Shown: piece by piece, positions 1-64,000 of the stretch
Layout of the letters: every line of letters starts with the position of its first letter
Position numbering within the stretch: position 1 is the first letter of the stretch
Origin: Candidatus Caldarchaeum subterraneum
Lineage (GTDB): Archaea; Thermoproteota; Nitrososphaeria_A; Caldarchaeales; Caldarchaeaceae
Direction of reading: 5' to 3'
Length of the DNA: 64,000 nt
Assembly: GCA_937934305.1 (NCBI GenBank)
Contig: CALHAG010000014.1
Span: 1 to 64,000, forward strand
Made by a program: the position numbers and the translations under genes
Notes under the pieces: generated by a model
Databases searched by the model: none
The model's input: the letters and a program-made list of their open reading frames with translations, nothing else
Told to the model about the DNA's origin: nothing

Positions 1-1349
1 AAGTGCATCATTCCTAGGAATAGTGATCTGCGGTGCCAGTCGCCTACGCTGTGGTAGTCGTGTTTGATTATTATGTTGTATAGCATGTGTTTGAGGTTTA
101 GTCCTGTTGGTTGTTTGTTTGTGTTGATGTATTTGCTGATATTTGCGAGGACTTTGAGCGCTATGTAGAATCTGTTTTTGCCTGCTTCTATTTCTTCTGT
201 TTTGTCTTGGAGGTATTTGATGAGGCCTTCGACGTCGACGAATTCTGTTATGGGGACGAGTTTGTCATGGTCTTTGAAGACGTAGGTTCCTGCGCCGCAT
301 GCGAAGTGTATGCTGAGCTCGTATTGTGCTCTTCTTGTTAGTGCTTCGATGAAGTTTGTGAGGGGTGTGCAGGCTGGTACGGGGAACCATGCGTCGCTTG
401 GGATTTCGCCGTTTGTCTGCTCCTCTATCCGGTGGATGCAGTCGGGTATTGTTATGCGGTATTTTTCACGCTCTTTCTTGGGCATTCTTCCTGTGAGGCT
501 GACGGGCTGGAAGTTGACTGCTCTTACGACGTCGATGTTTTGGAAGCCGAAGCGTATGATGTCGCCGAGCTCGTGGTCGTTGACTGATTTGATGACTGTC
601 GGGACCAGTACCACGCCTACTCCGAGTTTGCGTGCGTTTTCCAATGTCTTGGGGACTTCCCAGTGGTTTTTCGGGTTTGTGCGCGGTGTGACGCCGTCGA
701 AGCTCATGTAGAGGTTGCTTACGCCCGCTTCCTTGACTCGTTTGAAGAACTCGAAATCGTGTGCAAGCCTTATGCCGTTGGTGTTGAGCTGGATGTGGTC
801 AACGCCTTCTTCCTTGAGGATTCTGATTATTTCTGGCAGGTCATCTCTTAGGCAGGGTTCTCCGCCTGTAATCTGGACAGAGTTGCCGGGCACGGGTCGC
901 TCGGCTTTGAGCTGTTTGACCATTTCACGTATCTGGTCGAGTGATGGCTCGTAGATGTATCCTGCTTTTTCGGCGTAGAAGAAGCAGTACCAGCAGTGGA
1001 GGTCGCATCTGTTGGTGATGACGAGGTTGGAGAGGCCTGTGTGGCTTAGGTGGCTGCTGCAGAGGCCGCAGTTGGCTGGGCAGGCGCATCGCGGCATCTC
1101 GACGTTGGGGTTTCCTGTTCCTTTTCCGTCGTGCAGCCATCTTGCGAAGCGGTAGTACATCTCGGCGTCGCCGAAGTAGAGGTCGTCGAACTCGCCGTGC
1201 TTGGGACATGTCTTGTAGATCTTTATCTTGCCATCTTCTTCGACGACGTCTGCTTCGAGTATTCTGTTGCATTCGGGGCAGATGCTTCGTGTCTTGGTTA
1301 CGAGTTTGCGTTTTGTTTCGAGGTTGGTTGTTTCGAGGATTACCGCCAT
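1..1349 (-). CDS. tes: Radical SAM protein resembling tetraether lipid synthase (Tes/MJ0619-like); C-terminus runs off the window
   Basis: My translation from ATG at 1349 (MAVILETTNLETKRKLVTKTRSICPECNRILEADVVEEDGKIKIYKTCPKHGEFDDLYFGDAEMYYRFARW...CGLCSSHLSHTGLSNLVITNRCDLHCWYCFFYAEKAGYIYEPS...) is open to base 1. It has an N-terminal CPEC/TCPKHG module and a radical SAM CxxxCxxC. The ORF track omits it, probably because it has no stop in the window. Confidence 0.75.
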   Translation of the reverse strand, partial: MAVILETTNLETKRKLVTKTRSICPECNRILEADVVEEDGKIKIYKTCPKHGEFDDLYFGDAEMYYRFARWLHDGKGTGNPNVEMPRCACPANCGLCSSHLSHTGLSNLVITNRCDLHCWYCFFYAEKAGYIYEPSLDQIREMVKQLKAERPVPGNSVQITGGEPCLRDDLPEIIRILKEEGVDHIQLNTNGIRLAHDFEFFKRVKEAGVSNLYMSFDGVTPRTNPKNHWEVPKTLENARKLGVGVVLVPTVIKSVNDHELGDIIRFGFQNIDVVRAVNFQPVSLTGRMPKKEREKYRITIPDCIHRIEEQTNGEIPSDAWFPVPACTPLTNFIEALTRRAQYELSIHFACGAGTYVFKDHDKLVPITEFVDVEGLIKYLQDKTEEIEAGKNRFYIALKVLANISKYINTNKQPTGLNLKHMLYNIIIKHDYHSVGDWHRRSLFLGMMH

Positions 1350-1436
1350 ACCGGGGGGTGGTTTTAGGCTGTGCTTTTAACCGTTTCCTCACGATACTTA
1401 GGGTGAAAGGGTAGAAAGAAGCCGTCGTTACCGGGT

Positions 1437-1757
1437 CTAAAGCTCCACGAGCTTGTCAGCTGATTGCAGGTACATTTCCGCTCTTTCGCCCCATGCCACG
1501 TGGAGCTGGAAAGGCTCGTCAAACCCCAGTTTCCTCAGATGGGCTATGACGTGGGCTGGATGGAGTTTGGTGATGATGAGGATGTCTATGTCGCTTGTGT
1601 ATATGTGGTCTCCGCGGGCCGCTGAGCCGAAAAGATACAGTCTTGCCTCGTTGTCCAACTGTTTCACGGCCTCCTTAATCTTCTGGAGATAGTGTGGAAG
1701 GTTTTGGAATATCTCCCGTCTTCTACGCGCCTCCCTCACCAATATGTTGTTGGACAA
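1437..1757 (-). CDS. Minimal nucleotidyltransferase (MNT/NTP_transf_2) protein
   Basis: GSAARGDHIYTSDIDILII matches the GSxxRGxxxxxSDxDxLI nucleotidyltransferase signature. Confidence 0.75.
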   Translation of the reverse strand: MSNNILVREARRRREIFQNLPHYLQKIKEAVKQLDNEARLYLFGSAARGDHIYTSDIDILIITKLHPAHVIAHLRKLGFDEPFQLHVAWGERAEMYLQSADKLVEL

Positions 1758-1854
1758 ACTGCTTCACCACGGGGAAAAATTTGCCCTGCACAGTGTTTAT
1801 GTGTTTAGCCATGTATTTTTGTTTGCTGCTTGTTGTTTTACGGCTTTTGGGCAT
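1723..1854 (-). CDS. Short basic hypothetical protein immediately upstream of the nucleotidyltransferase
   Basis: MPKSRKTTSSKQKYMAKHINTVQGKFFPVVKQFVQQHIGEGGA, from an internal ATG of the 1723..1938 ORF; overlaps the start of the nucleotidyltransferase. Confidence 0.3.
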   Translation of the reverse strand: MPKSRKTTSSKQKYMAKHINTVQGKFFPVVKQFVQQHIGEGGA

Positions 1855-1891
1855 TGATACACCTTTTTGAAGACATATATCATGGGATTGT

Positions 1892-3238
1892 GTGGTTGGG
1901 GTTGTGGACGTTCTTTTTCCTTTTGTCTCGCGGCTCATCGTGCTGCTTGGAGTGTTGGTTATTGTAGGGGTTATTCGTAGGTTGTTTAATGTTGGTGGTC
2001 TGCTGGTTTACTCTGCTCGGTTTGTCTACGTCGGGTTTGTTATGTACTTGTTGACTGCTGCGGTGTATTTTTTGGGTGCTGGTTTTGAAGTGTTCATCTA
2101 TCTCTCAAGCCTAATAGGTTCGGCTGTTATGGCTGTGGCTCTTGCTTTTGTGCTTCATGTTTTGTCTTTGGTGGGTGAGGTCCAGTTTCGCCTTGTAACG
2201 GTCGGTGTGTTGATTTTCTTTGCTATTCCTCTTGTTGCTGCTTTGGTGTTTTTCAGGTCAGGCGCTGTGGTTGACGTGTTTTTGGCGTATCATTTGATGG
2301 TGGCGGGTTTCTTGTTCTGGCTGCTTGGCTCATATGTCTATGGTGTTGTTGGACGTTTTGTGCTTAATTTGGGGATGTGGGGGGCGGTGCCTTTGTGGGC
2401 CGCAGGGTTCGTGTATGCTGGGGTCGGCGTCTTGTTTCTGTATGTTATGGGTAATGTTTTGTCTGGGTTGTTTAGCCAAGGGGTTTACGATACATATTTT
2501 GTGTTGGAGACTGTGATGAGCCTTGTTGCAACGGTTGCTGGGGTTTTTGGTGTTACACGAATATCTGTTCCAGTGAGAGGGGTTGAGAAGGGGACAGTTT
2601 TGACGGGTGTTGAGGGCATCGATAGAGAAATTGGTTTAAGATATCCGAGTGTTGTGGCGGTCGTTGGCCCGAGTGGGAGTGGAAGGTCGACGTTGTTGGC
2701 GCGTCTTGCTGCTCATCGTCTTTCTGCGGGAGATGGTGTTGTGATGTTCTCGCTCCATGACACGGTGGAGGAGATGCGCAGAAGAATGGCTGAGCTGGGA
2801 TGCGATGTTGAACGGTTAGAGCAGGAGGGGAAATTGGTTCTATTAACATCTATCCCGTCTACAGATAAAGTCCAACACTATGTTGCATCGGAGCCTAATG
2901 AAATCAACATAGCCTTCACACGTGTATTGTCCAAGTTGGCCAGCGACCGTAGGTGGTTCATTCTCGACTCTATTACGCCGGTGATGGAGAGCCACGGGGT
3001 TGAAGCGGGGTTGAAGCTGCTTAACCTTCTCGTGGCCAAGTCGAAGGCAGCTGGTGTGAGCCTTTGGGTTGCCTACAACAATTTAGCGTTTCCGCAGAAT
3101 GTCACAGCCATGGTCATGGATAGCGTGGACGGTGTCGTGGAGACGATGCTGAAGGAGGAAAACGGCCGGCTGAGCAGAATGGTTCGCGTGCTCACGATGA
3201 AGGATGTGAAAGTCTCCGGAAGCTGGTATAAGCTGTGA
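1892..3238 (+). CDS. Membrane protein with multiple N-terminal TM helices and a C-terminal KaiC/RecA-like ATPase domain
   Basis: About 240 hydrophobic residues followed by GVEGIDREIG, Walker A VGPSGSGRST, Walker B RWFILDSITP and a KaiC-like arrangement. Confidence 0.7.
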   Translation: MVGVVDVLFPFVSRLIVLLGVLVIVGVIRRLFNVGGLLVYSARFVYVGFVMYLLTAAVYFLGAGFEVFIYLSSLIGSAVMAVALAFVLHVLSLVGEVQFRLVTVGVLIFFAIPLVAALVFFRSGAVVDVFLAYHLMVAGFLFWLLGSYVYGVVGRFVLNLGMWGAVPLWAAGFVYAGVGVLFLYVMGNVLSGLFSQGVYDTYFVLETVMSLVATVAGVFGVTRISVPVRGVEKGTVLTGVEGIDREIGLRYPSVVAVVGPSGSGRSTLLARLAAHRLSAGDGVVMFSLHDTVEEMRRRMAELGCDVERLEQEGKLVLLTSIPSTDKVQHYVASEPNEINIAFTRVLSKLASDRRWFILDSITPVMESHGVEAGLKLLNLLVAKSKAAGVSLWVAYNNLAFPQNVTAMVMDSVDGVVETMLKEENGRLSRMVRVLTMKDVKVSGSWYKL

Positions 3239-3286
3239 CAAAAACCGAAATATAGACATATTAACCAAGTGTAGGGGAGATGGGGC

Positions 3287-3814
3287 ATGAAGTCGAGGGA
3301 TTTGGCGGCTGCTATTGTTTTCGCAGGTCTCTATGCAGCGGGTGTAATAGCTCTGCCTGGAATCAGCTTCGAGATTATTCAGGTGAGAGTTTCTGACGCT
3401 CTTCTTCCATTAGCCATCGTTTTCGGGATGCCCGCCGTCGTCGGAATAACCGTGGGCACGTTCATCGCCAACCTATTCAGCCCCTTCGGGCCCGTGGACC
3501 TTCTCGGAGGCACGTTAACAAACCTTGTCGCGACATATGTTGGCTGGAAAATGGCCCGCAACTTTGTCTTCCGAGGTTCGTGGATGTTTGTCGCGGTTTT
3601 CCAAACTCTTCTGGTTACATTCATCGTGGGCTCTTATCTCTATGTTTTGATAGGGGTGCCTCCTACACCCGTGGCTGGCGTGGTCGTTCCAGGCATCGTT
3701 TTCTCATGGCTCGGCGTCTTGGGAGGCTCCGTTATCAGCATCCTCGTCATCGGCTATCCCTTGGCAAAGGCGGTTGCACGATATCTCGTGGCTGAGGCCC
3801 GGTATGTCAGATGA
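3287..3814 (+). CDS. QueT-family (DUF988) transporter, putative deazapurine/queuosine-precursor S component
   Basis: Polytopic 175 aa protein with ISFEIIQVRVSDALLPLAIVFGMPAVVGITVGTFIANLFSPFGPVDLLGGTLTN, typical of QueT. Confidence 0.7.
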   Translation: MKSRDLAAAIVFAGLYAAGVIALPGISFEIIQVRVSDALLPLAIVFGMPAVVGITVGTFIANLFSPFGPVDLLGGTLTNLVATYVGWKMARNFVFRGSWMFVAVFQTLLVTFIVGSYLYVLIGVPPTPVAGVVVPGIVFSWLGVLGGSVISILVIGYPLAKAVARYLVAEARYVR

Positions 3815-4595
3815 GCCAGGCTTCCAGATAAGCGAAAAAGTTAGACGCTCCCTACAGGACCTTGGACTGACGGACTACGAGGTCAGGGCCTACATAGCCT
3901 TGGTCGAACACGGCCCGTTGACGGCTAGCGAGATAAGCGACCTCAAGATGATACCCTATTCAAAAATCTACGAGGTTCTCGGCTCGCTGGAGGAGAAGGG
4001 ATTCATAGAGACCCAGTCAGGTAGGCCGGCCCGCTATGTTCCGAAGCCGCCTGACACAGCTGTGGAGAACCTCGTCAAAAACATCGAGAAAAACATGAGG
4101 CAGCTCTCGGAGACCGTTGTCCGCGAGCTTATGCCTGTTTATGAGAAACGTGGCGTGAGGGAGAAGCCTGACATCTGGATACTGCGAGGCAGCGAAAGCA
4201 TAGCCGAGAAAATACGTGAAGTGGTGCTGCGGTGTGAAAATGAGCTGCTTGTCGCAGCCCCCACACTCAACAAGGAAACAGCGGAGAATCTGCGCAAACT
4301 CATCCTCTCAGTCAGGGCCCGTGACGGAAAAGTGCAGGTCATGGCGTCGAACAACGTTAACCCGTCTCTTCTCAAGGTTTTGGCCGAGGTGGCTGAGGTG
4401 AGGGTTAGAGAGCAGATGTTCGGAGGCGGTATAATCTCCGACAACAGAGAAGTAGTCATCGTCTTCGCCGAAGACGAGGAATCGATGATAGCCATATGGT
4501 CCGACCACGTCGGCTTGGCGAAGTTTGCGAAAAACTATTTCGAGTATCTCTGGAGAGAAAGCACACCGTTCAAGCCACGTCAATCAAAAAACTAA
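3804..4595 (+). CDS. TrmB-family transcriptional regulator
   Basis: MSDEPGFQISEKVRRSLQDLGLTDYEVRAYIALVEHGPLTASEISDLKMIPYSKIYEVLGSLEEKGFIE; TrmB wHTH plus C-terminal domain. Start placed at the internal ATG 3804. Confidence 0.85.
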   Translation: MSDEPGFQISEKVRRSLQDLGLTDYEVRAYIALVEHGPLTASEISDLKMIPYSKIYEVLGSLEEKGFIETQSGRPARYVPKPPDTAVENLVKNIEKNMRQLSETVVRELMPVYEKRGVREKPDIWILRGSESIAEKIREVVLRCENELLVAAPTLNKETAENLRKLILSVRARDGKVQVMASNNVNPSLLKVLAEVAEVRVREQMFGGGIISDNREVVIVFAEDEESMIAIWSDHVGLAKFAKNYFEYLWRESTPFKPRQSKN

Positions 4596-4825
4596 CGCTT
4601 CACCGCCTTGGCGAGAAACAGGAGGATGAAGATGAGTAGAAACGGTATCAGCAGTGTGAAGAGGCTGCGTGGGTCCGTGATGTCGAGAAATATGGGTATG
4701 GGGCCGATGAAGAAAACACCGATTCCCCTGAACTGAGCCGCGTCACCCACGGCGTAGACCAGTGCGAAGGGCAAAATGAAAGCCGCGGCGAAGAGCAGAA
4801 AAACCAAGTAAAGGAATGCTCTCAC
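4592..4825 (-). CDS. DUF131-like small membrane protein (copy 2)
   Basis: VRAFLYLVFLLFAAAFILPF...FRGIGVFFIGPIPIFLDI; GTG start overlaps the upstream stop (GTGA). Confidence 0.55.
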   Translation of the reverse strand: MRAFLYLVFLLFAAAFILPFALVYAVGDAAQFRGIGVFFIGPIPIFLDITDPRSLFTLLIPFLLIFILLFLAKAVKR

Positions 4826-5046
4826 CTCAGCATCACCAGCAGAAGAAAGACAAGTATAGCCGCTGCCGCGACCAATGCTATCCAAGGTTTTCCACGGAGA
4901 AGGATGGGCAGAGGCCCTACCAGTATGAATGCAAACCCTTCGCTACGTGTTTTCTCACCCTGTGCAGCGGCTGCGGCGAGAACCATGAACACAAGCAACG
5001 CAAACACCATAAACAGGATGAGGAGCGTAGCCGCGTCCAACACCAT
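4822..5046 (-). CDS. DUF131-like small membrane protein (copy 1)
   Basis: MVLDAATLLILFMVFALLVFMVLAA...EGFAFILVGPLPILLRGKPW; shares the GPxPI motif with its neighbour. Confidence 0.55.
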   Translation of the reverse strand: MVLDAATLLILFMVFALLVFMVLAAAAAQGEKTRSEGFAFILVGPLPILLRGKPWIALVAAAAILVFLLLVMLR

Positions 5047-5056
5047 GTTGTTCACC

Positions 5057-6820
5057 TCACTCGGCCTCAACCTTCTTCAGCTGGCTCCGATACATCTCCA
5101 CGATTTCGCTGTCTGTTGTCGCGTCTTCAGGCTTCTTGTCGTCGCGGACCCTGCCAGTGAACCGTGGAAACCTAATCCCCAGCCCATAGCCCTGCTTGAC
5201 CACGTCCCAGGCACATGTGTGGACGGGGCTGAGCGTAACCTCGGCTCCGATTATCTCGAGGACGAGGCTCGGCTGAACCCAGACATCGGGCTCCATCAAC
5301 GCCTCTACCCGTGGATGCTTGGCGTCGAGCCGTAGCCTGTTAACCCTCTCCGTCAGAGTCTCGAGGTCCACGTCCTTGAACCCGGAGCCAACTTTACAAA
5401 CTGTCTGGAAAACATCTTTCTCGGGATTATAGACAGCCATCAACAGGGCGCCGAAGCGGCCCTTTCTCCTCCCACGTCCATGGAAGGCGCCGACCACGAC
5501 GAGGTCGACTGTGTCAATCATCTCGCTCCGATAATCACGCTTTAGCTTAATCCACTGCCATCCACGGGCCCCAGCCCTGTAAACACTCTCCTCGTCAACC
5601 GACTTTATCATCAACCCTTCGCAGCCAGCCTCAACGGCTTCGGCGAAAAACTTCTCAACCTCCATCGGTGTCTCAACCATCCTACCCGTGCTCAGCCTCA
5701 TACGCTCGCCTTCCACAACAATTTCCTCAAGCTTTTTCCTGCGGATAGGTAGAGGCTGCGTGGTGAGGTCTTCGCCGTCAACATAAAGGATGTCGAAGAA
5801 ATAGAGAGCCACGGGATATTCTTCGGCGGCCTTCTCTATCTCTTTCTTCCTCTTCCGATGCATGAGCTCCTGGAAGGGGAGTGTTTCACCGGTCTCGGGG
5901 TCAAGCGGGACAGCTTCGCACTCGAGAATAGCCTCTTTCGCCGAAACACCTTTCCTCACCATCTCGACGACATCTGGATACTGGCTGGTGATGTTCTCCT
6001 GCCGACGCGAGAAGATGACAACCGTTTCACCCGACTTGTGTATCTGCATCCTTTCACCATCATACTTATACTCAGCGAACCCGCGTCCACCAAGCTTCTC
6101 GAGAATCTCCTCAGCGCTGGCAAGCCTCTCCGCCAGCATACATCTAACAGGTATGCCGACCCTTACGCTGAATCTCCGAACACCCTCGGGCCCTTCACGG
6201 GCCGCGGTCAAGGCGACTAGCCCGATGTCGCTGCTCAGATTATATGCTCGTTCACAAACCTCCCGCTCGCACCCAAACGCCTTGGCCAGGGCGTCGAGAA
6301 TAGTCATGTCCGCGACACCCAGCCTCATGTTGCCCGTGACTATGCGTAGGATGTGCTTGGCCTCCACAGGCGATGCCTGCGCCAACAACCCAGCCAAGAT
6401 AGACATTTTAACATCCACCGCCCCGGGCCCCGTTGAACGCGCAATCTTCTCAAAAGCGGAGTAAACATCTTGAACCGTGAGCTCCTGTGTGAAAAGCGTT
6501 GTCTGAGGCTTTCTCCGCAGCAGAACCATGGCGGCGTTTCCCACGTCACCGTGTCTCGCATAGGCTTCATCAACCTCTTTCTCAGAGGCCCCCGTAACCT
6601 GCTTAACCACCCTCAGCGCAAGCTTCTCCGCGACACCCAGCTCCAGCCCACGGTAAGCGGGGTAAATCTCCCCCAAAGTCATGTAAACAACCTTGTCAAT
6701 GATGTCTGGCGGCGTCTTGGACAACAGCTCCGCCAAAATATCCGTCATCTCAAGCCTCTTCGTTGTAGCCTCCAGACGCTCATAAAAGTCGACGAGCTCG
6801 CGGAAAAGCATCCCCATCAA
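5057..6820 (-). CDS. lig: ATP-dependent DNA ligase (archaeal type)
   Basis: 587 aa with adenylation motif EYKYDGERMQIHK and downstream nucleotidyltransferase motifs (EGLMIKS, WIKLKRDY). Confidence 0.95.
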   Translation of the reverse strand: MMGMLFRELVDFYERLEATTKRLEMTDILAELLSKTPPDIIDKVVYMTLGEIYPAYRGLELGVAEKLALRVVKQVTGASEKEVDEAYARHGDVGNAAMVLLRRKPQTTLFTQELTVQDVYSAFEKIARSTGPGAVDVKMSILAGLLAQASPVEAKHILRIVTGNMRLGVADMTILDALAKAFGCEREVCERAYNLSSDIGLVALTAAREGPEGVRRFSVRVGIPVRCMLAERLASAEEILEKLGGRGFAEYKYDGERMQIHKSGETVVIFSRRQENITSQYPDVVEMVRKGVSAKEAILECEAVPLDPETGETLPFQELMHRKRKKEIEKAAEEYPVALYFFDILYVDGEDLTTQPLPIRRKKLEEIVVEGERMRLSTGRMVETPMEVEKFFAEAVEAGCEGLMIKSVDEESVYRAGARGWQWIKLKRDYRSEMIDTVDLVVVGAFHGRGRRKGRFGALLMAVYNPEKDVFQTVCKVGSGFKDVDLETLTERVNRLRLDAKHPRVEALMEPDVWVQPSLVLEIIGAEVTLSPVHTCAWDVVKQGYGLGIRFPRFTGRVRDDKKPEDATTDSEIVEMYRSQLKKVEAE

Positions 6821-6877
6821 GGCTTAGTCCAAACTGAATATAAATCATTGGCTGATGGAAATGTGTTTTTGCGCCGC

Positions 6878-6888
6878 ATTTAAATAGC
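6878..6888 (+). promoter_or_regulatory. TATA box for mptA
   Basis: AT-rich catttaaatag about 28 nt upstream of the TTG start at 6911. Confidence 0.5.
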
Positions 6889-6910
6889 CCAAAAATGGAG
6901 AGGGCTTGAA

Positions 6911-7804
6911 TTGATTCTAAGCCGTGATGTTCAGTCGGAGTCGGCGACAACGCCTATTGAGCTTGATTGGGTTGCTGTTTCCGATGTCCTGTTCCCAGTT
7001 GATGAGGAGGTTTTAGAAGGCTTCCGCCTCGCGTCAACACCTGTCGTGGAGGCGGCGGTCAACCTACCTTATACACAGAGAGGAATACACGCCTCCCGCA
7101 GCTATGAAGCGGTGAAACAAGCCATCTCATCGCTACAATACACAAATGTTTACGGAATCACTTCACAGATTGTTAAAACGCTTCTCGAAAAACATGTATA
7201 CTCCACGCGGGCGCGGGCCGTTCTCAGGCTGAGCCTCTTCGAAGTTGAGAGAAGCCCCGTGACCAAGGCCGAGACTCTGGAGCATTTCGAGGCAGTGTTC
7301 AAGTCCTATGGCCACAGGGTTAACGGAGGCCATGTTTTGCGGAATTTTGTAGGCGTCAGAGGCACCGGTATAACGGCTTGTCCATGCGCCAAGGAAGTGA
7401 TACGGGAGATTTATCTTAACGGCGATGGCCGCGGAGACCCGATACCAACCCATATGCAGAGAAGCTATTGCGAAATCGTCGTGGAGAGCGATGGAAATGT
7501 TACGCTCACCCAGCTGCTAAACATTTTGAAGAATTCTTTCAGCAGCAGAACCGTCGAGCTTCTTAAACGCGTGGATGAAGCGGAGGTAGTTGTCTCTGCA
7601 ATCCAGAGGCCGAGGTTTGTTGAGGACGTGGCGAGAACCGCAGCGTATCTCGCCGCCAAACAGTTCCCAACACTTCCAGACAACCACCACGTATCCATCA
7701 GAGTCAAATCTCTCGAAAGCATCCATCGCCACAACATGGAGTCACGTCTGCGAACCACACTCGGCGAGATAAGACGCCAAGTTGAAAACAACCGAGTGGC
7801 TTAA
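6911..7804 (+). CDS. mptA: GTP cyclohydrolase MptA/FolE2 family
   Basis: NLPYTQRGIHASR, GVRGTGITACPCAKEVIRE and related motifs typical of MptA/FolE2. Confidence 0.9.
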   Translation: MILSRDVQSESATTPIELDWVAVSDVLFPVDEEVLEGFRLASTPVVEAAVNLPYTQRGIHASRSYEAVKQAISSLQYTNVYGITSQIVKTLLEKHVYSTRARAVLRLSLFEVERSPVTKAETLEHFEAVFKSYGHRVNGGHVLRNFVGVRGTGITACPCAKEVIREIYLNGDGRGDPIPTHMQRSYCEIVVESDGNVTLTQLLNILKNSFSSRTVELLKRVDEAEVVVSAIQRPRFVEDVARTAAYLAAKQFPTLPDNHHVSIRVKSLESIHRHNMESRLRTTLGEIRRQVENNRVA

Positions 7805-8552
7805 ACATTACCGCGAAATATGCAGTGTTCTCGGAATCGATGAGGAAAGAGACAGAATAGCCGCCGAAACACTCTCCAACCTACTAGTTGGATGGAGCGC
7901 GTCGAGGCAGGAGCTTTCAGACCTTCTTCACCGCGGAGCCTTTGCAGCGGTTTTTGGCGCGGGACCATCGCTGGAAACCGACCTCAAGCAATATCTTCAA
8001 GTGTTTGACCCGGAGAGGGCGGTCACAATCGCTGTGGATGGTGCTGTTAAAGTTTTTCTTGCATGGGGAATTGTTCCGAACATAGTTGTTACCGACCTTG
8101 ACGGGGGGGACGATGTCTTGGTCAAAGCGGCTGAGAACGGATGCTTCATGGTGGTGCATGCACATGGAGACAACATAGAGAAGATAAGGCGGCTAGTTCC
8201 GCTGATGCGTGGCAGGGTTCTAGGCACAACCCAGACAGAGCCTATCGGTGTTTTGGAGAACTTTGGAGGATTCACCGACGGCGACCGAGCCGTCTACATG
8301 TGCGAGGAACTTGGTGTGAAGAAGATTGTTGTAGCAGGCATGGATTTTGACGGCGAAATAGGACATTATTCGAAGCCGCGGCCCCTCTCCGAGGAAATGG
8401 AGAAACGTAAAAAGCTCAAGCTCCAGATAGGGAAAACCCTTCTCGAAACACTCGCGGCACAGACAACCGCAACCCTACTCGACGCCTCGAACACATCCTC
8501 CCAAATCAAGGGATTCAGAAAAACCACGTGGAAAGAGCTCGCTCAAAAATAG
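7782..8552 (+). CDS. mptE: 6-hydroxymethyl-7,8-dihydropterin pyrophosphokinase MptE-like (DUF115)
   Basis: AAVFGAGPSLETDLKQY...VTIAVDGAVKVFLAWGIVPNIVVTDLDGG; overlaps mptA. Confidence 0.85.
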   Translation: MKTTEWLKHYREICSVLGIDEERDRIAAETLSNLLVGWSASRQELSDLLHRGAFAAVFGAGPSLETDLKQYLQVFDPERAVTIAVDGAVKVFLAWGIVPNIVVTDLDGGDDVLVKAAENGCFMVVHAHGDNIEKIRRLVPLMRGRVLGTTQTEPIGVLENFGGFTDGDRAVYMCEELGVKKIVVAGMDFDGEIGHYSKPRPLSEEMEKRKKLKLQIGKTLLETLAAQTTATLLDASNTSSQIKGFRKTTWKELAQK

Positions 8553-8558
8553 AATGCT

Positions 8559-9479
8559 TCATTCGGTTGTGAGGAGAAGAGAGGCCCCTGCTTCTCCAAC
8601 ATATACCGGGTAGTTGGGAAATTTTTTCTTCAACATGTCGACGATTTTTTCAGCGTCTTCTTCATACACAATGGCGTGAACAGCTTTGCCGACCATGTTC
8701 TGTGCGTAGCCTATTGTGGGGAGTTTGTCGAATGTGTCGAAGATTTGGTGAACGGTGTTGTCTATGAAGCCGGCTTCGTATGCGAATGCTCGGGCTTGTT
8801 TGAGAAAGTTTTCCGGCGTAGGGTTGCGGAGTATCCTGTCCATGTATCTGTCGCCGATTTGCTCAAGCTGTCGGAGCCTCTCCACCGAGGCGATGGCCTC
8901 GGGTGTCTCGGTTTTCTCCGCGGCCACTGCGATTAGCTTGGTTTTGGGCGGGAGTGGGATTTCGTCGATGACAGCATGGTCTGGGGAGCCCTCCTTCAGC
9001 ACGAGAACAAGTCCCGTGTGGCCGAATCCCGCCTCGCTGTTCAGCCCTGTTTTGCATAAGACCTCGACGCGGTGGGTGTGTTTCAGGGCCTCACGAAGGG
9101 TCAGCGGCCTGCCGACGAGACGTGAGAGCGCCATCAACACTCCCAGAGCCGCCGCGGCGCTTGTTCCAAAACCCATCGCAATCGGCACATGTATGCTGTG
9201 GCTTACCTTAACATGGCCCTCAAACACAGCCACCTCCCGCAATACCTCGACAGCTTTCTCCGAGGGCGGAAAACTCGCCGGCTCACCGTTTATCTCGATG
9301 CTCAGCCCATTGCCCTCCACAATCTCCACAACGGTTTTGACGCCGGGGAAGAATGAGAAGCCTCCCCCAAGAGCTCCTATCGTATCAGGGTCGCTGCGTA
9401 GCTTGTCGCCGTCGAGAACCTTGGGTGAGAAGATGCTGGATAACGGTGTAGGGCCCTCGAAGACCGCTTTCAGCAACAC
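8559..9479 (-). CDS. GHMP-family kinase, probable archaeal pantoate kinase
   Basis: IGALGGGFSFFPGVKTVVEI, GHMP motif PIAMGFGTSAAAALG and C-terminal GEAGASLLL; resembles the COG1829 family. Confidence 0.7.
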   Translation of the reverse strand: MLLKAVFEGPTPLSSIFSPKVLDGDKLRSDPDTIGALGGGFSFFPGVKTVVEIVEGNGLSIEINGEPASFPPSEKAVEVLREVAVFEGHVKVSHSIHVPIAMGFGTSAAAALGVLMALSRLVGRPLTLREALKHTHRVEVLCKTGLNSEAGFGHTGLVLVLKEGSPDHAVIDEIPLPPKTKLIAVAAEKTETPEAIASVERLRQLEQIGDRYMDRILRNPTPENFLKQARAFAYEAGFIDNTVHQIFDTFDKLPTIGYAQNMVGKAVHAIVYEEDAEKIVDMLKKKFPNYPVYVGEAGASLLLTTE

Positions 9480-10219
9480 TACTCACGGGCGACCGATGGC
9501 ACAGCTTTCCGGACAGCGGCCACGAGCGGCGGCAGCAATATCATCAGAAACGGTATCTCGGTCAAGTAGGTCCAGAGAAACCATATCGCGGCGGCGTAGA
9601 GCGGAAGCCCGTGTCCACCTCCCGCGGCTGCTGGCAGCGAAAAGAACTGGCTGTAGAGCCACACACCCAAGCCAATCATCGCCGAGCCGACGATAAGGCC
9701 TGTAGAAGACGCGGCCACAAGCCCCGCATACCGTGGCCTGTAAAAGCTGTAGGCCACGCTAATCACCAGCGATAACACACCGGCGCCTATGAAGATGGAG
9801 GCCGTCTCCCATCCTCCGAAAATATTGGCCCACGAACCGGCCAACGCAGCGGCGAGAGGAGCCGCCTGCAGCAACACCGGTAACACCGACACCCTCTGGC
9901 TGGACGCGAGCCTGCGAGCGAGAACACCGAGAATGTAGAACCCTGCCACGTTGGATGTTACGCCCACCGATATGCTGAGAACTGGGTCACCGTGTATCAA
10001 CATGTCGCTGATGAAGATTCCGAGGCCCGCGCCTAAGGCACCTATTTTCGGCGAAAACAGGACGGCGAAAACAGCGGGAATGACAACCGCGGGCCAGAAT
10101 CGGACTGTGCCTACGACTGGTGCGAAGATGCCGAGAAATGTCAGGTAGCCTACGCCTGCGTAGAGTGCTGCGTTTGCGGCTATGAGGACCAGCTCGAGGC
10201 TGGATGTTCTCTTTGACAT
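9479..10219 (-). CDS. Polytopic membrane protein, ECF-transporter S-component-like
   Basis: Multiple TMs; VRFWPAVVIPAVFAVLFSPKIGALGAGLGIFISDMLIHGDP is S-component-like. TAGTG overlap with the kinase gene. Confidence 0.55.
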   Translation of the reverse strand: MSKRTSSLELVLIAANAALYAGVGYLTFLGIFAPVVGTVRFWPAVVIPAVFAVLFSPKIGALGAGLGIFISDMLIHGDPVLSISVGVTSNVAGFYILGVLARRLASSQRVSVLPVLLQAAPLAAALAGSWANIFGGWETASIFIGAGVLSLVISVAYSFYRPRYAGLVAASSTGLIVGSAMIGLGVWLYSQFFSLPAAAGGGHGLPLYAAAIWFLWTYLTEIPFLMILLPPLVAAVRKAVPSVARE

Positions 10220-10280
10220 TGGTTTCTACATAGTTTACTTGTTGAAAGGCTTTATCTATATAGGCTACATAGTCATCGAA

Positions 10281-10778
10281 TCACGCCAGCCGCTTAACCA
10301 GCTCAAGCCTAACAGGTTTCCTTATGTCACGCACCGCCAGCACCCGTCCCTTCACATCAGAGAGGATGAGAATCTGTTGACCTATTTTCCATGGCTTCCA
10401 GTCTATGAACCGTACGACTCTGAGGTCCTCCGAGATGGCGACAACCTCGTAGCCCTCTGCGTTGAAGGAGAAGGGTGTGCTCATGGGTAGGAAGAAGAAC
10501 CATTCTCCGCCTCGTGATTTCACAGAGCGGACAACAGCTCGCCTAAGCCTCCGCCCCGCTCTCTCAAGCCGGTCTCTGAGAACAACGATCAGAGCCACGC
10601 AGGTCAAGACGGTGAACAACAGCCTAAGCCACGGACTCTGGTTGGTGAGGAAAAGAGCAAACAAGGCGGCGGCCGAGATGACCAGAAGCTCCAGCTTGAG
10701 AAGAAAAGCCATTTTGTCTCGTTGAAGCCTGCTCTCAAAACTCACGGCGAAAGTAGGCCTCATACATGGTTGAATCAT
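10281..10778 (-). CDS. Hypothetical protein with two N-terminal TM helices and a soluble C-terminal domain
   Basis: Open frame of 165 aa; hydrophobic stretch LVISAAALFALFLTNQSPWLRLLFTVLTCVALIVVL. Confidence 0.5.
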   Translation of the reverse strand: MIQPCMRPTFAVSFESRLQRDKMAFLLKLELLVISAAALFALFLTNQSPWLRLLFTVLTCVALIVVLRDRLERAGRRLRRAVVRSVKSRGGEWFFFLPMSTPFSFNAEGYEVVAISEDLRVVRFIDWKPWKIGQQILILSDVKGRVLAVRDIRKPVRLELVKRLA

Positions 10779-10796
10779 GAATGGCTGGCAAAAAGC

Positions 10797-11045
10797 TTAT
10801 CCCCGAAACGTCAAACCACCTCTTTTAGAAACTTTCTTCACGTAGATGTAGGTGATTAGGGCTGTCCAGCCGAGTGTGAAGACGAGCCAGAGGACGAGGT
10901 TCAAGGCTGTTAGGCTTCTGAAAGTTTGGAGTATGATGAGTAGCAGGATGGGGAGGGCTGTGTAGAGGATTGCGAGGGCAAGCGATTCGAGCATGAACCG
11001 GGTCTGTCTCGAGAGCTTGAACCGCATAACCATCCCTCTCTCCAC
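10797..11045 (-). CDS. Small membrane protein
   Basis: 82 aa, two TM segments, directly downstream of aroA on the same strand. Confidence 0.45.
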   Translation of the reverse strand: MERGMVMRFKLSRQTRFMLESLALAILYTALPILLLIILQTFRSLTALNLVLWLVFTLGWTALITYIYVKKVSKRGGLTFRG

Positions 11046-11048
11046 AGG

Positions 11049-12338
11049 TTACTCGGTCTTCTTTATTCTTGCGCCCAGTTTTGATAGGTCTTGTAGAAAT
11101 GCTGGGTAGGAGACGTCGGCTGACTCGGCGCCTTTGACGATGAGTCCTTTTTCGAGGGCGAGGCCGAGGACTGTGAAGGCCATGAAGAGCCTGTGGTCGC
11201 CATGTCCGTCAACGGCTACACCTCCCTTGATGCGTGGATTGCCGTGGATGAGAAGCCCGTCGGCCAGCTCCTCAACCTCCACACCCAGCTTCCGCAGCTC
11301 AGCCGCAGTCAACGTAACCCTGTCGCTCTCCTTCAACCTTGCATGGGCAACACCATGTATCCGTGTTTGGCCATCGTTGACAGCGGCGATAACAGCCGTG
11401 ACAGGCAAAAGGTCAGGCGCATCCCTCAACACAACCTCTACATCAGCATTATTCCTGCCACCCTCCACGAAAAGGCCCTCCGATGTATAGTTCGCCTCGG
11501 AGCCATAGAGTTTGATGATTTCGACTATTTTTTCATCGGCCTGAGGATACTGTGTCGAGAGGTTTTTGATGGTTACTTGTCCCTGGGTTAGGTGGGCTGC
11601 CGCGGCGATGAAGGCCGCCGAGCTGAAGTCGCCCGGGACGGTGAACTCGACACCACGCAACTCCTGTGGAGAAACCCTAAACCATTCATATCCTCTGCGA
11701 CGTATCTCGCCGCCGAAAACCTCAACCATCTTAATGGTGGCGTCTACATATGGTTTTGAGACAAGCTCCTCCATCACCTGTATCTCGATGTCTCCATGTG
11801 CCGCGAGGCCTGTGAGAAGGAGTGAGGTCACGTATTGTGAGGATTCGTCGCCTTTGATTTTCGCCGTGCCTGTTATCCTGTTTCCGCCCTTGACTATGAC
11901 TGGTGCTGACCCGTTTCCGCGTGTTGACCAGCATTCTGCACCTATTTGATTCAGTGCTTCCAGCAGCTGAGCCATCGGTCTTCTCCTTATGCTTTCGTCG
12001 CCTGTCAAGACTGTGTAGCCTTTCTCGACAAGTGTCGCGAGGCCCGTGTATATCCGGAGAGTGGTTCCCGAGTTCATGACGTCGATGATGTTGTCGGGTG
12101 TCTTGAATCGTCTGCGTCCAACGACTGTGTAGGCACCGGGTTTTTCCACGATTTCTGCGCCGAGCATTTTCGCCGCGTTTATGGTTGCCTGTGTGTCTCG
12201 TGAGATGAGTGGGTTGTGGATTATGGTTTTTTCTGTGCAGAGGGATGCGAGGCTGAAGACGCGGTGTGTGTAGCTCTTGCTCGGCGGAGCCTCGACAACG
12301 CCCGTGAGCCGAGATGGCTCAACATGGACAGATGTCAA
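11049..12338 (-). CDS. aroA: 3-phosphoshikimate 1-carboxyvinyltransferase (EPSP synthase)
   Basis: PPSKSYTHRVFSLASL, MNSGTTLRIYTGLATL, HRLFMAFTVLGL. Confidence 0.95.
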   Translation of the reverse strand: MTSVHVEPSRLTGVVEAPPSKSYTHRVFSLASLCTEKTIIHNPLISRDTQATINAAKMLGAEIVEKPGAYTVVGRRRFKTPDNIIDVMNSGTTLRIYTGLATLVEKGYTVLTGDESIRRRPMAQLLEALNQIGAECWSTRGNGSAPVIVKGGNRITGTAKIKGDESSQYVTSLLLTGLAAHGDIEIQVMEELVSKPYVDATIKMVEVFGGEIRRRGYEWFRVSPQELRGVEFTVPGDFSSAAFIAAAAHLTQGQVTIKNLSTQYPQADEKIVEIIKLYGSEANYTSEGLFVEGGRNNADVEVVLRDAPDLLPVTAVIAAVNDGQTRIHGVAHARLKESDRVTLTAAELRKLGVEVEELADGLLIHGNPRIKGGVAVDGHGDHRLFMAFTVLGLALEKGLIVKGAESADVSYPAFLQDLSKLGARIKKTE

Positions 12339-13182
12339 CCATTCTCCCCCGGTTAACCGATGCTTTAACTATCTCCCCCTCATAGGCTGAAAAGGCATCA
12401 GCGACTTCGTCAACCCGTTCCTCGGCAACAATCGCAGCCACCGCAGGCCCTGTTCCCGACAACCCCGCCGCATACGCTCCAGCCCTTAGCGCATTCATCG
12501 CAGGCTCTATGGGGAGGCCGAGGGCTGCCGAGTGGGCGAGGCCGTTTATGGTCATGGCTTCCCAGTGTTTGCCTTCGAGGGTGAGGGTGAAGGCTGCTGC
12601 GGCTATGTTTCTGATGGGTGTGAGCAGTTCTTTTCTGAAGCTCGCTGTGTAGGTTTTTCCCGGAGGCACGTAGATGACGGCGTAGAGCTTCTCCTCCACA
12701 AGGATATGTTTGAGGATTTTTCTGCCATGATTGTCTGTGGCCACTATGCCGCCGAGCATGCAGGCCGCGGCGTCATCCAGCGCACCTGTTATCGAGGTCC
12801 CCGACAAGATAGATGCTTCTGCAACGTTTCGCAGCAGCTCATCCGCGGCCATTTTTTTACCCAAGGCGTCGAGAAAAGCGTTTGCAATAGCCACGGCCGC
12901 TGAGCTGGAGCTTTTCAACCCAACCGCTACAGGAATGTTCGAGTAAGTGCGTATCTCTGCGCCTTTTACCTCGACGCCGAGGGCCTGTGAAAAAACTTTG
13001 ATGACGGCTTTTGCGAGTGAAGGGTCAGCGTCTTCGCCGTTGATGCTGAGCTTTATTTGTGGTTCATTGATTGTTTCAAGCTCGGCCTCTGTCTGGAGGT
13101 TTATGCCGAGTGCTGCGCCGAAGCCTGTTGAGATTGCGTTGACGATTGAGACCGCTCCGCCTGCTCTTCCCCTGCCCTTCAA
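12319..13182 (-). CDS. aroK: Archaeal shikimate kinase (GHMP superfamily)
   Basis: IPVAVGLKSSSSAAVAIANA, GLSGTGPAVAAI. Start placed at TTG 13182, overlapping the aroE stop (TTGA). Confidence 0.9.
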   Translation of the reverse strand: MKGRGRAGGAVSIVNAISTGFGAALGINLQTEAELETINEPQIKLSINGEDADPSLAKAVIKVFSQALGVEVKGAEIRTYSNIPVAVGLKSSSSAAVAIANAFLDALGKKMAADELLRNVAEASILSGTSITGALDDAAACMLGGIVATDNHGRKILKHILVEEKLYAVIYVPPGKTYTASFRKELLTPIRNIAAAAFTLTLEGKHWEAMTINGLAHSAALGLPIEPAMNALRAGAYAAGLSGTGPAVAAIVAEERVDEVADAFSAYEGEIVKASVNRGRMVDICPC

Positions 13183-14021
13183 CTTCTCCTCCTCTGAAGA
13201 GCCTTGAGAGCCGCTTTCTTCATGGTTTTTATGTCGCCGTCTATGCCGAGCCATATCTTGAGGGCTTCGGCTCCCTGTGCAACGAGCATGTCCAAGCCGC
13301 CGATGGCTTTGGCTCCACTGGCACGCGCCATCTTGAGGAGCTTTGTTTCAACAGGGTTGTAAACCATGTCGAAAACGGTCAATCTTTTGTGCAGCAGCTT
13401 GGCTGGAACGGGTGATGCGTTGATGTTTGGCGCCATACCGACTGGTGTCGCGTTGACAAGCAGCTCAGCGCTCTCAACCGCTTCAGCGAACGGCTTGGAC
13501 CCCAGTTTCACGACACGAATAGGCAAACCCTTTCTCCGCGCAAACCTCAGAAACTCATCCATGGTGGATTTTCTACGGCCCGCGAAAACGAGGTCACCGT
13601 ATCCTTTACGGTTTAGTGCAACGGCCGCGGCCCTCGCGGCACCACCCACCCCCAGCACAACAGCTCTGCCGCTCACCGGCTCAGGAACACAGGCCAACAC
13701 ACCTGCCACATCAGTGTTGAAACCTATCCGCCTCTCATCCATAACCTTCACCACGTTCACCGCTTCGACAAGCTCCGCAGACCTGTCCAGTCTATCGAGA
13801 TGCTTGATGATGGATACCTTGTGTGGAATGGTGACGTTGAAGCCTATGAAGTTCATGAGATGGGCTGAGGAGACGAAGCCGCGGAGGTCGCGGGGATGAA
13901 CGTCAACAGCTATGTAGAGGATGTTGTCTATGCCCTGTTTCTGGAGGGCCGCGTTCATCATCGCCGGTGAGACGCTGTGGCCGATGGGGTGTCCGATGAC
14001 GCCGAGGAGACCAGCCCTCAG
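13179..14021 (-). CDS. aroE: Shikimate dehydrogenase
   Basis: Homology requires LRAGLLGVIGHPIGHSVSPAMMNAALQ upstream of the tracked ATG (13961). The frame extends to a CTG at 14021 overlapping the aroD stop (CTGA); the in-frame TGA just upstream leaves no ATG/GTG/TTG. Confidence 0.9.
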   Translation of the reverse strand: MRAGLLGVIGHPIGHSVSPAMMNAALQKQGIDNILYIAVDVHPRDLRGFVSSAHLMNFIGFNVTIPHKVSIIKHLDRLDRSAELVEAVNVVKVMDERRIGFNTDVAGVLACVPEPVSGRAVVLGVGGAARAAAVALNRKGYGDLVFAGRRKSTMDEFLRFARRKGLPIRVVKLGSKPFAEAVESAELLVNATPVGMAPNINASPVPAKLLHKRLTVFDMVYNPVETKLLKMARASGAKAIGGLDMLVAQGAEALKIWLGIDGDIKTMKKAALKALQRRRS

Positions 14022-14710
14022 CCTCCACCCCCTCCTCCAAAGATGTTTTCACGCATCACCAGCATCTCCTCCACTGTAAGCTGCCCCGGAGCGGTCTTCG
14101 CATCTCCAAGAGCCGCATAAGCTATCGGAGCATCCGCCGCCATAGAGAGAATACGTGTTATCCAGCCCTGTTCACCCATGCAGAAGGCGATGAGACGTCT
14201 TGGGGGATACTTGGTGTAAAGGCTGATGACACGGATGTTGTCACGTGGGCCGGTTGAGAACGTTACGACCTTTGCCACATCTCCATGTCTCAGACATTCT
14301 TCACATAAACGGCTGAGCGAATCATCGTCAGGGGTTGATTCAAAGCTGTGCCAGGAAGCAATCACCTTTACGCCTGCTCTGCGGAATTCATCGGCTGGAT
14401 ACTGTTTCAACGTCGAGAGCTCGAGGTCTATGTAGGCGGGTCTGATATCCGCAAGCCTTCTGAGAATCTTTACACGCTCCTCAACAGGCAGCGATGACTT
14501 GCCGCCCTCCCCCATAGGCCTCAAAGTCAGCACAAGCCTATCGGCGAATGGACGCAGCTTTTCAGCGAGGCTCTCCACACTATTGTAGCCCGAGAGGTCG
14601 AGACGCACTTCCGCAAGGTCCGCACCCTTCTCAAAGCCGCGGCGAATATTTTCAGCAAGATTTTCCTCATTCTCTCCGTAGACGGAGACACATATCCGTG
14701 TTTTGCTCAT
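14018..14710 (-). CDS. aroD: 3-dehydroquinate dehydratase, type I
   Basis: DLAEVRLDL, VIASWHSFESTPDDDSL, VAKVVTF. Confidence 0.9.
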   Translation of the reverse strand: MSKTRICVSVYGENEENLAENIRRGFEKGADLAEVRLDLSGYNSVESLAEKLRPFADRLVLTLRPMGEGGKSSLPVEERVKILRRLADIRPAYIDLELSTLKQYPADEFRRAGVKVIASWHSFESTPDDDSLSRLCEECLRHGDVAKVVTFSTGPRDNIRVISLYTKYPPRRLIAFCMGEQGWITRILSMAADAPIAYAALGDAKTAPGQLTVEEMLVMRENIFGGGGGG

Positions 14711-15708
14711 TTCTCCACAACAGTCTCCTCAACAGCCATTCCAAAATGTCGTCCACGTGTTTGGGATATGTGGCAGAGGATTTTGTCGTTTTTCTTAAGC
14801 TCTGTAACGGATATGAGTTCTCCTCCTGGTGTGACGAAGCGGATTGTTTCCGCGTCTTGAACCGTGACTACGCCCAACATGTCGTTGTACCGTGCTTTGA
14901 CGAGGCGGAGAGGTCTTCTCTCAATTTTTACGCGGCCTATTGATGCTATCCGTGTCCGGCCTGTTCTCGAGACGATGAGAACACGGTCGCCCGCCTCGAG
15001 TTCTGAGAGATATTTTGTGTTTCCGTCGGGCATGAGGACGTAGCTGTGGACTGCTCCGGCGTTTACTCTGAAGGGGCGTGGGCTTGTGAAGCTTGAGCCA
15101 ACCGCCTCGTTGTGTATGAGGAAGAACATGGAGGCTTTGCTGCCGACAAGCATTCCTTCACCAATCTCCATCATCGTCACAGTGTCGACGCATGCTCTGT
15201 CACCCACCCCGACAGGCCGCACCTCCTCCACAACAGCCTCAACAAGCTGTATCTCCGCAGGCTTCTTCACCAGCTCAAGCAGTATACGAAGCTCCTGCTC
15301 GTTCTCGGGCTTGGCAACAATGCCGTCGACACCTTTCTCGAGAATGTTGATGAATAGCTCGGCTTCGGAGACGTTGGAGACCTCTGCCAAAACCCTGCAG
15401 CCCGTCCCCTCAAGCATCGCGAGAAGATTTTCCACGGGTATGATTTTCCAGTCACCTGTCGCGATTACAACCTCGTCGGCGCCCGAGCGAGCCAGCTCCG
15501 CCACATGCTCCAAATCCCTCGGAGACCTGATGACCACACGCGGAACCGTCGCCTTCTTCTCCCCATGTCTAACGTAGCCATCCTGAGTAGGGACATAGGT
15601 TTCTACACCATGCAGAGGCGACTGCGACAAAAAGCTCTGAACACCTTGTGAGAGGGCTTTTCTGAAAAGCGTGTCATCGCCCTCTACGTTTACCACAAGC
15701 TTTTTCAT
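14707..15708 (-). CDS. 3-dehydroquinate synthase II (archaeal AroB')
   Basis: [41 protein letters not shown] is diagnostic of DHQS-II. Confidence 0.93.
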
Positions 15709-16505
15709 GGTGTGAGAACCGGTAAAGCTTCCTCTACACGGCGGCCTTCGATGACTATTCGGCGAAGGGCCTTAACCATGTTCTCGGGCGACCTGTGCTG
15801 GAAAACGTTTCTTCCGAAGGTTATTCCCATGCATCCCCCTGCCACCGATGCATAGGCCAGCCGAAGCACGTCCTCGTCCCTCTCCATCTTAGGCCCACCC
15901 GCCGCAACCACCGGCACCGGACAGCTACGGGTAACAGCTTCAATCTCCTGCACGTTGGCCGACGGCATAGGTGTCTTGACTATGTCTGCTCCAAGCTCGG
16001 CGCCAACCCTTGCGACGTGGCTTATGACCGCTGGGTCGCTTGGGTTTTTGATGTTTTCGCCGCGTGGATACATCATCGCAATCAATGGGACCTGCCACTC
16101 GTCACAGGCATCGGCAACAAGGCCCAGATGCTCAAGCATAACGTCATCATCCACGCCTCCTATGTTTATGTGAACCGAGACCGCGTCGACTCCGAGGCGC
16201 AAAGCCTCTTCAACAGACGCTATCAACACTTTTCTGTTGTAGTGTGTGCTGAGCTGGGTGCTGGCCGACATGTGCATAATGGTTCCCGTTTTTAAGGGTC
16301 TTTTGAGCGAGCGGAAAACTCCCTTATGTGCGAGCAGGGCTGTAACGCCGGCTGACTCAAGCCTATAGACCAGGTCCTCGATGTTTTCGAGGCCTTTTAC
16401 GGGGCCTAGAGATGTGCCATGGTCGAGGGGTATGCAGAGCATTCGGCCGTTCTCCAACAACCTGTTTAACCGAGCCTGCTTACCGAACACCATGCAGCTA
16501 CTCAC
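15705..16505 (-). CDS. 2-amino-3,7-dideoxy-D-threo-hept-6-ulosonate synthase (archaeal AroA')
   Basis: LCIPLDHGTSLGPVKGLENIEDLV, ADIVKTPMP; class I aldolase-like; operon with DHQS-II. Confidence 0.92.
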   Translation of the reverse strand: MSSCMVFGKQARLNRLLENGRMLCIPLDHGTSLGPVKGLENIEDLVYRLESAGVTALLAHKGVFRSLKRPLKTGTIMHMSASTQLSTHYNRKVLIASVEEALRLGVDAVSVHINIGGVDDDVMLEHLGLVADACDEWQVPLIAMMYPRGENIKNPSDPAVISHVARVGAELGADIVKTPMPSANVQEIEAVTRSCPVPVVAAGGPKMERDEDVLRLAYASVAGGCMGITFGRNVFQHRSPENMVKALRRIVIEGRRVEEALPVLTP

Positions 16506-17550
16506 CCAGCAGACCCATGTGACGAGCTACCTCAGCCGTCAAAATCGTGCCTCCAGCAGCACCGCGGATAAGGTTGTGACTCAGAGAGATGAACCTCACC
16601 TTCTCACCGTTCACACGGATTCTTCCAACAGAGACACTCATGCCGGGAACCGTTCCAGCGTCAACGTCAATTCTTGTCTGGGGCCTGTCAGGCTCTCTGC
16701 GGACAACGATGGGCCTCGCAGGCGCCGTGGGAAGGTTGAGCTCCTGCGGAAGAGAAACATACTCCGCCAACAATTCCGCGACGGTTTCCTCGTCTGCGGG
16801 CTTCTCCGTCTCGAGATAAATTGACTCCATGTGTCCATCCAGAGTGGGAACACGTGTGCATGTGGCGTAAACCTCGACGCTGTCATAAATGAAGCGGCCG
16901 TCGCCATAGCGGCCGAGAATCTTCGCGGCCTCCGTCTCGACTTTCCTCTCTTCACCAGAGATGTATGGGATGACGTTTCCCAGTATAGAGAGTGATGCGA
17001 CGCCTGGGTAGCCGGCTCCCGAGACGGCCTGCATAGTTGTGACAATAACTTTTTTCACGCCGAGGCTTTGCTTCAGTGGCTGAAGAGGAAGCACCAACCC
17101 GACCGTTGTGCAGTTGGGTGTGGTGACGATGTAGCCTTCCCAGCCCCGCTTCTTTCTCTGGATGTGAACCATGTTGAGATGTTCGGGGTTGATTTCGGGA
17201 ACTATCAGAGGCACGTCCCCCTCCATCCGGTAGGCTGCGGCGTCGCTGAAGACGGGGAAGCCTGCTTCGGCGAATTTTGGCTCAGCCTCTCTCGCGGCCT
17301 CCGTCGGCAGACAGCTGAACACGAAGTCGGCGTCAACCTTCTTCGGGTCCGTGGGCAAAACCTCCATCTCCGCAATCTCCTTAGGAGGCTCAGGCGCCTC
17401 CCCCCTCACAGCCTCAACATATTTTCTGCCAACAGACTCCTTCCCCGTTAAAGCCGCTATCCTAAACCATGGATGACGATACAGCATCTTGATATAGTGC
17501 TGGCCAACCATCCCCGTGGCCCCCAGAATCGCGACGCTGTAGGTCTTCAT
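16498..17550 (-). CDS. asd: Aspartate-semialdehyde dehydrogenase
   Basis: AILGATGMVGQHYIKML, IVTTPNCTTVGLVLPLQPL, AVSGAGYPG. Confidence 0.95.
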   Translation of the reverse strand: MKTYSVAILGATGMVGQHYIKMLYRHPWFRIAALTGKESVGRKYVEAVRGEAPEPPKEIAEMEVLPTDPKKVDADFVFSCLPTEAAREAEPKFAEAGFPVFSDAAAYRMEGDVPLIVPEINPEHLNMVHIQRKKRGWEGYIVTTPNCTTVGLVLPLQPLKQSLGVKKVIVTTMQAVSGAGYPGVASLSILGNVIPYISGEERKVETEAAKILGRYGDGRFIYDSVEVYATCTRVPTLDGHMESIYLETEKPADEETVAELLAEYVSLPQELNLPTAPARPIVVRREPDRPQTRIDVDAGTVPGMSVSVGRIRVNGEKVRFISLSHNLIRGAAGGTILTAEVARHMGLLGE

Positions 17551-17610
17551 GCCTCGGAAAAACCGTTATGCTCGGCTTATTAGTGTTTTTAGAAGAGCAG
17601 CCAACAACGT

Positions 17611-17829
17611 TTATAATTGATGCATCGTCATATGCAAGAGACCCCCCATCTTAGTCGTCGGATAATCCGTGTAGAATATCCCATGATGAATATCCACCAA
17701 TCTTGACACCTGAGGCTTAGCTAAGGCGGTCTTGACCAGCTTCTCCCAAAGGCGATAAACAGCCCGACTAAAAACATCGATTTTTGTGTAAAACAGGTCG
17801 GTGAAATGGAGGCTGTGGCCTGAGCCGGT
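17611..17829 (-). pseudogene. Unidentified 72-codon open frame with no ATG/GTG/TTG start; possible gene remnant
   Basis: Contiguous translation TGSGHSLHFTDLFYTKIDVFSRAVYRLWEKLVKTALAKPQVSRLVDIHHGIFYTDYPTTKMGGLLHMTMHQL* between stops at 17832 and 17613; protein-like composition. Confidence 0.4.
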
Positions 17830-17838
17830 TTACTGTTT

Positions 17839-18354
17839 TTATCTCTTCATCAGAAGGGTTTCAGTGGCTTTCAGAATGATGAACACCGGGTCGCCGGGAG
17901 AGATTTTGAGACGTTTTAGGCTATCGGTTGTTATAATGGATTTTACCTCTTGATGGCCATCCAAGTCGACGCTCACCATGCTTATCACATCTCCTTCGGT
18001 CACATGCTTCACATGCCCAGTGAGTATGTTTCTAGCACTGAGTCTAAGTTCTATGAATGATTTGATGAACCCTGGCCTGTGGATTGATTGGGCGGAGTAG
18101 TATGCTTCGAGAAGCTTGTGTCCAAGCTCTGTGAGAAGTGTCAAGCCCTTGTTTCTGCCCCCTCGGATGGATTGGACAGGCTTGCCGCCAGCCTTTCTCT
18201 CGATATCCTTCAACCAGTTTACGGCGGTTCTATAGCTGATGCCCATATGGAGACAGGCAGAGGATATGCTAGATGCTCTGTTTATGTTCTCGAGAAGCTC
18301 AAACCTCTCCTGCTCAAGTTCTATGGTTTTTCCCTCCAAATTTACGGTCACCAA
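17839..18354 (-). CDS. modE: ModE-family regulator (wHTH plus TOBE/molbindin domain)
   Basis: ACLHMGISYRTAVNWLKDIERKAGGKPVQSIRGGRNKGLTLLTELGHKLLEAY plus LSARNILTGHVKHVTEGDV...EVKSIITTDSLKRLKISPGDPVFIILKATETLL. Start inferred near 18354/18351, downstream of the TATA. Confidence 0.88.
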   Translation of the reverse strand: MVTVNLEGKTIELEQERFELLENINRASSISSACLHMGISYRTAVNWLKDIERKAGGKPVQSIRGGRNKGLTLLTELGHKLLEAYYSAQSIHRPGFIKSFIELRLSARNILTGHVKHVTEGDVISMVSVDLDGHQEVKSIITTDSLKRLKISPGDPVFIILKATETLLMKR

Positions 18355-18356
18355 CG

Positions 18357-18374
18357 CCGATATGCACCGATATG
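18357..18374. repeat. Direct repeat CCGATATG-ca-CCGATATG, candidate ModE operator
   Basis: Two perfect 8-mers at 18357-18364 and 18367-18374, 10 bp period, between the shared TATA and the modE start. Confidence 0.5.
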
Positions 18375-18385
18375 AAACAGAATGC

Positions 18386-18399
18386 AAAAATATATAAAG
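18386..18399. promoter_or_regulatory. Palindromic TATA element (aaaaatatataaag) shared by divergent modE and wtpA
   Basis: tatata core is symmetric; about 28 nt to the wtpA GTG (18421) on + and about 38 nt to the modE start on -. Confidence 0.5.
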
Positions 18400-18420
18400 A
18401 ATTCGGCCGCGAAATGGGAT

Positions 18421-19272
18421 GTGAAAGGCAAAAATTTCATATTACTATGGGTTGCAGCAATAACTGTTTTGGTCCTGTTGGCCACAGCTTTTACAAGTCA
18501 GCCGCAGGCTGCGCTTGTTTACACCGCGCCAAGCTTAAGAAAAGTTTCTGACATTCTATCCACACTTACAACCGAACCATTAAACATACAGGTATACGGC
18601 AGCGTTGCAGCGGCCAACCTCATCAAGTCAGGAAGAACCCCAGACCTTTACCTCACAGTCGACAGCGAGCTAAAGCACGGCCTCAACTACCGGAAGGAAT
18701 TGACGTTAGGATACTTTAGACTGACTTTCGTATGTCAAAAAGGGATAAACAGCCTCGATGCAGTGAAGACCGTGAAAATCGGGTTGGCTGACCCCAATCA
18801 AGCTCCCATAGGCTACAGAGCTTTAGCGGCCATGTATCTCCTTGCAAGCGAACGTTTTCCAGAGCTCATTGACGAGCTACAGCAAAGCCTGAACATACGT
18901 TATCAAAAATCGGGAGACACTTTGGTTATGGAGCTCTCTGAGATATCGGCGTCGGGGAGGTTTTACCTCAGGCCAAACCTCGACGGCGCGGGAACACTTC
19001 TCGAGGCCGGTGGAGTGGATTGCATATTTGCACACTCCCCCTTCATCATCGTCCGAAACTACAGTCAAACATACAACATCATAGAAATGCCCCCTCACCT
19101 GAATTTTGAGAATGACCCGCCAATCACAATAGTGGCCAAGCTTAAGGGGGGAGATGTAGTTGTCAAACGATTTGAAGCTGCAGCCTTTAGCTTCAGCGAA
19201 AAAGGCGATAAACTGCTTGAGCTGTTGAAGCAAATTGACCTGTCAATCGCAGGAATACGTGCAGCCGGCTGA
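18421..19272 (+). CDS. wtpA: Molybdate/tungstate ABC transporter substrate-binding protein
   Basis: MKGKNFILLWVAAITVLVLLATAF signal/TM then ALVYTAPSLRKVSDIL...VYGSVAAANLIKSGRTPDLYLTVD. Start refined to GTG 18421, since the tracked ATG lies at the TATA. Confidence 0.85.
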   Translation: MKGKNFILLWVAAITVLVLLATAFTSQPQAALVYTAPSLRKVSDILSTLTTEPLNIQVYGSVAAANLIKSGRTPDLYLTVDSELKHGLNYRKELTLGYFRLTFVCQKGINSLDAVKTVKIGLADPNQAPIGYRALAAMYLLASERFPELIDELQQSLNIRYQKSGDTLVMELSEISASGRFYLRPNLDGAGTLLEAGGVDCIFAHSPFIIVRNYSQTYNIIEMPPHLNFENDPPITIVAKLKGGDVVVKRFEAAAFSFSEKGDKLLELLKQIDLSIAGIRAAG

Positions 19273-19278
19273 GCAGCC

Positions 19279-19974
19279 ATGAAAAATCCTTTGAAAATAA
19301 TTGTTTTAGCAGCCGCTATAATGTATATCGCGGTTCTCTTTCTACCGCCGCTTCTCTACCAGCGTCTAACCCTTCCCCCAGATCCCTATACATCAATCGT
19401 CAACACAGCGTTGGCCGCTTCGATAGCGTCTTTGCTTGCTTTCCCGCTTGCTGTCCTGCTGGGGTTCTATGTCTCCGCCAGAGGCCTCGCAGTGGTCTTG
19501 CCTTTTCTGATGTTTGCGACAGCTATACCGCATACTGCAATAGGGCTTATGGTTCTGCCACTTTTTTTGGCATTGAACATAGTTGACACGTGGCTCGCAG
19601 TCATAATTACTATGATGATTGTTTCGCTGCCGCTTGGTGTTGGCTCGGTGGCTTCGGGGCTATCCGCCACCGTCAAGGCTCTTGACGAGTTTCTCTCCGT
19701 GCTGGGCGTGGGAGAGCTACGCAACATCTGGATACACATGCGGGCCATGGGGCTTGGTTGGGCTGTCTCGTTTATGCTCATGTGGTTGAGAGCATTCTCG
19801 GAGCTTGGCGCGCTTCTGATTGTGTCCTATAGACCTTCTACAGTAGGAGTCTATATGTTCGAGCTTTTCCAGACAGGAGGAGCCGAAGCAGCGGTTCCAT
19901 ACGCTATAATCGTCGCAACCCTAGGCATGGTCTTCAGCGGCCTGCTATACATTATCTCGTGGAGAGGTGGCTAG
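19279..19974 (+). CDS. wtpB: Molybdate/tungstate ABC transporter permease
   Basis: ModB-type permease with SELGALLIVSYRP-type EAA region. Confidence 0.85.
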   Translation: MKNPLKIIVLAAAIMYIAVLFLPPLLYQRLTLPPDPYTSIVNTALAASIASLLAFPLAVLLGFYVSARGLAVVLPFLMFATAIPHTAIGLMVLPLFLALNIVDTWLAVIITMMIVSLPLGVGSVASGLSATVKALDEFLSVLGVGELRNIWIHMRAMGLGWAVSFMLMWLRAFSELGALLIVSYRPSTVGVYMFELFQTGGAEAAVPYAIIVATLGMVFSGLLYIISWRGG

Positions 19975-20647
19975 CTTGCTTGTGGTAGAGGGGCTTGAAG
20001 TTGAGAGAACCGGTTTCCGAATAAATGTAGAAAGATTTGTTTCATCGAAAATAACGATCATACTTGGGTGCAACGGCACCGGCAAAACAACCCTGCTAAA
20101 AACCATAGCAGGTTTCATAAAGCCTCGGAAAGGAGTCATACATCTGAACGGCCGCGACATCACCAATCTCCCACCATCGGAGAGAAGAATTGGCTACATG
20201 CCCCAGCAGCCGATCAAACTCCCCTACAAACCCAGAGACGCAATCCATTACCTCGCAAAAATATTCAGAGCCGACCCACAGCCTGTCATAGAGAAGATGC
20301 GTCTAGAGCAGATTCTGCGTAAGGAGAAGCTTTCCACTGGCGAGGCTCAAATACTTGCCCTCTCAATCCTCTTACTGAGAAAAACGGAGCTACTGCTGCT
20401 GGACGAGCCCACCTCTTCCCTGGACTTCCCCAACAGCGTCAATTTCTGGAGCCTCATCAGGTCGCTCAACATTCCCATGGTTTATGTCACTCACAACCCT
20501 GTAGAGGCAGCTGCCGTAGGCGATGAAGTATACGTCATCGAAGATGGTGTGTTAAGAGGGCCTTTCGAGAACAAACTCAGAAGTAAAGCCGAAGAACTTG
20601 TGGAGACCCTGAACCTGTACAAGAATAGAGTTTGGGTTTTGGAATGA
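19967..20647 (+). CDS. wtpC: Molybdate/tungstate ABC transporter ATP-binding protein
   Basis: Walker A GCNGTGKTT, Walker B LLLLDEPTSSLD; overlaps the permease gene. The signature motif is degenerate (LSTGEAQ). Confidence 0.85.
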   Translation: MASLLVVEGLEVERTGFRINVERFVSSKITIILGCNGTGKTTLLKTIAGFIKPRKGVIHLNGRDITNLPPSERRIGYMPQQPIKLPYKPRDAIHYLAKIFRADPQPVIEKMRLEQILRKEKLSTGEAQILALSILLLRKTELLLLDEPTSSLDFPNSVNFWSLIRSLNIPMVYVTHNPVEAAAVGDEVYVIEDGVLRGPFENKLRSKAEELVETLNLYKNRVWVLE

Positions 20648-20797
20648 TTTAGTCTATTACCTTTTTCTGCCCAATTGAAGCCCGGCGCGTTAAGCGACCA
20701 CATGGATAGCATCATGTTTGTTAAGTAGTGGAAAAACAACCACGTTGCTGTCAAACCCTGTCTCTTGTCCTGGGATGATGGACATTTGACAGAAATG

Positions 20798-20807
20798 GTT
20801 TTATACA
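20798..20807 (+). promoter_or_regulatory. TATA box upstream of trpS leader
   Basis: ggttttatac centred about 26 nt before ATG 20829. Confidence 0.45.
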
Positions 20808-20828
20808 CGTTGTTTACTCGTGTCTTGA

Positions 20829-20885
20829 ATGTTGGCGGCTGGTGGTTGTCTTTGGCGTAAGCCGGGCATGCCTTTGCTTAGCTGA
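20829..20885 (+). CDS. Candidate leader peptide (uORF) MLAAGGCLWRKPGMPLLS upstream of trpS
   Basis: Read directly: ATG TTG GCG GCT GGT GGT TGT CTT TGG CGT AAG CCG GGC ATG CCT TTG CTT AGC TGA. Begins at the position expected for a leaderless transcript from the TATA at ~20803; contains one Trp codon. Confidence 0.4.
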   Translation: MLAAGGCLWRKPGMPLLS

Positions 20886-20914
20886 GCTATCTGTCTCTAT
20901 GGAGGTGTTGGCTG

Positions 20915-22072
20915 TTGGCTAATAGTGGAGAGAGTTTCCGTGTGACACCGTGGGAGGTTGAGGGCGCGGTCAACTACGAGAGGCTCGTCAAAGAGTTTGG
21001 CACAGAGCTTATCACGGAAGAGTTGATGAAGCGTCTTGAAAAAGCCGCTGGCGGAAGCAACCACATGCTGCGTCGCAGAGTCTTCTTCTCCCACAGAGAC
21101 CTCGGCCATGTTCTCGACGACCACGAATCCGGCAAAGGATTCTATCTCTACACCGGCAGAGGCCCCAGCGGCCCCATGCATGTCGGCCACATCATCCCCT
21201 TCTACTTCACAAAATGGCTGCAGGAAAGATTCGACGCAAACGTCTACATCCAGATGACCGATGACGAGAAGTTTCTCGAGGAATCGCGTGGGCTGACGCT
21301 TGAGGACACGGCTTACTGGTCTCTCGACAACATGGTAAACATAGCCGCGGTCGGCTTCGACCCCGACAAAACCTTCATCTTCCGAAACACAGAGTTCATG
21401 GCGCGAATGTACCGCCCCGTCCTGAAAGTAGCCAGGAAGATTAACTTCAGCTGGGTTCGCGCAGTCTTCGGCTTCAACGAGCAGACAAACATCGGGATGG
21501 TGTTTTTCCCCGCTATCCAAATAGTGCCAACCATGTTTGAGAAAAGGAGATGCCTTATTCCCGCGGCCATCGACCAGGACCCCTACTGGCGCATCCAGAG
21601 AGACATCGCGGAGAGCCTCGGCTTCTACAAGGCGGCCGCGATACACAGCAGGTTTCTGATGCCTTTGACGGGGCCCACAGGTAAGATGAGCGCTTCACAG
21701 CCCGAGGCAGCGGTCTTCCTCACCGACGACGACAAAACAGTCCGCAAAAAAATCTGGCAAGCCTTTTCAGGAGGTCAGCCAACCGTGGAGCTGCATCGTA
21801 AACTCGGCGGAAACCCCGACGTCGACGTGGCGTTTCAGTGGCTCTACTACTTTTTTGAGGAGGATGATAGGAGGGTGGAGCAGCTGAGGGAGGAGTATGT
21901 ATCGGGCAGGCTGTTGACAGGTGAGCTGAAGGAGATTCTGATTGAGAAGGTGCAGATGTTTTTGACGCGTTTCCGCGAGGCCCGTGAAAAGGCGAAGGAT
22001 AGGCTAAGGCTTTTCACTCACGAGGGGCGTCTCGCATCGCGTATGTGGGAGAGCTGGCCCGAGGACACCTAA
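20915..22072 (+). CDS. trpS: Tryptophanyl-tRNA synthetase
   Basis: GRGPSGPMHVGHIIPFYFTKWLQ and TGKMSASQPE class I aaRS signatures; TTG start with GGAGGTG upstream. Confidence 0.95.
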   Translation: MANSGESFRVTPWEVEGAVNYERLVKEFGTELITEELMKRLEKAAGGSNHMLRRRVFFSHRDLGHVLDDHESGKGFYLYTGRGPSGPMHVGHIIPFYFTKWLQERFDANVYIQMTDDEKFLEESRGLTLEDTAYWSLDNMVNIAAVGFDPDKTFIFRNTEFMARMYRPVLKVARKINFSWVRAVFGFNEQTNIGMVFFPAIQIVPTMFEKRRCLIPAAIDQDPYWRIQRDIAESLGFYKAAAIHSRFLMPLTGPTGKMSASQPEAAVFLTDDDKTVRKKIWQAFSGGQPTVELHRKLGGNPDVDVAFQWLYYFFEEDDRRVEQLREEYVSGRLLTGELKEILIEKVQMFLTRFREAREKAKDRLRLFTHEGRLASRMWESWPEDT

Positions 22073-23163
22073 TCCTCCAAAGGGCCCTTGTAGACTGCAC
22101 GGGGCCTGAACAGCCTGTTCTCGGCCTGCTGCTCGATTACATGGGCTGCCCAGCCGGCAACCCTCGAAGCCGCGAAAATTGGGGTGTAGAACCGTGGCGG
22201 AATCTTCATGAGTTTGTAGAGTGCGGCGGCGTAGAAGTCGAGGTTCGGATAGAGGCCCTTCTCCTTCTCCATCAAGCGCTCAACATGGTCAGCGACACGG
22301 TATAGACGGTCGTCGCCAACCTTTGCACACGCCTCCTCCAGCAAACGCTTGGTCAACTCAGCCCTAGGGTCGATGCCGCGTCTATACACCCTATGCCCGA
22401 AGCCCATAATTCGCTCCTTACGCTCAAGCCTTTCCCGCACATATTTCTCCGCACCAGCCACATCATACTCGAAAATCTCCGTCGCCTTCTCGTTAGCGCC
22501 GCCATGCAGAGGGCCCTTCAAAGCCGCCAACCCACCTACAACCGCTCCATACATGTCCGCCAACGTCGACGCAATCACCCGAGCCGTAAAAGTCGAGGCC
22601 GCGAGCTCATGCTCAACATAGAGGATGAAAAGTATCTCAAACGGCTTAATCATCCAGTCTTCTACACCTCCTCCTCTAATCAATCGTAAAATGTTCTCGG
22701 CGTGGCCCCTTGTCTCATCGGCCTCCGCGAATGTTCTCCGTGTGAGCAGGTTGTCGAGGTTGGCGACGAGTAGCCCCGTTTTCGCAACAAGCCTCGCCGC
22801 TTTCCTCTTATTTGCCTCAGGTGATGTGTCGTCGAGGTCGGGGTCGAAGGGCGCGAGAGCCGATACACCAGTCCGCAAAGCATCCATGGGATGTGTTTCC
22901 GCTGGGAGGCTTTTCACAACATCCACGACAGCGTTTGGCACACGCCTTTCCACGGCTATCAATCTTGTAAACTGTTTGGCCTCGTCGGCGTCAGGCAGGT
23001 GTCCATGGATGAGTAGATGAGCCACTTCCTCGAAGCTATGCTCCTGAGCAATCTTCTCCAAACTCTTTCCACGGATAATTATCCTCCTATTCTCGACATC
23101 TATTGTGCATATCCGCGACTCTACAGCCGGAACACCCTCGAGACCGGGCACATACTGCATCAT
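22069..23163 (-). CDS. gltA: Citrate synthase family
   Basis: GPLHGGANEKA, GFGHRVYRRGIDPRA, FYAAALYKLMKIPP. Confidence 0.93.
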   Translation of the reverse strand: MMQYVPGLEGVPAVESRICTIDVENRRIIIRGKSLEKIAQEHSFEEVAHLLIHGHLPDADEAKQFTRLIAVERRVPNAVVDVVKSLPAETHPMDALRTGVSALAPFDPDLDDTSPEANKRKAARLVAKTGLLVANLDNLLTRRTFAEADETRGHAENILRLIRGGGVEDWMIKPFEILFILYVEHELAASTFTARVIASTLADMYGAVVGGLAALKGPLHGGANEKATEIFEYDVAGAEKYVRERLERKERIMGFGHRVYRRGIDPRAELTKRLLEEACAKVGDDRLYRVADHVERLMEKEKGLYPNLDFYAAALYKLMKIPPRFYTPIFAASRVAGWAAHVIEQQAENRLFRPRAVYKGPLED

Positions 23164-24524
23164 ACAGATACCACGGTTCCTATGAGGTCAGAGATGTTTT
23201 TCAGTTTTTCCATTCCCCAGACCTTCTCCACTATCATGCGGCGCCGTCCCTCATCCAGCATCTGAGAGGTGAGTCTGTGAAACTTTTTCTCAACCTCCTC
23301 GTTTGTCATCGGGTTCTTGTAATGTCCACGTGGAATAGCCTCTTCGACGATGATTTTCTCGCCGTTTCGGAGTTTGAGGATTATGCGGTTGGGCAGCTCC
23401 ATGGGATACCGCGCGGTCAGCTCGGGGCTTTCCACAACCTCTATGCGTTTCATCATCTCAGCTATGTCGGGGCTCGATATCCTTTCTCGGCTGAAGCTGT
23501 TAAGCCAGATTCCGCCGTCGAGAAGAGTGGCTGCCACGATGTAGGGGAGGCTGTGGTCAGCTGTCTCACGTGTAGATGGCCTCCATTTCTCAGGGTCTTT
23601 GGCGAGAATCGTGTAAGACGCCTCAAAGGTTTCAACCATGACTTTCTCTATGTTTTCTGCTGAGCCTGCTCTCTGGAGAGCTTTCAGAGCTGCGTCAACA
23701 GCAGTCATGGCGTGGTACTCGACGGGGTGGAACTTTATGTATGTCTCCATGATTTTACGCGGCCGCTTTGTCGCTGAGAGCCCTTTCAAAGTGAAAGATG
23801 TGCCCGCTACCTGTTTGAAGAACCCCATCTCTCCATCGAACGGCTGCGAGGGCCCCGTCATTCCGCTTGATGCGAGTAGGCATGCGAAGACAGCGTTTCT
23901 GCAGGCGTTTGCGGCAGCGGCGCCTTTCCACATCGAGAGCTCGCCGGCACGTGTCTGCCTCATGGCGGCGTGTGGAACCACGGCTAGCGAAACGGCGTTA
24001 GCTGTTTCCTCAAAGCTTAGCTTCATAACCTTCGAAACGCCTGCGACAGCCCCTATCATCGTGAAGTTGACATGGTCCCAGCCTCGTTTCCGCAGCGTCG
24101 CCGCATCACATAGCCTACACCCCACCTCATACCCCGTCACAATAGCCTTGAGCACATCCATTCCACTGGCCTCCACAACCTCACCCGCCGCCAACACCGC
24201 GGGTATCATGTCGCTCGGGTGGAGAGGCTCCTTGGATAGGTAGGTGTCGTTGAAGTCGAGGGCCCTTACACCAACACCGTTGACGAAAGCCGCCCACTCA
24301 GGCGATGTCTTGACCGATGTACCCCAGACAGAAGCGCCGCCATCACGCTGAGCAAAACGTTGAACAGCCCTCCGAGAAGCAACCACCGCCTCCTCACCCC
24401 ACGCACCAAAGAAACATCCCAAGCTGTCGAGAACACGCCGCTTAGCCTCAGCCAAAACATCAGCATCCAACTCAACATCGAGCTGAACAAACTCCGCAAC
24501 CTCACGCGTTACCTCGTCAAACAA
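23160..24524 (-). CDS. MmgE/PrpD family protein
   Basis: DSLGCFFGAWGEEAV, LDFNDTYL, HPSDMIPAVLA; ATGA overlap with citrate synthase. Confidence 0.9.
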   Translation of the reverse strand: MFDEVTREVAEFVQLDVELDADVLAEAKRRVLDSLGCFFGAWGEEAVVASRRAVQRFAQRDGGASVWGTSVKTSPEWAAFVNGVGVRALDFNDTYLSKEPLHPSDMIPAVLAAGEVVEASGMDVLKAIVTGYEVGCRLCDAATLRKRGWDHVNFTMIGAVAGVSKVMKLSFEETANAVSLAVVPHAAMRQTRAGELSMWKGAAAANACRNAVFACLLASSGMTGPSQPFDGEMGFFKQVAGTSFTLKGLSATKRPRKIMETYIKFHPVEYHAMTAVDAALKALQRAGSAENIEKVMVETFEASYTILAKDPEKWRPSTRETADHSLPYIVAATLLDGGIWLNSFSRERISSPDIAEMMKRIEVVESPELTARYPMELPNRIILKLRNGEKIIVEEAIPRGHYKNPMTNEEVEKKFHRLTSQMLDEGRRRMIVEKVWGMEKLKNISDLIGTVVSV

Positions 24525-24557
24525 ACCCGGTTACCCAATCAATCCACAAGTATTTTA

Positions 24558-26093
24558 CTATGCACTAGATTTCATACCCGTCATCATTTTTCCCACCCTC
24601 TCGACGGTTGCCTCATCAGATTTCATCACACCAACCAACTCCCCGTTATACATAACCGCAATTCTATCGCTAAGCAGGAAAATCTCCTCCAAGTCCTCTG
24701 AGATAAGGAGTATGGCGGAGCCTTTTTCCCTAAGGTTCATGAAAAGCCTATGAGTCTGGCTAATCGCCTTTAGGTCCAGTCCATATGTTGGATGAAATGC
24801 TATGAGCAGCTTCGGCTCTTTCCACAACTCCCTCGCGAGTATGAGGCGCTGTATGTTTCCTCCCGAAAGTATCCTAACCTCGGTGTCCCAGAGGTCGGGT
24901 GTCAATACTCCAAAGGATGTTACAAGTTTTTGCGCTAACTCGGTTACGGCTCCCTTGTTTATAACTCCGAAGACTGAGAAAGGTTTTTCACGGTACTCTC
25001 TCAACATTATGTTCTCGGCTGTGACCATTTCCTCCACGACTCCTGTTCTTCTACGGTCCTCGGGGATGTGTCTCACACCTGTTTGCGCAAAACGACGTGG
25101 GCTACGATTAGTTAGGTCCACCCCGTTCACTATGAGTTTTCCGCTCGCAGCTTTTCTGAGACCCGTCAAGGCCTCCACCAGCTCCTTCTGACCGTTGCCC
25201 GAAACACCCGCTACCCCCAGTATCTCACCCTCTCTAACCTCTAAACTCACGTTTTTAACCGCCACACGGCCATCGTCATCCAACACCGTGAGATTCTCCA
25301 CCTGCAGAACAGGTTTACGCGTTTCTTTGGCGGGTGCACGCTGATAGCTGACCGGTGTCAACTCTCCGAGCATCAGCTTCAGCAGCTCAGAGCGACTTGT
25401 TTCAGCCACTTTAAGAGTTCCCATTTTCTTTCCAAGCCTGAGAACAGTTACCCTATCCGCCACCTCCATAATCTCCTCCAGTTTATGTGTGATGAAGACT
25501 ATGCCTTTCCCCTCCTCAGCCATTTTTCTCAGTATCTGGAAAAGCTCTTTGGATTCTTCCAACGTTAGCACAGAGGTCGGTTCATCGAGTATCAGGATGC
25601 GGGGCTCCCAGTAGAGGACTTTGATTATTTCTACTCTCTGTCTCTCGCCGAGGGAAAGGTTTTCGACTTTTTCATGCGGGTCAACTTTCAGCCCGTATCT
25701 CTGAGATAGCTCGCGGATTTTTTCCTCGATTTTCTTCAATGGATAGGATAATGGGTTGCTGCGTCGCAGGGTGAGCGCGACATTTTCTACAACAGTGAGA
25801 GGAGGGGCGAGGGTGAATTCTTGATGAACCATGCCTATGCCGTGTCGTATAGCATCTGCAGGTGACTTGAACCTCACATTCTTTCCTTTCACAATCAACT
25901 CTCCCGAGGACAATGAGTAGAACCCTGAGAGAATGTTTGCCAAAACAGTTTTTCCAGCCCCATTCTCTCCGAGCAGTGCATGAACCTCGCCTGCCCGCAC
26001 ATCGAAATCTATGTGGTCGAGAATCAGATGCTCCCAAACACCGGGAAAACCTTTCACAACTTTCCTAGCTTCAAGGAGAACTTCCCCAGCCAT
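24558..26093 (-). CDS. BMP-type nucleoside ABC transporter ATP-binding protein (two ATPase domains)
   Basis: LLGENGAGKTVLANILSG, NLSLGERQRVEIIKVL, second domain GVAGVSGNGQKELVEALTG. Start refined to internal ATG 26093. Confidence 0.88.
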   Translation of the reverse strand: MAGEVLLEARKVVKGFPGVWEHLILDHIDFDVRAGEVHALLGENGAGKTVLANILSGFYSLSSGELIVKGKNVRFKSPADAIRHGIGMVHQEFTLAPPLTVVENVALTLRRSNPLSYPLKKIEEKIRELSQRYGLKVDPHEKVENLSLGERQRVEIIKVLYWEPRILILDEPTSVLTLEESKELFQILRKMAEEGKGIVFITHKLEEIMEVADRVTVLRLGKKMGTLKVAETSRSELLKLMLGELTPVSYQRAPAKETRKPVLQVENLTVLDDDGRVAVKNVSLEVREGEILGVAGVSGNGQKELVEALTGLRKAASGKLIVNGVDLTNRSPRRFAQTGVRHIPEDRRRTGVVEEMVTAENIMLREYREKPFSVFGVINKGAVTELAQKLVTSFGVLTPDLWDTEVRILSGGNIQRLILARELWKEPKLLIAFHPTYGLDLKAISQTHRLFMNLREKGSAILLISEDLEEIFLLSDRIAVMYNGELVGVMKSDEATVERVGKMMTGMKSSA

Positions 26094-26116
26094 CTCCCTA
26101 TTCGCTTTCGACAGCT

Positions 26117-26128
26117 TGCTTATAAATA
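26117..26128 (+). promoter_or_regulatory. TATA box for btpA copy 1
   Basis: tgcttataaata; implies a start around 26156, not at the tracked ATG. Confidence 0.5.
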
Positions 26129-26155
26129 ATGACAACAAACATGGCCACGGCATGT

Positions 26156-26977
26156 ATGATGGAGTTGTTTGGCTGTCCTAAGCCGGTTATTGGCATGGTT
26201 CATCTACGGCCTTTGCCGGGTTCGCCTGGTTATGGAGAATGGAGTGTGGATGATGTTCTGGAGCAAGCTCTTAGAGACGCTGTTGCCCTTAGGGATGGCG
26301 GCGTGGACGGAATTCAGGTGGAGAACCTCGGTGACAAGCCTTTCACCAAGCCGGGCGAGGTCGGGCCTGAGACGGTCTCAATTGTCTCTATTGTCGCGCG
26401 GGAGGTCCGTAAAGAGGTGGGGTTGCCTGTCGGAGTCTTCATTCTAGCGAACGCTGTGTCGGAATCCATCGCCGCTGCCGCCGCCTGTGGAGCGAGTTGG
26501 GTCAGAGCCAACATGTACAACCTTGCCTACGTGGCTGACGAGGGATATGTCGAGTCTGCGGCACCTGCTTCGGAGAGGTTGAGGAATAAGCTGGCCCCCG
26601 GGGTAAAGGTTTTCGCCGATGTTTTGGTGAAGCATGGGAGCCATTTTCTCGTCTCAGATGTCCCCGTTTCTTATCAGGTTGCAAGGCTTGAGGAAATAGG
26701 TGCTGACGCGGTAGTTGTCTCTGGTTTTAGAACAGGTGGAGAAACCCCTTTGGAGAGGGTTTTGGAGGTTAAGCAGGCTGCTTCTAAGCCCGTTTTCATA
26801 GGCAGCGGCCTGAACTTGGAGAATGCTGCGAAGCTTCTCGATGTGGCTGATGGCGCAATCGTCGGAACATATTTCAAGAAAGGAGGTAAGACGCTGAACC
26901 CGGTGGATGTTGAACGTGTGAGAAAATTTATGGATGTTGTGAGGAGACTGAAGTCACAGCTTGAGAAGCGAAGCTGA
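26156..26977 (+). CDS. btpA: BtpA/SgcQ family protein, copy 1
   Basis: KPVIGMVHLRPLPGSPGY, GGVDGIQVENLGDKPF, FADVLVKHGSHFL, VGTYFKKGGKTLNPVD. Confidence 0.88.
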   Translation: MMELFGCPKPVIGMVHLRPLPGSPGYGEWSVDDVLEQALRDAVALRDGGVDGIQVENLGDKPFTKPGEVGPETVSIVSIVAREVRKEVGLPVGVFILANAVSESIAAAAACGASWVRANMYNLAYVADEGYVESAAPASERLRNKLAPGVKVFADVLVKHGSHFLVSDVPVSYQVARLEEIGADAVVVSGFRTGGETPLERVLEVKQAASKPVFIGSGLNLENAAKLLDVADGAIVGTYFKKGGKTLNPVDVERVRKFMDVVRRLKSQLEKRS

Positions 26978-27772
26978 GAGATGATTTTTTCCATGCATCT
27001 TTTTCCGCTCATCCCATTCGGCGAGAATCTTCACAGCCTCCGTGGCTATCTTTGAAGTTGTCTCCTCACCTTTTACACCGAACTTGTCGTCCACGCGGTT
27101 GGCGAAAACAGAGCACACAGCGCCGCTTCTCAAGCCGTATAGGCTTGCGATGACGAACAATGCAGAGGCCTCCATCTCAATGTTCAGCACATTCATGGCC
27201 CTTAAATCGTCTATGATGTTTTTTGAGTAGCTCCACCAGTATCCGCGGTAGCCGGGCCTACCTTGGCCAGGGTAGAAGCTGTCCGTAGACGCTGTAACAC
27301 CCAGATGATATCTTGCGCCAAGAGTTTCAGCGGCTTCTATCAAAGCGAGCACAACCTCATAGTGTGCATATGCAGGGTAGCTGGGTGAAGCATATTGATG
27401 GGATGTTCCCTCGAGCCTTACCGCAGCAACCGAGATTATCTGGTCCCCTATTTCTATGCCAGGCTGTATGGCCCCGCAGCTTCCAACTCTGATGAAGGTG
27501 TGGCAGCCCGCTCTCGCAAGCTCCTCAACAGCTATCGCCGTAGACGGCGCCCCTATGCCTGTCGAACACGCCGCTATTCCAACTCCTCCAACTCTCCCGT
27601 TCCAGACCCTATACTCCCTGTGAAAAGATATCTCACGCCCCTCATCCCAGAACTGTGCAATCTTCAGAACACGGTCAGGGTCTCCGGGCATCAAAACATA
27701 TGGCGCAATCTCGCCTCTTCGCACTCTGACATGGTAAAACTCGTCACCCACTTGAGGCTCCTTGGCAGACAT
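26954..27772 (-). CDS. udp: Nucleoside phosphorylase (uridine phosphorylase-like)
   Basis: VLMPGDPDRVLKIAQFWDEGREISFHREYRVWNGRVGGVGIAACSTGIGAPSTAIAVEEL, FIRVGSCGAIQPGIEIGD. Confidence 0.88.
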   Translation of the reverse strand: MSAKEPQVGDEFYHVRVRRGEIAPYVLMPGDPDRVLKIAQFWDEGREISFHREYRVWNGRVGGVGIAACSTGIGAPSTAIAVEELARAGCHTFIRVGSCGAIQPGIEIGDQIISVAAVRLEGTSHQYASPSYPAYAHYEVVLALIEAAETLGARYHLGVTASTDSFYPGQGRPGYRGYWWSYSKNIIDDLRAMNVLNIEMEASALFVIASLYGLRSGAVCSVFANRVDDKFGVKGEETTSKIATEAVKILAEWDERKKMHGKNHLSASLLKL

Positions 27773-27780
27773 TCATCTGG

Positions 27781-28698
27781 CTAAAAACTATGCTCAGAAA
27801 TAAACTTCTCCAGCTCCTTCTCCTCTGGGAGAGCCTCTACAAGCTCTCCACCTTTTATCCTCGCCGCCAAAAAGGCGCCCGCATGGCACGCATATTCAAC
27901 CGCCTCCAAAACGGTGTATCCACGTGCAAGTGCAGTGGCTAAGGCGCCGTTGAACGCGTCCCCGGCCCCCGTGCTGTCCACGGCGTTGACCCGCGGAGCC
28001 TTTACATGTTTCACATCATTCTTGTCAACAACGATGGCGCCTTTTTCTCCAAGAGTAACGACAACATTGTCCACGTGCTTGGCATATTTTTTAGCAGCAT
28101 TCACCAGGTCGGCTTCTCCTGGTGTGTATCCCGCCATAGCGGCCATCTCAACCTCGTTCGGTGTTATGATGTTTATTCCTTTGAGCGTTTCGGGCGGTGT
28201 TGGTAGAGCTGGTGCAGGATTGAGTATTTTCACGCCCTCCGCTGTTTTGAGCGCGTGAAGAGATGTTTCGAAGGGTATCTCAAGCTGTGCAAGAACCACA
28301 TCGGCCGACCTGATTCTTTCGACAGCGTTTGCGACATCGTTTTTTGTCAGATGCATGTTTGCGCCGAGGTCTACGATTATCATGTTTCTGCCCGCCGGCC
28401 CCACTATAACCAGACCGGCGCCAGTAGGGTTATCTCTGTCAACAACGACATATGTTGTGTCGATTTTTTCGACACGCCATTTGTTCACGGCTCTTTCTCC
28501 GAAAATGTCGGCTCCGACTCGGGCGATGATGAATGTTTGGCATCCTAGGCGTGCGGCTTGTATGGCTTGGTTGGAGCCTTTGCCTCCATGTTCTATCCTG
28601 AACCCGTGGCCTTTGAGGGTTTCGCCCTCGATAGGCAGACGCTCCACGTAGACGACAAAACCCGTGTTGTAGCTACCTATGACACCTACTTTCCCGCT
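27781..28698 (-). CDS. PfkB-family sugar kinase (ribokinase-like)
   Basis: GHGFRIEHGGKGSNQAIQAARLG, DSTGAGDAFNGALATAL; start refined to MSGKVGVIGSYNTGF. Confidence 0.88.
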   Translation of the reverse strand, partial: SGKVGVIGSYNTGFVVYVERLPIEGETLKGHGFRIEHGGKGSNQAIQAARLGCQTFIIARVGADIFGERAVNKWRVEKIDTTYVVVDRDNPTGAGLVIVGPAGRNMIIVDLGANMHLTKNDVANAVERIRSADVVLAQLEIPFETSLHALKTAEGVKILNPAPALPTPPETLKGINIITPNEVEMAAMAGYTPGEADLVNAAKKYAKHVDNVVVTLGEKGAIVVDKNDVKHVKAPRVNAVDSTGAGDAFNGALATALARGYTVLEAVEYACHAGAFLAARIKGGELVEALPEEKELEKFISEHSF

Positions 28699-28702
28699 CA
28701 TC

Positions 28703-29392
28703 TCAGTAAGATACCTCGCCCGAGTCTTTTTCACCGGTTACTATCTGGACACCTCTGCTTGTTCCCAACAGGTCTGCACCGGCTTCAACCAGCTTCACCG
28801 CGGTGGCGAAGTCTCTAATACCGCCTGAGGCTTTCACCCCCACCCTCTTGCTCACAGAGCTGCGGAGAAGCTTGACAACCTCCACAGTGGCAGGCCCTCC
28901 TTTACCCCAGCCGCTCGAGTTCTTGACATAGTTGACCCCCTCCTCCTCGCATATCCTCGCCGCGAGCCTGACCTCCTCCTCAGATAGAATGGCGGTTTCG
29001 AGAATCGCCTTCACTATTCTGCCGTCAGCGGCCTCGACAACTGTTTCCACATCTCTCCGAAACTCGTCAACCATCCCAGACTTGAGGTAACCCACGTTAA
29101 TCATGAAGTCTATCTCCTCGCATCCGTCTGCTATTGCTTCACGTATCTCCACAGCTTTTGTGAGCGGTTTGGAGCCTGCCATGGGATAGTTTAAGGCTAC
29201 ACAGACCTTTACACCTGTTCCCTTCAAGAGTTCGGAGGCGTGTTTTACCCAGATAGGGTTAATGACAACGGCGCTGAACCCGTACTTCAACGCCTCGCTG
29301 CAGAGCTTCTCGATATCCTTCTTCGTCGCGTCAGGGGAGACGTTTGTGTGCTGTATCCGAGAAGCAATCTCTTTGACAGATATGGTGGACAT
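28703..29392 (-). CDS. deoC: Deoxyribose-phosphate aldolase
   Basis: VCVALNYPMAGSK, EIDFMINVGYLKSG, YVKNSSGWGKGGPATVEVVKLL, GVKASGGIRD. Confidence 0.93.
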   Translation of the reverse strand: MSTISVKEIASRIQHTNVSPDATKKDIEKLCSEALKYGFSAVVINPIWVKHASELLKGTGVKVCVALNYPMAGSKPLTKAVEIREAIADGCEEIDFMINVGYLKSGMVDEFRRDVETVVEAADGRIVKAILETAILSEEEVRLAARICEEEGVNYVKNSSGWGKGGPATVEVVKLLRSSVSKRVGVKASGGIRDFATAVKLVEAGADLLGTSRGVQIVTGEKDSGEVSY

Positions 29393-29448
29393 GGTAAGCG
29401 AATATGTCGATGTTTAATAAATTGATTGTCTGATGTGTGTGGAGGCTG

Positions 29449-30384
29449 TCATCGGCCTCGCAGGATTTTGAAGAGCATTTCTCTGAAAAGCTGGGCGTCG
29501 GCTTCGTAGCACACGTCTGCGTTCGGCTCCTTTCCCAGCACTCCTCTATGGTCAACCACCGACATGCCGCGTGTCAGCTCGCTTTGGTTCTCCACATCCA
29601 CATACCGCCGCTCAACCTTTCTCGCGATTTTAGGCTCTATCGCAATTGCGGTGGTTATAGTGTCGGGATGCGTGCTGCCGGGAATACCCATCACCCTTTT
29701 CTCAAACTCCACCACTTTCCTGTTCACCTTGACGAAGAAATCAGCCTCCCGAGTTCCCCACTTAGCTATCTCACGATGCATATCCTCCTCAACAACACTG
29801 TATTTGACCGCGATGTCCCATCCGACGATAAACGGGTTTATCCCCGAGTGTAGAACTATCTTGGCGGCGTCAGGGTCTACCCAGAAGTTGTACTCGGCCG
29901 CCGGGGTCACGTTGCCGTATCCATCCGCGTAGCCGCCCATGATGTAGAGTCTTCTCACTTTTTTCACAAAGTTTTTGTCCAGCATGATGGCCGTGGCTAT
30001 GTTTGTGAGGGGGCCTTGGGCTATGATGGTGTATTCTCCAGGGCTTGAGTTAACCAGCTCCAACAGGGCTTGCACCGCATGCTTATTCTCTGGTCTTTGC
30101 CGAGCTTTGGGGAAATAGTTTTCACCCATGCCGTCTTTTCCATGGACATAGTCGGCGTATTTCCAAGTTCTTAGAAAGGGTCTATCACAGCCCGGGTAAA
30201 CAGGCACATAGTGGTCCGCGAAATTCTCGACTGTGTAGAGCGCGTTTTCGACTTGCTGTGAGAACTCAACGTTTCCACAGACCACGGTGACTGCTTCAAG
30301 CCTCACTCCAGGCCATTTCAAAGCCATCAGCAGCGAAATCGTGTCATCACCAGCCGTGTCGGTGTCAATTATCAGGCGCAGCAT
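29449..30384 (-). CDS. Inosine/uridine-preferring nucleoside hydrolase family
   Basis: N-terminal IDTDTAGDD metal-binding motif; YTIIAQGPLTNIA; EYNFWVDPDAA. Confidence 0.93.
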   Translation of the reverse strand: MLRLIIDTDTAGDDTISLLMALKWPGVRLEAVTVVCGNVEFSQQVENALYTVENFADHYVPVYPGCDRPFLRTWKYADYVHGKDGMGENYFPKARQRPENKHAVQALLELVNSSPGEYTIIAQGPLTNIATAIMLDKNFVKKVRRLYIMGGYADGYGNVTPAAEYNFWVDPDAAKIVLHSGINPFIVGWDIAVKYSVVEEDMHREIAKWGTREADFFVKVNRKVVEFEKRVMGIPGSTHPDTITTAIAIEPKIARKVERRYVDVENQSELTRGMSVVDHRGVLGKEPNADVCYEADAQLFREMLFKILRGR

Positions 30385-30397
30385 AGCTAAGCCACCT

Positions 30398-30796
30398 TCA
30401 TCTCCGCCTTAAGCTTTCTTTTCCAAAACTCTTGGGCAAAAGTTTATCCAGCGAAGTGGTGAGGGGTTTCTTACCCGGCCCCGCGACGACAACAGTTAGA
30501 CGAGGGTTGAACTCTCGGAGAACTTGTCTACAGGCTCCGCATGGATAAACAGGGTTAACTTTGCCAGACACCACAGCTATCGCGTCAAACTTCTTCACCC
30601 CCTGTGCCACCGCCCTGAAGACGGCTGTCCGCTCTGCACACATCGAGAGACCATAGCTGGCGTTCTCAACGTTGCATCCTGTAACAACCTCACCATCATC
30701 CGACAACAGAGCCGCGCCGACACGAAACCGGGAATATGGTGCATACGAGTTTTTCAGCGCCTGAAACGCATACTCCAAAAGCGTAGCATACTTCAC
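30398..30796 (-). CDS. cdd: Cytidine deaminase
   Basis: GCNVENASYGLSMCAERTAVFRAV and VYPCGACRQVLREF zinc motifs. Confidence 0.95.
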   Translation of the reverse strand: MKYATLLEYAFQALKNSYAPYSRFRVGAALLSDDGEVVTGCNVENASYGLSMCAERTAVFRAVAQGVKKFDAIAVVSGKVNPVYPCGACRQVLREFNPRLTVVVAGPGKKPLTTSLDKLLPKSFGKESLRRR

Positions 30797-30873
30797 AGCC
30801 CAATTTTCCGGAGACGATGGTTATATCAGTTGCGGTAAGTTTAAAAAACATGCCGACCCCCTACGTGTAAAAA

Positions 30874-31758
30874 TTGAGATGGCGGAGGATAGTGGTCCTC
30901 GGCGACATAAACCTCGACATCATAGCTTTTCATCAAAAGTTTCCAGAGGAGGGGTATGAGGACATGGCTGAGAAAGCATACATTCGACACGGTGGCTCAG
31001 CTGCTAACGTAGCGCACACGCTTTCCTTGCTTGGAACATCTGCGGTGATGATCGGATGCGTGGGAGAAGACCCCTTGGGCGAAATGCTTGTGAAAGGGTT
31101 GGTGGACGCAGGAGTGGACACAGCTCATGTCCAGAAAACCTCAGCCGACATCACGGGCATAACCTACATAGTTGTAAGCAAAAACGGAGAGCGCACTATG
31201 CTCGCTTACCGTGGAGCAAACAAGCACCTCAACCATACACATCTCTCATTCGACGCCCTCAACGACGCAGCCATACTACACTTCTCCGGCTACAGCTTCC
31301 TCGAAGGCCCGCAAAGGGAAACAGCTTTCAAAGCTCTCGAAAAAGCAGACAACGCCGTCACGCTGGATTTGTGCATACCGCTAGCCAGCCAACCACTTCT
31401 TCTGGAAAACATAGTCAAACATGTTGACTGCGTCTTCCTAAACTCGGCAGAATACAGTGTGGTTAAGGGATATTTTGGTGTGAGTTCTGTCTCGGACCTG
31501 GCGCGGCAATGGGGCTGCATGGTTGTCTTCAAGAAAGGCAGTGAGGGGTGTGAAATAGCCGAGACCGACGGCGAAGTCGTGAGGCTTTCCGCCGAACCCG
31601 TGGAAACAGTGGACGGAACAGGCGCAGGCGACGCATTCATCGCAGGATTTCTGCATGAGATGCTGAAAGGTTCACCGGCGACCGTGTGCGGTCTTCTCGC
31701 CACACGATTGGGCGCCCTCGCCGTCAAAACCATCGGCGGCAGACTGGAGCATCTATAA
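30874..31758 (+). CDS. PfkB-family kinase (ribokinase/nucleoside kinase-like)
   Basis: RHGGSAANVAHTLSLLG, VDGTGAGDAFIAGFLHEML. Confidence 0.88.
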   Translation: MRWRRIVVLGDINLDIIAFHQKFPEEGYEDMAEKAYIRHGGSAANVAHTLSLLGTSAVMIGCVGEDPLGEMLVKGLVDAGVDTAHVQKTSADITGITYIVVSKNGERTMLAYRGANKHLNHTHLSFDALNDAAILHFSGYSFLEGPQRETAFKALEKADNAVTLDLCIPLASQPLLLENIVKHVDCVFLNSAEYSVVKGYFGVSSVSDLARQWGCMVVFKKGSEGCEIAETDGEVVRLSAEPVETVDGTGAGDAFIAGFLHEMLKGSPATVCGLLATRLGALAVKTIGGRLEHL

Positions 31759-31768
31759 AGTTTTTAAA
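31757..31768 (+). promoter_or_regulatory. TATA box for btpA copy 2
   Basis: aagtttttaaac about 27 nt upstream of ATG 31790. Confidence 0.45.
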
Positions 31769-31789
31769 CGAAGAAAGCCGCGGTTTCGC

Positions 31790-32629
31790 ATGCCTTCGCC
31801 TCTTCTACCCATGAAACCAGACGCTTTAAAAGAAATTTTCAAGAACACGAAGCCCATCATCGCCATGATTCATCTACCTCCTTTACCCGGCGCTCCACGC
31901 TACTCGGGAATGTCTGTCGAAGACATCATCGAATATGGGCTCCGTGACGCCGAGGTTCTGAAGAGTAACGATGTTGATGGTCTTCAGGTGGAGAACATAG
32001 GTGACTATCCATACCTGAAGCCTGATGATATAGGGCATGAGACCAGCTCCATTTTAGCTGTGATGGCTCGTGAGGTGAGGAAATCTACGGGTCTTCCTGT
32101 GGGCATTTGCTGCCTAGCCAACGGCGTCATCCCAGCCATAGCAGCATGCGTCGCCTCTGGAGGCAAGTGGGTGCGAGCTGCTGAATGGGCCAACGCATAC
32201 ATAGCCGACGAGGGGTTCGTAGAAGCCATAGCTCATCGCGCCCTCAGATACAGAGCGAACCTCAGAGCCTATGATGTAAGGGTTTTCGCAGACGTTAACG
32301 TAAAGCATGGGAGCCACTTTATTATAAGTGATAGACCGTTTGAGGAGCAGGTGGCTGATGCAGAGTTTTTCGACGCAGACGCTATCATAGTTTCGGGAAC
32401 AAGAACAGGTGCGGAGACGCCTTTGGAAAAAGTCGTAAGAGCCAAACAAGCAACCTCGTTACCTGTTTTGGTAGGCAGCGGCCTAAACGCAGATAACGCC
32501 GAAAATCTGCTGAAAGTGGCCGACGGCGCCATCGTAGGCTCATACCTGAGACGAGACGGCAAATTCTGGAACCCCGTAGAACCCGAGCGAGTAAAAAAGC
32601 TGATGAGCGTTGTAAAAAAACTTAGATAA
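31790..32629 (+). CDS. btpA: BtpA/SgcQ family protein, copy 2
   Basis: KPIIAMIHLPPLPGAPRYSG, DVDGLQVENIGDYPY, FADVNVKHGSHFI, GSYLRRDGKFWNPVE. Confidence 0.88.
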   Translation: MPSPLLPMKPDALKEIFKNTKPIIAMIHLPPLPGAPRYSGMSVEDIIEYGLRDAEVLKSNDVDGLQVENIGDYPYLKPDDIGHETSSILAVMAREVRKSTGLPVGICCLANGVIPAIAACVASGGKWVRAAEWANAYIADEGFVEAIAHRALRYRANLRAYDVRVFADVNVKHGSHFIISDRPFEEQVADAEFFDADAIIVSGTRTGAETPLEKVVRAKQATSLPVLVGSGLNADNAENLLKVADGAIVGSYLRRDGKFWNPVEPERVKKLMSVVKKLR

Positions 32630-32640
32630 ATTTTTAAGAA

Positions 32641-32650
32641 ACTTTATATA
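32641..32650 (+). promoter_or_regulatory. TATA box for BMP-family substrate-binding protein
   Basis: actttatata about 22 nt before ATG 32668. Confidence 0.5.
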
Positions 32651-32667
32651 ACCTCGCAGATTTTGAA

Positions 32668-34161
32668 ATGTGTATGAACCGGAAAGCTTTGACGAGAACC
32701 GAGTCTATTCTCGCTGTTCTACTCGTTGTCGCCATAATTGCTGGGGCTGTTGGTTGGACGCAGCCGGGGCAGAGAATCGTTGAAACTGTTACATCGACCG
32801 TCACAGTCGGCGGCTCCGCACAAACCATCACAACCACTCGGGTTGTAACATCGACTGTTACGGTCGAGCGTCCTATTTCACCTGGAGCCATTAAGATAGC
32901 TGTTGTTTCAGACATAGGTGGCCGCGGCGACCTCTCCTTCAACGACATGGCCTTCAAGGGCGGGGATGAGGCCGAGAAGGATCTAGGTGTTCAGATGGTT
33001 GAGCTGATAAGTAAAACAGAGGCCGACTATGTCCCAAACCTTGAGACAGCGGCCCGCGACCCCGATGTTAAACTAATCGTAGGAGTAGGCTTCCTCCTCA
33101 GCGAAGCACTCCTCGAAGTCGCCGCCAAATACCCGGACAAGAACTTCGCAGGCATAGATACGTTCACACAAGCTCTAGCGGTTCAGAAAACAGGAAAACC
33201 CTTACCCAACATGCTGGACATCGTCTATGAGGAGCATAAAGGCAGCGCGATGGTCGGCGCACTCGGATGCCTCCTTGCAGCACACTACAACGAGCTGGGA
33301 GGAAACTATCCCTACATCGGAGGAGTCTTCGGGATAGAGATACCTGTTCTCTGGAAGTTTGAGATTGGCTACAAATGGGGATGCGACTGGGGTCTGAAAT
33401 GGTATGAACAGCGATTCGGAAAACGCGCGCCACTGATAGGCGAGGATGGAAGATACGGGTCTGGACCCAACTGGCGAGATGGTCTATACTGTCCACAGGC
33501 AGGCCAGTGCTGGTACAAGGGCCGCGTGCTCTGGACATACACAGGCACCTTCAGTGACATAACAAAAGGATACGCAGCCGCTAAATCCATGTATGAGCAA
33601 CAGGCAATAGCTGTGTACAACATCGCAGGTCCACTAGGTCTAGGAATTAATCAAGCTGTCCAAGAGATAGCGACTGAGAAAAGGCTCACAAGCGGGCCGC
33701 CTTACTGGATAGGTGTGGACGCAAACCAGGACTGGATTAATCCCGGGTTCGTAATCGCCAGTATGATGAAGCGTGTGGACAGAGGCGTATACTATGCAGC
33801 GCTTCTCACAGTGATTGGGAAATTCAAAGAAGTAGTGGCTGACACTAACGGTGTCCTTGTTCTCGGAATAGGCACCAAGGTTGGCAACCTAGCTATGGAA
33901 GGCATATCGGTGAGCACCCTAGCAGACTTGGATGAATTCATCAAAATGGGTGTGGACGCGGAGAAGCTGACCGGAAAGAAGGTTCTACCCATGTCTCCAG
34001 AAGAGATCCGTCAGAAGGTAACGGAGATGCGGCAAAATCTGCCCTCGTGGATATGGGATGCTTTGACGGAGCTAGAGAGCAAGATAAGAAGCGGACAAGC
34101 ACAAGTGCCTATGGTGTTGACTAAGGAAGAAGTCGATAGATGGCGTGAACTTCTCGGCTAA
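32668..34161 (+). CDS. BMP-family (PnrA-like) ABC transporter substrate-binding protein
   Basis: N-terminal TM, Thr-rich stalk, then IKIAVVSDIGGRGDLSFNDMAFKGGDEAEKDLGVQMVEL; BMP-type. Confidence 0.88.
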   Translation: MCMNRKALTRTESILAVLLVVAIIAGAVGWTQPGQRIVETVTSTVTVGGSAQTITTTRVVTSTVTVERPISPGAIKIAVVSDIGGRGDLSFNDMAFKGGDEAEKDLGVQMVELISKTEADYVPNLETAARDPDVKLIVGVGFLLSEALLEVAAKYPDKNFAGIDTFTQALAVQKTGKPLPNMLDIVYEEHKGSAMVGALGCLLAAHYNELGGNYPYIGGVFGIEIPVLWKFEIGYKWGCDWGLKWYEQRFGKRAPLIGEDGRYGSGPNWRDGLYCPQAGQCWYKGRVLWTYTGTFSDITKGYAAAKSMYEQQAIAVYNIAGPLGLGINQAVQEIATEKRLTSGPPYWIGVDANQDWINPGFVIASMMKRVDRGVYYAALLTVIGKFKEVVADTNGVLVLGIGTKVGNLAMEGISVSTLADLDEFIKMGVDAEKLTGKKVLPMSPEEIRQKVTEMRQNLPSWIWDALTELESKIRSGQAQVPMVLTKEEVDRWRELLG

Positions 34162-34188
34162 ACACCCTTTACTCCCCTTTTTTTCATC

Positions 34189-35265
34189 ATGTTACAGCAA
34201 AACTTGTCCAGAAAAATCCGTAAAACCCTAAAAAAGCTAGCCGAGTCCATGCTCGCGGTGGCGGTTGGGCTCGTTGGAGGCGCCGCGCTCATGGCGGTGT
34301 ATGGATACGATTTCGTCAAAGCCTATAGAGCGCTTTTTCTCGGAGCTTTCGGAGATTTCTCAGGTTTTCTCGAAACCCTTGCTTTCGCCACACCGCTTAT
34401 CATGACTGGGCTAACCTTCGCCATAGGTATGCGCTCCGGCTTGTTTAACATAGGTGCGGAGGGGCAGATGTACATGGGCGCAATTGGGGCGGTCTTCGTG
34501 GGAGGAATGTTAAACCTTCCACCTATCATACATCTAATCTTTGCCACGGTTTTTGGTATGCTGGCTGGAGCTATTTGGAGCCTGCCCGCGGCCCTCCTAA
34601 AGATCAGCAGAGGAGTCCACGAAGTTGTTTCAACAATAATGCTTAATTGGATTGCTTTCTGGCTCGTCACATACCTGATAACCTATCACGTAGCAGACCC
34701 GGCGAGAGCCGAGAGAGCGGTTCCCGCACAGGAAACAGCGCGATATCTTGTCATAGGCGCGTCCCTGACCACCGTCTTCATACTTGTGATAGCTTTTTCT
34801 CTCATAGCCTATTTCCTTCTCTGGCGAACAACTCTAGGCTATGAGCTGCGGGTTGTGGGCCATAACCAAGAAGCTGCGCGATACGCGGGAATAAACATCT
34901 CAAAGACGATGATGACGAGTTTTTTCCTAGGTGGGCTGGCCGCGGGGCTTGCAGGGGTTTCGCAGGTTTTGGGGCGGCCTCCTCACTGGACCGTCTTCGC
35001 AACCATGGGAAACCTCATCAACATCGGGTTCGAAGGCATAGGAGTAGCTCTAGTAGGCCGCAACCATCCCATAGGGATAATCTTCGCAAGCATCTTCTAC
35101 GGCGGCTTACTCCACGGAGGCCGATTCATGGAATTTGAAGCAGGAGTGGCCTCAGAAATCGTCAGAGCCATAAACGGCATAATCATACTGGCTCTCGCAA
35201 TACCGGCGGCCCTTGACCTAGTCAAGAAAATTTTTCCAAGAAAAAATAGAGGTGAGACAGGGTGA
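34189..35265 (+). CDS. Nucleoside ABC transporter permease 1
   Basis: FAIGMRSGLFNIGAEGQMYMGAIGA; BMP-cluster permease. Confidence 0.9.
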   Translation: MLQQNLSRKIRKTLKKLAESMLAVAVGLVGGAALMAVYGYDFVKAYRALFLGAFGDFSGFLETLAFATPLIMTGLTFAIGMRSGLFNIGAEGQMYMGAIGAVFVGGMLNLPPIIHLIFATVFGMLAGAIWSLPAALLKISRGVHEVVSTIMLNWIAFWLVTYLITYHVADPARAERAVPAQETARYLVIGASLTTVFILVIAFSLIAYFLLWRTTLGYELRVVGHNQEAARYAGINISKTMMTSFFLGGLAAGLAGVSQVLGRPPHWTVFATMGNLINIGFEGIGVALVGRNHPIGIIFASIFYGGLLHGGRFMEFEAGVASEIVRAINGIIILALAIPAALDLVKKIFPRKNRGETG

Positions 35266-36257
35266 AGCCATATCGCCTCAGGGTTCTCTGGCTATTGATA
35301 GGCTTTGTAGCTGTGGCGGCGACGATCTACGCGATGTCTTTTTTCGGCCTCAAACCCACGAGGTTAATAGAGTTCGCGCTGCTTGCTCTGACGCCTCTCG
35401 CCTTCGCAGCGGTCGGTGAATGCATCAACGAGAAATCTGGTCAAATCAACATAGGTATCGAGGGGATATTTCTGATTTCTGCTGTGGCTGGTGTTTTCTG
35501 GGCCGAGGTGTTTGAGTCAGGATTGCTGGGCCTGTTGATGGGCGGTGTTTTCGGCGCGTTGATAGGAGGGATTCTGGGGCTTCTAAATGTCTATGGAAGA
35601 GCGGAGCAGGTAATCGCCGGAATGGGCCTCAACATCTTAGCCATCGGCCTGTTCCAGTATCTCCTCATGGCGATATGGGCGTTCCCCGGCATCCACATCT
35701 TCCCCCGGACACTTGTCGTGCCGCGCATATCCATACCTCTGATTGGCGAGGAACTGGCGGTTAGCCCCATATCTCTCGCAGCCATAGCAGCCGCCTTCGC
35801 AGCATACCTACTTCTAAACAAAACACTTCTGGGTATCAGGCTGAGGGCTGCAGGCGAAAAACCCGAATCAGTAGACGTAGCTGGCCACAGCGTTTACAGG
35901 GTAAGAATCTTCGCAAGCATGGTCGGCGGGTTTCTAGCCGGTGTCGGCGGAGCCTTCATGCCTCTGGGATGGTTCGGAGGACTTGTGAAAGAGATAACGG
36001 CTGGACGCGGGTTCATAGCACTGGCTGCAGTGGTTTTCTCAGGGCTAAACCCGTTGACGGCTCTGGCAGCCACATTCATATTCGGGTTCGCGGAGGGGCT
36101 TGCTTTTGCCGTGGTCGTGACCCCTGCGGTGAAAGAAGCTGTACCCTTTCATTTCATCATGATGCTTCCCTACATAGTGACCGTCGCCGTCTTAGCACTC
36201 TTTCCCTCAACGCGGCGATTCCCAAAAGCACTTGGAAAACCCTATGTAAGAGAGTGA
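35262..36257 (+). CDS. Nucleoside ABC transporter permease 2
   Basis: FAAVGECINEKSGQINIGIEGIFLISAVAG; ATG/GTG overlap with permease 1. Confidence 0.9.
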   Translation: MKPYRLRVLWLLIGFVAVAATIYAMSFFGLKPTRLIEFALLALTPLAFAAVGECINEKSGQINIGIEGIFLISAVAGVFWAEVFESGLLGLLMGGVFGALIGGILGLLNVYGRAEQVIAGMGLNILAIGLFQYLLMAIWAFPGIHIFPRTLVVPRISIPLIGEELAVSPISLAAIAAAFAAYLLLNKTLLGIRLRAAGEKPESVDVAGHSVYRVRIFASMVGGFLAGVGGAFMPLGWFGGLVKEITAGRGFIALAAVVFSGLNPLTALAATFIFGFAEGLAFAVVVTPAVKEAVPFHFIMMLPYIVTVAVLALFPSTRRFPKALGKPYVRE

Positions 36258-36274
36258 ATAAGCCCGGATTGTTG

Positions 36275-37096
36275 CTATTGTTTTTCCACGGGTTTCCCCA
36301 GTGTGCGCAACAGCAGAACCATGAACAGGATGCCTACGAAGATTATGAAGCTGCCCATCAACGTCATGAAGCTTAGGTCAGGGTAGCGGGTCTCGGTCAC
36401 GGTGGTCACTAGAGTCGTCACGTAGTAGAGAGGCTTCTCGGTGGTGTAGCTGGTGGTGTCGGTTGTCTCGCTTGTGAGATAACGTGTCGTAGTCAAGGTG
36501 GTGGTTAAGAGTGTTGAAAGTGTGGTTGTCTTGGTTTCGGTGATTGTTTCGGGCCAGGTCTCAACAGCCGTAAACGAAACAGAGGCAGCGGCGTCACTCG
36601 TGCGGGTGATGACATAGATTTCAGCTTCGCCGTCGAAGGGGATGGCGGCGCTGCCGATGACGCCTCTTCCAACCAGCATCCAGCCCGAGGTGTTGAGATA
36701 GCTACCCACCGCTATGTATATGTCAACGGTTTTATTAGATTTCCACGACAGTTCAAGGGTTCTCGACGGCTGTATGGTGATGGGACCAGTCACCAAGGCA
36801 GCTTCAGCCGCAACGGTTTGGTTGGAGACCTCGGCAGCCACACGTGTCAAGGTGTTTGTTGTCACAGCTGTTTCCGTGGAGAAGGTGGTCGACAAGATAG
36901 TGGTCTCGAAAGCTTCCGTCAGCTCCATCGTCGTCGTCCGCACAATTGCCTCGGTCTCGACAACAGTCGTCACTCTTGACGTCTGAATCGCCACCGTCTC
37001 ATCATAAGTGATTACATAGGGCAGCCTCGCGAACCCCAGCCCAACAAGAATTATGCCGAAAATAATTAGGCTGGAGACCGCGAGCTGTGCACGCAT
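36275..37096 (-). CDS. Thr-rich surface protein anchored by N- and C-terminal TM helices
   Basis: TM at both ends; stretch TETKTTTLSTLLTTTLTTTRYLTSETTDTTSYTTEK. Confidence 0.6.
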   Translation of the reverse strand: MRAQLAVSSLIIFGIILVGLGFARLPYVITYDETVAIQTSRVTTVVETEAIVRTTTMELTEAFETTILSTTFSTETAVTTNTLTRVAAEVSNQTVAAEAALVTGPITIQPSRTLELSWKSNKTVDIYIAVGSYLNTSGWMLVGRGVIGSAAIPFDGEAEIYVITRTSDAAASVSFTAVETWPETITETKTTTLSTLLTTTLTTTRYLTSETTDTTSYTTEKPLYYVTTLVTTVTETRYPDLSFMTLMGSFIIFVGILFMVLLLRTLGKPVEKQ

Positions 37097-37197
37097 GACT
37101 ACGCCGCCTCAAAGGACCATTTAAGCCATGCCCATCACTTGATGCTCGGAATAAACCGAGCACATGTTCTAGAAAATGGGGAGGCTGTTTAGAAAGA

Positions 37198-37911
37198 TTA
37201 TTCTAGTGGAATTTTTACTGCCGCCGATAACGTGGCTCGTCCTGCTTTTTCGACATATGTTTTCAACTGTTCTGCGTCGACCATGGGGGTCATTTCTGCG
37301 AGGTTGTCGCTTATGAGAAGGGCTGAGCCTGTTTTGAATTTTCTGAGCATTCCGAGGCCGAAGAGAGTTGCGCACTCCATCTCCACAGCTATGTATCCGA
37401 GGCCGCTCCATTTTGCGACAAAGTTGGGGTCCTCGGCGTAGAAGGCGTCGCTGGAGAAGACGGGTCCAACATATGTCTTCAACCCGCTTCGCCTGAACTC
37501 GTCAACCAATGTGGTCAAGACATCGTAGCTCGGCACAGGTGTGATGTATGTGTCTGGGATGTATTGTTGAAGTGTTCCACCTATGTAGGATGCTGCGGTT
37601 GGGATGACTGCTTCACCGATTTGCATGCCTTTGAGAAAGGCGCCGCATGAGCCGAGCCTGATAATCAGCCTCGCTCCCAGCATAACAGTCTCCTCAAAAA
37701 CAATCGCCGAAGAAGGCCCGCCGACACCGTGGCAGATAACGGTAACATCCTCCCCCTCATACTTTCCCGTATATGCTATGAATCCTCTGTTCTCGTTCAC
37801 GAGCCGTGGTTTCTCAAGCATCTTGGAGAGTTGGACAACACGTGCAGGGTCGCCTGCCGCCACAACACGCTTAGCAATTTCACGGGTCTTCAAATGCTGC
37901 GGCTGAATCAT
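37198..37911 (-). CDS. Purine-nucleoside/uridine phosphorylase family
   Basis: VVAAGDPARVVQLSKML, VICHGVGGPSSAIVFEE, IIRLGSCGAFLKGMQIGEAVIP. Confidence 0.9.
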   Translation of the reverse strand: MIQPQHLKTREIAKRVVAAGDPARVVQLSKMLEKPRLVNENRGFIAYTGKYEGEDVTVICHGVGGPSSAIVFEETVMLGARLIIRLGSCGAFLKGMQIGEAVIPTAASYIGGTLQQYIPDTYITPVPSYDVLTTLVDEFRRSGLKTYVGPVFSSDAFYAEDPNFVAKWSGLGYIAVEMECATLFGLGMLRKFKTGSALLISDNLAEMTPMVDAEQLKTYVEKAGRATLSAAVKIPLE

Positions 37912-37945
37912 GCAAAAGCATAGGTAAAGCTGTTGAAAAAGGTTT

Positions 37946-38665
37946 CTAGAAGAGTGTGATGGATTCGACGTCTGCGGGGGCTAGCGGTATTCTTTCTTGG
38001 TCGACGCGGAGAATTAGTCGTCCGAGCTCGTCGAGGCCCTCGAGAAACCCGATGAGCTGAGTTCCCTGCGACAGGTTAACGGATACAACAGTTCTCACAT
38101 ACTCCATCATGTCCCTTATCTTGTCCAGCAGCTCCACACGCCACCCCTCTTTATAGAGCTGGTAATTTCTCGTGAAAGATTGTAGGATGTTTTCGAGAAG
38201 AAGTGTGTCGTCGATTTCCCCGCCGGCTTGTTCGGCTATCGAGGTTTCCTGTTCTCCGGTTTTTGCGTTGACGTAGATGCCTGCGCCCGCGAAAGCTCTT
38301 GCTATTGCGTCGTTGACCACCTCCATCTCAACCGAGGCGGCTCCAACCACCGAGCCATGGAGAGAGACTTCGTTTGGCCATCGGAGAAGAGGCTGGAGAC
38401 CAGTTGTCTTGGCCACGCCCTCGACAACCGATAAAGCAGTGGTCAGGATAAGGAGAGGAGACGTCGTCGCACTCTGCCGTGGATAAACAAGCACCGCAAA
38501 CCAGAGGCCGCCGGACTTCACAGGCTTCAGCCTACCAACCGACGACTTGACGCTTCGCGTAAAAACCGTGAACCCCTCATCCAAAGCCCCCACATTTCTA
38601 GCCTCGTCAAAAATCGAGACCGCCTCAGCAACCTCCCTCACATTCGCCGATACAGAGCTCAACAC
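37946..38665 (-). CDS. birA: Biotin protein ligase (BPL/LplA/LipB catalytic domain)
   Basis: TRSVKSSVGRLKPVKSGGLWFAVLVYP, LLRWPNEVSLHGSVVGAASVE. Confidence 0.75.
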   Translation of the reverse strand: MLSSVSANVREVAEAVSIFDEARNVGALDEGFTVFTRSVKSSVGRLKPVKSGGLWFAVLVYPRQSATTSPLLILTTALSVVEGVAKTTGLQPLLRWPNEVSLHGSVVGAASVEMEVVNDAIARAFAGAGIYVNAKTGEQETSIAEQAGGEIDDTLLLENILQSFTRNYQLYKEGWRVELLDKIRDMMEYVRTVVSVNLSQGTQLIGFLEGLDELGRLILRVDQERIPLAPADVESITLF

Positions 38666-38746
38666 AATCGCCTACACAAACCCCCAAATAAAGCCTAATC
38701 CACAGCTCCGCAAAGCATAAAGGGCCGAGCATAGCAGCATTATTTC

Positions 38747-39010
38747 GTGAAGGTTTTCCTGCGGCTTGAGTCCGAGATTCCGCCCACCCTTACCAAGTAT
38801 GGCAAGATTAGGCTGCCTCCCGCGGTCATTCCGCTCTTGGCGGGTAAAGGTAAGACGATACAAGTCACCTATGGCGGGGACAAGCATTCTCTTAAGCTGG
38901 ACCGTTATGGCCGCGCCACGCTTCCCTCAAGCATAGCGGCTGAAAGCCGTGGCAAGGCTAAACTGGTCATCGAGATGAAAGACGGAGAGGTTACGCTCGT
39001 TTTTCAATAG
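38747..39010 (+). CDS. Small protein with two AbrB/SpoVT-like half-sites
   Basis: TKYGKIRLPPAVIPLLAGKGKTIQV and DRYGRATLPSSIAAESRGKAKLVIE. Confidence 0.45.
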   Translation: MKVFLRLESEIPPTLTKYGKIRLPPAVIPLLAGKGKTIQVTYGGDKHSLKLDRYGRATLPSSIAAESRGKAKLVIEMKDGEVTLVFQ

Positions 39011-40688
39011 GCGGATGATGCGCCTGCACGTATTGCTTTGAGCTTATCTTCGGTGAGTTTCTCGAATAGGGGGATTGGCTTGGCTATGGATGCTCCCGCT
39101 GGCAGGTGCCATGGTTTTTCACCGAGCCATGTTACAGCTTCTTCTCCCTGGCCTATCATCTCAAGTATTCTATGCGTGGTCGCGGGGGTGAACGGGGCCA
39201 AAAGCAGGGCCAGCGCCTTCAAGACCTGTGCAGCCACATGAAGAACCGTCGCGGCCTCATCTTTCCTCGTCTTGACAAGCCGCCATGGCTCCCGTCTGTT
39301 GAAGTAGACGTTTCCTTCGCGGGCGAGTTGTATAACTGTCTCGAGAGCCTGTTTCTCTCTCGCCTCTGAGAGAAGGTTGTCCACTTCTGTGAATGTCTTC
39401 TCTATAGCAGCCAGCATCGCCTTGTCTTCTTCTGTTAAATGTGTTGCTTCGGGGATTTTTGCGTCGAAGTTGTTGTTTATGAAGGTGAGGACGCGGTGGA
39501 TGAAGTTGCCGAGGTCGTTGTTGAGGTCCGAGTTAACAACCGCCATGAGCCCGTCGTAGCTGAAGTTTGTGTCACCTGTCTCGGGCCTTATCTTGACTAG
39601 ATAGTATCGCCAGACATCTGCTTCGAGCATGGCGATGGCTTGGTCGAGCCATATCCCCACGCCGAGGCTTTTGGAGAATTTTTTGCCCTCGAAGGTGAGA
39701 TATTCTGTGGCTGAGACTATGTAGGGAAGTATGTAGGGCTCGTGTGTTGCGAGAAGTAGGGCGGGGAGAATGACTGTGTGGAAGGGTATGTTGTCTTTGC
39801 CGATGAAGTAGGCTGACTTCGTGTCTGGGCTTAGCCAAAACTCTCTCCAGAGCTCGGGTTCACCTTTTTTCTCCGCCCATTCAACGGTTGCGCTCGGGTA
39901 GCCGAGAACCGCCTCAAACCACACGTAGATGGTTTTGTTGCCCGCGCCCGGGAAAGGCGCAGGTATGCCCCAGAGGTTGTCACGTGTAACAGCCCTTGGC
40001 TTAAGCCCCTCCCTAATCCAGCTGAGGCTGAAGTTCCGCACTTTCTCGGACAACGTGGTGCTCGTGGTCAGCCATGTTCTCAGCCTATCGCTAAACTGTG
40101 GCAAGTCAAAGAACCAGTGCCTGCTCGATTCTACGACGGGTTTTTCGCCGCATATGCTGCACCGTGGCTCGAGTAGGTCCAGTGGGTCGAGGACTTTGCC
40201 GCATGCCTCGCACTGGTCGCCGCGGGCACGTTGGTAGCCGCATGAGGGGCAGACACCTGTCACAAACCTGTCGGGTAGAAATCTTCCACAGTTTTTGCAG
40301 TAGAGCTGGTTGACGTCCTGCTCGTAGATGTAGCCGTTTTCGTAGATTTTCATGAAGAAGTTTTGGCAGAAGGTGATGTGTGTTGGGTTGTGTGTTCGGG
40401 TGTAGTTGTCGAAGGAGAGGTGAAACTTGTTGAAGAGCTCGACAACTAGGGCGTGGTTTTTGTCGGTTATCTCACGTGGGTCGACGCCTCTCTTGGCCGC
40501 CTCAACCTCGATGGGTGTGCCATGCTCATCCGAGCCGCTGACAAAGACAACTCTATGGCCCTTGGCCCGGAGGTAGCGTGCGAAGACGTCTGCTGAAAGC
40601 TCGGAGCCTATGAGTGTGCCGAGATGAGGAACGGTGTTTATGTAGGGCCATGCACCGCAGACAACCCACTTCTCTAGTTTAGCTCACC
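39004..40688 (-). CDS. metG: Methionyl-tRNA synthetase; the 5' end needs a frameshift or non-canonical start
   Basis: Same frame upstream of the tracked ATG (40353) encodes LEKWVVCGAWPYINTVPHLGTLIGSELSADVFARYLRAKGHRVVFVSGSDEHGTPIE; KFSKS present. GTGAGC at 40688 joins this frame only after removing one T. Confidence 0.9.
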
Positions 40689-40732
40689 CGCCGAAACAAA
40701 GCCAGCAACCTATGTAAAAAGTTTTCCACAAA

Positions 40733-41440
40733 TCATGCATCCAGCAAAGCCAAAAGCTCTCTCAGGCTTTTCACTATGTGGTCGGGTTTGACTGGGTAGG
40801 GTTTGCCTCCTTGTCTATCTAGAAGAACTGCGTGCATTCCCGCTGATTTTGCGCCTAGAACATCGTTTACCGGGTCATCCCCCACCATTATGCATTCTTC
40901 GGGTTTGATGTTGAGGAGTTTGGCGGCGTGTAGGAAGGGCCTTGGGCTGGGCTTTGTTTCGGGAACATCCTCGCCCGCGATAACAACTGCTTTGAAGAAC
41001 TTGAGAAGACCGCTTCGCTCGAGCCGATGCATCTTCATCCCAGGCATTCCATCGGTGTTCGTAACCATGCCGAGGACATATCTTCTACCCAAATTCTCCA
41101 GCACAGATACCGTATCGGGGAAAAGAGGGCCCTTCATGTACTCTGTCCAGTAGACGCTGCTCCATCTGCGGAGGATATCAGCGGAGGGCGAAGTGTCCAT
41201 CCCGATGCTATGTATCACATGCTCCCAAATTAGGTCCCGGTCTAGAATGCCCAGCCGCTCAGCAACATGCTCAACCCACGCAACCACCTGCGCAACCTCC
41301 TCAACGTCCAGTGAGTTCCCGTAATATGCCACAATCTCCTCAGCGACCCTTCGACGGGCCAGCGGAAGAGCCGCAGCCGAGTCAACCAACGTATTATCAA
41401 AATCGAACAGAACAGCTTTCAGCAACCGCATCTGTCGCAA
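40733..41440 (-). CDS. HAD-superfamily hydrolase
   Basis: AVLFDFDNTLVDS, MVTNTDG, CIMVGDDPVNDVLGAKSAGM. Confidence 0.9.
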   Translation of the reverse strand: MRQMRLLKAVLFDFDNTLVDSAAALPLARRRVAEEIVAYYGNSLDVEEVAQVVAWVEHVAERLGILDRDLIWEHVIHSIGMDTSPSADILRRWSSVYWTEYMKGPLFPDTVSVLENLGRRYVLGMVTNTDGMPGMKMHRLERSGLLKFFKAVVIAGEDVPETKPSPRPFLHAAKLLNIKPEECIMVGDDPVNDVLGAKSAGMHAVLLDRQGGKPYPVKPDHIVKSLRELLALLDA

Positions 41441-41458
41441 ACATGTGGAGCCATAATT

Positions 41459-42583
41459 TTACTGCAACGGCTTTTTTGCGAGGCCGAGGAGATGCAGGTT
41501 TCCGATGTTGACTCTTCTGAGATGTTTTGCGGCGGCTCGGTAGCATTCCCACACCTGTTTCTCAGGGGTTATCGGCATGTCGTTCATCATGAACTCGGGG
41601 TGGAAGACTAGTAGGCTGTAGGGGATGGTTTCGTCGAGTGAGGCGATGAACCGCGCTATTTTCTCAACCTCCACCGCGTCAACGTAGCCGGGGACGAGGA
41701 GGGTCGTGGCCCCGAGAACGGGAAGCTCAAGCCTTCTCTCGTAAAATTCGCGGTAAACCATCTCAAAGTTCTCCAGTATGCGTCTGTTGTCTAGCCCTGT
41801 CAAAGCCTTGTGGACAGATGGCGTGAATGCCTTGAGGTCGAATTTGACGTTGCCCCCGCTTTCCGCAACAGTTTCAACAGCTTTCTTGACAAGCGCGGGG
41901 TTTCCGTCCCCGTTCCATTCATAGCAGACCCTCATAACCCTGTTGCTCGGCTTGGTTTCCACGATTTTCCGCGAAGCCTCGACGGCGAAGGGGAGCTGAG
42001 GCTCCGGCGAGCCGCCGAACCAGCACCAGCAAGATATCCGCTTGTTGTTGAGTGTGAGCTGGACAAGCTCGTCGACCGAGGTTTGGGGTGCTTTGCTGAT
42101 TAGCTTGTATGTCCAGTTTTGGCAGAAGAGGCAGTTAAGGCTGCAGCCGTAGAAGAAGAGAGCCAAGTTGTAGTAGCCATGCTCGGGCCCTTCTCTACAC
42201 GCGTATCTCGGGTAGCCCGCGCCTGTGCCGGCTGGGCAGAAGTAGGTGTTGCAGCAATTGGTTACATGCGGGTCGAGGTAATAGTGTAGCAGAGCTTTCC
42301 CATGTGATGCGGGCGTAAACATTTTGCCTCCCCGGTTGCCCCTCACACCACAATACCCCATCTCACCATCACCCAAAACACACTCCGCGGCACATAGCTT
42401 GCACGGAATTCCGCCCAACGTTTTAGGAGGCTCAGGCGATAGACCGAACACTCTTCTACTCGACCTGTGAGCATCAACAGCAAAAGGCAGAGCCTTCTCC
42501 TCATTTTCCCTCAAACACTCTACACATACGGAGAGGTTTCTCGCCGCCTTTGGAGAGCCGCAGAGACGGCAGCTAGTCAGCAT
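41459..42583 (-). CDS. Radical SAM protein (PflA/AmmeMemoRadiSam-like) with extra Cys-rich N-terminus
   Basis: CSLNCLFCQNW radical SAM site; N-terminal CRLCGSPKAARNLSVCVEC and CKLCAAECVLGDGEMGYCGVR. Confidence 0.85.
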   Translation of the reverse strand: MLTSCRLCGSPKAARNLSVCVECLRENEEKALPFAVDAHRSSRRVFGLSPEPPKTLGGIPCKLCAAECVLGDGEMGYCGVRGNRGGKMFTPASHGKALLHYYLDPHVTNCCNTYFCPAGTGAGYPRYACREGPEHGYYNLALFFYGCSLNCLFCQNWTYKLISKAPQTSVDELVQLTLNNKRISCWCWFGGSPEPQLPFAVEASRKIVETKPSNRVMRVCYEWNGDGNPALVKKAVETVAESGGNVKFDLKAFTPSVHKALTGLDNRRILENFEMVYREFYERRLELPVLGATTLLVPGYVDAVEVEKIARFIASLDETIPYSLLVFHPEFMMNDMPITPEKQVWECYRAAAKHLRRVNIGNLHLLGLAKKPLQ

Positions 42584-42674
42584 GGCCCCAAATCTAATCT
42601 GGCCACCCGTGTTTAAAGGGTTCCGTTATCGATAAGTAAATAGACATAAGACGGGGCAAGAGTGATTGTATTCC

Positions 42675-43409
42675 ATGAATGAATGTGGACACAGTATCAG
42701 GCTTAGAAGAATATTCCGCGGCGATGGGCGGACGTTGATTTTCGCGATTGACCACGGGTTCTTCATGGGCCCCGTGAAAGGTGTTGAAAAACCGCTCGAG
42801 GTTTTGGAGAAGGTGGTTGAAGCAGGTGCCGACGCTGTGATGACCACCTACGGAATCATGAAAAACTATGCATCATCTCTCGCACGTAAAGACCTCGGCT
42901 GGATACTAACTTTGCTGGACACCTCGCCCACAACCGTTGAGAAAAGCGTGGCCTCGGCGGTGGCGATGGGCGCTGACGCGGTGAAGGTCTTCGTGAGCTA
43001 CGGCTCCGAAAACATGAAGAGAGACCTGGATATTCTCTGGGCGGTCAACATGACGTGCCGCGAGTATGGCTTGCCCGTGCTCGCCGAAATGTATCCCGTC
43101 TCGAGGCCTTCGCCCGAGGAGGTGGCGAAGATGGCCCGCATAGGCGCAGAGTATGGCGGCGATTTTGTTAAAACCGTTTACACTGGAGACGCGGCCAGCT
43201 TCAGATACGTGGTGGAGACATGCCCCGTACCCGTTGTGGTTCTCGGCGGCGAGAAAATAGAGTCGGAGCAGCAGTTATTGGAGATGGTTAGGGATAGTGT
43301 TTCTGTAGGCGGAGCGGGAGCCGCCATAGGAAGAAACATCTTCCAGCACCCCAACCCCGCGGACATCACAAGGGCCCTGCTCAAAATCATCCACAGTGAT
43401 ATTCAATAG
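42675..43409 (+). CDS. DhnA/class I fructose-bisphosphate aldolase-like protein (AroA' paralogue)
   Basis: LIFAIDHGFFMGPVKGVEKPLEVLE, GGDFVKTVYTGD, GAAIGRNIFQHPNP. Confidence 0.85.
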   Translation: MNECGHSIRLRRIFRGDGRTLIFAIDHGFFMGPVKGVEKPLEVLEKVVEAGADAVMTTYGIMKNYASSLARKDLGWILTLLDTSPTTVEKSVASAVAMGADAVKVFVSYGSENMKRDLDILWAVNMTCREYGLPVLAEMYPVSRPSPEEVAKMARIGAEYGGDFVKTVYTGDAASFRYVVETCPVPVVVLGGEKIESEQQLLEMVRDSVSVGGAGAAIGRNIFQHPNPADITRALLKIIHSDIQ

Positions 43410-43737
43410 CGACTATGAAGACATCGCCCTCGACAGCGATTTTCACAGCCCGTTCATAGAGGCTAACACCCGTTTTCCGCCTAACCAGCTCCACAAACTT
43501 TCCCGCATCATCTCTGGAGAGAACAGCGACCACGGGCGCTGGATTAAGGGCCTCAAACTCCCGAGGATAAACCGCCGCCGACGCCATGCTCCTAGCCCGC
43601 TGCATCGATTCCAGAACCTGGGGAAACTTCTCCAACTCATCCCTCTCCAAACGTGCTTCCGCCTCCGCGTTCGAGACATGAACCAGCTTCAGCCGCACAG
43701 TGTCAACTCCCGCGGCGATGTAGTTCTCCTCGCTCAA
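43387..43737 (-). CDS. Conserved-looking hypothetical protein downstream of prf1
   Basis: LSEENYIAAGVDTVRLKLVHVSNAEAEARLERDELEKFPQ...; TTG start just after the prf1 stop. Confidence 0.45.
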   Translation of the reverse strand: MSEENYIAAGVDTVRLKLVHVSNAEAEARLERDELEKFPQVLESMQRARSMASAAVYPREFEALNPAPVVAVLSRDDAGKFVELVRRKTGVSLYERAVKIAVEGDVFIVAIEYHCG

Positions 43738-43738
43738 T

Positions 43739-45004
43739 TCAATAGCCTCCGCGATGCCGCAGAAAACCAGCCACGCCGCCGAAGGCTTTCCTGAACATCT
43801 CCCCCTCCTCATGCTCTGACGAAATCAGCTCAACACGGACCCCCATGTTCTCCGCTTCAGCTATCAGCTTGTCTATCAACAGAGTGGTCTCGGCGAGGGC
43901 CAGGGTTTGGTTCTGGCAGGTGGGGCATTTCTCCGCCAGCTTTTTCGGCACCTCTGTCTGAAGCTCTCCAGAATCTATTGTGAAAACGCTCTCGTAGCCG
44001 CAGTTTTGACACTTTATCTTAACCTCCAGCCTGTCAAGGTCCTCTGAGATGAGCAGAAGCTCAACCATGTTTTTGCGGAGAGCTTCACGGACCTGCTTCT
44101 CACCATACACCGCCAAGCCGTCGGCCCGTGTAGCCTCCGACATCAACCGCTGAATAAGCCGCTGCTCCTCAACCATCCTCACCTCCTTCAGAAAATCAGC
44201 AGACTTGGCCACGGCCTCGCGTACACCGCTTTCACCGGAATAGGATGTATCGACTATGTGGATTTTGTCGCGGAGAGAATAATGCAGATACTCGCCTTGC
44301 GCAAAGACCTCTTTAGTGGGTCCGGGGCCCGCCAGAATCACTCCCTTCAATTCCGGATACTGAAGAAAGATTTCGTTGGCTTTCTCGGCGACGCGTTTGT
44401 AGAATTCGTTGAGCGTCATTTCGCGGAGTCTCTCAAACCTTCTCGCCGACTGGCCGCCTGCGTGATGCTTCCCCGGCACACCGGAGGTGTATGTTTTGAG
44501 CTCTGATATGCTGCGTCCCTTCACCACAGCGACAGCGGCCTCCTCATTATCTATCACAATCACGCCGTAGACGGCCTTCTCCCTTAGAATGTCTTTAAGC
44601 GGCTCGGTGTGGAAGCGGCTGTCGCATCTGTAGAGGAAGGTGGTTATCGGCTCAGGTGGAATGATGTGGTAGACCTCTATTTTGCTTGTCTGGCCGCTGT
44701 TCTGAGGAATTGCGCCGCTGAATATGACGAGGCCCGTCGGCCCCGGGTTGTCGAAGAGCTTCAGCCGCTGAATCGCGCTTTCGATGGCGTCTTGGACGTT
44801 TTTCCGCGTCTGCTTCGACTTGATGTTCGCTGCGGTGGCATACTCCTGCCTGAGGTAGTTGATGACATCGGATATGGATTTGTCGGGTGGAACATACAGG
44901 GTGACAAGCTCCGTTCCCCGGCCCTCCAGCTTCTCGATGGTCTCCAGCAAACGCCTAAACTGGTAAAGCGAAACAGAATCCCGTCTCAACGACATAAACG
45001 ACAC
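43739..45004 (-). CDS. prf1: Peptide chain release factor aRF1
   Basis: ATAANIKSKQTRKNV (NIKS) and GGQSARRFERLRE (GGQ). Confidence 0.97.
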   Translation of the reverse strand: MSFMSLRRDSVSLYQFRRLLETIEKLEGRGTELVTLYVPPDKSISDVINYLRQEYATAANIKSKQTRKNVQDAIESAIQRLKLFDNPGPTGLVIFSGAIPQNSGQTSKIEVYHIIPPEPITTFLYRCDSRFHTEPLKDILREKAVYGVIVIDNEEAAVAVVKGRSISELKTYTSGVPGKHHAGGQSARRFERLREMTLNEFYKRVAEKANEIFLQYPELKGVILAGPGPTKEVFAQGEYLHYSLRDKIHIVDTSYSGESGVREAVAKSADFLKEVRMVEEQRLIQRLMSEATRADGLAVYGEKQVREALRKNMVELLLISEDLDRLEVKIKCQNCGYESVFTIDSGELQTEVPKKLAEKCPTCQNQTLALAETTLLIDKLIAEAENMGVRVELISSEHEEGEMFRKAFGGVAGFLRHRGGY

Positions 45005-45117
45005 CAGCCAACCAATCAGCTACGAAAACCAAACAGCCAAGCTAACCAGCCGAAAAACTGTAAAGCCATGTTAAAAATGTATTCCCCTGCTTTAGTCACA
45101 GGCCTTGCTTTACGAGC

Positions 45118-45378
45118 TTAGCGTTTTGCTTCCACTAATCTCACCTCGACCCCCTCTTCAGACGCTGCTCTGGCTTGACCATCATCGGCAGTCATAAGCC
45201 TCATGAAGACTGCATCATAAACCGTTATTCCTCTATTCATAGCCACCTTTATAGCCTCTTTAACCGCCCTCTCCCTCTCCAACTCCTCAAGCTTATTGAT
45301 GATGCTTCTTCTAATCTCAACGTCTTCATACTCTTTCATCTTATCCTTAACCCGGTGGGGAACCTTGACGCTAGCCAC
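45118..45378 (-). CDS. VapB-like N-terminus fused to a VapC/PIN-like C-terminal fragment
   Basis: MASVKVPHRVKDKMKEYEDVEIRRSIINKLEELERERAVKEA... followed by ITVYDAVFMRLMTADDGQARAASEEGVEVRLV, resembling the end of a PIN toxin. Confidence 0.5.
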   Translation of the reverse strand: MASVKVPHRVKDKMKEYEDVEIRRSIINKLEELERERAVKEAIKVAMNRGITVYDAVFMRLMTADDGQARAASEEGVEVRLVEAKR

Positions 45379-45525
45379 AGATAGTCCAGTGTATCGAAAA
45401 ATATGGGTTTAGTAAACCTTGCCTTCTCCCACCGATGCCCCCATTTCCCCGCTTCACGCCGCGTTCAAGGCTTTTTCCATAAACATTCTTTAATTAGATA
45501 TTCTTAGGCGTTACTCCAGAAGACC

Positions 45526-48207
45526 TTGTCCCAGACCGTCGTCGAGGAAGTGAACTGGCATAGCTTGTCGGTGGAGGAGGTTGTCGCGCGGCTTGGCACA
45601 GACCCTGTAAACGGGTTATCGAGCGAAGAAGCATCGAGACGGCTGAAGACATACGGCCCTAACGAGCTCGAGCCGCCGAAAAAAGCCTCACCCATCAAAA
45701 TTTTTCTCAAACAATTCGCTAACATACTTATCGGGATACTTCTCATAGCCATTGTTATCTCGGCTTTTTTCGGCGAATGGGTTGACTCGCTTGTTATAGC
45801 GGTCATCGTCTTCTTTGTCGCGGTCGTCGGTTTTGTGCAGGAGTACCGGGCGGAGAAAACCCTCGAAGCTCTCAAGAAAATGCTCACCCAGTCTGTCACG
45901 GTGGTCAGAGATGGGAGAGAGCGTGAAGTCTCCTACAAAGAGCTTGTGCCAGGCGACATCGTCATCCTCACAACGGGAACAAAAGTGGCAGCGGACCTTC
46001 GATTGATTGAGTCAATCAACCTTCAAACAAACGAGGCGGCGTTGACGGGTGAATCATCACCTGTCCAGAAAAAGATTGACCCTCTGCCGAGTAACCTTGC
46101 ATTGGGCGACAGAGTAAACATGGCGTTTGCGGGAACGATTGTGACATACGGCCGTGGAAAAGGTGTTGTGGTTGCGACTGGGCAGCGGACAGAGTTCGGC
46201 AAAATAGCAGCGGCAGCCACAGCGGTAGAGGAGGAGAAAACACCGCTTGAGCAGAGGATGGATGAGATTGGGAAGAAGTTCGCGGTCATAGCCGCGGCCG
46301 CGATAGTGGTTATCTTCGCGGTGGAGCTAATCCGTGAATTGGTGTCGGGAGATTTTTCACTTAATTTCATTATCGAGGTTCTGCTCTTCGCCGTTGCTCT
46401 TGCTGTGGCAGTTGTTCCCGAAGCTCTTCCCGGCATAGTGACAGGCACACTCGCCATCGGAACAGGCATAATGGCTAGGAGAAACGCTCTCGTCAGAAGG
46501 CTGCCCGCCGTGGAGACACTCGGCTCCACACAGGTCATCTGCTTCGATAAAACAGGCACCCTCACAACCAACCAAATGACCGTCAGAAAAATCTACGCAG
46601 ACGACCAGCTCATCGACGTAGACACCTTGGAAAAACCCTCAACAACTCTCAAACTACTCCTCGACACAAGCGTCCTCTGCAGCGACGCCGTGGTCGAAAC
46701 TGTTGATGGAAGGGTGACCGTGAAAGGTGACCCAACGGAAGGGGCCTTGATTCTGTTGGCGAAGCGGCTTGGCTGGGATGTCGAGGTTCTGAGAAAAACC
46801 CATCCACGTCTGCATGAGATTCCGTTCACTTCAGAGCGGAAGATGATGACAACTTTCCACAAAACACAGAGCGGCGACATAGCAGGACACATGAAGGGCG
46901 CTGTCGAGGTTGTCCTACCCAAGTGCGACACCCTCTACAAACATGGAGAAAAGCATAGACTTGACGAACAGTCGAGAACCAAGATTCTCTCTGTTGCTGA
47001 GCAGATGGCCTCTTCGGGTTTACGTGTATTGGCTGTAGCCCATAAACCTGACGCTGGTGAAGGCTTTGAGGAGAGCGGGTTTGTTTTCTTGGGGTTGGTT
47101 GGGATGATGGACCCGCCGAGGCCCGAGGTCTATGACGCGGTAAAGAAAGCTCATGAAGCTGGCATCAGGACGGTGATGGTTACGGGGGACCACAAGCTCA
47201 CGGCCATAGCCATAGCACGTGAAGTCGGCATAATGAAGGAAGGAGACATGGTTCTAACAGGCGAGGAACTCGACAAGCTCTCGGACGAGGAGCTGGACAA
47301 AATAGTTGAACACGTGGTCGTCTACGCACGCATCTCACCCTTGCATAAGCTGAGGATTGTTGAAGCATGGAAGAGAAAGGGATACGTCGTCGCCATGACC
47401 GGGGACGGAGTAAACGATGCACCGGCGTTGAAGAGAGCTGACATAGGGGTCTCGATGGGCGTAACCGGGACAGATGTTGCGAAAGAGGCTTCGGACATCA
47501 TGCTCGCAGACGACAACTTCGCCACAATCGTCAAAGCCGTAGAGCTGGGCCGATGGATATACGGAAACGTCCGAAAATATCTCACCTATCTTCTTGAAGC
47601 AAACCTTGTAGAAGTCATTGTGATAACGGCGGTTTCTCTCTTCATCGCGGAGTTGCTGGGGCTGAGAGGTGAAGATACTTTGCCGCTTCTCCCAGTCCAC
47701 ATCCTCTACATTAACCTCGCCACCGACGGGCTACCTGCGATAGCGCTGGGGTTCGCTCCACCCGACCCCGACATAATGAAACGAAAACCGACACCTAGGA
47801 ACGAGCCCGTCTTTAACAAAGATGTGATAGCCATGCTTGCCACGATAGTTGCCGTGACCACGCCCCTCTACCTCATTGGCTACGTCACAGCAGTCCCCGA
47901 AGGCGTGGAATACGCGAGAACAAGACTCTTCCTCATGTTCATCGCCAACGAGCTCTTGCTGGCGCTGAGTTGCCGCTCCCTCGTATACACAAACCTCGAA
48001 GCAAAACCACACAAATGGCTGCTCATCGCCATCGCATGGGAAGTAACCCTCATCATAGCCATTCTCACAATCCCGGGAGCGGCCCAGCTGCTAAGCCTCA
48101 CAACACCGACCACAGCAGACCTAGCATGGATAATCGGAGGAGCCCTAATAGTCTACATCACCGTCGAAGCATCAAAAATAATCAGACGCAAGATGTTTAA
48201 AACGTGA
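45526..48207 (+). CDS. P-type cation (Ca2+-type) transporting ATPase
   Basis: ICFDKTGTLTTNQMTV, MVTGDHKLTAIAIA, MTGDGVNDAPALKRADIGVSMG. Confidence 0.95.
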   Translation: MSQTVVEEVNWHSLSVEEVVARLGTDPVNGLSSEEASRRLKTYGPNELEPPKKASPIKIFLKQFANILIGILLIAIVISAFFGEWVDSLVIAVIVFFVAVVGFVQEYRAEKTLEALKKMLTQSVTVVRDGREREVSYKELVPGDIVILTTGTKVAADLRLIESINLQTNEAALTGESSPVQKKIDPLPSNLALGDRVNMAFAGTIVTYGRGKGVVVATGQRTEFGKIAAAATAVEEEKTPLEQRMDEIGKKFAVIAAAAIVVIFAVELIRELVSGDFSLNFIIEVLLFAVALAVAVVPEALPGIVTGTLAIGTGIMARRNALVRRLPAVETLGSTQVICFDKTGTLTTNQMTVRKIYADDQLIDVDTLEKPSTTLKLLLDTSVLCSDAVVETVDGRVTVKGDPTEGALILLAKRLGWDVEVLRKTHPRLHEIPFTSERKMMTTFHKTQSGDIAGHMKGAVEVVLPKCDTLYKHGEKHRLDEQSRTKILSVAEQMASSGLRVLAVAHKPDAGEGFEESGFVFLGLVGMMDPPRPEVYDAVKKAHEAGIRTVMVTGDHKLTAIAIAREVGIMKEGDMVLTGEELDKLSDEELDKIVEHVVVYARISPLHKLRIVEAWKRKGYVVAMTGDGVNDAPALKRADIGVSMGVTGTDVAKEASDIMLADDNFATIVKAVELGRWIYGNVRKYLTYLLEANLVEVIVITAVSLFIAELLGLRGEDTLPLLPVHILYINLATDGLPAIALGFAPPDPDIMKRKPTPRNEPVFNKDVIAMLATIVAVTTPLYLIGYVTAVPEGVEYARTRLFLMFIANELLLALSCRSLVYTNLEAKPHKWLLIAIAWEVTLIIAILTIPGAAQLLSLTTPTTADLAWIIGGALIVYITVEASKIIRRKMFKT

Positions 48208-48209
48208 CC

Positions 48210-48743
48210 TCAGCCTTTCCCACGAGCAATATTTCTCGCCGCTGTCAAAATATGGTTAGCATGTTCAGGTTTTAGTTTGTGCTTTTTCTCAGCGAGTTGT
48301 TTTATAGCTGCCTCGATGTCAGCAACTTCAATACATCCCTGGTTTAGTGACTCCAGCAAAACGGTCCAAGTGTTCCAGACCCTTAAACCCATCAAGCGTG
48401 CAAGATTTGAAAGAACTCTTTCATCAACAAGAACTTCCGCCTTATTTTCTTTAGCCAAAAGAATCGTCTCCGCATCAACCAGTGAAATATTCTCTTGTTT
48501 CGCCAACTTTCTAGAGGCTATGACGAGATGTTTTGAAGGCTTTTCTACAATAATCCACCCCTCCTCTATTGCTTTTCCTATTATTTCTGCGTCGGCGTAA
48601 CCATGTTTCACTCCCATGTCATGTGCTTCTCTTTTCACACCTGGGGTAATGACCACCTGACTGAATAGCATCTTGAGAAGATGAAGCTTGTCAATCTGGG
48701 CCAAATGGATAAGTGGTCCGGCGTCAGAGACAACACGTGACAA
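48210..48743 (-). CDS. DUF3368 PIN-like toxin
   Basis: VVSDAGPLIHLAQIDKLHLL, ADAEIIGKAIEEGW, VDAETILLAKENKAEVLVDERVLSNLARLMGLRVWNTW. Confidence 0.75.
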   Translation of the reverse strand: MSRVVSDAGPLIHLAQIDKLHLLKMLFSQVVITPGVKREAHDMGVKHGYADAEIIGKAIEEGWIIVEKPSKHLVIASRKLAKQENISLVDAETILLAKENKAEVLVDERVLSNLARLMGLRVWNTWTVLLESLNQGCIEVADIEAAIKQLAEKKHKLKPEHANHILTAARNIARGKG

Positions 48744-48750
48744 AATGCCC

Positions 48751-49113
48751 CTACTCTACCTTGTATTTTATTTCGGCATCATCACCTGCATGGTTTGTCC
48801 ACCACTTCTCAAAACGTTTCAAATCCTTCTCCGTCAAATAGGCCCGAATACCCTCGATATCCCAGTTAATCGGTACACCTTCCCTTTCCAAAATTTCCAG
48901 AAATTCACGGAGCGAAACCCCCAGAATTTCCGCCGCACGACCACTCGTCAACTTTTCCCGCCGATAAAGCTCAACAACCCTTCTCCGCATCCCTTCTTCA
49001 ATCAGCATTTTGATCATAGTGGAGCGGTCGAAATCTTCAACACGCCTCAGCTCTTCAAGCCTTCTTAAATCCCGCCTGGAGAGACGTAAAGTCACAACCG
49101 ATGTCTTTTTCAT
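48751..49113 (-). CDS. UPF0175-like antitoxin with N-terminal RHH-like segment
   Basis: KKTSVVTLRLSRRDLRRLEEL..., REKLTSGRAAEILGVSLREFLEILEREGVPIN. Confidence 0.7.
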   Translation of the reverse strand: MKKTSVVTLRLSRRDLRRLEELRRVEDFDRSTMIKMLIEEGMRRRVVELYRREKLTSGRAAEILGVSLREFLEILEREGVPINWDIEGIRAYLTEKDLKRFEKWWTNHAGDDAEIKYKVE

Positions 49114-49220
49114 TAACTATGGTAATACAATGTAATACATAAGGTTTGTCGCCACAGTTTTATGGTGAGTGGGTGTTTTGACGCTTGTGTTTTTATGGCG
49201 GCTGTTTGCTTTTTTGCTGA

Positions 49221-49910
49221 GTGGTTGCTTTGGTTAATGTTGTTTTGAAGCTTGGTGGTCATGTTGTTTTTGGCGAGAATGTGGACACGGATTTGTTGAA
49301 TGGTTATGTGAGGCTTCTGGGGGAGTTGTATGATGGTGGGCGGTGGGTTGTCGTAGTTGGTGGTGGTGAGCAGGCCCGCCGCTACATAGCCGCTGCGAGA
49401 AAGATTGGTCTCGACGAGGCTACTTGTGACGAGGCGGCGATTAAGGTTACACGGCTGCATGCATATCTCTTTGCACGGGCTCTTGGAGACCTCGCTGTAC
49501 AGGCTGTGCCTACGACGGTTGATGAGTTGCGCTACTTGACAGGGTTTGGGAAGGTTGTTGTCTCGGGCGGTTTGCAGGCTGGTCAGTCTACGATGGCTGT
49601 CAGCATACACGCTGCCTCGGTGATCGGGGCGGAGAGAGTTGTCGTGGCCAGCGATGTTGACGGAGTATACACCGATGACCCGAAGAAAAACCCCGAAGCA
49701 AAGCTCCTGCCAAGGATAAGCTTCGCCCAGCTGGCCGAAATCAGCAAAAAAGTTTCGCAACGCGCCGGCGACTACCAGCTCATCGACGCAGTTGGCCTCG
49801 CCATGGCCCTCCGAACACGCATACCCCTCTACTACGTCAACGGAAACAACCTCGAAGCAGTACGCCAAGCCCTCATGGGCAGACAGGCTGGAACAATAGT
49901 AGCAGATTAA
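49221..49910 (+). CDS. pyrH: Uridylate kinase (archaeal PyrH)
   Basis: VVLKLGGHVV, VVVVGGGEQARRYI, ASDVDGVYTDDPKKNPEAKLL. Confidence 0.93.
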   Translation: MVALVNVVLKLGGHVVFGENVDTDLLNGYVRLLGELYDGGRWVVVVGGGEQARRYIAAARKIGLDEATCDEAAIKVTRLHAYLFARALGDLAVQAVPTTVDELRYLTGFGKVVVSGGLQAGQSTMAVSIHAASVIGAERVVVASDVDGVYTDDPKKNPEAKLLPRISFAQLAEISKKVSQRAGDYQLIDAVGLAMALRTRIPLYYVNGNNLEAVRQALMGRQAGTIVAD

Positions 49911-49936
49911 TAGCCTGCCCACAACCCTTACCCGAG

Positions 49937-50221
49937 TTGAAGCTCCACGACCTCTTCGCATCAAAAGCACACTCAAAAATTCTCCAGTTTCTTCTCGAGA
50001 ACCCCGGCAAAGCCTTCAGCCTAAGATATCTCGCACGCGCCACCGGTGTAGCTCCTTCCACAGCCATCATTGTGGTGAACAATTTTGAGAGACTGGGCCT
50101 CGTTTATCAACGGAGACTTCGGAGTGTGAAGATGATTATGCTTAACCCAGAGAACCCCGTGGCCGGGAACTTGATGCAGCTTGTCGAGCTGCTGAGGAGA
50201 TATGAGTCGGCTTCTTCTTGA
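49937..50221 (+). CDS. Winged-helix DNA-binding protein (ArsR/MarR-like)
   Basis: SKAHSKILQFLLENPGKAFSLRYLARATGVAPSTAIIVVNNFERLGLVYQRR. Confidence 0.75.
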   Translation: MKLHDLFASKAHSKILQFLLENPGKAFSLRYLARATGVAPSTAIIVVNNFERLGLVYQRRLRSVKMIMLNPENPVAGNLMQLVELLRRYESASS

Positions 50222-50233
50222 TTTATATCATGG

Positions 50234-51610
50234 GTGAGAGGTGATTTCGGAGGCATGGTCTCTGAGCTTGGTTATGGTGGGTTTGTTGCGGAAGTGTTGA
50301 GTGGGCTTGGTGTGGGGTTGGGTGATGAGGTTGAGGTTGTGAGAAATGGGCTGCGGCTCCGCGGGTTTGTGATGGCGCGTTACGAGTATGGGGCACCTGA
50401 TGTCCTGGTTCTGAAGCTTCCTAACGGCTACAACATAGGTGTGCGCATCGATGCCTCTACACAGATACGTAAGCTCTCCTCAGCCGTCGCGCCATCTTTC
50501 AACCCGCCTCCACCCGCCCCACCCCGGGAAAACCTGCCCCGCGTCATGATTGCCAACACAGGCGGCACCATAGCCAGCAGAATAGACTACCGGACGGGAG
50601 GAGTAAAACCCGCTCTCACCGCATCAGACCTCGTCAGCATAGTTCCCGAAATCGCGGAGAAAGCAAACGTCTCAACCGAGATTCTGATGCAGGTTGTTAG
50701 CGAGAACATGACACCCACCCATTGGACAGAGATTGCGCGGAAAGTGGATGAGTTTTTCCGCAGAGGCTTCGACGGCGTAGTCATCACCCACGGCACAGAC
50801 ACCATGGGATACACGGCGGCGGCCCTGAGCTTCGCATTACAGAACCCACCTGCGCCGGTGGTTCTCGTAGGTGCACAGCGCTCCTCCGACAGGCCTTCCA
50901 GCGACGCGGCGTTGAACCTTTTGACGGCTGTTGAGGTTGCTGCGTGCGCGCCTTTCGCGGAGGTTGTTGTGGCTATGCATGGATGGCACGGGGATGATAA
51001 CGTCCTGATACATAGGGGGACACGTGTTGTCAAGCTCCACACAAGCAGCAGGGGCGCTTTCCAGTCAATCAACTCCAGCCCACTCGCCGTCAAAACACCT
51101 CAGGGCCTCAAACTCCTCACCACAAGCTTCCACAAACGAGGAGAAAATGGATACATGTTCCAGCCAGTGTTCGATGAGAGAGTCATGCTTGTGAAGTTTT
51201 TCCCAGGCATGAAGCCGGAGGCGCTGGAGCTTCTGGTTGAGAGAATGGGTTTGCGTGGTGTGATTCTCGAGGGGACGGGGTTGGGACACGTGGCCTCCAG
51301 CTTTGTGCCTGTTTTGAAAAGCTTGAGGGAGAAAGGCGTCTTCGTGGGGATGACGAGCCAGTGCAGGTTTGGCCGTGTAAACATGAATGTTTACGAGAAC
51401 GGAAGAGACTTGATGAGGGCTGGCGTTATTCCTTTGGACAACATGCTGCCCGAGACCGCGTTGGTTAAGCTCATGTGGGTTCTCGGAAAACTGGGCCAGA
51501 AAGCCGCATATGAAGAGGTGAAAAACCTCATGCTCACCGACATATGTGGAGAAATCGGGGGAAGAACAGGGCCCCAGCCACTTTTCACGGGTGAGGCGGA
51601 AATTGTATGA
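50234..51610 (+). CDS. gatD: Glutamyl-tRNA(Gln) amidotransferase subunit D
   Basis: PRVMIANTGGTIASRIDYRTGGV, VVITHGTDTMGYTAAALSF. Confidence 0.95.
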   Translation: MRGDFGGMVSELGYGGFVAEVLSGLGVGLGDEVEVVRNGLRLRGFVMARYEYGAPDVLVLKLPNGYNIGVRIDASTQIRKLSSAVAPSFNPPPPAPPRENLPRVMIANTGGTIASRIDYRTGGVKPALTASDLVSIVPEIAEKANVSTEILMQVVSENMTPTHWTEIARKVDEFFRRGFDGVVITHGTDTMGYTAAALSFALQNPPAPVVLVGAQRSSDRPSSDAALNLLTAVEVAACAPFAEVVVAMHGWHGDDNVLIHRGTRVVKLHTSSRGAFQSINSSPLAVKTPQGLKLLTTSFHKRGENGYMFQPVFDERVMLVKFFPGMKPEALELLVERMGLRGVILEGTGLGHVASSFVPVLKSLREKGVFVGMTSQCRFGRVNMNVYENGRDLMRAGVIPLDNMLPETALVKLMWVLGKLGQKAAYEEVKNLMLTDICGEIGGRTGPQPLFTGEAEIV

Positions 51611-53492
51611 CAAGCTTGGGCTGAAGGTCGGCCTCGAGGTTCACAGACAGCTCGACACCAAACGGAAGCTCTTCTGCGACTGTCCAACAGAACCCGCCGA
51701 AGGCCAGGTCATCAAAATAACACGGTATCTCAGAGAAGCTCAGAGCGAACTGGGCGAAGTAGACCCCGCGGCCCTCTTCGAGTCAAAGAAAAGGAAGAAA
51801 ATCATCTACCACATCAACCCGGCGAACGTCTGCTTGGTCGAGATGGATGAGGAGCCTCCGCATGACCTTAACCCCGAAGCAGTTGAAACAGCTCTCCAAA
51901 TAGCCGCGCTTCTCAAAGCAACACCCGTCGACGAAATACACGTCATGCGCAAAATAGTGATAGACGGCTCCAACACCTCAGGGTTTCAGAGAACATGCAT
52001 CGTCGCGCTCGGCGGCGAGCTGGTTGTCGACGGCAAAAAAATCCCAATACAAACCGTTACGCTTGAAGAGGATGCGGCGAAAATAGTTTCCACGAGCAGA
52101 GGCGTTGTCGAGTATGATTTGTCTCGGCTGGGCATTCCCTTGATAGAGGTTGCGACAGCTCCTGTGATATCATCCCCTCAAGAGGCTGCGAGGGTTGCGC
52201 AGGCGATTGGCAATGTTCTGCGCGCCACACGGAAGGTGAAGCGCGGGATTGGAACGGTTAGGCAGGACCTCAACGTCTCCATATCCGGTGGAGCGGTCAC
52301 GGAGATAAAGGGTGTTCAGGAGCTTGAGCTGATACCTCTTGTCGTGGAGCTCGAGGTAAAGAGGCAGCTACATCTTCTCCAGGTCGCCGAGGAGCTGCGG
52401 AAACGTCTCGGAGGCCAGGCCCTTCCACCTCCCCAATATGTTGAAGTGACAAATGTTTTCCAGAACACGAAATCCTCGATGGTGAGGAAGAAGCTGGAGA
52501 CAGGCGGTAAGGCATATGCTGTGAAACTTGTAAGGTTCGCGGGCCTGTTATCCAAGGAGTCTGTGAAAGGCATTAGGCTGGGAGCCGAGCTAGCTGGGCA
52601 TGCGAAGGCGTGGGCCGAGGTTGAAGGCATATTGCATACAGACGAGCTGCCCGCTTACGGCATCACAGCTGAGGAAGTTAGTATGCTGAGAGAAGCTGTC
52701 GGCGCTGACGAGCAAGACGCCGTAGTCGTGGTTGTCGACGAAGAGACCAAAGCGTTGGAGGCTTTGAGAGCGGTTTATGAGAGGGCTGCGCAGGCGGTTG
52801 AGGGTGTTCCAGGTGAGACACGAGCCGCGAGGCCTGATGGGTTGACGGTTTACATGAGGCCGCGGCCAGGCTCCGCACGTATGTATCCCGAAACCGACAT
52901 ACCGCCTCTACCCATAACCCACGAATATATGGAAAAAATCCTCAGCAACCTCCCCGAGACACTGGACCAAACAGCCGAGAGACTAGCCAAAACATACAGC
53001 CTAAGCAGCCAGCTCGTCCAAGCCCTGATAGACGAGGAAAAAGAGGAATTATTCGAGCAAATCGTCCGAGCAACAAGCCTTCCAGCCACCGTCGTTGCAG
53101 CGGCACTCACCGAGACCATGAGAAACCTTCGCCGCGAAGGCTACCCGGTGCAAAACCTGTCAGACCAATTGCTCGCCGAAATATTCCACTCTCTTGCATC
53201 AGGGCTTTTCTCGAAAGAAGCTCTGCCTGACATACTTGGCTGGATGTCTAAAAACCCCGGGGCATCTATCGAGGATGCGGTGAAAAGCCTCGGGCTCTCA
53301 CATGTTTCGTCGAAGGAGCTTGAGAAGGAGGTTGAGGAGCTTGTCCAAAGACATGCGGCAGAGGCCGGAGACCCGAGGCTGGTGAACAGGCTGATGGGTG
53401 ACTTGATGAAGAAATACCGCGGCAAGGTGGATGGCAAGCTTCTCCACAACATTTTGGTTGAGAAGATAGAGGCTGTTAAGCAGCGGAGCTAG
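51603..53492 (+). CDS. gatE: Glutamyl-tRNA(Gln) amidotransferase subunit E
   Basis: LKVGLEVHRQLDTKRKLFCDCP, GTVRQDLNVSI, MYPETDIPPLPI. Start refined to TTG 51603 overlapping the gatD end. Confidence 0.95.
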   Translation: MYDKLGLKVGLEVHRQLDTKRKLFCDCPTEPAEGQVIKITRYLREAQSELGEVDPAALFESKKRKKIIYHINPANVCLVEMDEEPPHDLNPEAVETALQIAALLKATPVDEIHVMRKIVIDGSNTSGFQRTCIVALGGELVVDGKKIPIQTVTLEEDAAKIVSTSRGVVEYDLSRLGIPLIEVATAPVISSPQEAARVAQAIGNVLRATRKVKRGIGTVRQDLNVSISGGAVTEIKGVQELELIPLVVELEVKRQLHLLQVAEELRKRLGGQALPPPQYVEVTNVFQNTKSSMVRKKLETGGKAYAVKLVRFAGLLSKESVKGIRLGAELAGHAKAWAEVEGILHTDELPAYGITAEEVSMLREAVGADEQDAVVVVVDEETKALEALRAVYERAAQAVEGVPGETRAARPDGLTVYMRPRPGSARMYPETDIPPLPITHEYMEKILSNLPETLDQTAERLAKTYSLSSQLVQALIDEEKEELFEQIVRATSLPATVVAAALTETMRNLRREGYPVQNLSDQLLAEIFHSLASGLFSKEALPDILGWMSKNPGASIEDAVKSLGLSHVSSKELEKEVEELVQRHAAEAGDPRLVNRLMGDLMKKYRGKVDGKLLHNILVEKIEAVKQRS

Positions 53493-54796
53493 GGCTCGTC
53501 TTTCTGCGGATTGTATCGACTGAAGATGGCGGTAAGGCTCTCCCTACTCAGCCCCCGGCGGAGAAGCTCCGCCTCAATCTCGTTCACAAACTCTCGGCCA
53601 ATTCCACGGGGAAGAGAGACAAGGTCATCCACCAAGTCGAGAACAATCGGTAACCCCGTCGCGGGATTGGCCGTGGCGTATATGTAGGCCAACACATCCT
53701 CAGCCATCTCTCTCGAAGTCTTCTCAGAAAACTCGACACAGATTGGTGGAATGTCGTCGACGGTTTTTATGAAGAGCCGGCGTGTGCTTCTCACAGCTTT
53801 GACGATTGGCTGTTCTGCGTACTGTGTCCAGCTTGGGCTTCTGCCTCCCGGCCAGTCGGTCAAGTCAGCTACAAGCTGCACCTTGACCCTTTTCTCCGCT
53901 TTTTCCAACACTGCTTTAGGGCCTTTCTTTGCGATGGATTTGTCGAGCGCCACGCTTCTAAACCATGTGAAGACATCATACCTTACATCGGGCCCGAAAA
54001 TCTCCTCATAGTCGAAGACCTCGCCCCGTTTCATGAGATGCGAGAGAATGGACCTGTCGCTCAGCTCAAGCCCCATCTCAAATCCATGATTATAGCATAG
54101 GTAGCCGTCTATCGCAGCGGTGGGCACCCTCTTTATCACGCCCACGGCTTTTCCGCTTTCGAGAAGAGCCAATGTCAAGCTGTTTATCTCGTTGATGAGG
54201 TCGAAGACGGTGTCATACCTTTTTCCCGTCAGCGGGTCGCGCCAGTTGAGAGGGTCTTTCTTCACCATGCTGCTGCCTGCTCTGTAGCCGAAGAAGCTGC
54301 CGTCCACGATTAACAGGTCTGGTTTCCTGCTGTCGAGCAAAGTTTTCGCGACAAGTCTTTCGTAGTATGTGGTGAGGAGGTCGAGGAGCTTGAGGAAAGT
54401 TTCACGCCGTGTGCTTATTCTCCCGGGGAGCTTGTCACCGAAGTATCCCTCACCATCTTCGACGGCGTCAATCCCCCGAAACATTTTGTAGGCAACAGCA
54501 TACAACCCATATCTCACGCCTATTCTGTCATCGAGCGCGGGAACATCGGAGCCATCCACCACACAGACCAGCATGTCGCGCCAACGGCTCGAGTCCTTTA
54601 CCCTCCTGATTCCTTTTGAAAGCTCTTTCCTAACACGCTCCACCTCTTCGGAGAACCTTCTAATCTCTGGGACAAGGTTGTTGACCTCCTCCTCGACGGC
54701 TGTGAAGAACCTTTCCTGAAGCGGCTTAGGTATCTTGAGAAAGTCGGGTAACTCTTCAGCGTCTGCCAACGGTTTTCTCCTCTTCAGGTATCTCAA
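53489..54796 (-). CDS. nurA: NurA-domain nuclease
   Basis: VCVVDGSDVPALDDRIGVRYGLYAVAY, DLLIVDGSFFGYRAG; overlaps the HerA-like gene. Confidence 0.8.
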   Translation of the reverse strand: MRYLKRRKPLADAEELPDFLKIPKPLQERFFTAVEEEVNNLVPEIRRFSEEVERVRKELSKGIRRVKDSSRWRDMLVCVVDGSDVPALDDRIGVRYGLYAVAYKMFRGIDAVEDGEGYFGDKLPGRISTRRETFLKLLDLLTTYYERLVAKTLLDSRKPDLLIVDGSFFGYRAGSSMVKKDPLNWRDPLTGKRYDTVFDLINEINSLTLALLESGKAVGVIKRVPTAAIDGYLCYNHGFEMGLELSDRSILSHLMKRGEVFDYEEIFGPDVRYDVFTWFRSVALDKSIAKKGPKAVLEKAEKRVKVQLVADLTDWPGGRSPSWTQYAEQPIVKAVRSTRRLFIKTVDDIPPICVEFSEKTSREMAEDVLAYIYATANPATGLPIVLDLVDDLVSLPRGIGREFVNEIEAELLRRGLSRESLTAIFSRYNPQKDEP

Positions 54797-56246
54797 ACGT
54801 CAGCAGCAGCGGCACAGGCGACGGATTCATCTTCCCAATCATGTAGAAATGGCCTTCGGGTAGCCTCAGCAGACTTGATGAGTCCACCAGAGTTGTGGCG
54901 AAGAATTTATCCGCCTCAGGCACATCCAGTGGATGAATTTTTCCTATGAAGAGTGTGTTGAGGTTTCTTCTGACCGCGGCGTTTATGCCAATCTCGCCCG
55001 CTATTCCCTGTGAAATCAATGTGATGGATAGGCCGTAGGACCTGCCGAGAGCCGCTATGCTCATGATAGCGCGTGTAGCATCCTCCTCTATGCCTTTCGG
55101 GTTCCATGGACAGTATTGCGGAGCCTCGTCCACCACCAAGGCGATGTTCAGCCTATTCTTCTCCTCCATCAACCGCTTCAGATAACCTACGATAGATAGG
55201 AAGATGCTTAGCTTCTGCTCCTTCGAGCCGTAGCTCAAATCGATTGTGACAAGATGTTTTTCACGAAGCTTTGCGACAATCTCCTCAGCGGTGAGTGTGC
55301 CCAGCAGCGGCTTTATATCTTCCTCGTCGAGCATGTTCATGTAGCGTTGGGCTTTCCGCATGTATATATTGGCCCAGTAACTGGGTTGACCAGGAGATTT
55401 ACCTGGATTGTCCTCTGTAATTATCCTGTATAGCTCATTTGTTATGATTTCGAGGGCCTCGTCGGCTGTTTTCCCTCTCCATTTACCTTCTGCGATGACC
55501 TCTTCCAGATACTCGGCTAGCTTTTGCCCGGTATTGCCTCCGCCGAAGTGGTTGACCCGCTCCAGTAGAAACGAAAGTGTGGATTCTTCGTCGAGCAGTA
55601 TGTCGCCCATGTTGATGACGTCGCTGTAGTATGGCGCGTAGTCGCTGCCTTTCCAGTCAAAGATTAGGACGTCGAACCCTGATTGTCTAAGCAGCGGGAT
55701 AAGCTGGTATCGGGTGAGATAGGATTTGCCTGAGCCGGTTACACCGAATACGCCGATGTGGTGGGTGATGTATTCCTTGAGCACGGGGATTTTCCACGCG
55801 GGTGTGCCCGTGGCATAGTAGCCGAGGGTCAGCCCAGTTCCACCCATGAGCTCCATGGGGTTGAAGCTCTCGTCAAACCTGTACACCTTTGACGCTGGCG
55901 CTATTATCAGCCTGTTTGGCTTGATTGTTCCGTCTGTCACATCCCCGATGACCACGAGATGGTAGCCGAAGAATTCTTTCGCGGTGCTGGGGCCTTTACC
56001 CGTCTTCGCATAGGCTACACCGGGGTTATATACGTTTGTTTTGAGGGAGTCGTTGCTGCCCAACCCGCTGCGGCAGACCGCGAGAATCTTGTTACCGTTC
56101 CGGTTCTCGATGAGCACAAGCGTCTCGGTCGTGACCCTTGTCTCCATACCATCCTGGAGAATACACATAGCCCCATTCTCTCCACTAGGGCTAGCCACCA
56201 ACCCAATCTGCTCCAGCTTCACACTGTTCCAGTCCACTCCAGCCAA
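54756..56246 (-). CDS. herA: HerA-like ATPase/helicase (DUF87)
   Basis: HIGVFGVTGSGKSYLTRYQLIPLLRQSGFDVLIFDWKGSDY, IALVVDEAPQYCP. Confidence 0.88.
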   Translation of the reverse strand: MAGVDWNSVKLEQIGLVASPSGENGAMCILQDGMETRVTTETLVLIENRNGNKILAVCRSGLGSNDSLKTNVYNPGVAYAKTGKGPSTAKEFFGYHLVVIGDVTDGTIKPNRLIIAPASKVYRFDESFNPMELMGGTGLTLGYYATGTPAWKIPVLKEYITHHIGVFGVTGSGKSYLTRYQLIPLLRQSGFDVLIFDWKGSDYAPYYSDVINMGDILLDEESTLSFLLERVNHFGGGNTGQKLAEYLEEVIAEGKWRGKTADEALEIITNELYRIITEDNPGKSPGQPSYWANIYMRKAQRYMNMLDEEDIKPLLGTLTAEEIVAKLREKHLVTIDLSYGSKEQKLSIFLSIVGYLKRLMEEKNRLNIALVVDEAPQYCPWNPKGIEEDATRAIMSIAALGRSYGLSITLISQGIAGEIGINAAVRRNLNTLFIGKIHPLDVPEADKFFATTLVDSSSLLRLPEGHFYMIGKMNPSPVPLLLTFEIPEEEKTVGRR

Positions 56247-56272
56247 TCCTCTGCATACACAGCCTATAAGGT

Positions 56273-57274
56273 TTAGCTTGTGATTTTTTCGAGACAGTTT
56301 TTCTCAGCGGCCACCTTTAGCTCATGAGCTATTCTCTCACCCATGTCCATGGGCTTGTCGAAGTAGAGGACTGAGTATGGCGAGCCTGTGCCCATGTAGA
56401 CGTTTGTGCCTGCCACGATTCTGCCGGAGAACTCGAAACACTTTATCTCGAATTTGTCTGTGATTATTGTTTCGAGGCAGAAGGGGCCTATCATGGGTGT
56501 GCCGAGAGTATCTTCGACGGCTGATGCAAATTGTTCGCCGAAGCGCATGTATCGTGGGAGGAGTGATTCTCTGATGACCAAGGGCCTGTTCCCCACGACG
56601 ACGAAGCTGGGCTCAGCCAAGCCGAAGACACGTCCGTCAACATTTGTCTCGTATCGTGTATCTGCTCCGAAGACTTCAACTCTTCTGAACATTTGTGACG
56701 CGAAGTAGTGCATGTAGACGCCGACGCCTATGATGTATCGCTGGATGATGTAGGGTTGGTTGAGGTTTCTTGTTTTTGCCTCGAGCTCTTGTTTGGTGAA
56801 GGCGAGGAAATAGCCTGCTCCGCCTTTTGCTCCCGCCAGCTTGATTATCACCGGCGGCTCCGCTTCCTCGGGTGACGAATATTCCTCCGGCGTAGGTATA
56901 CCTGCTTCACGGAGCAGCATCATTTTTCTTCTCTGGTCGGCCTCCACCTCGATGAGCTGTCGTGTGCCGAAAAACGGCACCTTGAAGGATTGGGCTTTCT
57001 TGGGGCCGCAGTATTCGACGAAGCTGCCATGCGGTATGAAGACGGTGTTGCGTTCAGCAAGTTTTGGTGCGAGTTTGTCCAAGGTGTCGACGGCGGCTGT
57101 GTAGATTTCGTCTATGAAGCCGAATTTTTCGTAGAATGGTTTGTTGTCTGTTAGGCAGATGGCTGCTGTCCTGAAGCCTGTTTTCTTGGCCGCGCGGAGG
57201 AGCTGGAGAGCGGTGTGGCTCGCCACCGTCGCTACCATGAGCTTCTCCACATCATAGTCTCTCACCTGCTTCAT
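56273..57274 (-). CDS. purP: FAICAR synthetase PurP, copy 1
   Basis: VATVASHTALQLLRAAKKTGFRT, FIPHGSFVEYCG, IIKLAGAKGGAGYFLA, EFSGRIVAGTNVYMGTGSPYS. Confidence 0.92.
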   Translation of the reverse strand: MKQVRDYDVEKLMVATVASHTALQLLRAAKKTGFRTAAICLTDNKPFYEKFGFIDEIYTAAVDTLDKLAPKLAERNTVFIPHGSFVEYCGPKKAQSFKVPFFGTRQLIEVEADQRRKMMLLREAGIPTPEEYSSPEEAEPPVIIKLAGAKGGAGYFLAFTKQELEAKTRNLNQPYIIQRYIIGVGVYMHYFASQMFRRVEVFGADTRYETNVDGRVFGLAEPSFVVVGNRPLVIRESLLPRYMRFGEQFASAVEDTLGTPMIGPFCLETIITDKFEIKCFEFSGRIVAGTNVYMGTGSPYSVLYFDKPMDMGERIAHELKVAAEKNCLEKITS

Positions 57275-58296
57275 GTTGTAACCCTTGACAACATGTTTTG
57301 CTCTACCGCTTCCCTAATCTCCATCGCAATCCTACGCCCCATGGTAACAGGTCTTCCGTGGTAGAGCTTGCTATACTGGCCGCCGAACCCGATGTAGACG
57401 TTGGTGCCTCCGCCAATCCGTGGAGCCACGTCATAGACCACGAGGTCAAGCTCAGGAGTGACTAGAAACTGTAGCGTAAAGGGCCCTATCACACCCGGCG
57501 GAACCAGTCGTCTACATGCTTCCACGAATTTTTCGCCGATTGCGAAGACTTTTTCGAGGAGGCTTTCGCGGATGGTCGCGGGCTCGTGGCCCACTTCGAT
57601 GTAGCGGATGAGGGGGTTGAGCTCCAGCTGTTCCGCTGCTGCCAGTCTGATGACGCCGTCGAGGTTGCTCTGTATCCGCCTGTCTATGCTGTGAAGCTCA
57701 AGCCTGCCTCTGACCACGCTGTGGAAAAAGTTTGCGTTGAAATGTGCACCGAGGACAAGCTCCTCCACAGAGACCCGCTCCAGAGACTTTTCGTCGATAA
57801 GCCCCTTCGCAACCATGTCTCCCAGCTTCTTCTCCAAATTCTTCCTATCACTCGCTATGAAGAAGGCGCGTTCAAACGGTCTCCCAAGCTCGGGCAGCTT
57901 AACCATCACCGGGCCATCAACCTTCTCTAGCCGATATGTCCGCGGCCTCCTTATCCCAGCTGCATCGAGCAGCCTGTAGTAGCTGGCTTCGCCGACACGC
58001 TCCTCCCATCTCAGCAGAAACCGGTTGCCGAAAACAGGTATCTTGAATTTTTTCTCTATTTTGTCGTAGCCGACGTAGACGGCGAAGCTCCTGTTAGGCA
58101 CAAACACGCTGTCAACAAGCTTCTCCAAAACATGGTCGTCGATGATTTCGCTGAACTCGTCGACCAGCACAAGCTCATCCACCACAGGAAACATTTGATA
58201 GGCTTTTTCACGGCCTCTTTTCGCGACTGCGACAGTCCTAAACCCCTCCTCACGAGCGCCATCCAACACATCAAGCGCGCTGTGACTCGCCAACAC
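57271..58296 (-). CDS. purP: FAICAR synthetase PurP-like, copy 2 (start uncertain)
   Basis: LASHSALDVLDGAREEGFRTVAVAKRGREKAY, FVPNRSFAVYVGYD, DVAPRIGGGTNVYIGFGGQYS. Confidence 0.9.
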   Translation of the reverse strand: MLASHSALDVLDGAREEGFRTVAVAKRGREKAYQMFPVVDELVLVDEFSEIIDDHVLEKLVDSVFVPNRSFAVYVGYDKIEKKFKIPVFGNRFLLRWEERVGEASYYRLLDAAGIRRPRTYRLEKVDGPVMVKLPELGRPFERAFFIASDRKNLEKKLGDMVAKGLIDEKSLERVSVEELVLGAHFNANFFHSVVRGRLELHSIDRRIQSNLDGVIRLAAAEQLELNPLIRYIEVGHEPATIRESLLEKVFAIGEKFVEACRRLVPPGVIGPFTLQFLVTPELDLVVYDVAPRIGGGTNVYIGFGGQYSKLYHGRPVTMGRRIAMEIREAVEQNMLSRVTT

Positions 58297-58320
58297 GGAG
58301 ATAGCTGAAACCGTCGCTGC

Positions 58321-59028
58321 TCACCCCTCAGCCACTGATTCGAGCTGATGCTTTATCTCGGCTAAGAACCTGGCGGCGGGAGCTCCGTCGGCGGCGCGAT
58401 GGTCAAAGACAAGTGTGAGGTATCCACGGTATCCATTTCCCGTGTTTTTTATTGCGCCGACTCCGAGAATCGCGATGTCTGGTGGGTTGATTATCGGCGT
58501 GAAATAGGTTACGCCTAGGTGTCCGAGGTTGGAGACTGTGAAGCCATGGCCCGCGAGCTCGTTCAACGTTATCGTTCCCTTGACAGCCTTGTCGACGAGG
58601 GCCCTTAGCTCAGCCTCGACTTCGCCGACGGTCTTCTTATCAACGTTTCTGACTGTGGGTGCGTAGAGGCCCCGCGGCGTATCAACAGCCACAGCTATGT
58701 TAACCTCGTCAAGCATCCTTATCTCATCGCCCTCTATGTTGGCGTTAAACTCGCCGTGAACAGTGAGCGCCGAGGCAGCACACTTAACCACGTAAGCGGT
58801 TATGCTTGGACTCTTTTCACCAAATTTTTCCCGAGCCCCGTGATAGGCCATCATCAGCGGCCCAGCATCATACTCCGTCATCAACGCGACGGGTAGGCTG
58901 TTCCGAAAACTGTAGCCAAGCCTTTCCGCAACCGCTTTCCGCAACCCAGAAAGCTTAACAACCCTAACCACAGCCCCAGTCACGAACAGGCCAATAAAAG
59001 AGTTTGCATATCGGCGACACATCATCAC
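58321..59028 (-). CDS. Stand-alone 2-oxoacid dehydrogenase acyltransferase (E2) catalytic domain
   Basis: NSLPVALMTEYDAGPLM, NIAVAVDTPRGLYAPTVRN, FTVSNLGHLGVTYFTPIINPPDIAILGVG, LVFDHRAADGAPAARFL. N-terminal start uncertain. Confidence 0.88.
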   Translation of the reverse strand: MMMCRRYANSFIGLFVTGAVVRVVKLSGLRKAVAERLGYSFRNSLPVALMTEYDAGPLMMAYHGAREKFGEKSPSITAYVVKCAASALTVHGEFNANIEGDEIRMLDEVNIAVAVDTPRGLYAPTVRNVDKKTVGEVEAELRALVDKAVKGTITLNELAGHGFTVSNLGHLGVTYFTPIINPPDIAILGVGAIKNTGNGYRGYLTLVFDHRAADGAPAARFLAEIKHQLESVAEG

Positions 59029-59159
59029 GCGGCAAACCAGAGATAGTTAGCGAAGACCCGACACGGATGCTGTTGAGAAAATCTACCTTCCCACGGCTTT
59101 TGCCAAAAGTCAGTAGTTGGAAAAATGTTATAATCCAGCGTTTATGCGGGATAGATGCA

Positions 59160-59267
59160 ATGTGCCACTGCATGAGCGAGGAAGAGTATGAGGCTATGCT
59201 GAAGAGGATAAGGGAGGCTTCGAAGAAAACTGTTCAGGAGCCGGCGGTCATCACGGTTAAGGCATAG
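59160..59267 (+). CDS. Very small hypothetical protein MCHCMSEEEYEAMLKRIREASKKTVQEPAVITVKA
   Basis: In-frame ATG within the 59004..59267 ORF; polar helical composition. Confidence 0.3.
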   Translation: MCHCMSEEEYEAMLKRIREASKKTVQEPAVITVKA

Positions 59268-59673
59268 CCTCATCGATGGCTTGGTTGGCCAACCTGTCGG
59301 CCTCCCAATTTTTTTCCCTATCTACATGGGTGATGGTAAACTCTTCGAAACGGGTTATCAGTTGTTGTAGTTTTTGGTGGAGAGCTGAGAGCTTGGTGTT
59401 CCGTATTTTGTAGGTGCCGTTGACCTGTTTGACGAGGAGTTCGCTGTCGCTGTAAACATGGGCTTTTTTGACGCCGAGCTGTAGCGCTTTCTCCAATGAC
59501 TTGATTAATGCATGGTATTCTGCTTGGTTGTTGGTCGCCACTCCGATGTGTTGCCGGTGTTTGAATGATTGTTCTCCGATTTTGATTATGTAGCCTATGC
59601 CAGCGGGTCCAGGGTTGCCTCTGGAAGCGCCGTCGACATAGATTTCTGCTTCATGTGACAAGGGGCTAGGCAC
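59257..59673 (-). CDS. rnhA: Ribonuclease HI
   Basis: EIYVDGASRGNPGPAGIGYII, NNQAEYHALIKSLEKAL, VYSDSELLVKQVNG, HVDREKNWEADRLAN. Confidence 0.93.
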   Translation of the reverse strand: MPSPLSHEAEIYVDGASRGNPGPAGIGYIIKIGEQSFKHRQHIGVATNNQAEYHALIKSLEKALQLGVKKAHVYSDSELLVKQVNGTYKIRNTKLSALHQKLQQLITRFEEFTITHVDREKNWEADRLANQAIDEAMP

Positions 59674-60169
59674 TCTGGGCGAGAACCTTCTCCACGATGT
59701 AGTATTTCTTGGGCAGTTTCTTCGCAGCGAGCTCGAGGGCCTCTCGGGCCGCTCTCACACCATCGGCGTAGGTGAGGAGTCTAAACACAGGTTCACCCAT
59801 CTCGACACGTGCAGCTCTTCCAATCGGTTTTCCGAAAGCCCTCCTCATACCCTCCTGCAGCCTATCTGCATGCGCCCCGAAAATCATCTTGTTCTCGCGG
59901 AGAACATGGTGAGGATGGGCCGTGACCTCGAGGTAAAACCTGTCGTTAAGCTTCTCCGTCAAATACTTGTTGACAGCTATGCGGGCCGACTCGATTGCGA
60001 CGTCACGTATCTGCAAATCTGTCTCCGGAACCAGCAAAAGCTCGTGGGTGTAGTCGCTGCGATAGACACCGGCGTTGTATTTGGTTATTCGGGACGGTGG
60101 CGGGCCGTGGATGTACTCCACACGGGCGTAGGTCATCCCCTCGGGCCTACGGTAGTTCTTCGCCTTCAT
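59666..60169 (-). CDS. rpl10e: 50S ribosomal protein L10e (uL16 family)
   Basis: KNYRRPEGMTYARVEYIHGPPPSRITKYNAG, FYLEVTAHPHHVLRENKMIFGAHADRLQEGMR. Confidence 0.95.
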   Translation of the reverse strand: MKAKNYRRPEGMTYARVEYIHGPPPSRITKYNAGVYRSDYTHELLLVPETDLQIRDVAIESARIAVNKYLTEKLNDRFYLEVTAHPHHVLRENKMIFGAHADRLQEGMRRAFGKPIGRAARVEMGEPVFRLLTYADGVRAAREALELAAKKLPKKYYIVEKVLAQSA

Positions 60170-60215
60170 GACCCGGGTAATAAGAGCCTGCTCCGCTATA
60201 AGAGCTTACACACGC

Positions 60216-60225
60216 TTTTATATAT
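60216..60225 (+). promoter_or_regulatory. TATA box for tldD
   Basis: ttttatatat about 27 nt upstream of GTG 60247. Confidence 0.5.
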
Positions 60226-60246
60226 CTCGCTCATCACCTGATTAGG

Positions 60247-61704
60247 GTGTCTGGGTCGATGGATGTGGAGGATTTGTTGGAGTTTGTTTTGAAGAGGGGT
60301 GGTGAGCTGGGGGCTTCATATGTTGAGGCACGGTTTCAACGGGATCATCAGTCGCAAATTGTTTTGAAGAACGGTGTCCCGGAGGTGTCGGCGGATGTTG
60401 TCGAGAGGGGAGTGAGTGTCCGTCTTCTCTACCGAGGTAGCCTCGGCTTCGCATATGTCAACCAGCTTGACAGAGCGTCTCTGAGGAAGGCTGTTGCGGC
60501 TGCGTTCGACATGGCCAAGGCAGCGGCCACGAGGTCACAGGATGTCAAGATGTCGGAGGAGAAGCTTGTCAAAGCCTCTGACATCAAGAGGCCGAGGATA
60601 CGCTATGATGATGTGGATAACAGGGATAAGATTGAGCTGTTGAAGGAGGCTGATGCTGCGGGTGTCGAGGCGGCTGATAAGCTGGGCGTCAAACTTGTCT
60701 CACGCTTCATCGAGTTAGGGAAATGGAGCACCGAGAAGCATGTGGTCAACAGCGACGGCGGAGACGTCAGATTCACAGTTGAACGCGCCACAGCCAACTA
60801 CATCATCACAGCTTATCACCCTCAGCGCGGCGTTGTCCAGCGGTTTGAAAACCTCGGAGAATCCTCTGGCTGGGAGGCGGTTGAGAGATGGGACCTGCCC
60901 GGTAGACTGGCTGAGGAGGCCCGTGACATTTCAAAGGCTTTGCTGAAGGGTGTTGAGCCGCCGCGGGAGCCTGTGGACGTGGTTCTCGGTTCCGAGATTG
61001 TGGGGCTTGTCTGTCACGAGTCATGCGGCCACCCAGGTGAGGCGGATAGGATGCTGGGCAGAGAAGCTGCGCAGGCTGGTGAAACCTATGTCAAGCCCGA
61101 GCTTTTAGGCACAAGGATAGGCAGCGAACATGTCACGGTTGTGGATGACCCGAGGCTTCCACGCTCCTTCGGATACTATCTCTACGACGACGAATGCGTC
61201 GCCACGTCTGAACGCGTATTGATTGACAAAGGTGTTTTGAGCGGTTTGCTTCACAACCGTGAAACAGCGGCCGAGCTGGGCACACACAGCAACGGCGCCT
61301 CACGGGCCAACAGCTACAGCAAAGAACCAATTGTCCGCATGGCCAACACCTACCTCAAACCCGGCGACCACAGCCTCGAAGAACTCTTCGAAATCATGCG
61401 CAACGGCGTCTACATCAAATCCTATCAAGAATGGAACATCGACGACAGGCGGTGGAACCAGCGCTATGTCGGCGTCGTCGCATACAGGGTCAGAGACGGA
61501 AAGCTCGCAGAAATGATAAGGGACCCGGTGGTTGACTTGACGACGAAGGGCCTCTGGTCCTCTGTCAAAGCTGTTGCCGATGACCTCAAGTTCTACGCAG
61601 GCTACTGTGGAAAAGGAGACCCGATGCAGGGAATACCTGTGTGGTTCGGTGGGCCATCAGTTCTGTTGAGCAGTGTCAGGCTTGGTGTTAGGAGGCCTGC
61701 GTAG
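60247..61704 (+). CDS. tldD: TldD/PmbA-family metalloprotease (TldD-like)
   Basis: GLVCHESCGHPGEADRML (HExxxH-like site), YDDECVATSERVLIDKGVLSGLLHNRETA. Confidence 0.93.
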   Translation: MSGSMDVEDLLEFVLKRGGELGASYVEARFQRDHQSQIVLKNGVPEVSADVVERGVSVRLLYRGSLGFAYVNQLDRASLRKAVAAAFDMAKAAATRSQDVKMSEEKLVKASDIKRPRIRYDDVDNRDKIELLKEADAAGVEAADKLGVKLVSRFIELGKWSTEKHVVNSDGGDVRFTVERATANYIITAYHPQRGVVQRFENLGESSGWEAVERWDLPGRLAEEARDISKALLKGVEPPREPVDVVLGSEIVGLVCHESCGHPGEADRMLGREAAQAGETYVKPELLGTRIGSEHVTVVDDPRLPRSFGYYLYDDECVATSERVLIDKGVLSGLLHNRETAAELGTHSNGASRANSYSKEPIVRMANTYLKPGDHSLEELFEIMRNGVYIKSYQEWNIDDRRWNQRYVGVVAYRVRDGKLAEMIRDPVVDLTTKGLWSSVKAVADDLKFYAGYCGKGDPMQGIPVWFGGPSVLLSSVRLGVRRPA

Positions 61705-61706
61705 CC

Positions 61707-62084
61707 TTGTCCGAAGACCTTGAGCTGAAGCGGCTTAAGCTGAAGAAGATGATGCAGCTCGCCTCGATGGTGGGGCAGGTGAAAGCCGAGCAGCAGCCCA
61801 AACCCGCATCAGCTGAAACACCTCTTGAAGTGGTTAAGAAGCATCTGGGCCCCCGAGGAGACGAGGTGCTGCAGGCCGCGTATGAGCAATATCCCCGAGA
61901 AACCGCGGCAATAGTTGAGAAGCTCGCCCAGCTCATCAAATTGGGCCAGATAACAGAGCCCATTGATGGAGGAGAACTCTACAACCTTTTCCGAAGCCTC
62001 GGCCTAAGAATAAAACTCGAAACAAAGATAACGTATGTAAAAAGGGGAGAGGCAAAAGATTTGAAGGAATTGTTTAAGCAGTAG
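61707..62084 (+). CDS. Conserved-looking hypothetical archaeal protein
   Basis: 125 aa, LKRLKLKKMMQLAS... YNLFRSLGLRIKLETKITYVKRGEAKDLKELF; co-directional with tldD, 2 nt gap. Confidence 0.6.
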   Translation: MSEDLELKRLKLKKMMQLASMVGQVKAEQQPKPASAETPLEVVKKHLGPRGDEVLQAAYEQYPRETAAIVEKLAQLIKLGQITEPIDGGELYNLFRSLGLRIKLETKITYVKRGEAKDLKELFKQ

Positions 62085-62088
62085 GCTT

Positions 62089-62712
62089 TTACCACTCTCC
62101 CTTGTTCGCGTAGGGCATGCTCCACAGCGCCACCGAGAGAGTAACCGCCTTGAACCACGCCGCATACATCTTCTCAATATCCTCCTGTGAATGGCCTTTC
62201 TTCGACAGAAACGGCTTGATGGTGGCTGTTATCGGCACTATGAAGGCGATGAGGTAACGGAGCGGGATGTGCTCAACCGAGTCCACCTTATCAGTTTTGT
62301 TTTTCTTGGTTTTGTGGTGGCGTAGCCCGATTTCATACTGGTAGTTGAGCCAATCCCTGTCATATTCTCTGAAGCAGGTGTCGAGAATCCACTGCCCAAA
62401 CCTTCTACGCACAGCCTGTAGATACTCGCCTATCGGCTGGCCTGACTTGCGGTCACCAAAGTAGTGGACGAGATGCTTGTGGGAGCCTACCCAGCCATAC
62501 CAGAGGTCGAGCACGTCATCCACTTGGTCGCGGAGAACCTCACCAGCCATTCTGAGATACCTAATATCCTCATCAGTCATAAGCACCGTTGTCTTGAGAA
62601 GGCTGAACTCTTCATCCGAGACAGGGGCCTGCGGAACCTCTCTTGTCCCATATATGTATCCGGGAATCCGCTGAGCCATGACACAGCTGACCATGTGACA
62701 ATATTTGAGCAA
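62089..62712 (-). CDS. Protoglobin
   Basis: IPGYIYGTREV, LRMAGEVLRDQVDDVLDLWYGWVGSHKHLVHYF, RRRFGQWILDTCFREYDRDWLNYQYEIGLRHHKTKKNKTD. Confidence 0.95.
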   Translation of the reverse strand: MLKYCHMVSCVMAQRIPGYIYGTREVPQAPVSDEEFSLLKTTVLMTDEDIRYLRMAGEVLRDQVDDVLDLWYGWVGSHKHLVHYFGDRKSGQPIGEYLQAVRRRFGQWILDTCFREYDRDWLNYQYEIGLRHHKTKKNKTDKVDSVEHIPLRYLIAFIVPITATIKPFLSKKGHSQEDIEKMYAAWFKAVTLSVALWSMPYANKGEW

Positions 62713-62969
62713 ATGGTTTCAAAACGGTAAGGCTATTACCTTTAGGTTACATCTCCGTCTTCTGATTTATCTCAACGCTCCCTTCAGTTCTCCGTCTAGA
62801 ATTTTGCTGAAATTGTCTCTTATCGCTATGTGGACGATGGTTTATCGTGTTGATGAGAAATATCTATACACTTGATCTTCCATTCGTCGAGCGACATTGT
62901 GATGTGTTTAGGAAGATGAACTGTGATGGGGAAAGAGGCGCAGTATAACCCACATCTGCATGAGATGTT

Positions 62970-63389
62970 TTAATCGTTTGAGACGCATGTTTCACTTCTC
63001 TTACCGTCAATTATTATTGTCAGTTTGTTTAGTATCTCTCTTCCGATCAAGAGCTTGCCCTCACCAAGGAAAGGTGTCTCGACAAATGTTTCTATCTCTT
63101 GGTCAATAATCTTGATTACTGCTCTGGCTGTGCGCATGGTTATTGTTCCCGATAGGGTCTTGTAGCTTCTCCAAAGGCTTCTAGGTAGCTCCGCCTTCAT
63201 GAAGAATCTATAAAGCTCTGAGGTCAGCATTATCGGCCCTTCATAGCCAGTGTCCACCGGTATCTTCACATCCTCAGCTACCTTATCCCCTGTTATGTTG
63301 TAAAGCGTTATGGTTAAGGAGGGGGTTGGATGTCTTTTGGCAGCTAAGTGTCCTGTGCATTCTGAAGCTCTATAGATCCGCCCCACCAT
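62970..63389 (-). CDS. Clan AA retropepsin-like aspartic protease-fold protein
   Basis: VKIPVDTGYEGPIMLTSELYRFF (DTG) and LIGREILNKLTIIIDGKR. Confidence 0.65.
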   Translation of the reverse strand: MVGRIYRASECTGHLAAKRHPTPSLTITLYNITGDKVAEDVKIPVDTGYEGPIMLTSELYRFFMKAELPRSLWRSYKTLSGTITMRTARAVIKIIDQEIETFVETPFLGEGKLLIGREILNKLTIIIDGKRSETCVSND

Positions 63390-63742
63390 TCCAGCTCGCT
63401 CCGGCGTTCTTCATCTACACCTATCTGTGTCAGTATTGCGTGGTTAACACCAAGGCTACGCAAGGCCTCCAATGCCTCTTTCTTCTCATGATAGATGCCC
63501 ACGAGCCTGCCCTCGGCTATGACCGCAAACTCGCCTCTATGCTTCTTTCTCAACTCTTCTTTCATAGCTTCGTAGAGTCTGTTGTTTGCCTCGAAATCTG
63601 TCTCCGCGGCGGAACGGCTGGTATTGAGCCAGAGGGTTATTGCCTCCTCTATTGCTTGATGAAGAAGGAGACCCCTTTTCACCGCCTCGGCCTTAAACAA
63701 CCTGACTTTTTCAGGGTCTATCTTCTTAATGACCAGGGTCAA
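63344..63742 (-). CDS. Small RHH-like plus DUF5678-like protein, partner of the aspartic-protease-like gene
   Basis: VIKKIDPEKVRLFKAEAVKRGLLLHQAIEEAITLWL, then HRGEFAVIAEGRLVGIYHEKKEALEALRSLG. Confidence 0.6.
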   Translation of the reverse strand: MTLVIKKIDPEKVRLFKAEAVKRGLLLHQAIEEAITLWLNTSRSAAETDFEANNRLYEAMKEELRKKHRGEFAVIAEGRLVGIYHEKKEALEALRSLGVNHAILTQIGVDEERRSELEWWGGSIELQNAQDT

Positions 63743-63930
63743 CTAATTCACCCAGGTTAAAAGTGATAAGCGAACTATTAAGCTCTCCAGAAGCTGCTTC
63801 AGGGCCTGGGATTCTCTCAGCTCTGGACAACCTAATTCCCAGAAATTTTTTCACATTTCCATGAGCTTCGCCGAAAATCAGCTACGACTTTAACATAACT
63901 TTATCTCTCAGAGAGAGTTGTGGGAATAGG

Positions 63931-64000
63931 ATGTTGGAGGCCGCTGTCCAAAGCTTTCCAACTCAGCTGTTTAGATGTAAATGGACTGTTCCCGTCATTG
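63931..64000 (+). CDS. 5' fragment of a CDS running off the window (MLEAAVQSFPTQLFRCKWTVPVI...)
   Basis: ATG 63931 about 28 nt after a TATA-like aactttatct; frame open to the window end. Confidence 0.4.
   Translation, partial: MLEAAVQSFPTQLFRCKWTVPVI

Follow-up and report, generated by a model that had tools for sequence, protein, structure and literature searches.

A probable CUA or CUC start codon behind a Shine-Dalgarno sequence in methionyl-tRNA synthetase genes of Caldarchaeia

Bacterial infC, which encodes initiation factor IF3, begins with AUU in E. coli and with ATC in Streptomyces, a weak start that serves control (as cited in PMC5472188). In the Streptomyces gene sigR, the annotated GTG lay in the ribosome-binding site (RBS), and the real start, GTC, is located just behind it; this start was demonstrated by mutation and Western blot and is confined to Streptomyces (PMC5472188). 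An archaeal case of a different kind is the alpha-fucosidase gene of Sulfolobus, which carries a programmed frameshift at a slippery site inside the gene (PMC8211752).

The gene that we compare with these systems is metG, coding for methionyl-tRNA synthetase (MetRS), in a window of 64,000 nucleotides (the whole stretch of DNA that was analyzed) from Candidatus Caldarchaeum subterraneum. Like infC, metG is an essential translation gene with what appears to be a conserved non-canonical start behind a Shine-Dalgarno (SD) sequence. Unlike infC, it is archaeal, its codon is CUA or CUC, and its product is not itself the start-codon discriminator, a property that gives infC direct feedback. As with sigR, a GTG inside the RBS was mistaken for a start, and the putative non-canonical codon, also conserved, lies just 3' of it. 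However, sigR is a different gene, and its GTC, which is backed by mutation and Western blot, is not a leucine codon, as the proposed metG codon is. Like the Sulfolobus alpha-fucosidase gene, metG is an archaeal gene that seems defective when canonical rules are applied, but its frame is intact from the CTA onward, and there is no shared slip site.

A literature search for a CUC, CTC, CUA or CTA start codon by name found no paper, subscription papers being mostly outside its scope, and no relevant work came up when MetRS was searched together with autoregulation at the start codon or together with Bathyarchaeota. If the reading presented here is true, conserved CUA and CUC starts on an essential gene across archaeal classes extend the natural set of start codons, and archaea gain a counterpart of the infC control of bacteria. 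Such genes are either reported as broken by standard gene callers or shortened; metG in the window loses 109 residues in this way, among them the catalytic N-terminus. A weak start on the very enzyme that charges the initiator tRNA would also be a directly testable link.

The features of the locus are collected in Table 1. As the initial annotation had observed, metG has no usable in-frame start where one is expected: between an in-frame TGA (40686-40684) and ATG 40353 lie 110 codons without ATG, GTG or TTG, and this ATG, the first canonical start codon in the frame, gives an ORF of 449 amino acids. Because the TGA is in frame, a start 5' of it is excluded. The same annotation had placed a conserved N-terminus upstream of the ATG, and profile searches bear this out. 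Read from the CTA, the product scores 550.1 bits against TIGR00398 (cut-off, 336.35) and 589.2 bits against NF001100 (cut-off, 587); its residues 6-541 correspond to positions 3-529 of the 530 in TIGR00398, and its alignment with Pyrococcus MetRS (1rqg) begins at residue 3. Judged by these matches, the protein encoded 5' of ATG 40353 is real MetRS, with the N-terminal Rossmann part included. No second metG was found in the window's genome (1.56 Mb in 30 contigs), in which the next matches are 32-33% identical and represent other ORFs of class I synthetase type.

Table 1. Features at the metG locus, with positions counted along the window
Feature	Coordinates	Strand	Basis or remark
metG, methionyl-tRNA synthetase	39004..40677	-	557 codons from CTA; matches to TIGR00398 and NF001100
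Proposed metG start codon CTA (non-canonical)	40675..40677	-	39/39 Caldarchaeia metG have CTA or CTC here
SD GGTGA, inside GGGTGAG (40683-40689)	40684..40688	-	Complementary to the 16S 3' end of the same genome
In-frame TGA, three codons 5' of CTA	40684..40686	-	Sequence; identical TGA in 20 scored Caldarchaeia genes
TATA-like box TTTTTACATA, about 27 nt 5' of the SD	40711..40720	-	Sequence; spacing across relatives

The start region of metG in the window is CGGGTGAGCTAAACTAGAGAAGTGG. Nine bases 3' of the TGA, and in the metG frame, is CTA 40677-40675, from which the frame reads CTA GAG AAG TGG, or (M)EKW. The 16S rRNA of the window's genome ends in GGATCACCTCCT, and thus contains an anti-SD with which GGTGA pairs perfectly; the SD is short, having a core of 5 nt, which is a point against the start proposed here, and its aligned spacing to the CTA is 7 nt. 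GTG 40687-40685 falls inside this SD. The string GTG AGC TAA, to which attention had been drawn earlier, is present as written, but its GTG belongs to the SD and is very probably not a start. The CTA lies two codons 5' of the Lys or Arg that precedes the conserved Trp, and this start position is precisely where ATG, GTG or TTG is found in many other archaea. We conclude from these comparisons that metG is very probably intact and that its translation begins at CUA, a conserved non-canonical start codon for which sister families have CUC. Non-canonical initiation was one option raised in the initial annotation and agrees with the comparative evidence, although the in-frame CTA at ideal SD spacing was not named there.

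This arrangement recurs throughout the Caldarchaeia. Among 44 genomes searched, 39 metG genes were found, and each has an SD followed after 6-8 nt by CTA (20 genes) or CTC (19 genes), with CTC instead of CTA in sister families. An automatic criterion scored 37 of the 39 (20 CTA, 17 CTC); the remaining two have CTC. In the scored genes, the aligned SD spacing is 7 nt in 24, 8 nt in 7 and 6 nt in 6. The interval from the upstream in-frame stop to the CTN is without any canonical codon in 26 of the 37, a frequency of missing starts that is far beyond chance. In several genes the upstream stop is merely two codons 5' of the codon in question (TAA GCC CTA or TAG ACC CTA). The layout is shared by a finished relative, G003, whose genome is a single contig of 1,680,938 bp.

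Under the mechanism that we propose, the SD (GGUGA) would position the 30S subunit with CUA in the P site. Initiator Met-tRNA would be accepted there with only the middle U able to pair with its CAU anticodon, and the first residue would be Met. That CUA and CUC are very poor starts in bacteria counts against this mechanism. Initiation at these codons would be inefficient, so that the stringency of aIF1 would set the amount of MetRS. In Sulfolobus, aIF1 reportedly promotes discrimination against start codons that are not canonical (PMC6237735), and it is a candidate for the start-codon discriminating factor in translational control of metG. Low, aIF1-gated or methionine-sensitive synthesis of MetRS may be the reason for the conservation.

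Outside the Caldarchaeia, most sampled metG genes of Bathyarchaeia have GGAGGTG-N7/8-CTC, and the remaining ones have TTA, ACG, TTG, GTG or ATG at the start. In one of the Bathyarchaeia genes (L177, genome G140), which reads GTT TAG TCG GGT AAG, an in-frame TAG abuts TCG at the start position; this TCG may be an even stranger start, or else reflect a local error. Thermofilales metG genes have CTA or CTC, plus an in-frame GTG inside the SD. Over 148 distinct metG loci, the start position holds CTC in 44, CTA in 5, CTG in 3 and CTT in none, these being raw counts that include shared ancestry. At the Leu/Ile of the HLG motif in the same CTN genes, by contrast, codons are mixed (TTA 12, CTA 11, TTG 7, CTC 6, CTG 2, Ile 14). 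The restriction at the start position thus points to conservation of the codon, and not merely of leucine. In five Lokiarchaeia genes (L063, L064, L067, L071 and L075), the codon at SD spacing is TTA, in contrast to the TTG of related Lokiarchaeia, and two Sulfolobales-like genes have ACG at the start position; these TTA and ACG starts are in more doubt, as an in-frame TTG or GTG is present near the SD.

The set of codons bears on another possibility, that initiation at CUA and CUC uses leucine, carried by an elongator Leu-tRNA or a special initiator, and not Met-tRNAi. Nearly all of the unusual metG starts are leucine codons (CUA, CUC, CUG, UUA), and initiation with Leu at CUG is known in eukaryotes. 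However, ACG is also found at the start position (L066, L069, L194 and L198), aIF2 selects Met-tRNAi, and decoding by Leu needs no restriction of the third base to A or C. We therefore consider leucine initiation unlikely, and return to initiation with methionine at CUA and CUC.

A second gene with the same arrangement emerged when the finished relative was scanned for coding signal 5' of the first canonical start (1.60 of 1.68 Mb; 1,220 genes), which produced a short list that included metG and the threonine synthase gene, thrC. In 29 Caldarchaeia species (L350-L378), thrC has an SD followed by CTA in 26, CTC in 2 and CTG in 1, with a spacing of 7 nt in 21, 6 nt in 6 and 8 nt in 1. The CTA and the first conserved Cys, in comparison, are separated by 3 to 10 codons. 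Because the SD spacing is fixed while the N-terminus slides, the CTA behaves as a start codon, and not as a conserved residue would. In one gene (L373), TGA is directly 5' of the CTA. In Bathyarchaeia, most thrC genes represent other paralogs, whose starts are canonical, and two Caldarchaeia-like copies in this group carry CTC, their SD including an in-frame GTG. Taken together, metG and thrC suggest that a start signal has been conserved which is weak by design and which gene finders overlook.

Where transcription begins matters for this reading. A crude scan centres TATA-like boxes 25-30 nt 5' of the SD for metG (20 of 38 genes) and 26-29 nt 5' of it for thrC (18 of 27 genes). Given the established TATA-to-start distance that is usual in archaea, we infer that metG and thrC mRNAs begin at or next to the SD, which would leave a leader of about 12-14 nt. 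The main weak point of the CUA-start reading lies here, in that a transcript 5' end a few bases further 3' would remove the SD.

A predicted 5' end near GTG 40687 also makes leaderless initiation at this GTG conceivable, and the window does read GTG AGC TAA. The initial annotation had offered a programmed +1 frameshift. In this reading, GTG 40687 is the start, and the ribosome, after decoding GUG AGC, passes over one base at the UAA and so enters the metG frame. The relatives make such a shift very unlikely. Depending on the species, GGTG is 6, 7 or 8 nt 5' of the CTN, so that translation begun at GTG would have to shift by 0, +1 or +2. Stops close the GTG frame at differing points (GTG TAA in L012; GTG CGT TAA in L027 and L038), or the frame remains open, and the GTG of Bathyarchaeia is the end of GGAGGTG. 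No slip site, such as described archaeal frameshifts have (PMC8211752), is common to the relatives.

Repair at the RNA level, in which editing, modification or splicing makes a canonical metG start in the mRNA, has a precedent in the introns that exist in archaeal protein genes. We nevertheless regard it as highly improbable, because the short leader fits no intron-sized insert, C-to-U editing of CUA or CUC does not produce a canonical start, and the fixed SD spacing is left unexplained. The idea of a sequencing or assembly error, with an extra T in an ordinary GTG-started metG, can be practically dismissed, as a single-base change would yield GTG AGC AAA in the window alone, but the comparison with related strains that had been recommended as a check finds the same layout in 38 other Caldarchaeia genomes, the finished one included, and in independently assembled Bathyarchaeia.

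Initiation at CUA or CUC thus being the preferred reading, its history and possible role can be considered. The Caldarchaeia (CALDARCHAEIA) hold two very different types of MetRS, one with an AWPYIN kind of N-terminus and the other with the ALPYSYAPRHFGHL kind; in a phylogenetic tree, the branch between them measures 1.26 changes per site (SH-aLRT, 100). Only this type-separating branch of the tree was used, and its automatic start labels are rough (for example, L013, L065 and L148). A CTA or CTC start is present in both types, and was therefore kept or regained across gene replacement. MetRS charges the initiator tRNA, and the thrC enzyme competes with methionine synthesis for O-phosphohomoserine, the branch-point intermediate. 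Since both genes touch methionine, this suggests, without proving it, a response to the supply of methionine or of initiator tRNA; that the pair responds in this way is speculative and, in our estimation, doubtful. A broader hypothesis, which we put forward tentatively and do not favor, is a start-codon control circuit of Caldarchaeia and Bathyarchaeia. In such a circuit, the CUA and CUC codons of metG and thrC would sense initiation stringency or the supply of initiator Met-tRNA and would have been kept despite replacement of metG by a distant type, possibly through a special mode of initiation at leucine codons.

A genome-wide habit of odd starts was considered for the finished relative and rejected. 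Where an SD measures at least 5-6 nt, the codons that follow it are predominantly ATG, TTG and GTG, and an overall enrichment of CTA or CTC behind SDs was not found in this genome. Besides metG and thrC, no long gene with a convincing SD and CTA or CTC start was found among the 1,220 scanned. As controls, aRF1 and a synthetase of class I (query from G000:C27) were compared in the same genomes, and their starts are mostly canonical. The sua5/TsaC gene has ACG in G003 and ATG in the window's genome, and its ACG is thus an isolated change.

Some further observations concern individual genes. In six Calditenuaceae genomes of one genus (L220-L225), aRF1 is an exception in that it has no canonical start near the conserved N-terminus. 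Its start by alignment is ATA, in GAGAATGGA ATA GCN AAR TGG, so that aRF1 joins metG as a translation gene whose start is odd, the codon being different from that of metG. In G003, coding signal also precedes the first canonical start of 861105+ (aroE-like), 377548- (permease-like), 224425- (transporter-like), 701843+ (purB) and 1003897+ (LeuA/CimA-like), for which CTG, ATA or ATC starts are possible. Near 424446- (aIF5B), the same genome reads HVDHGKCVAPWT..., as if an intein were positioned directly after the GTPase P-loop.
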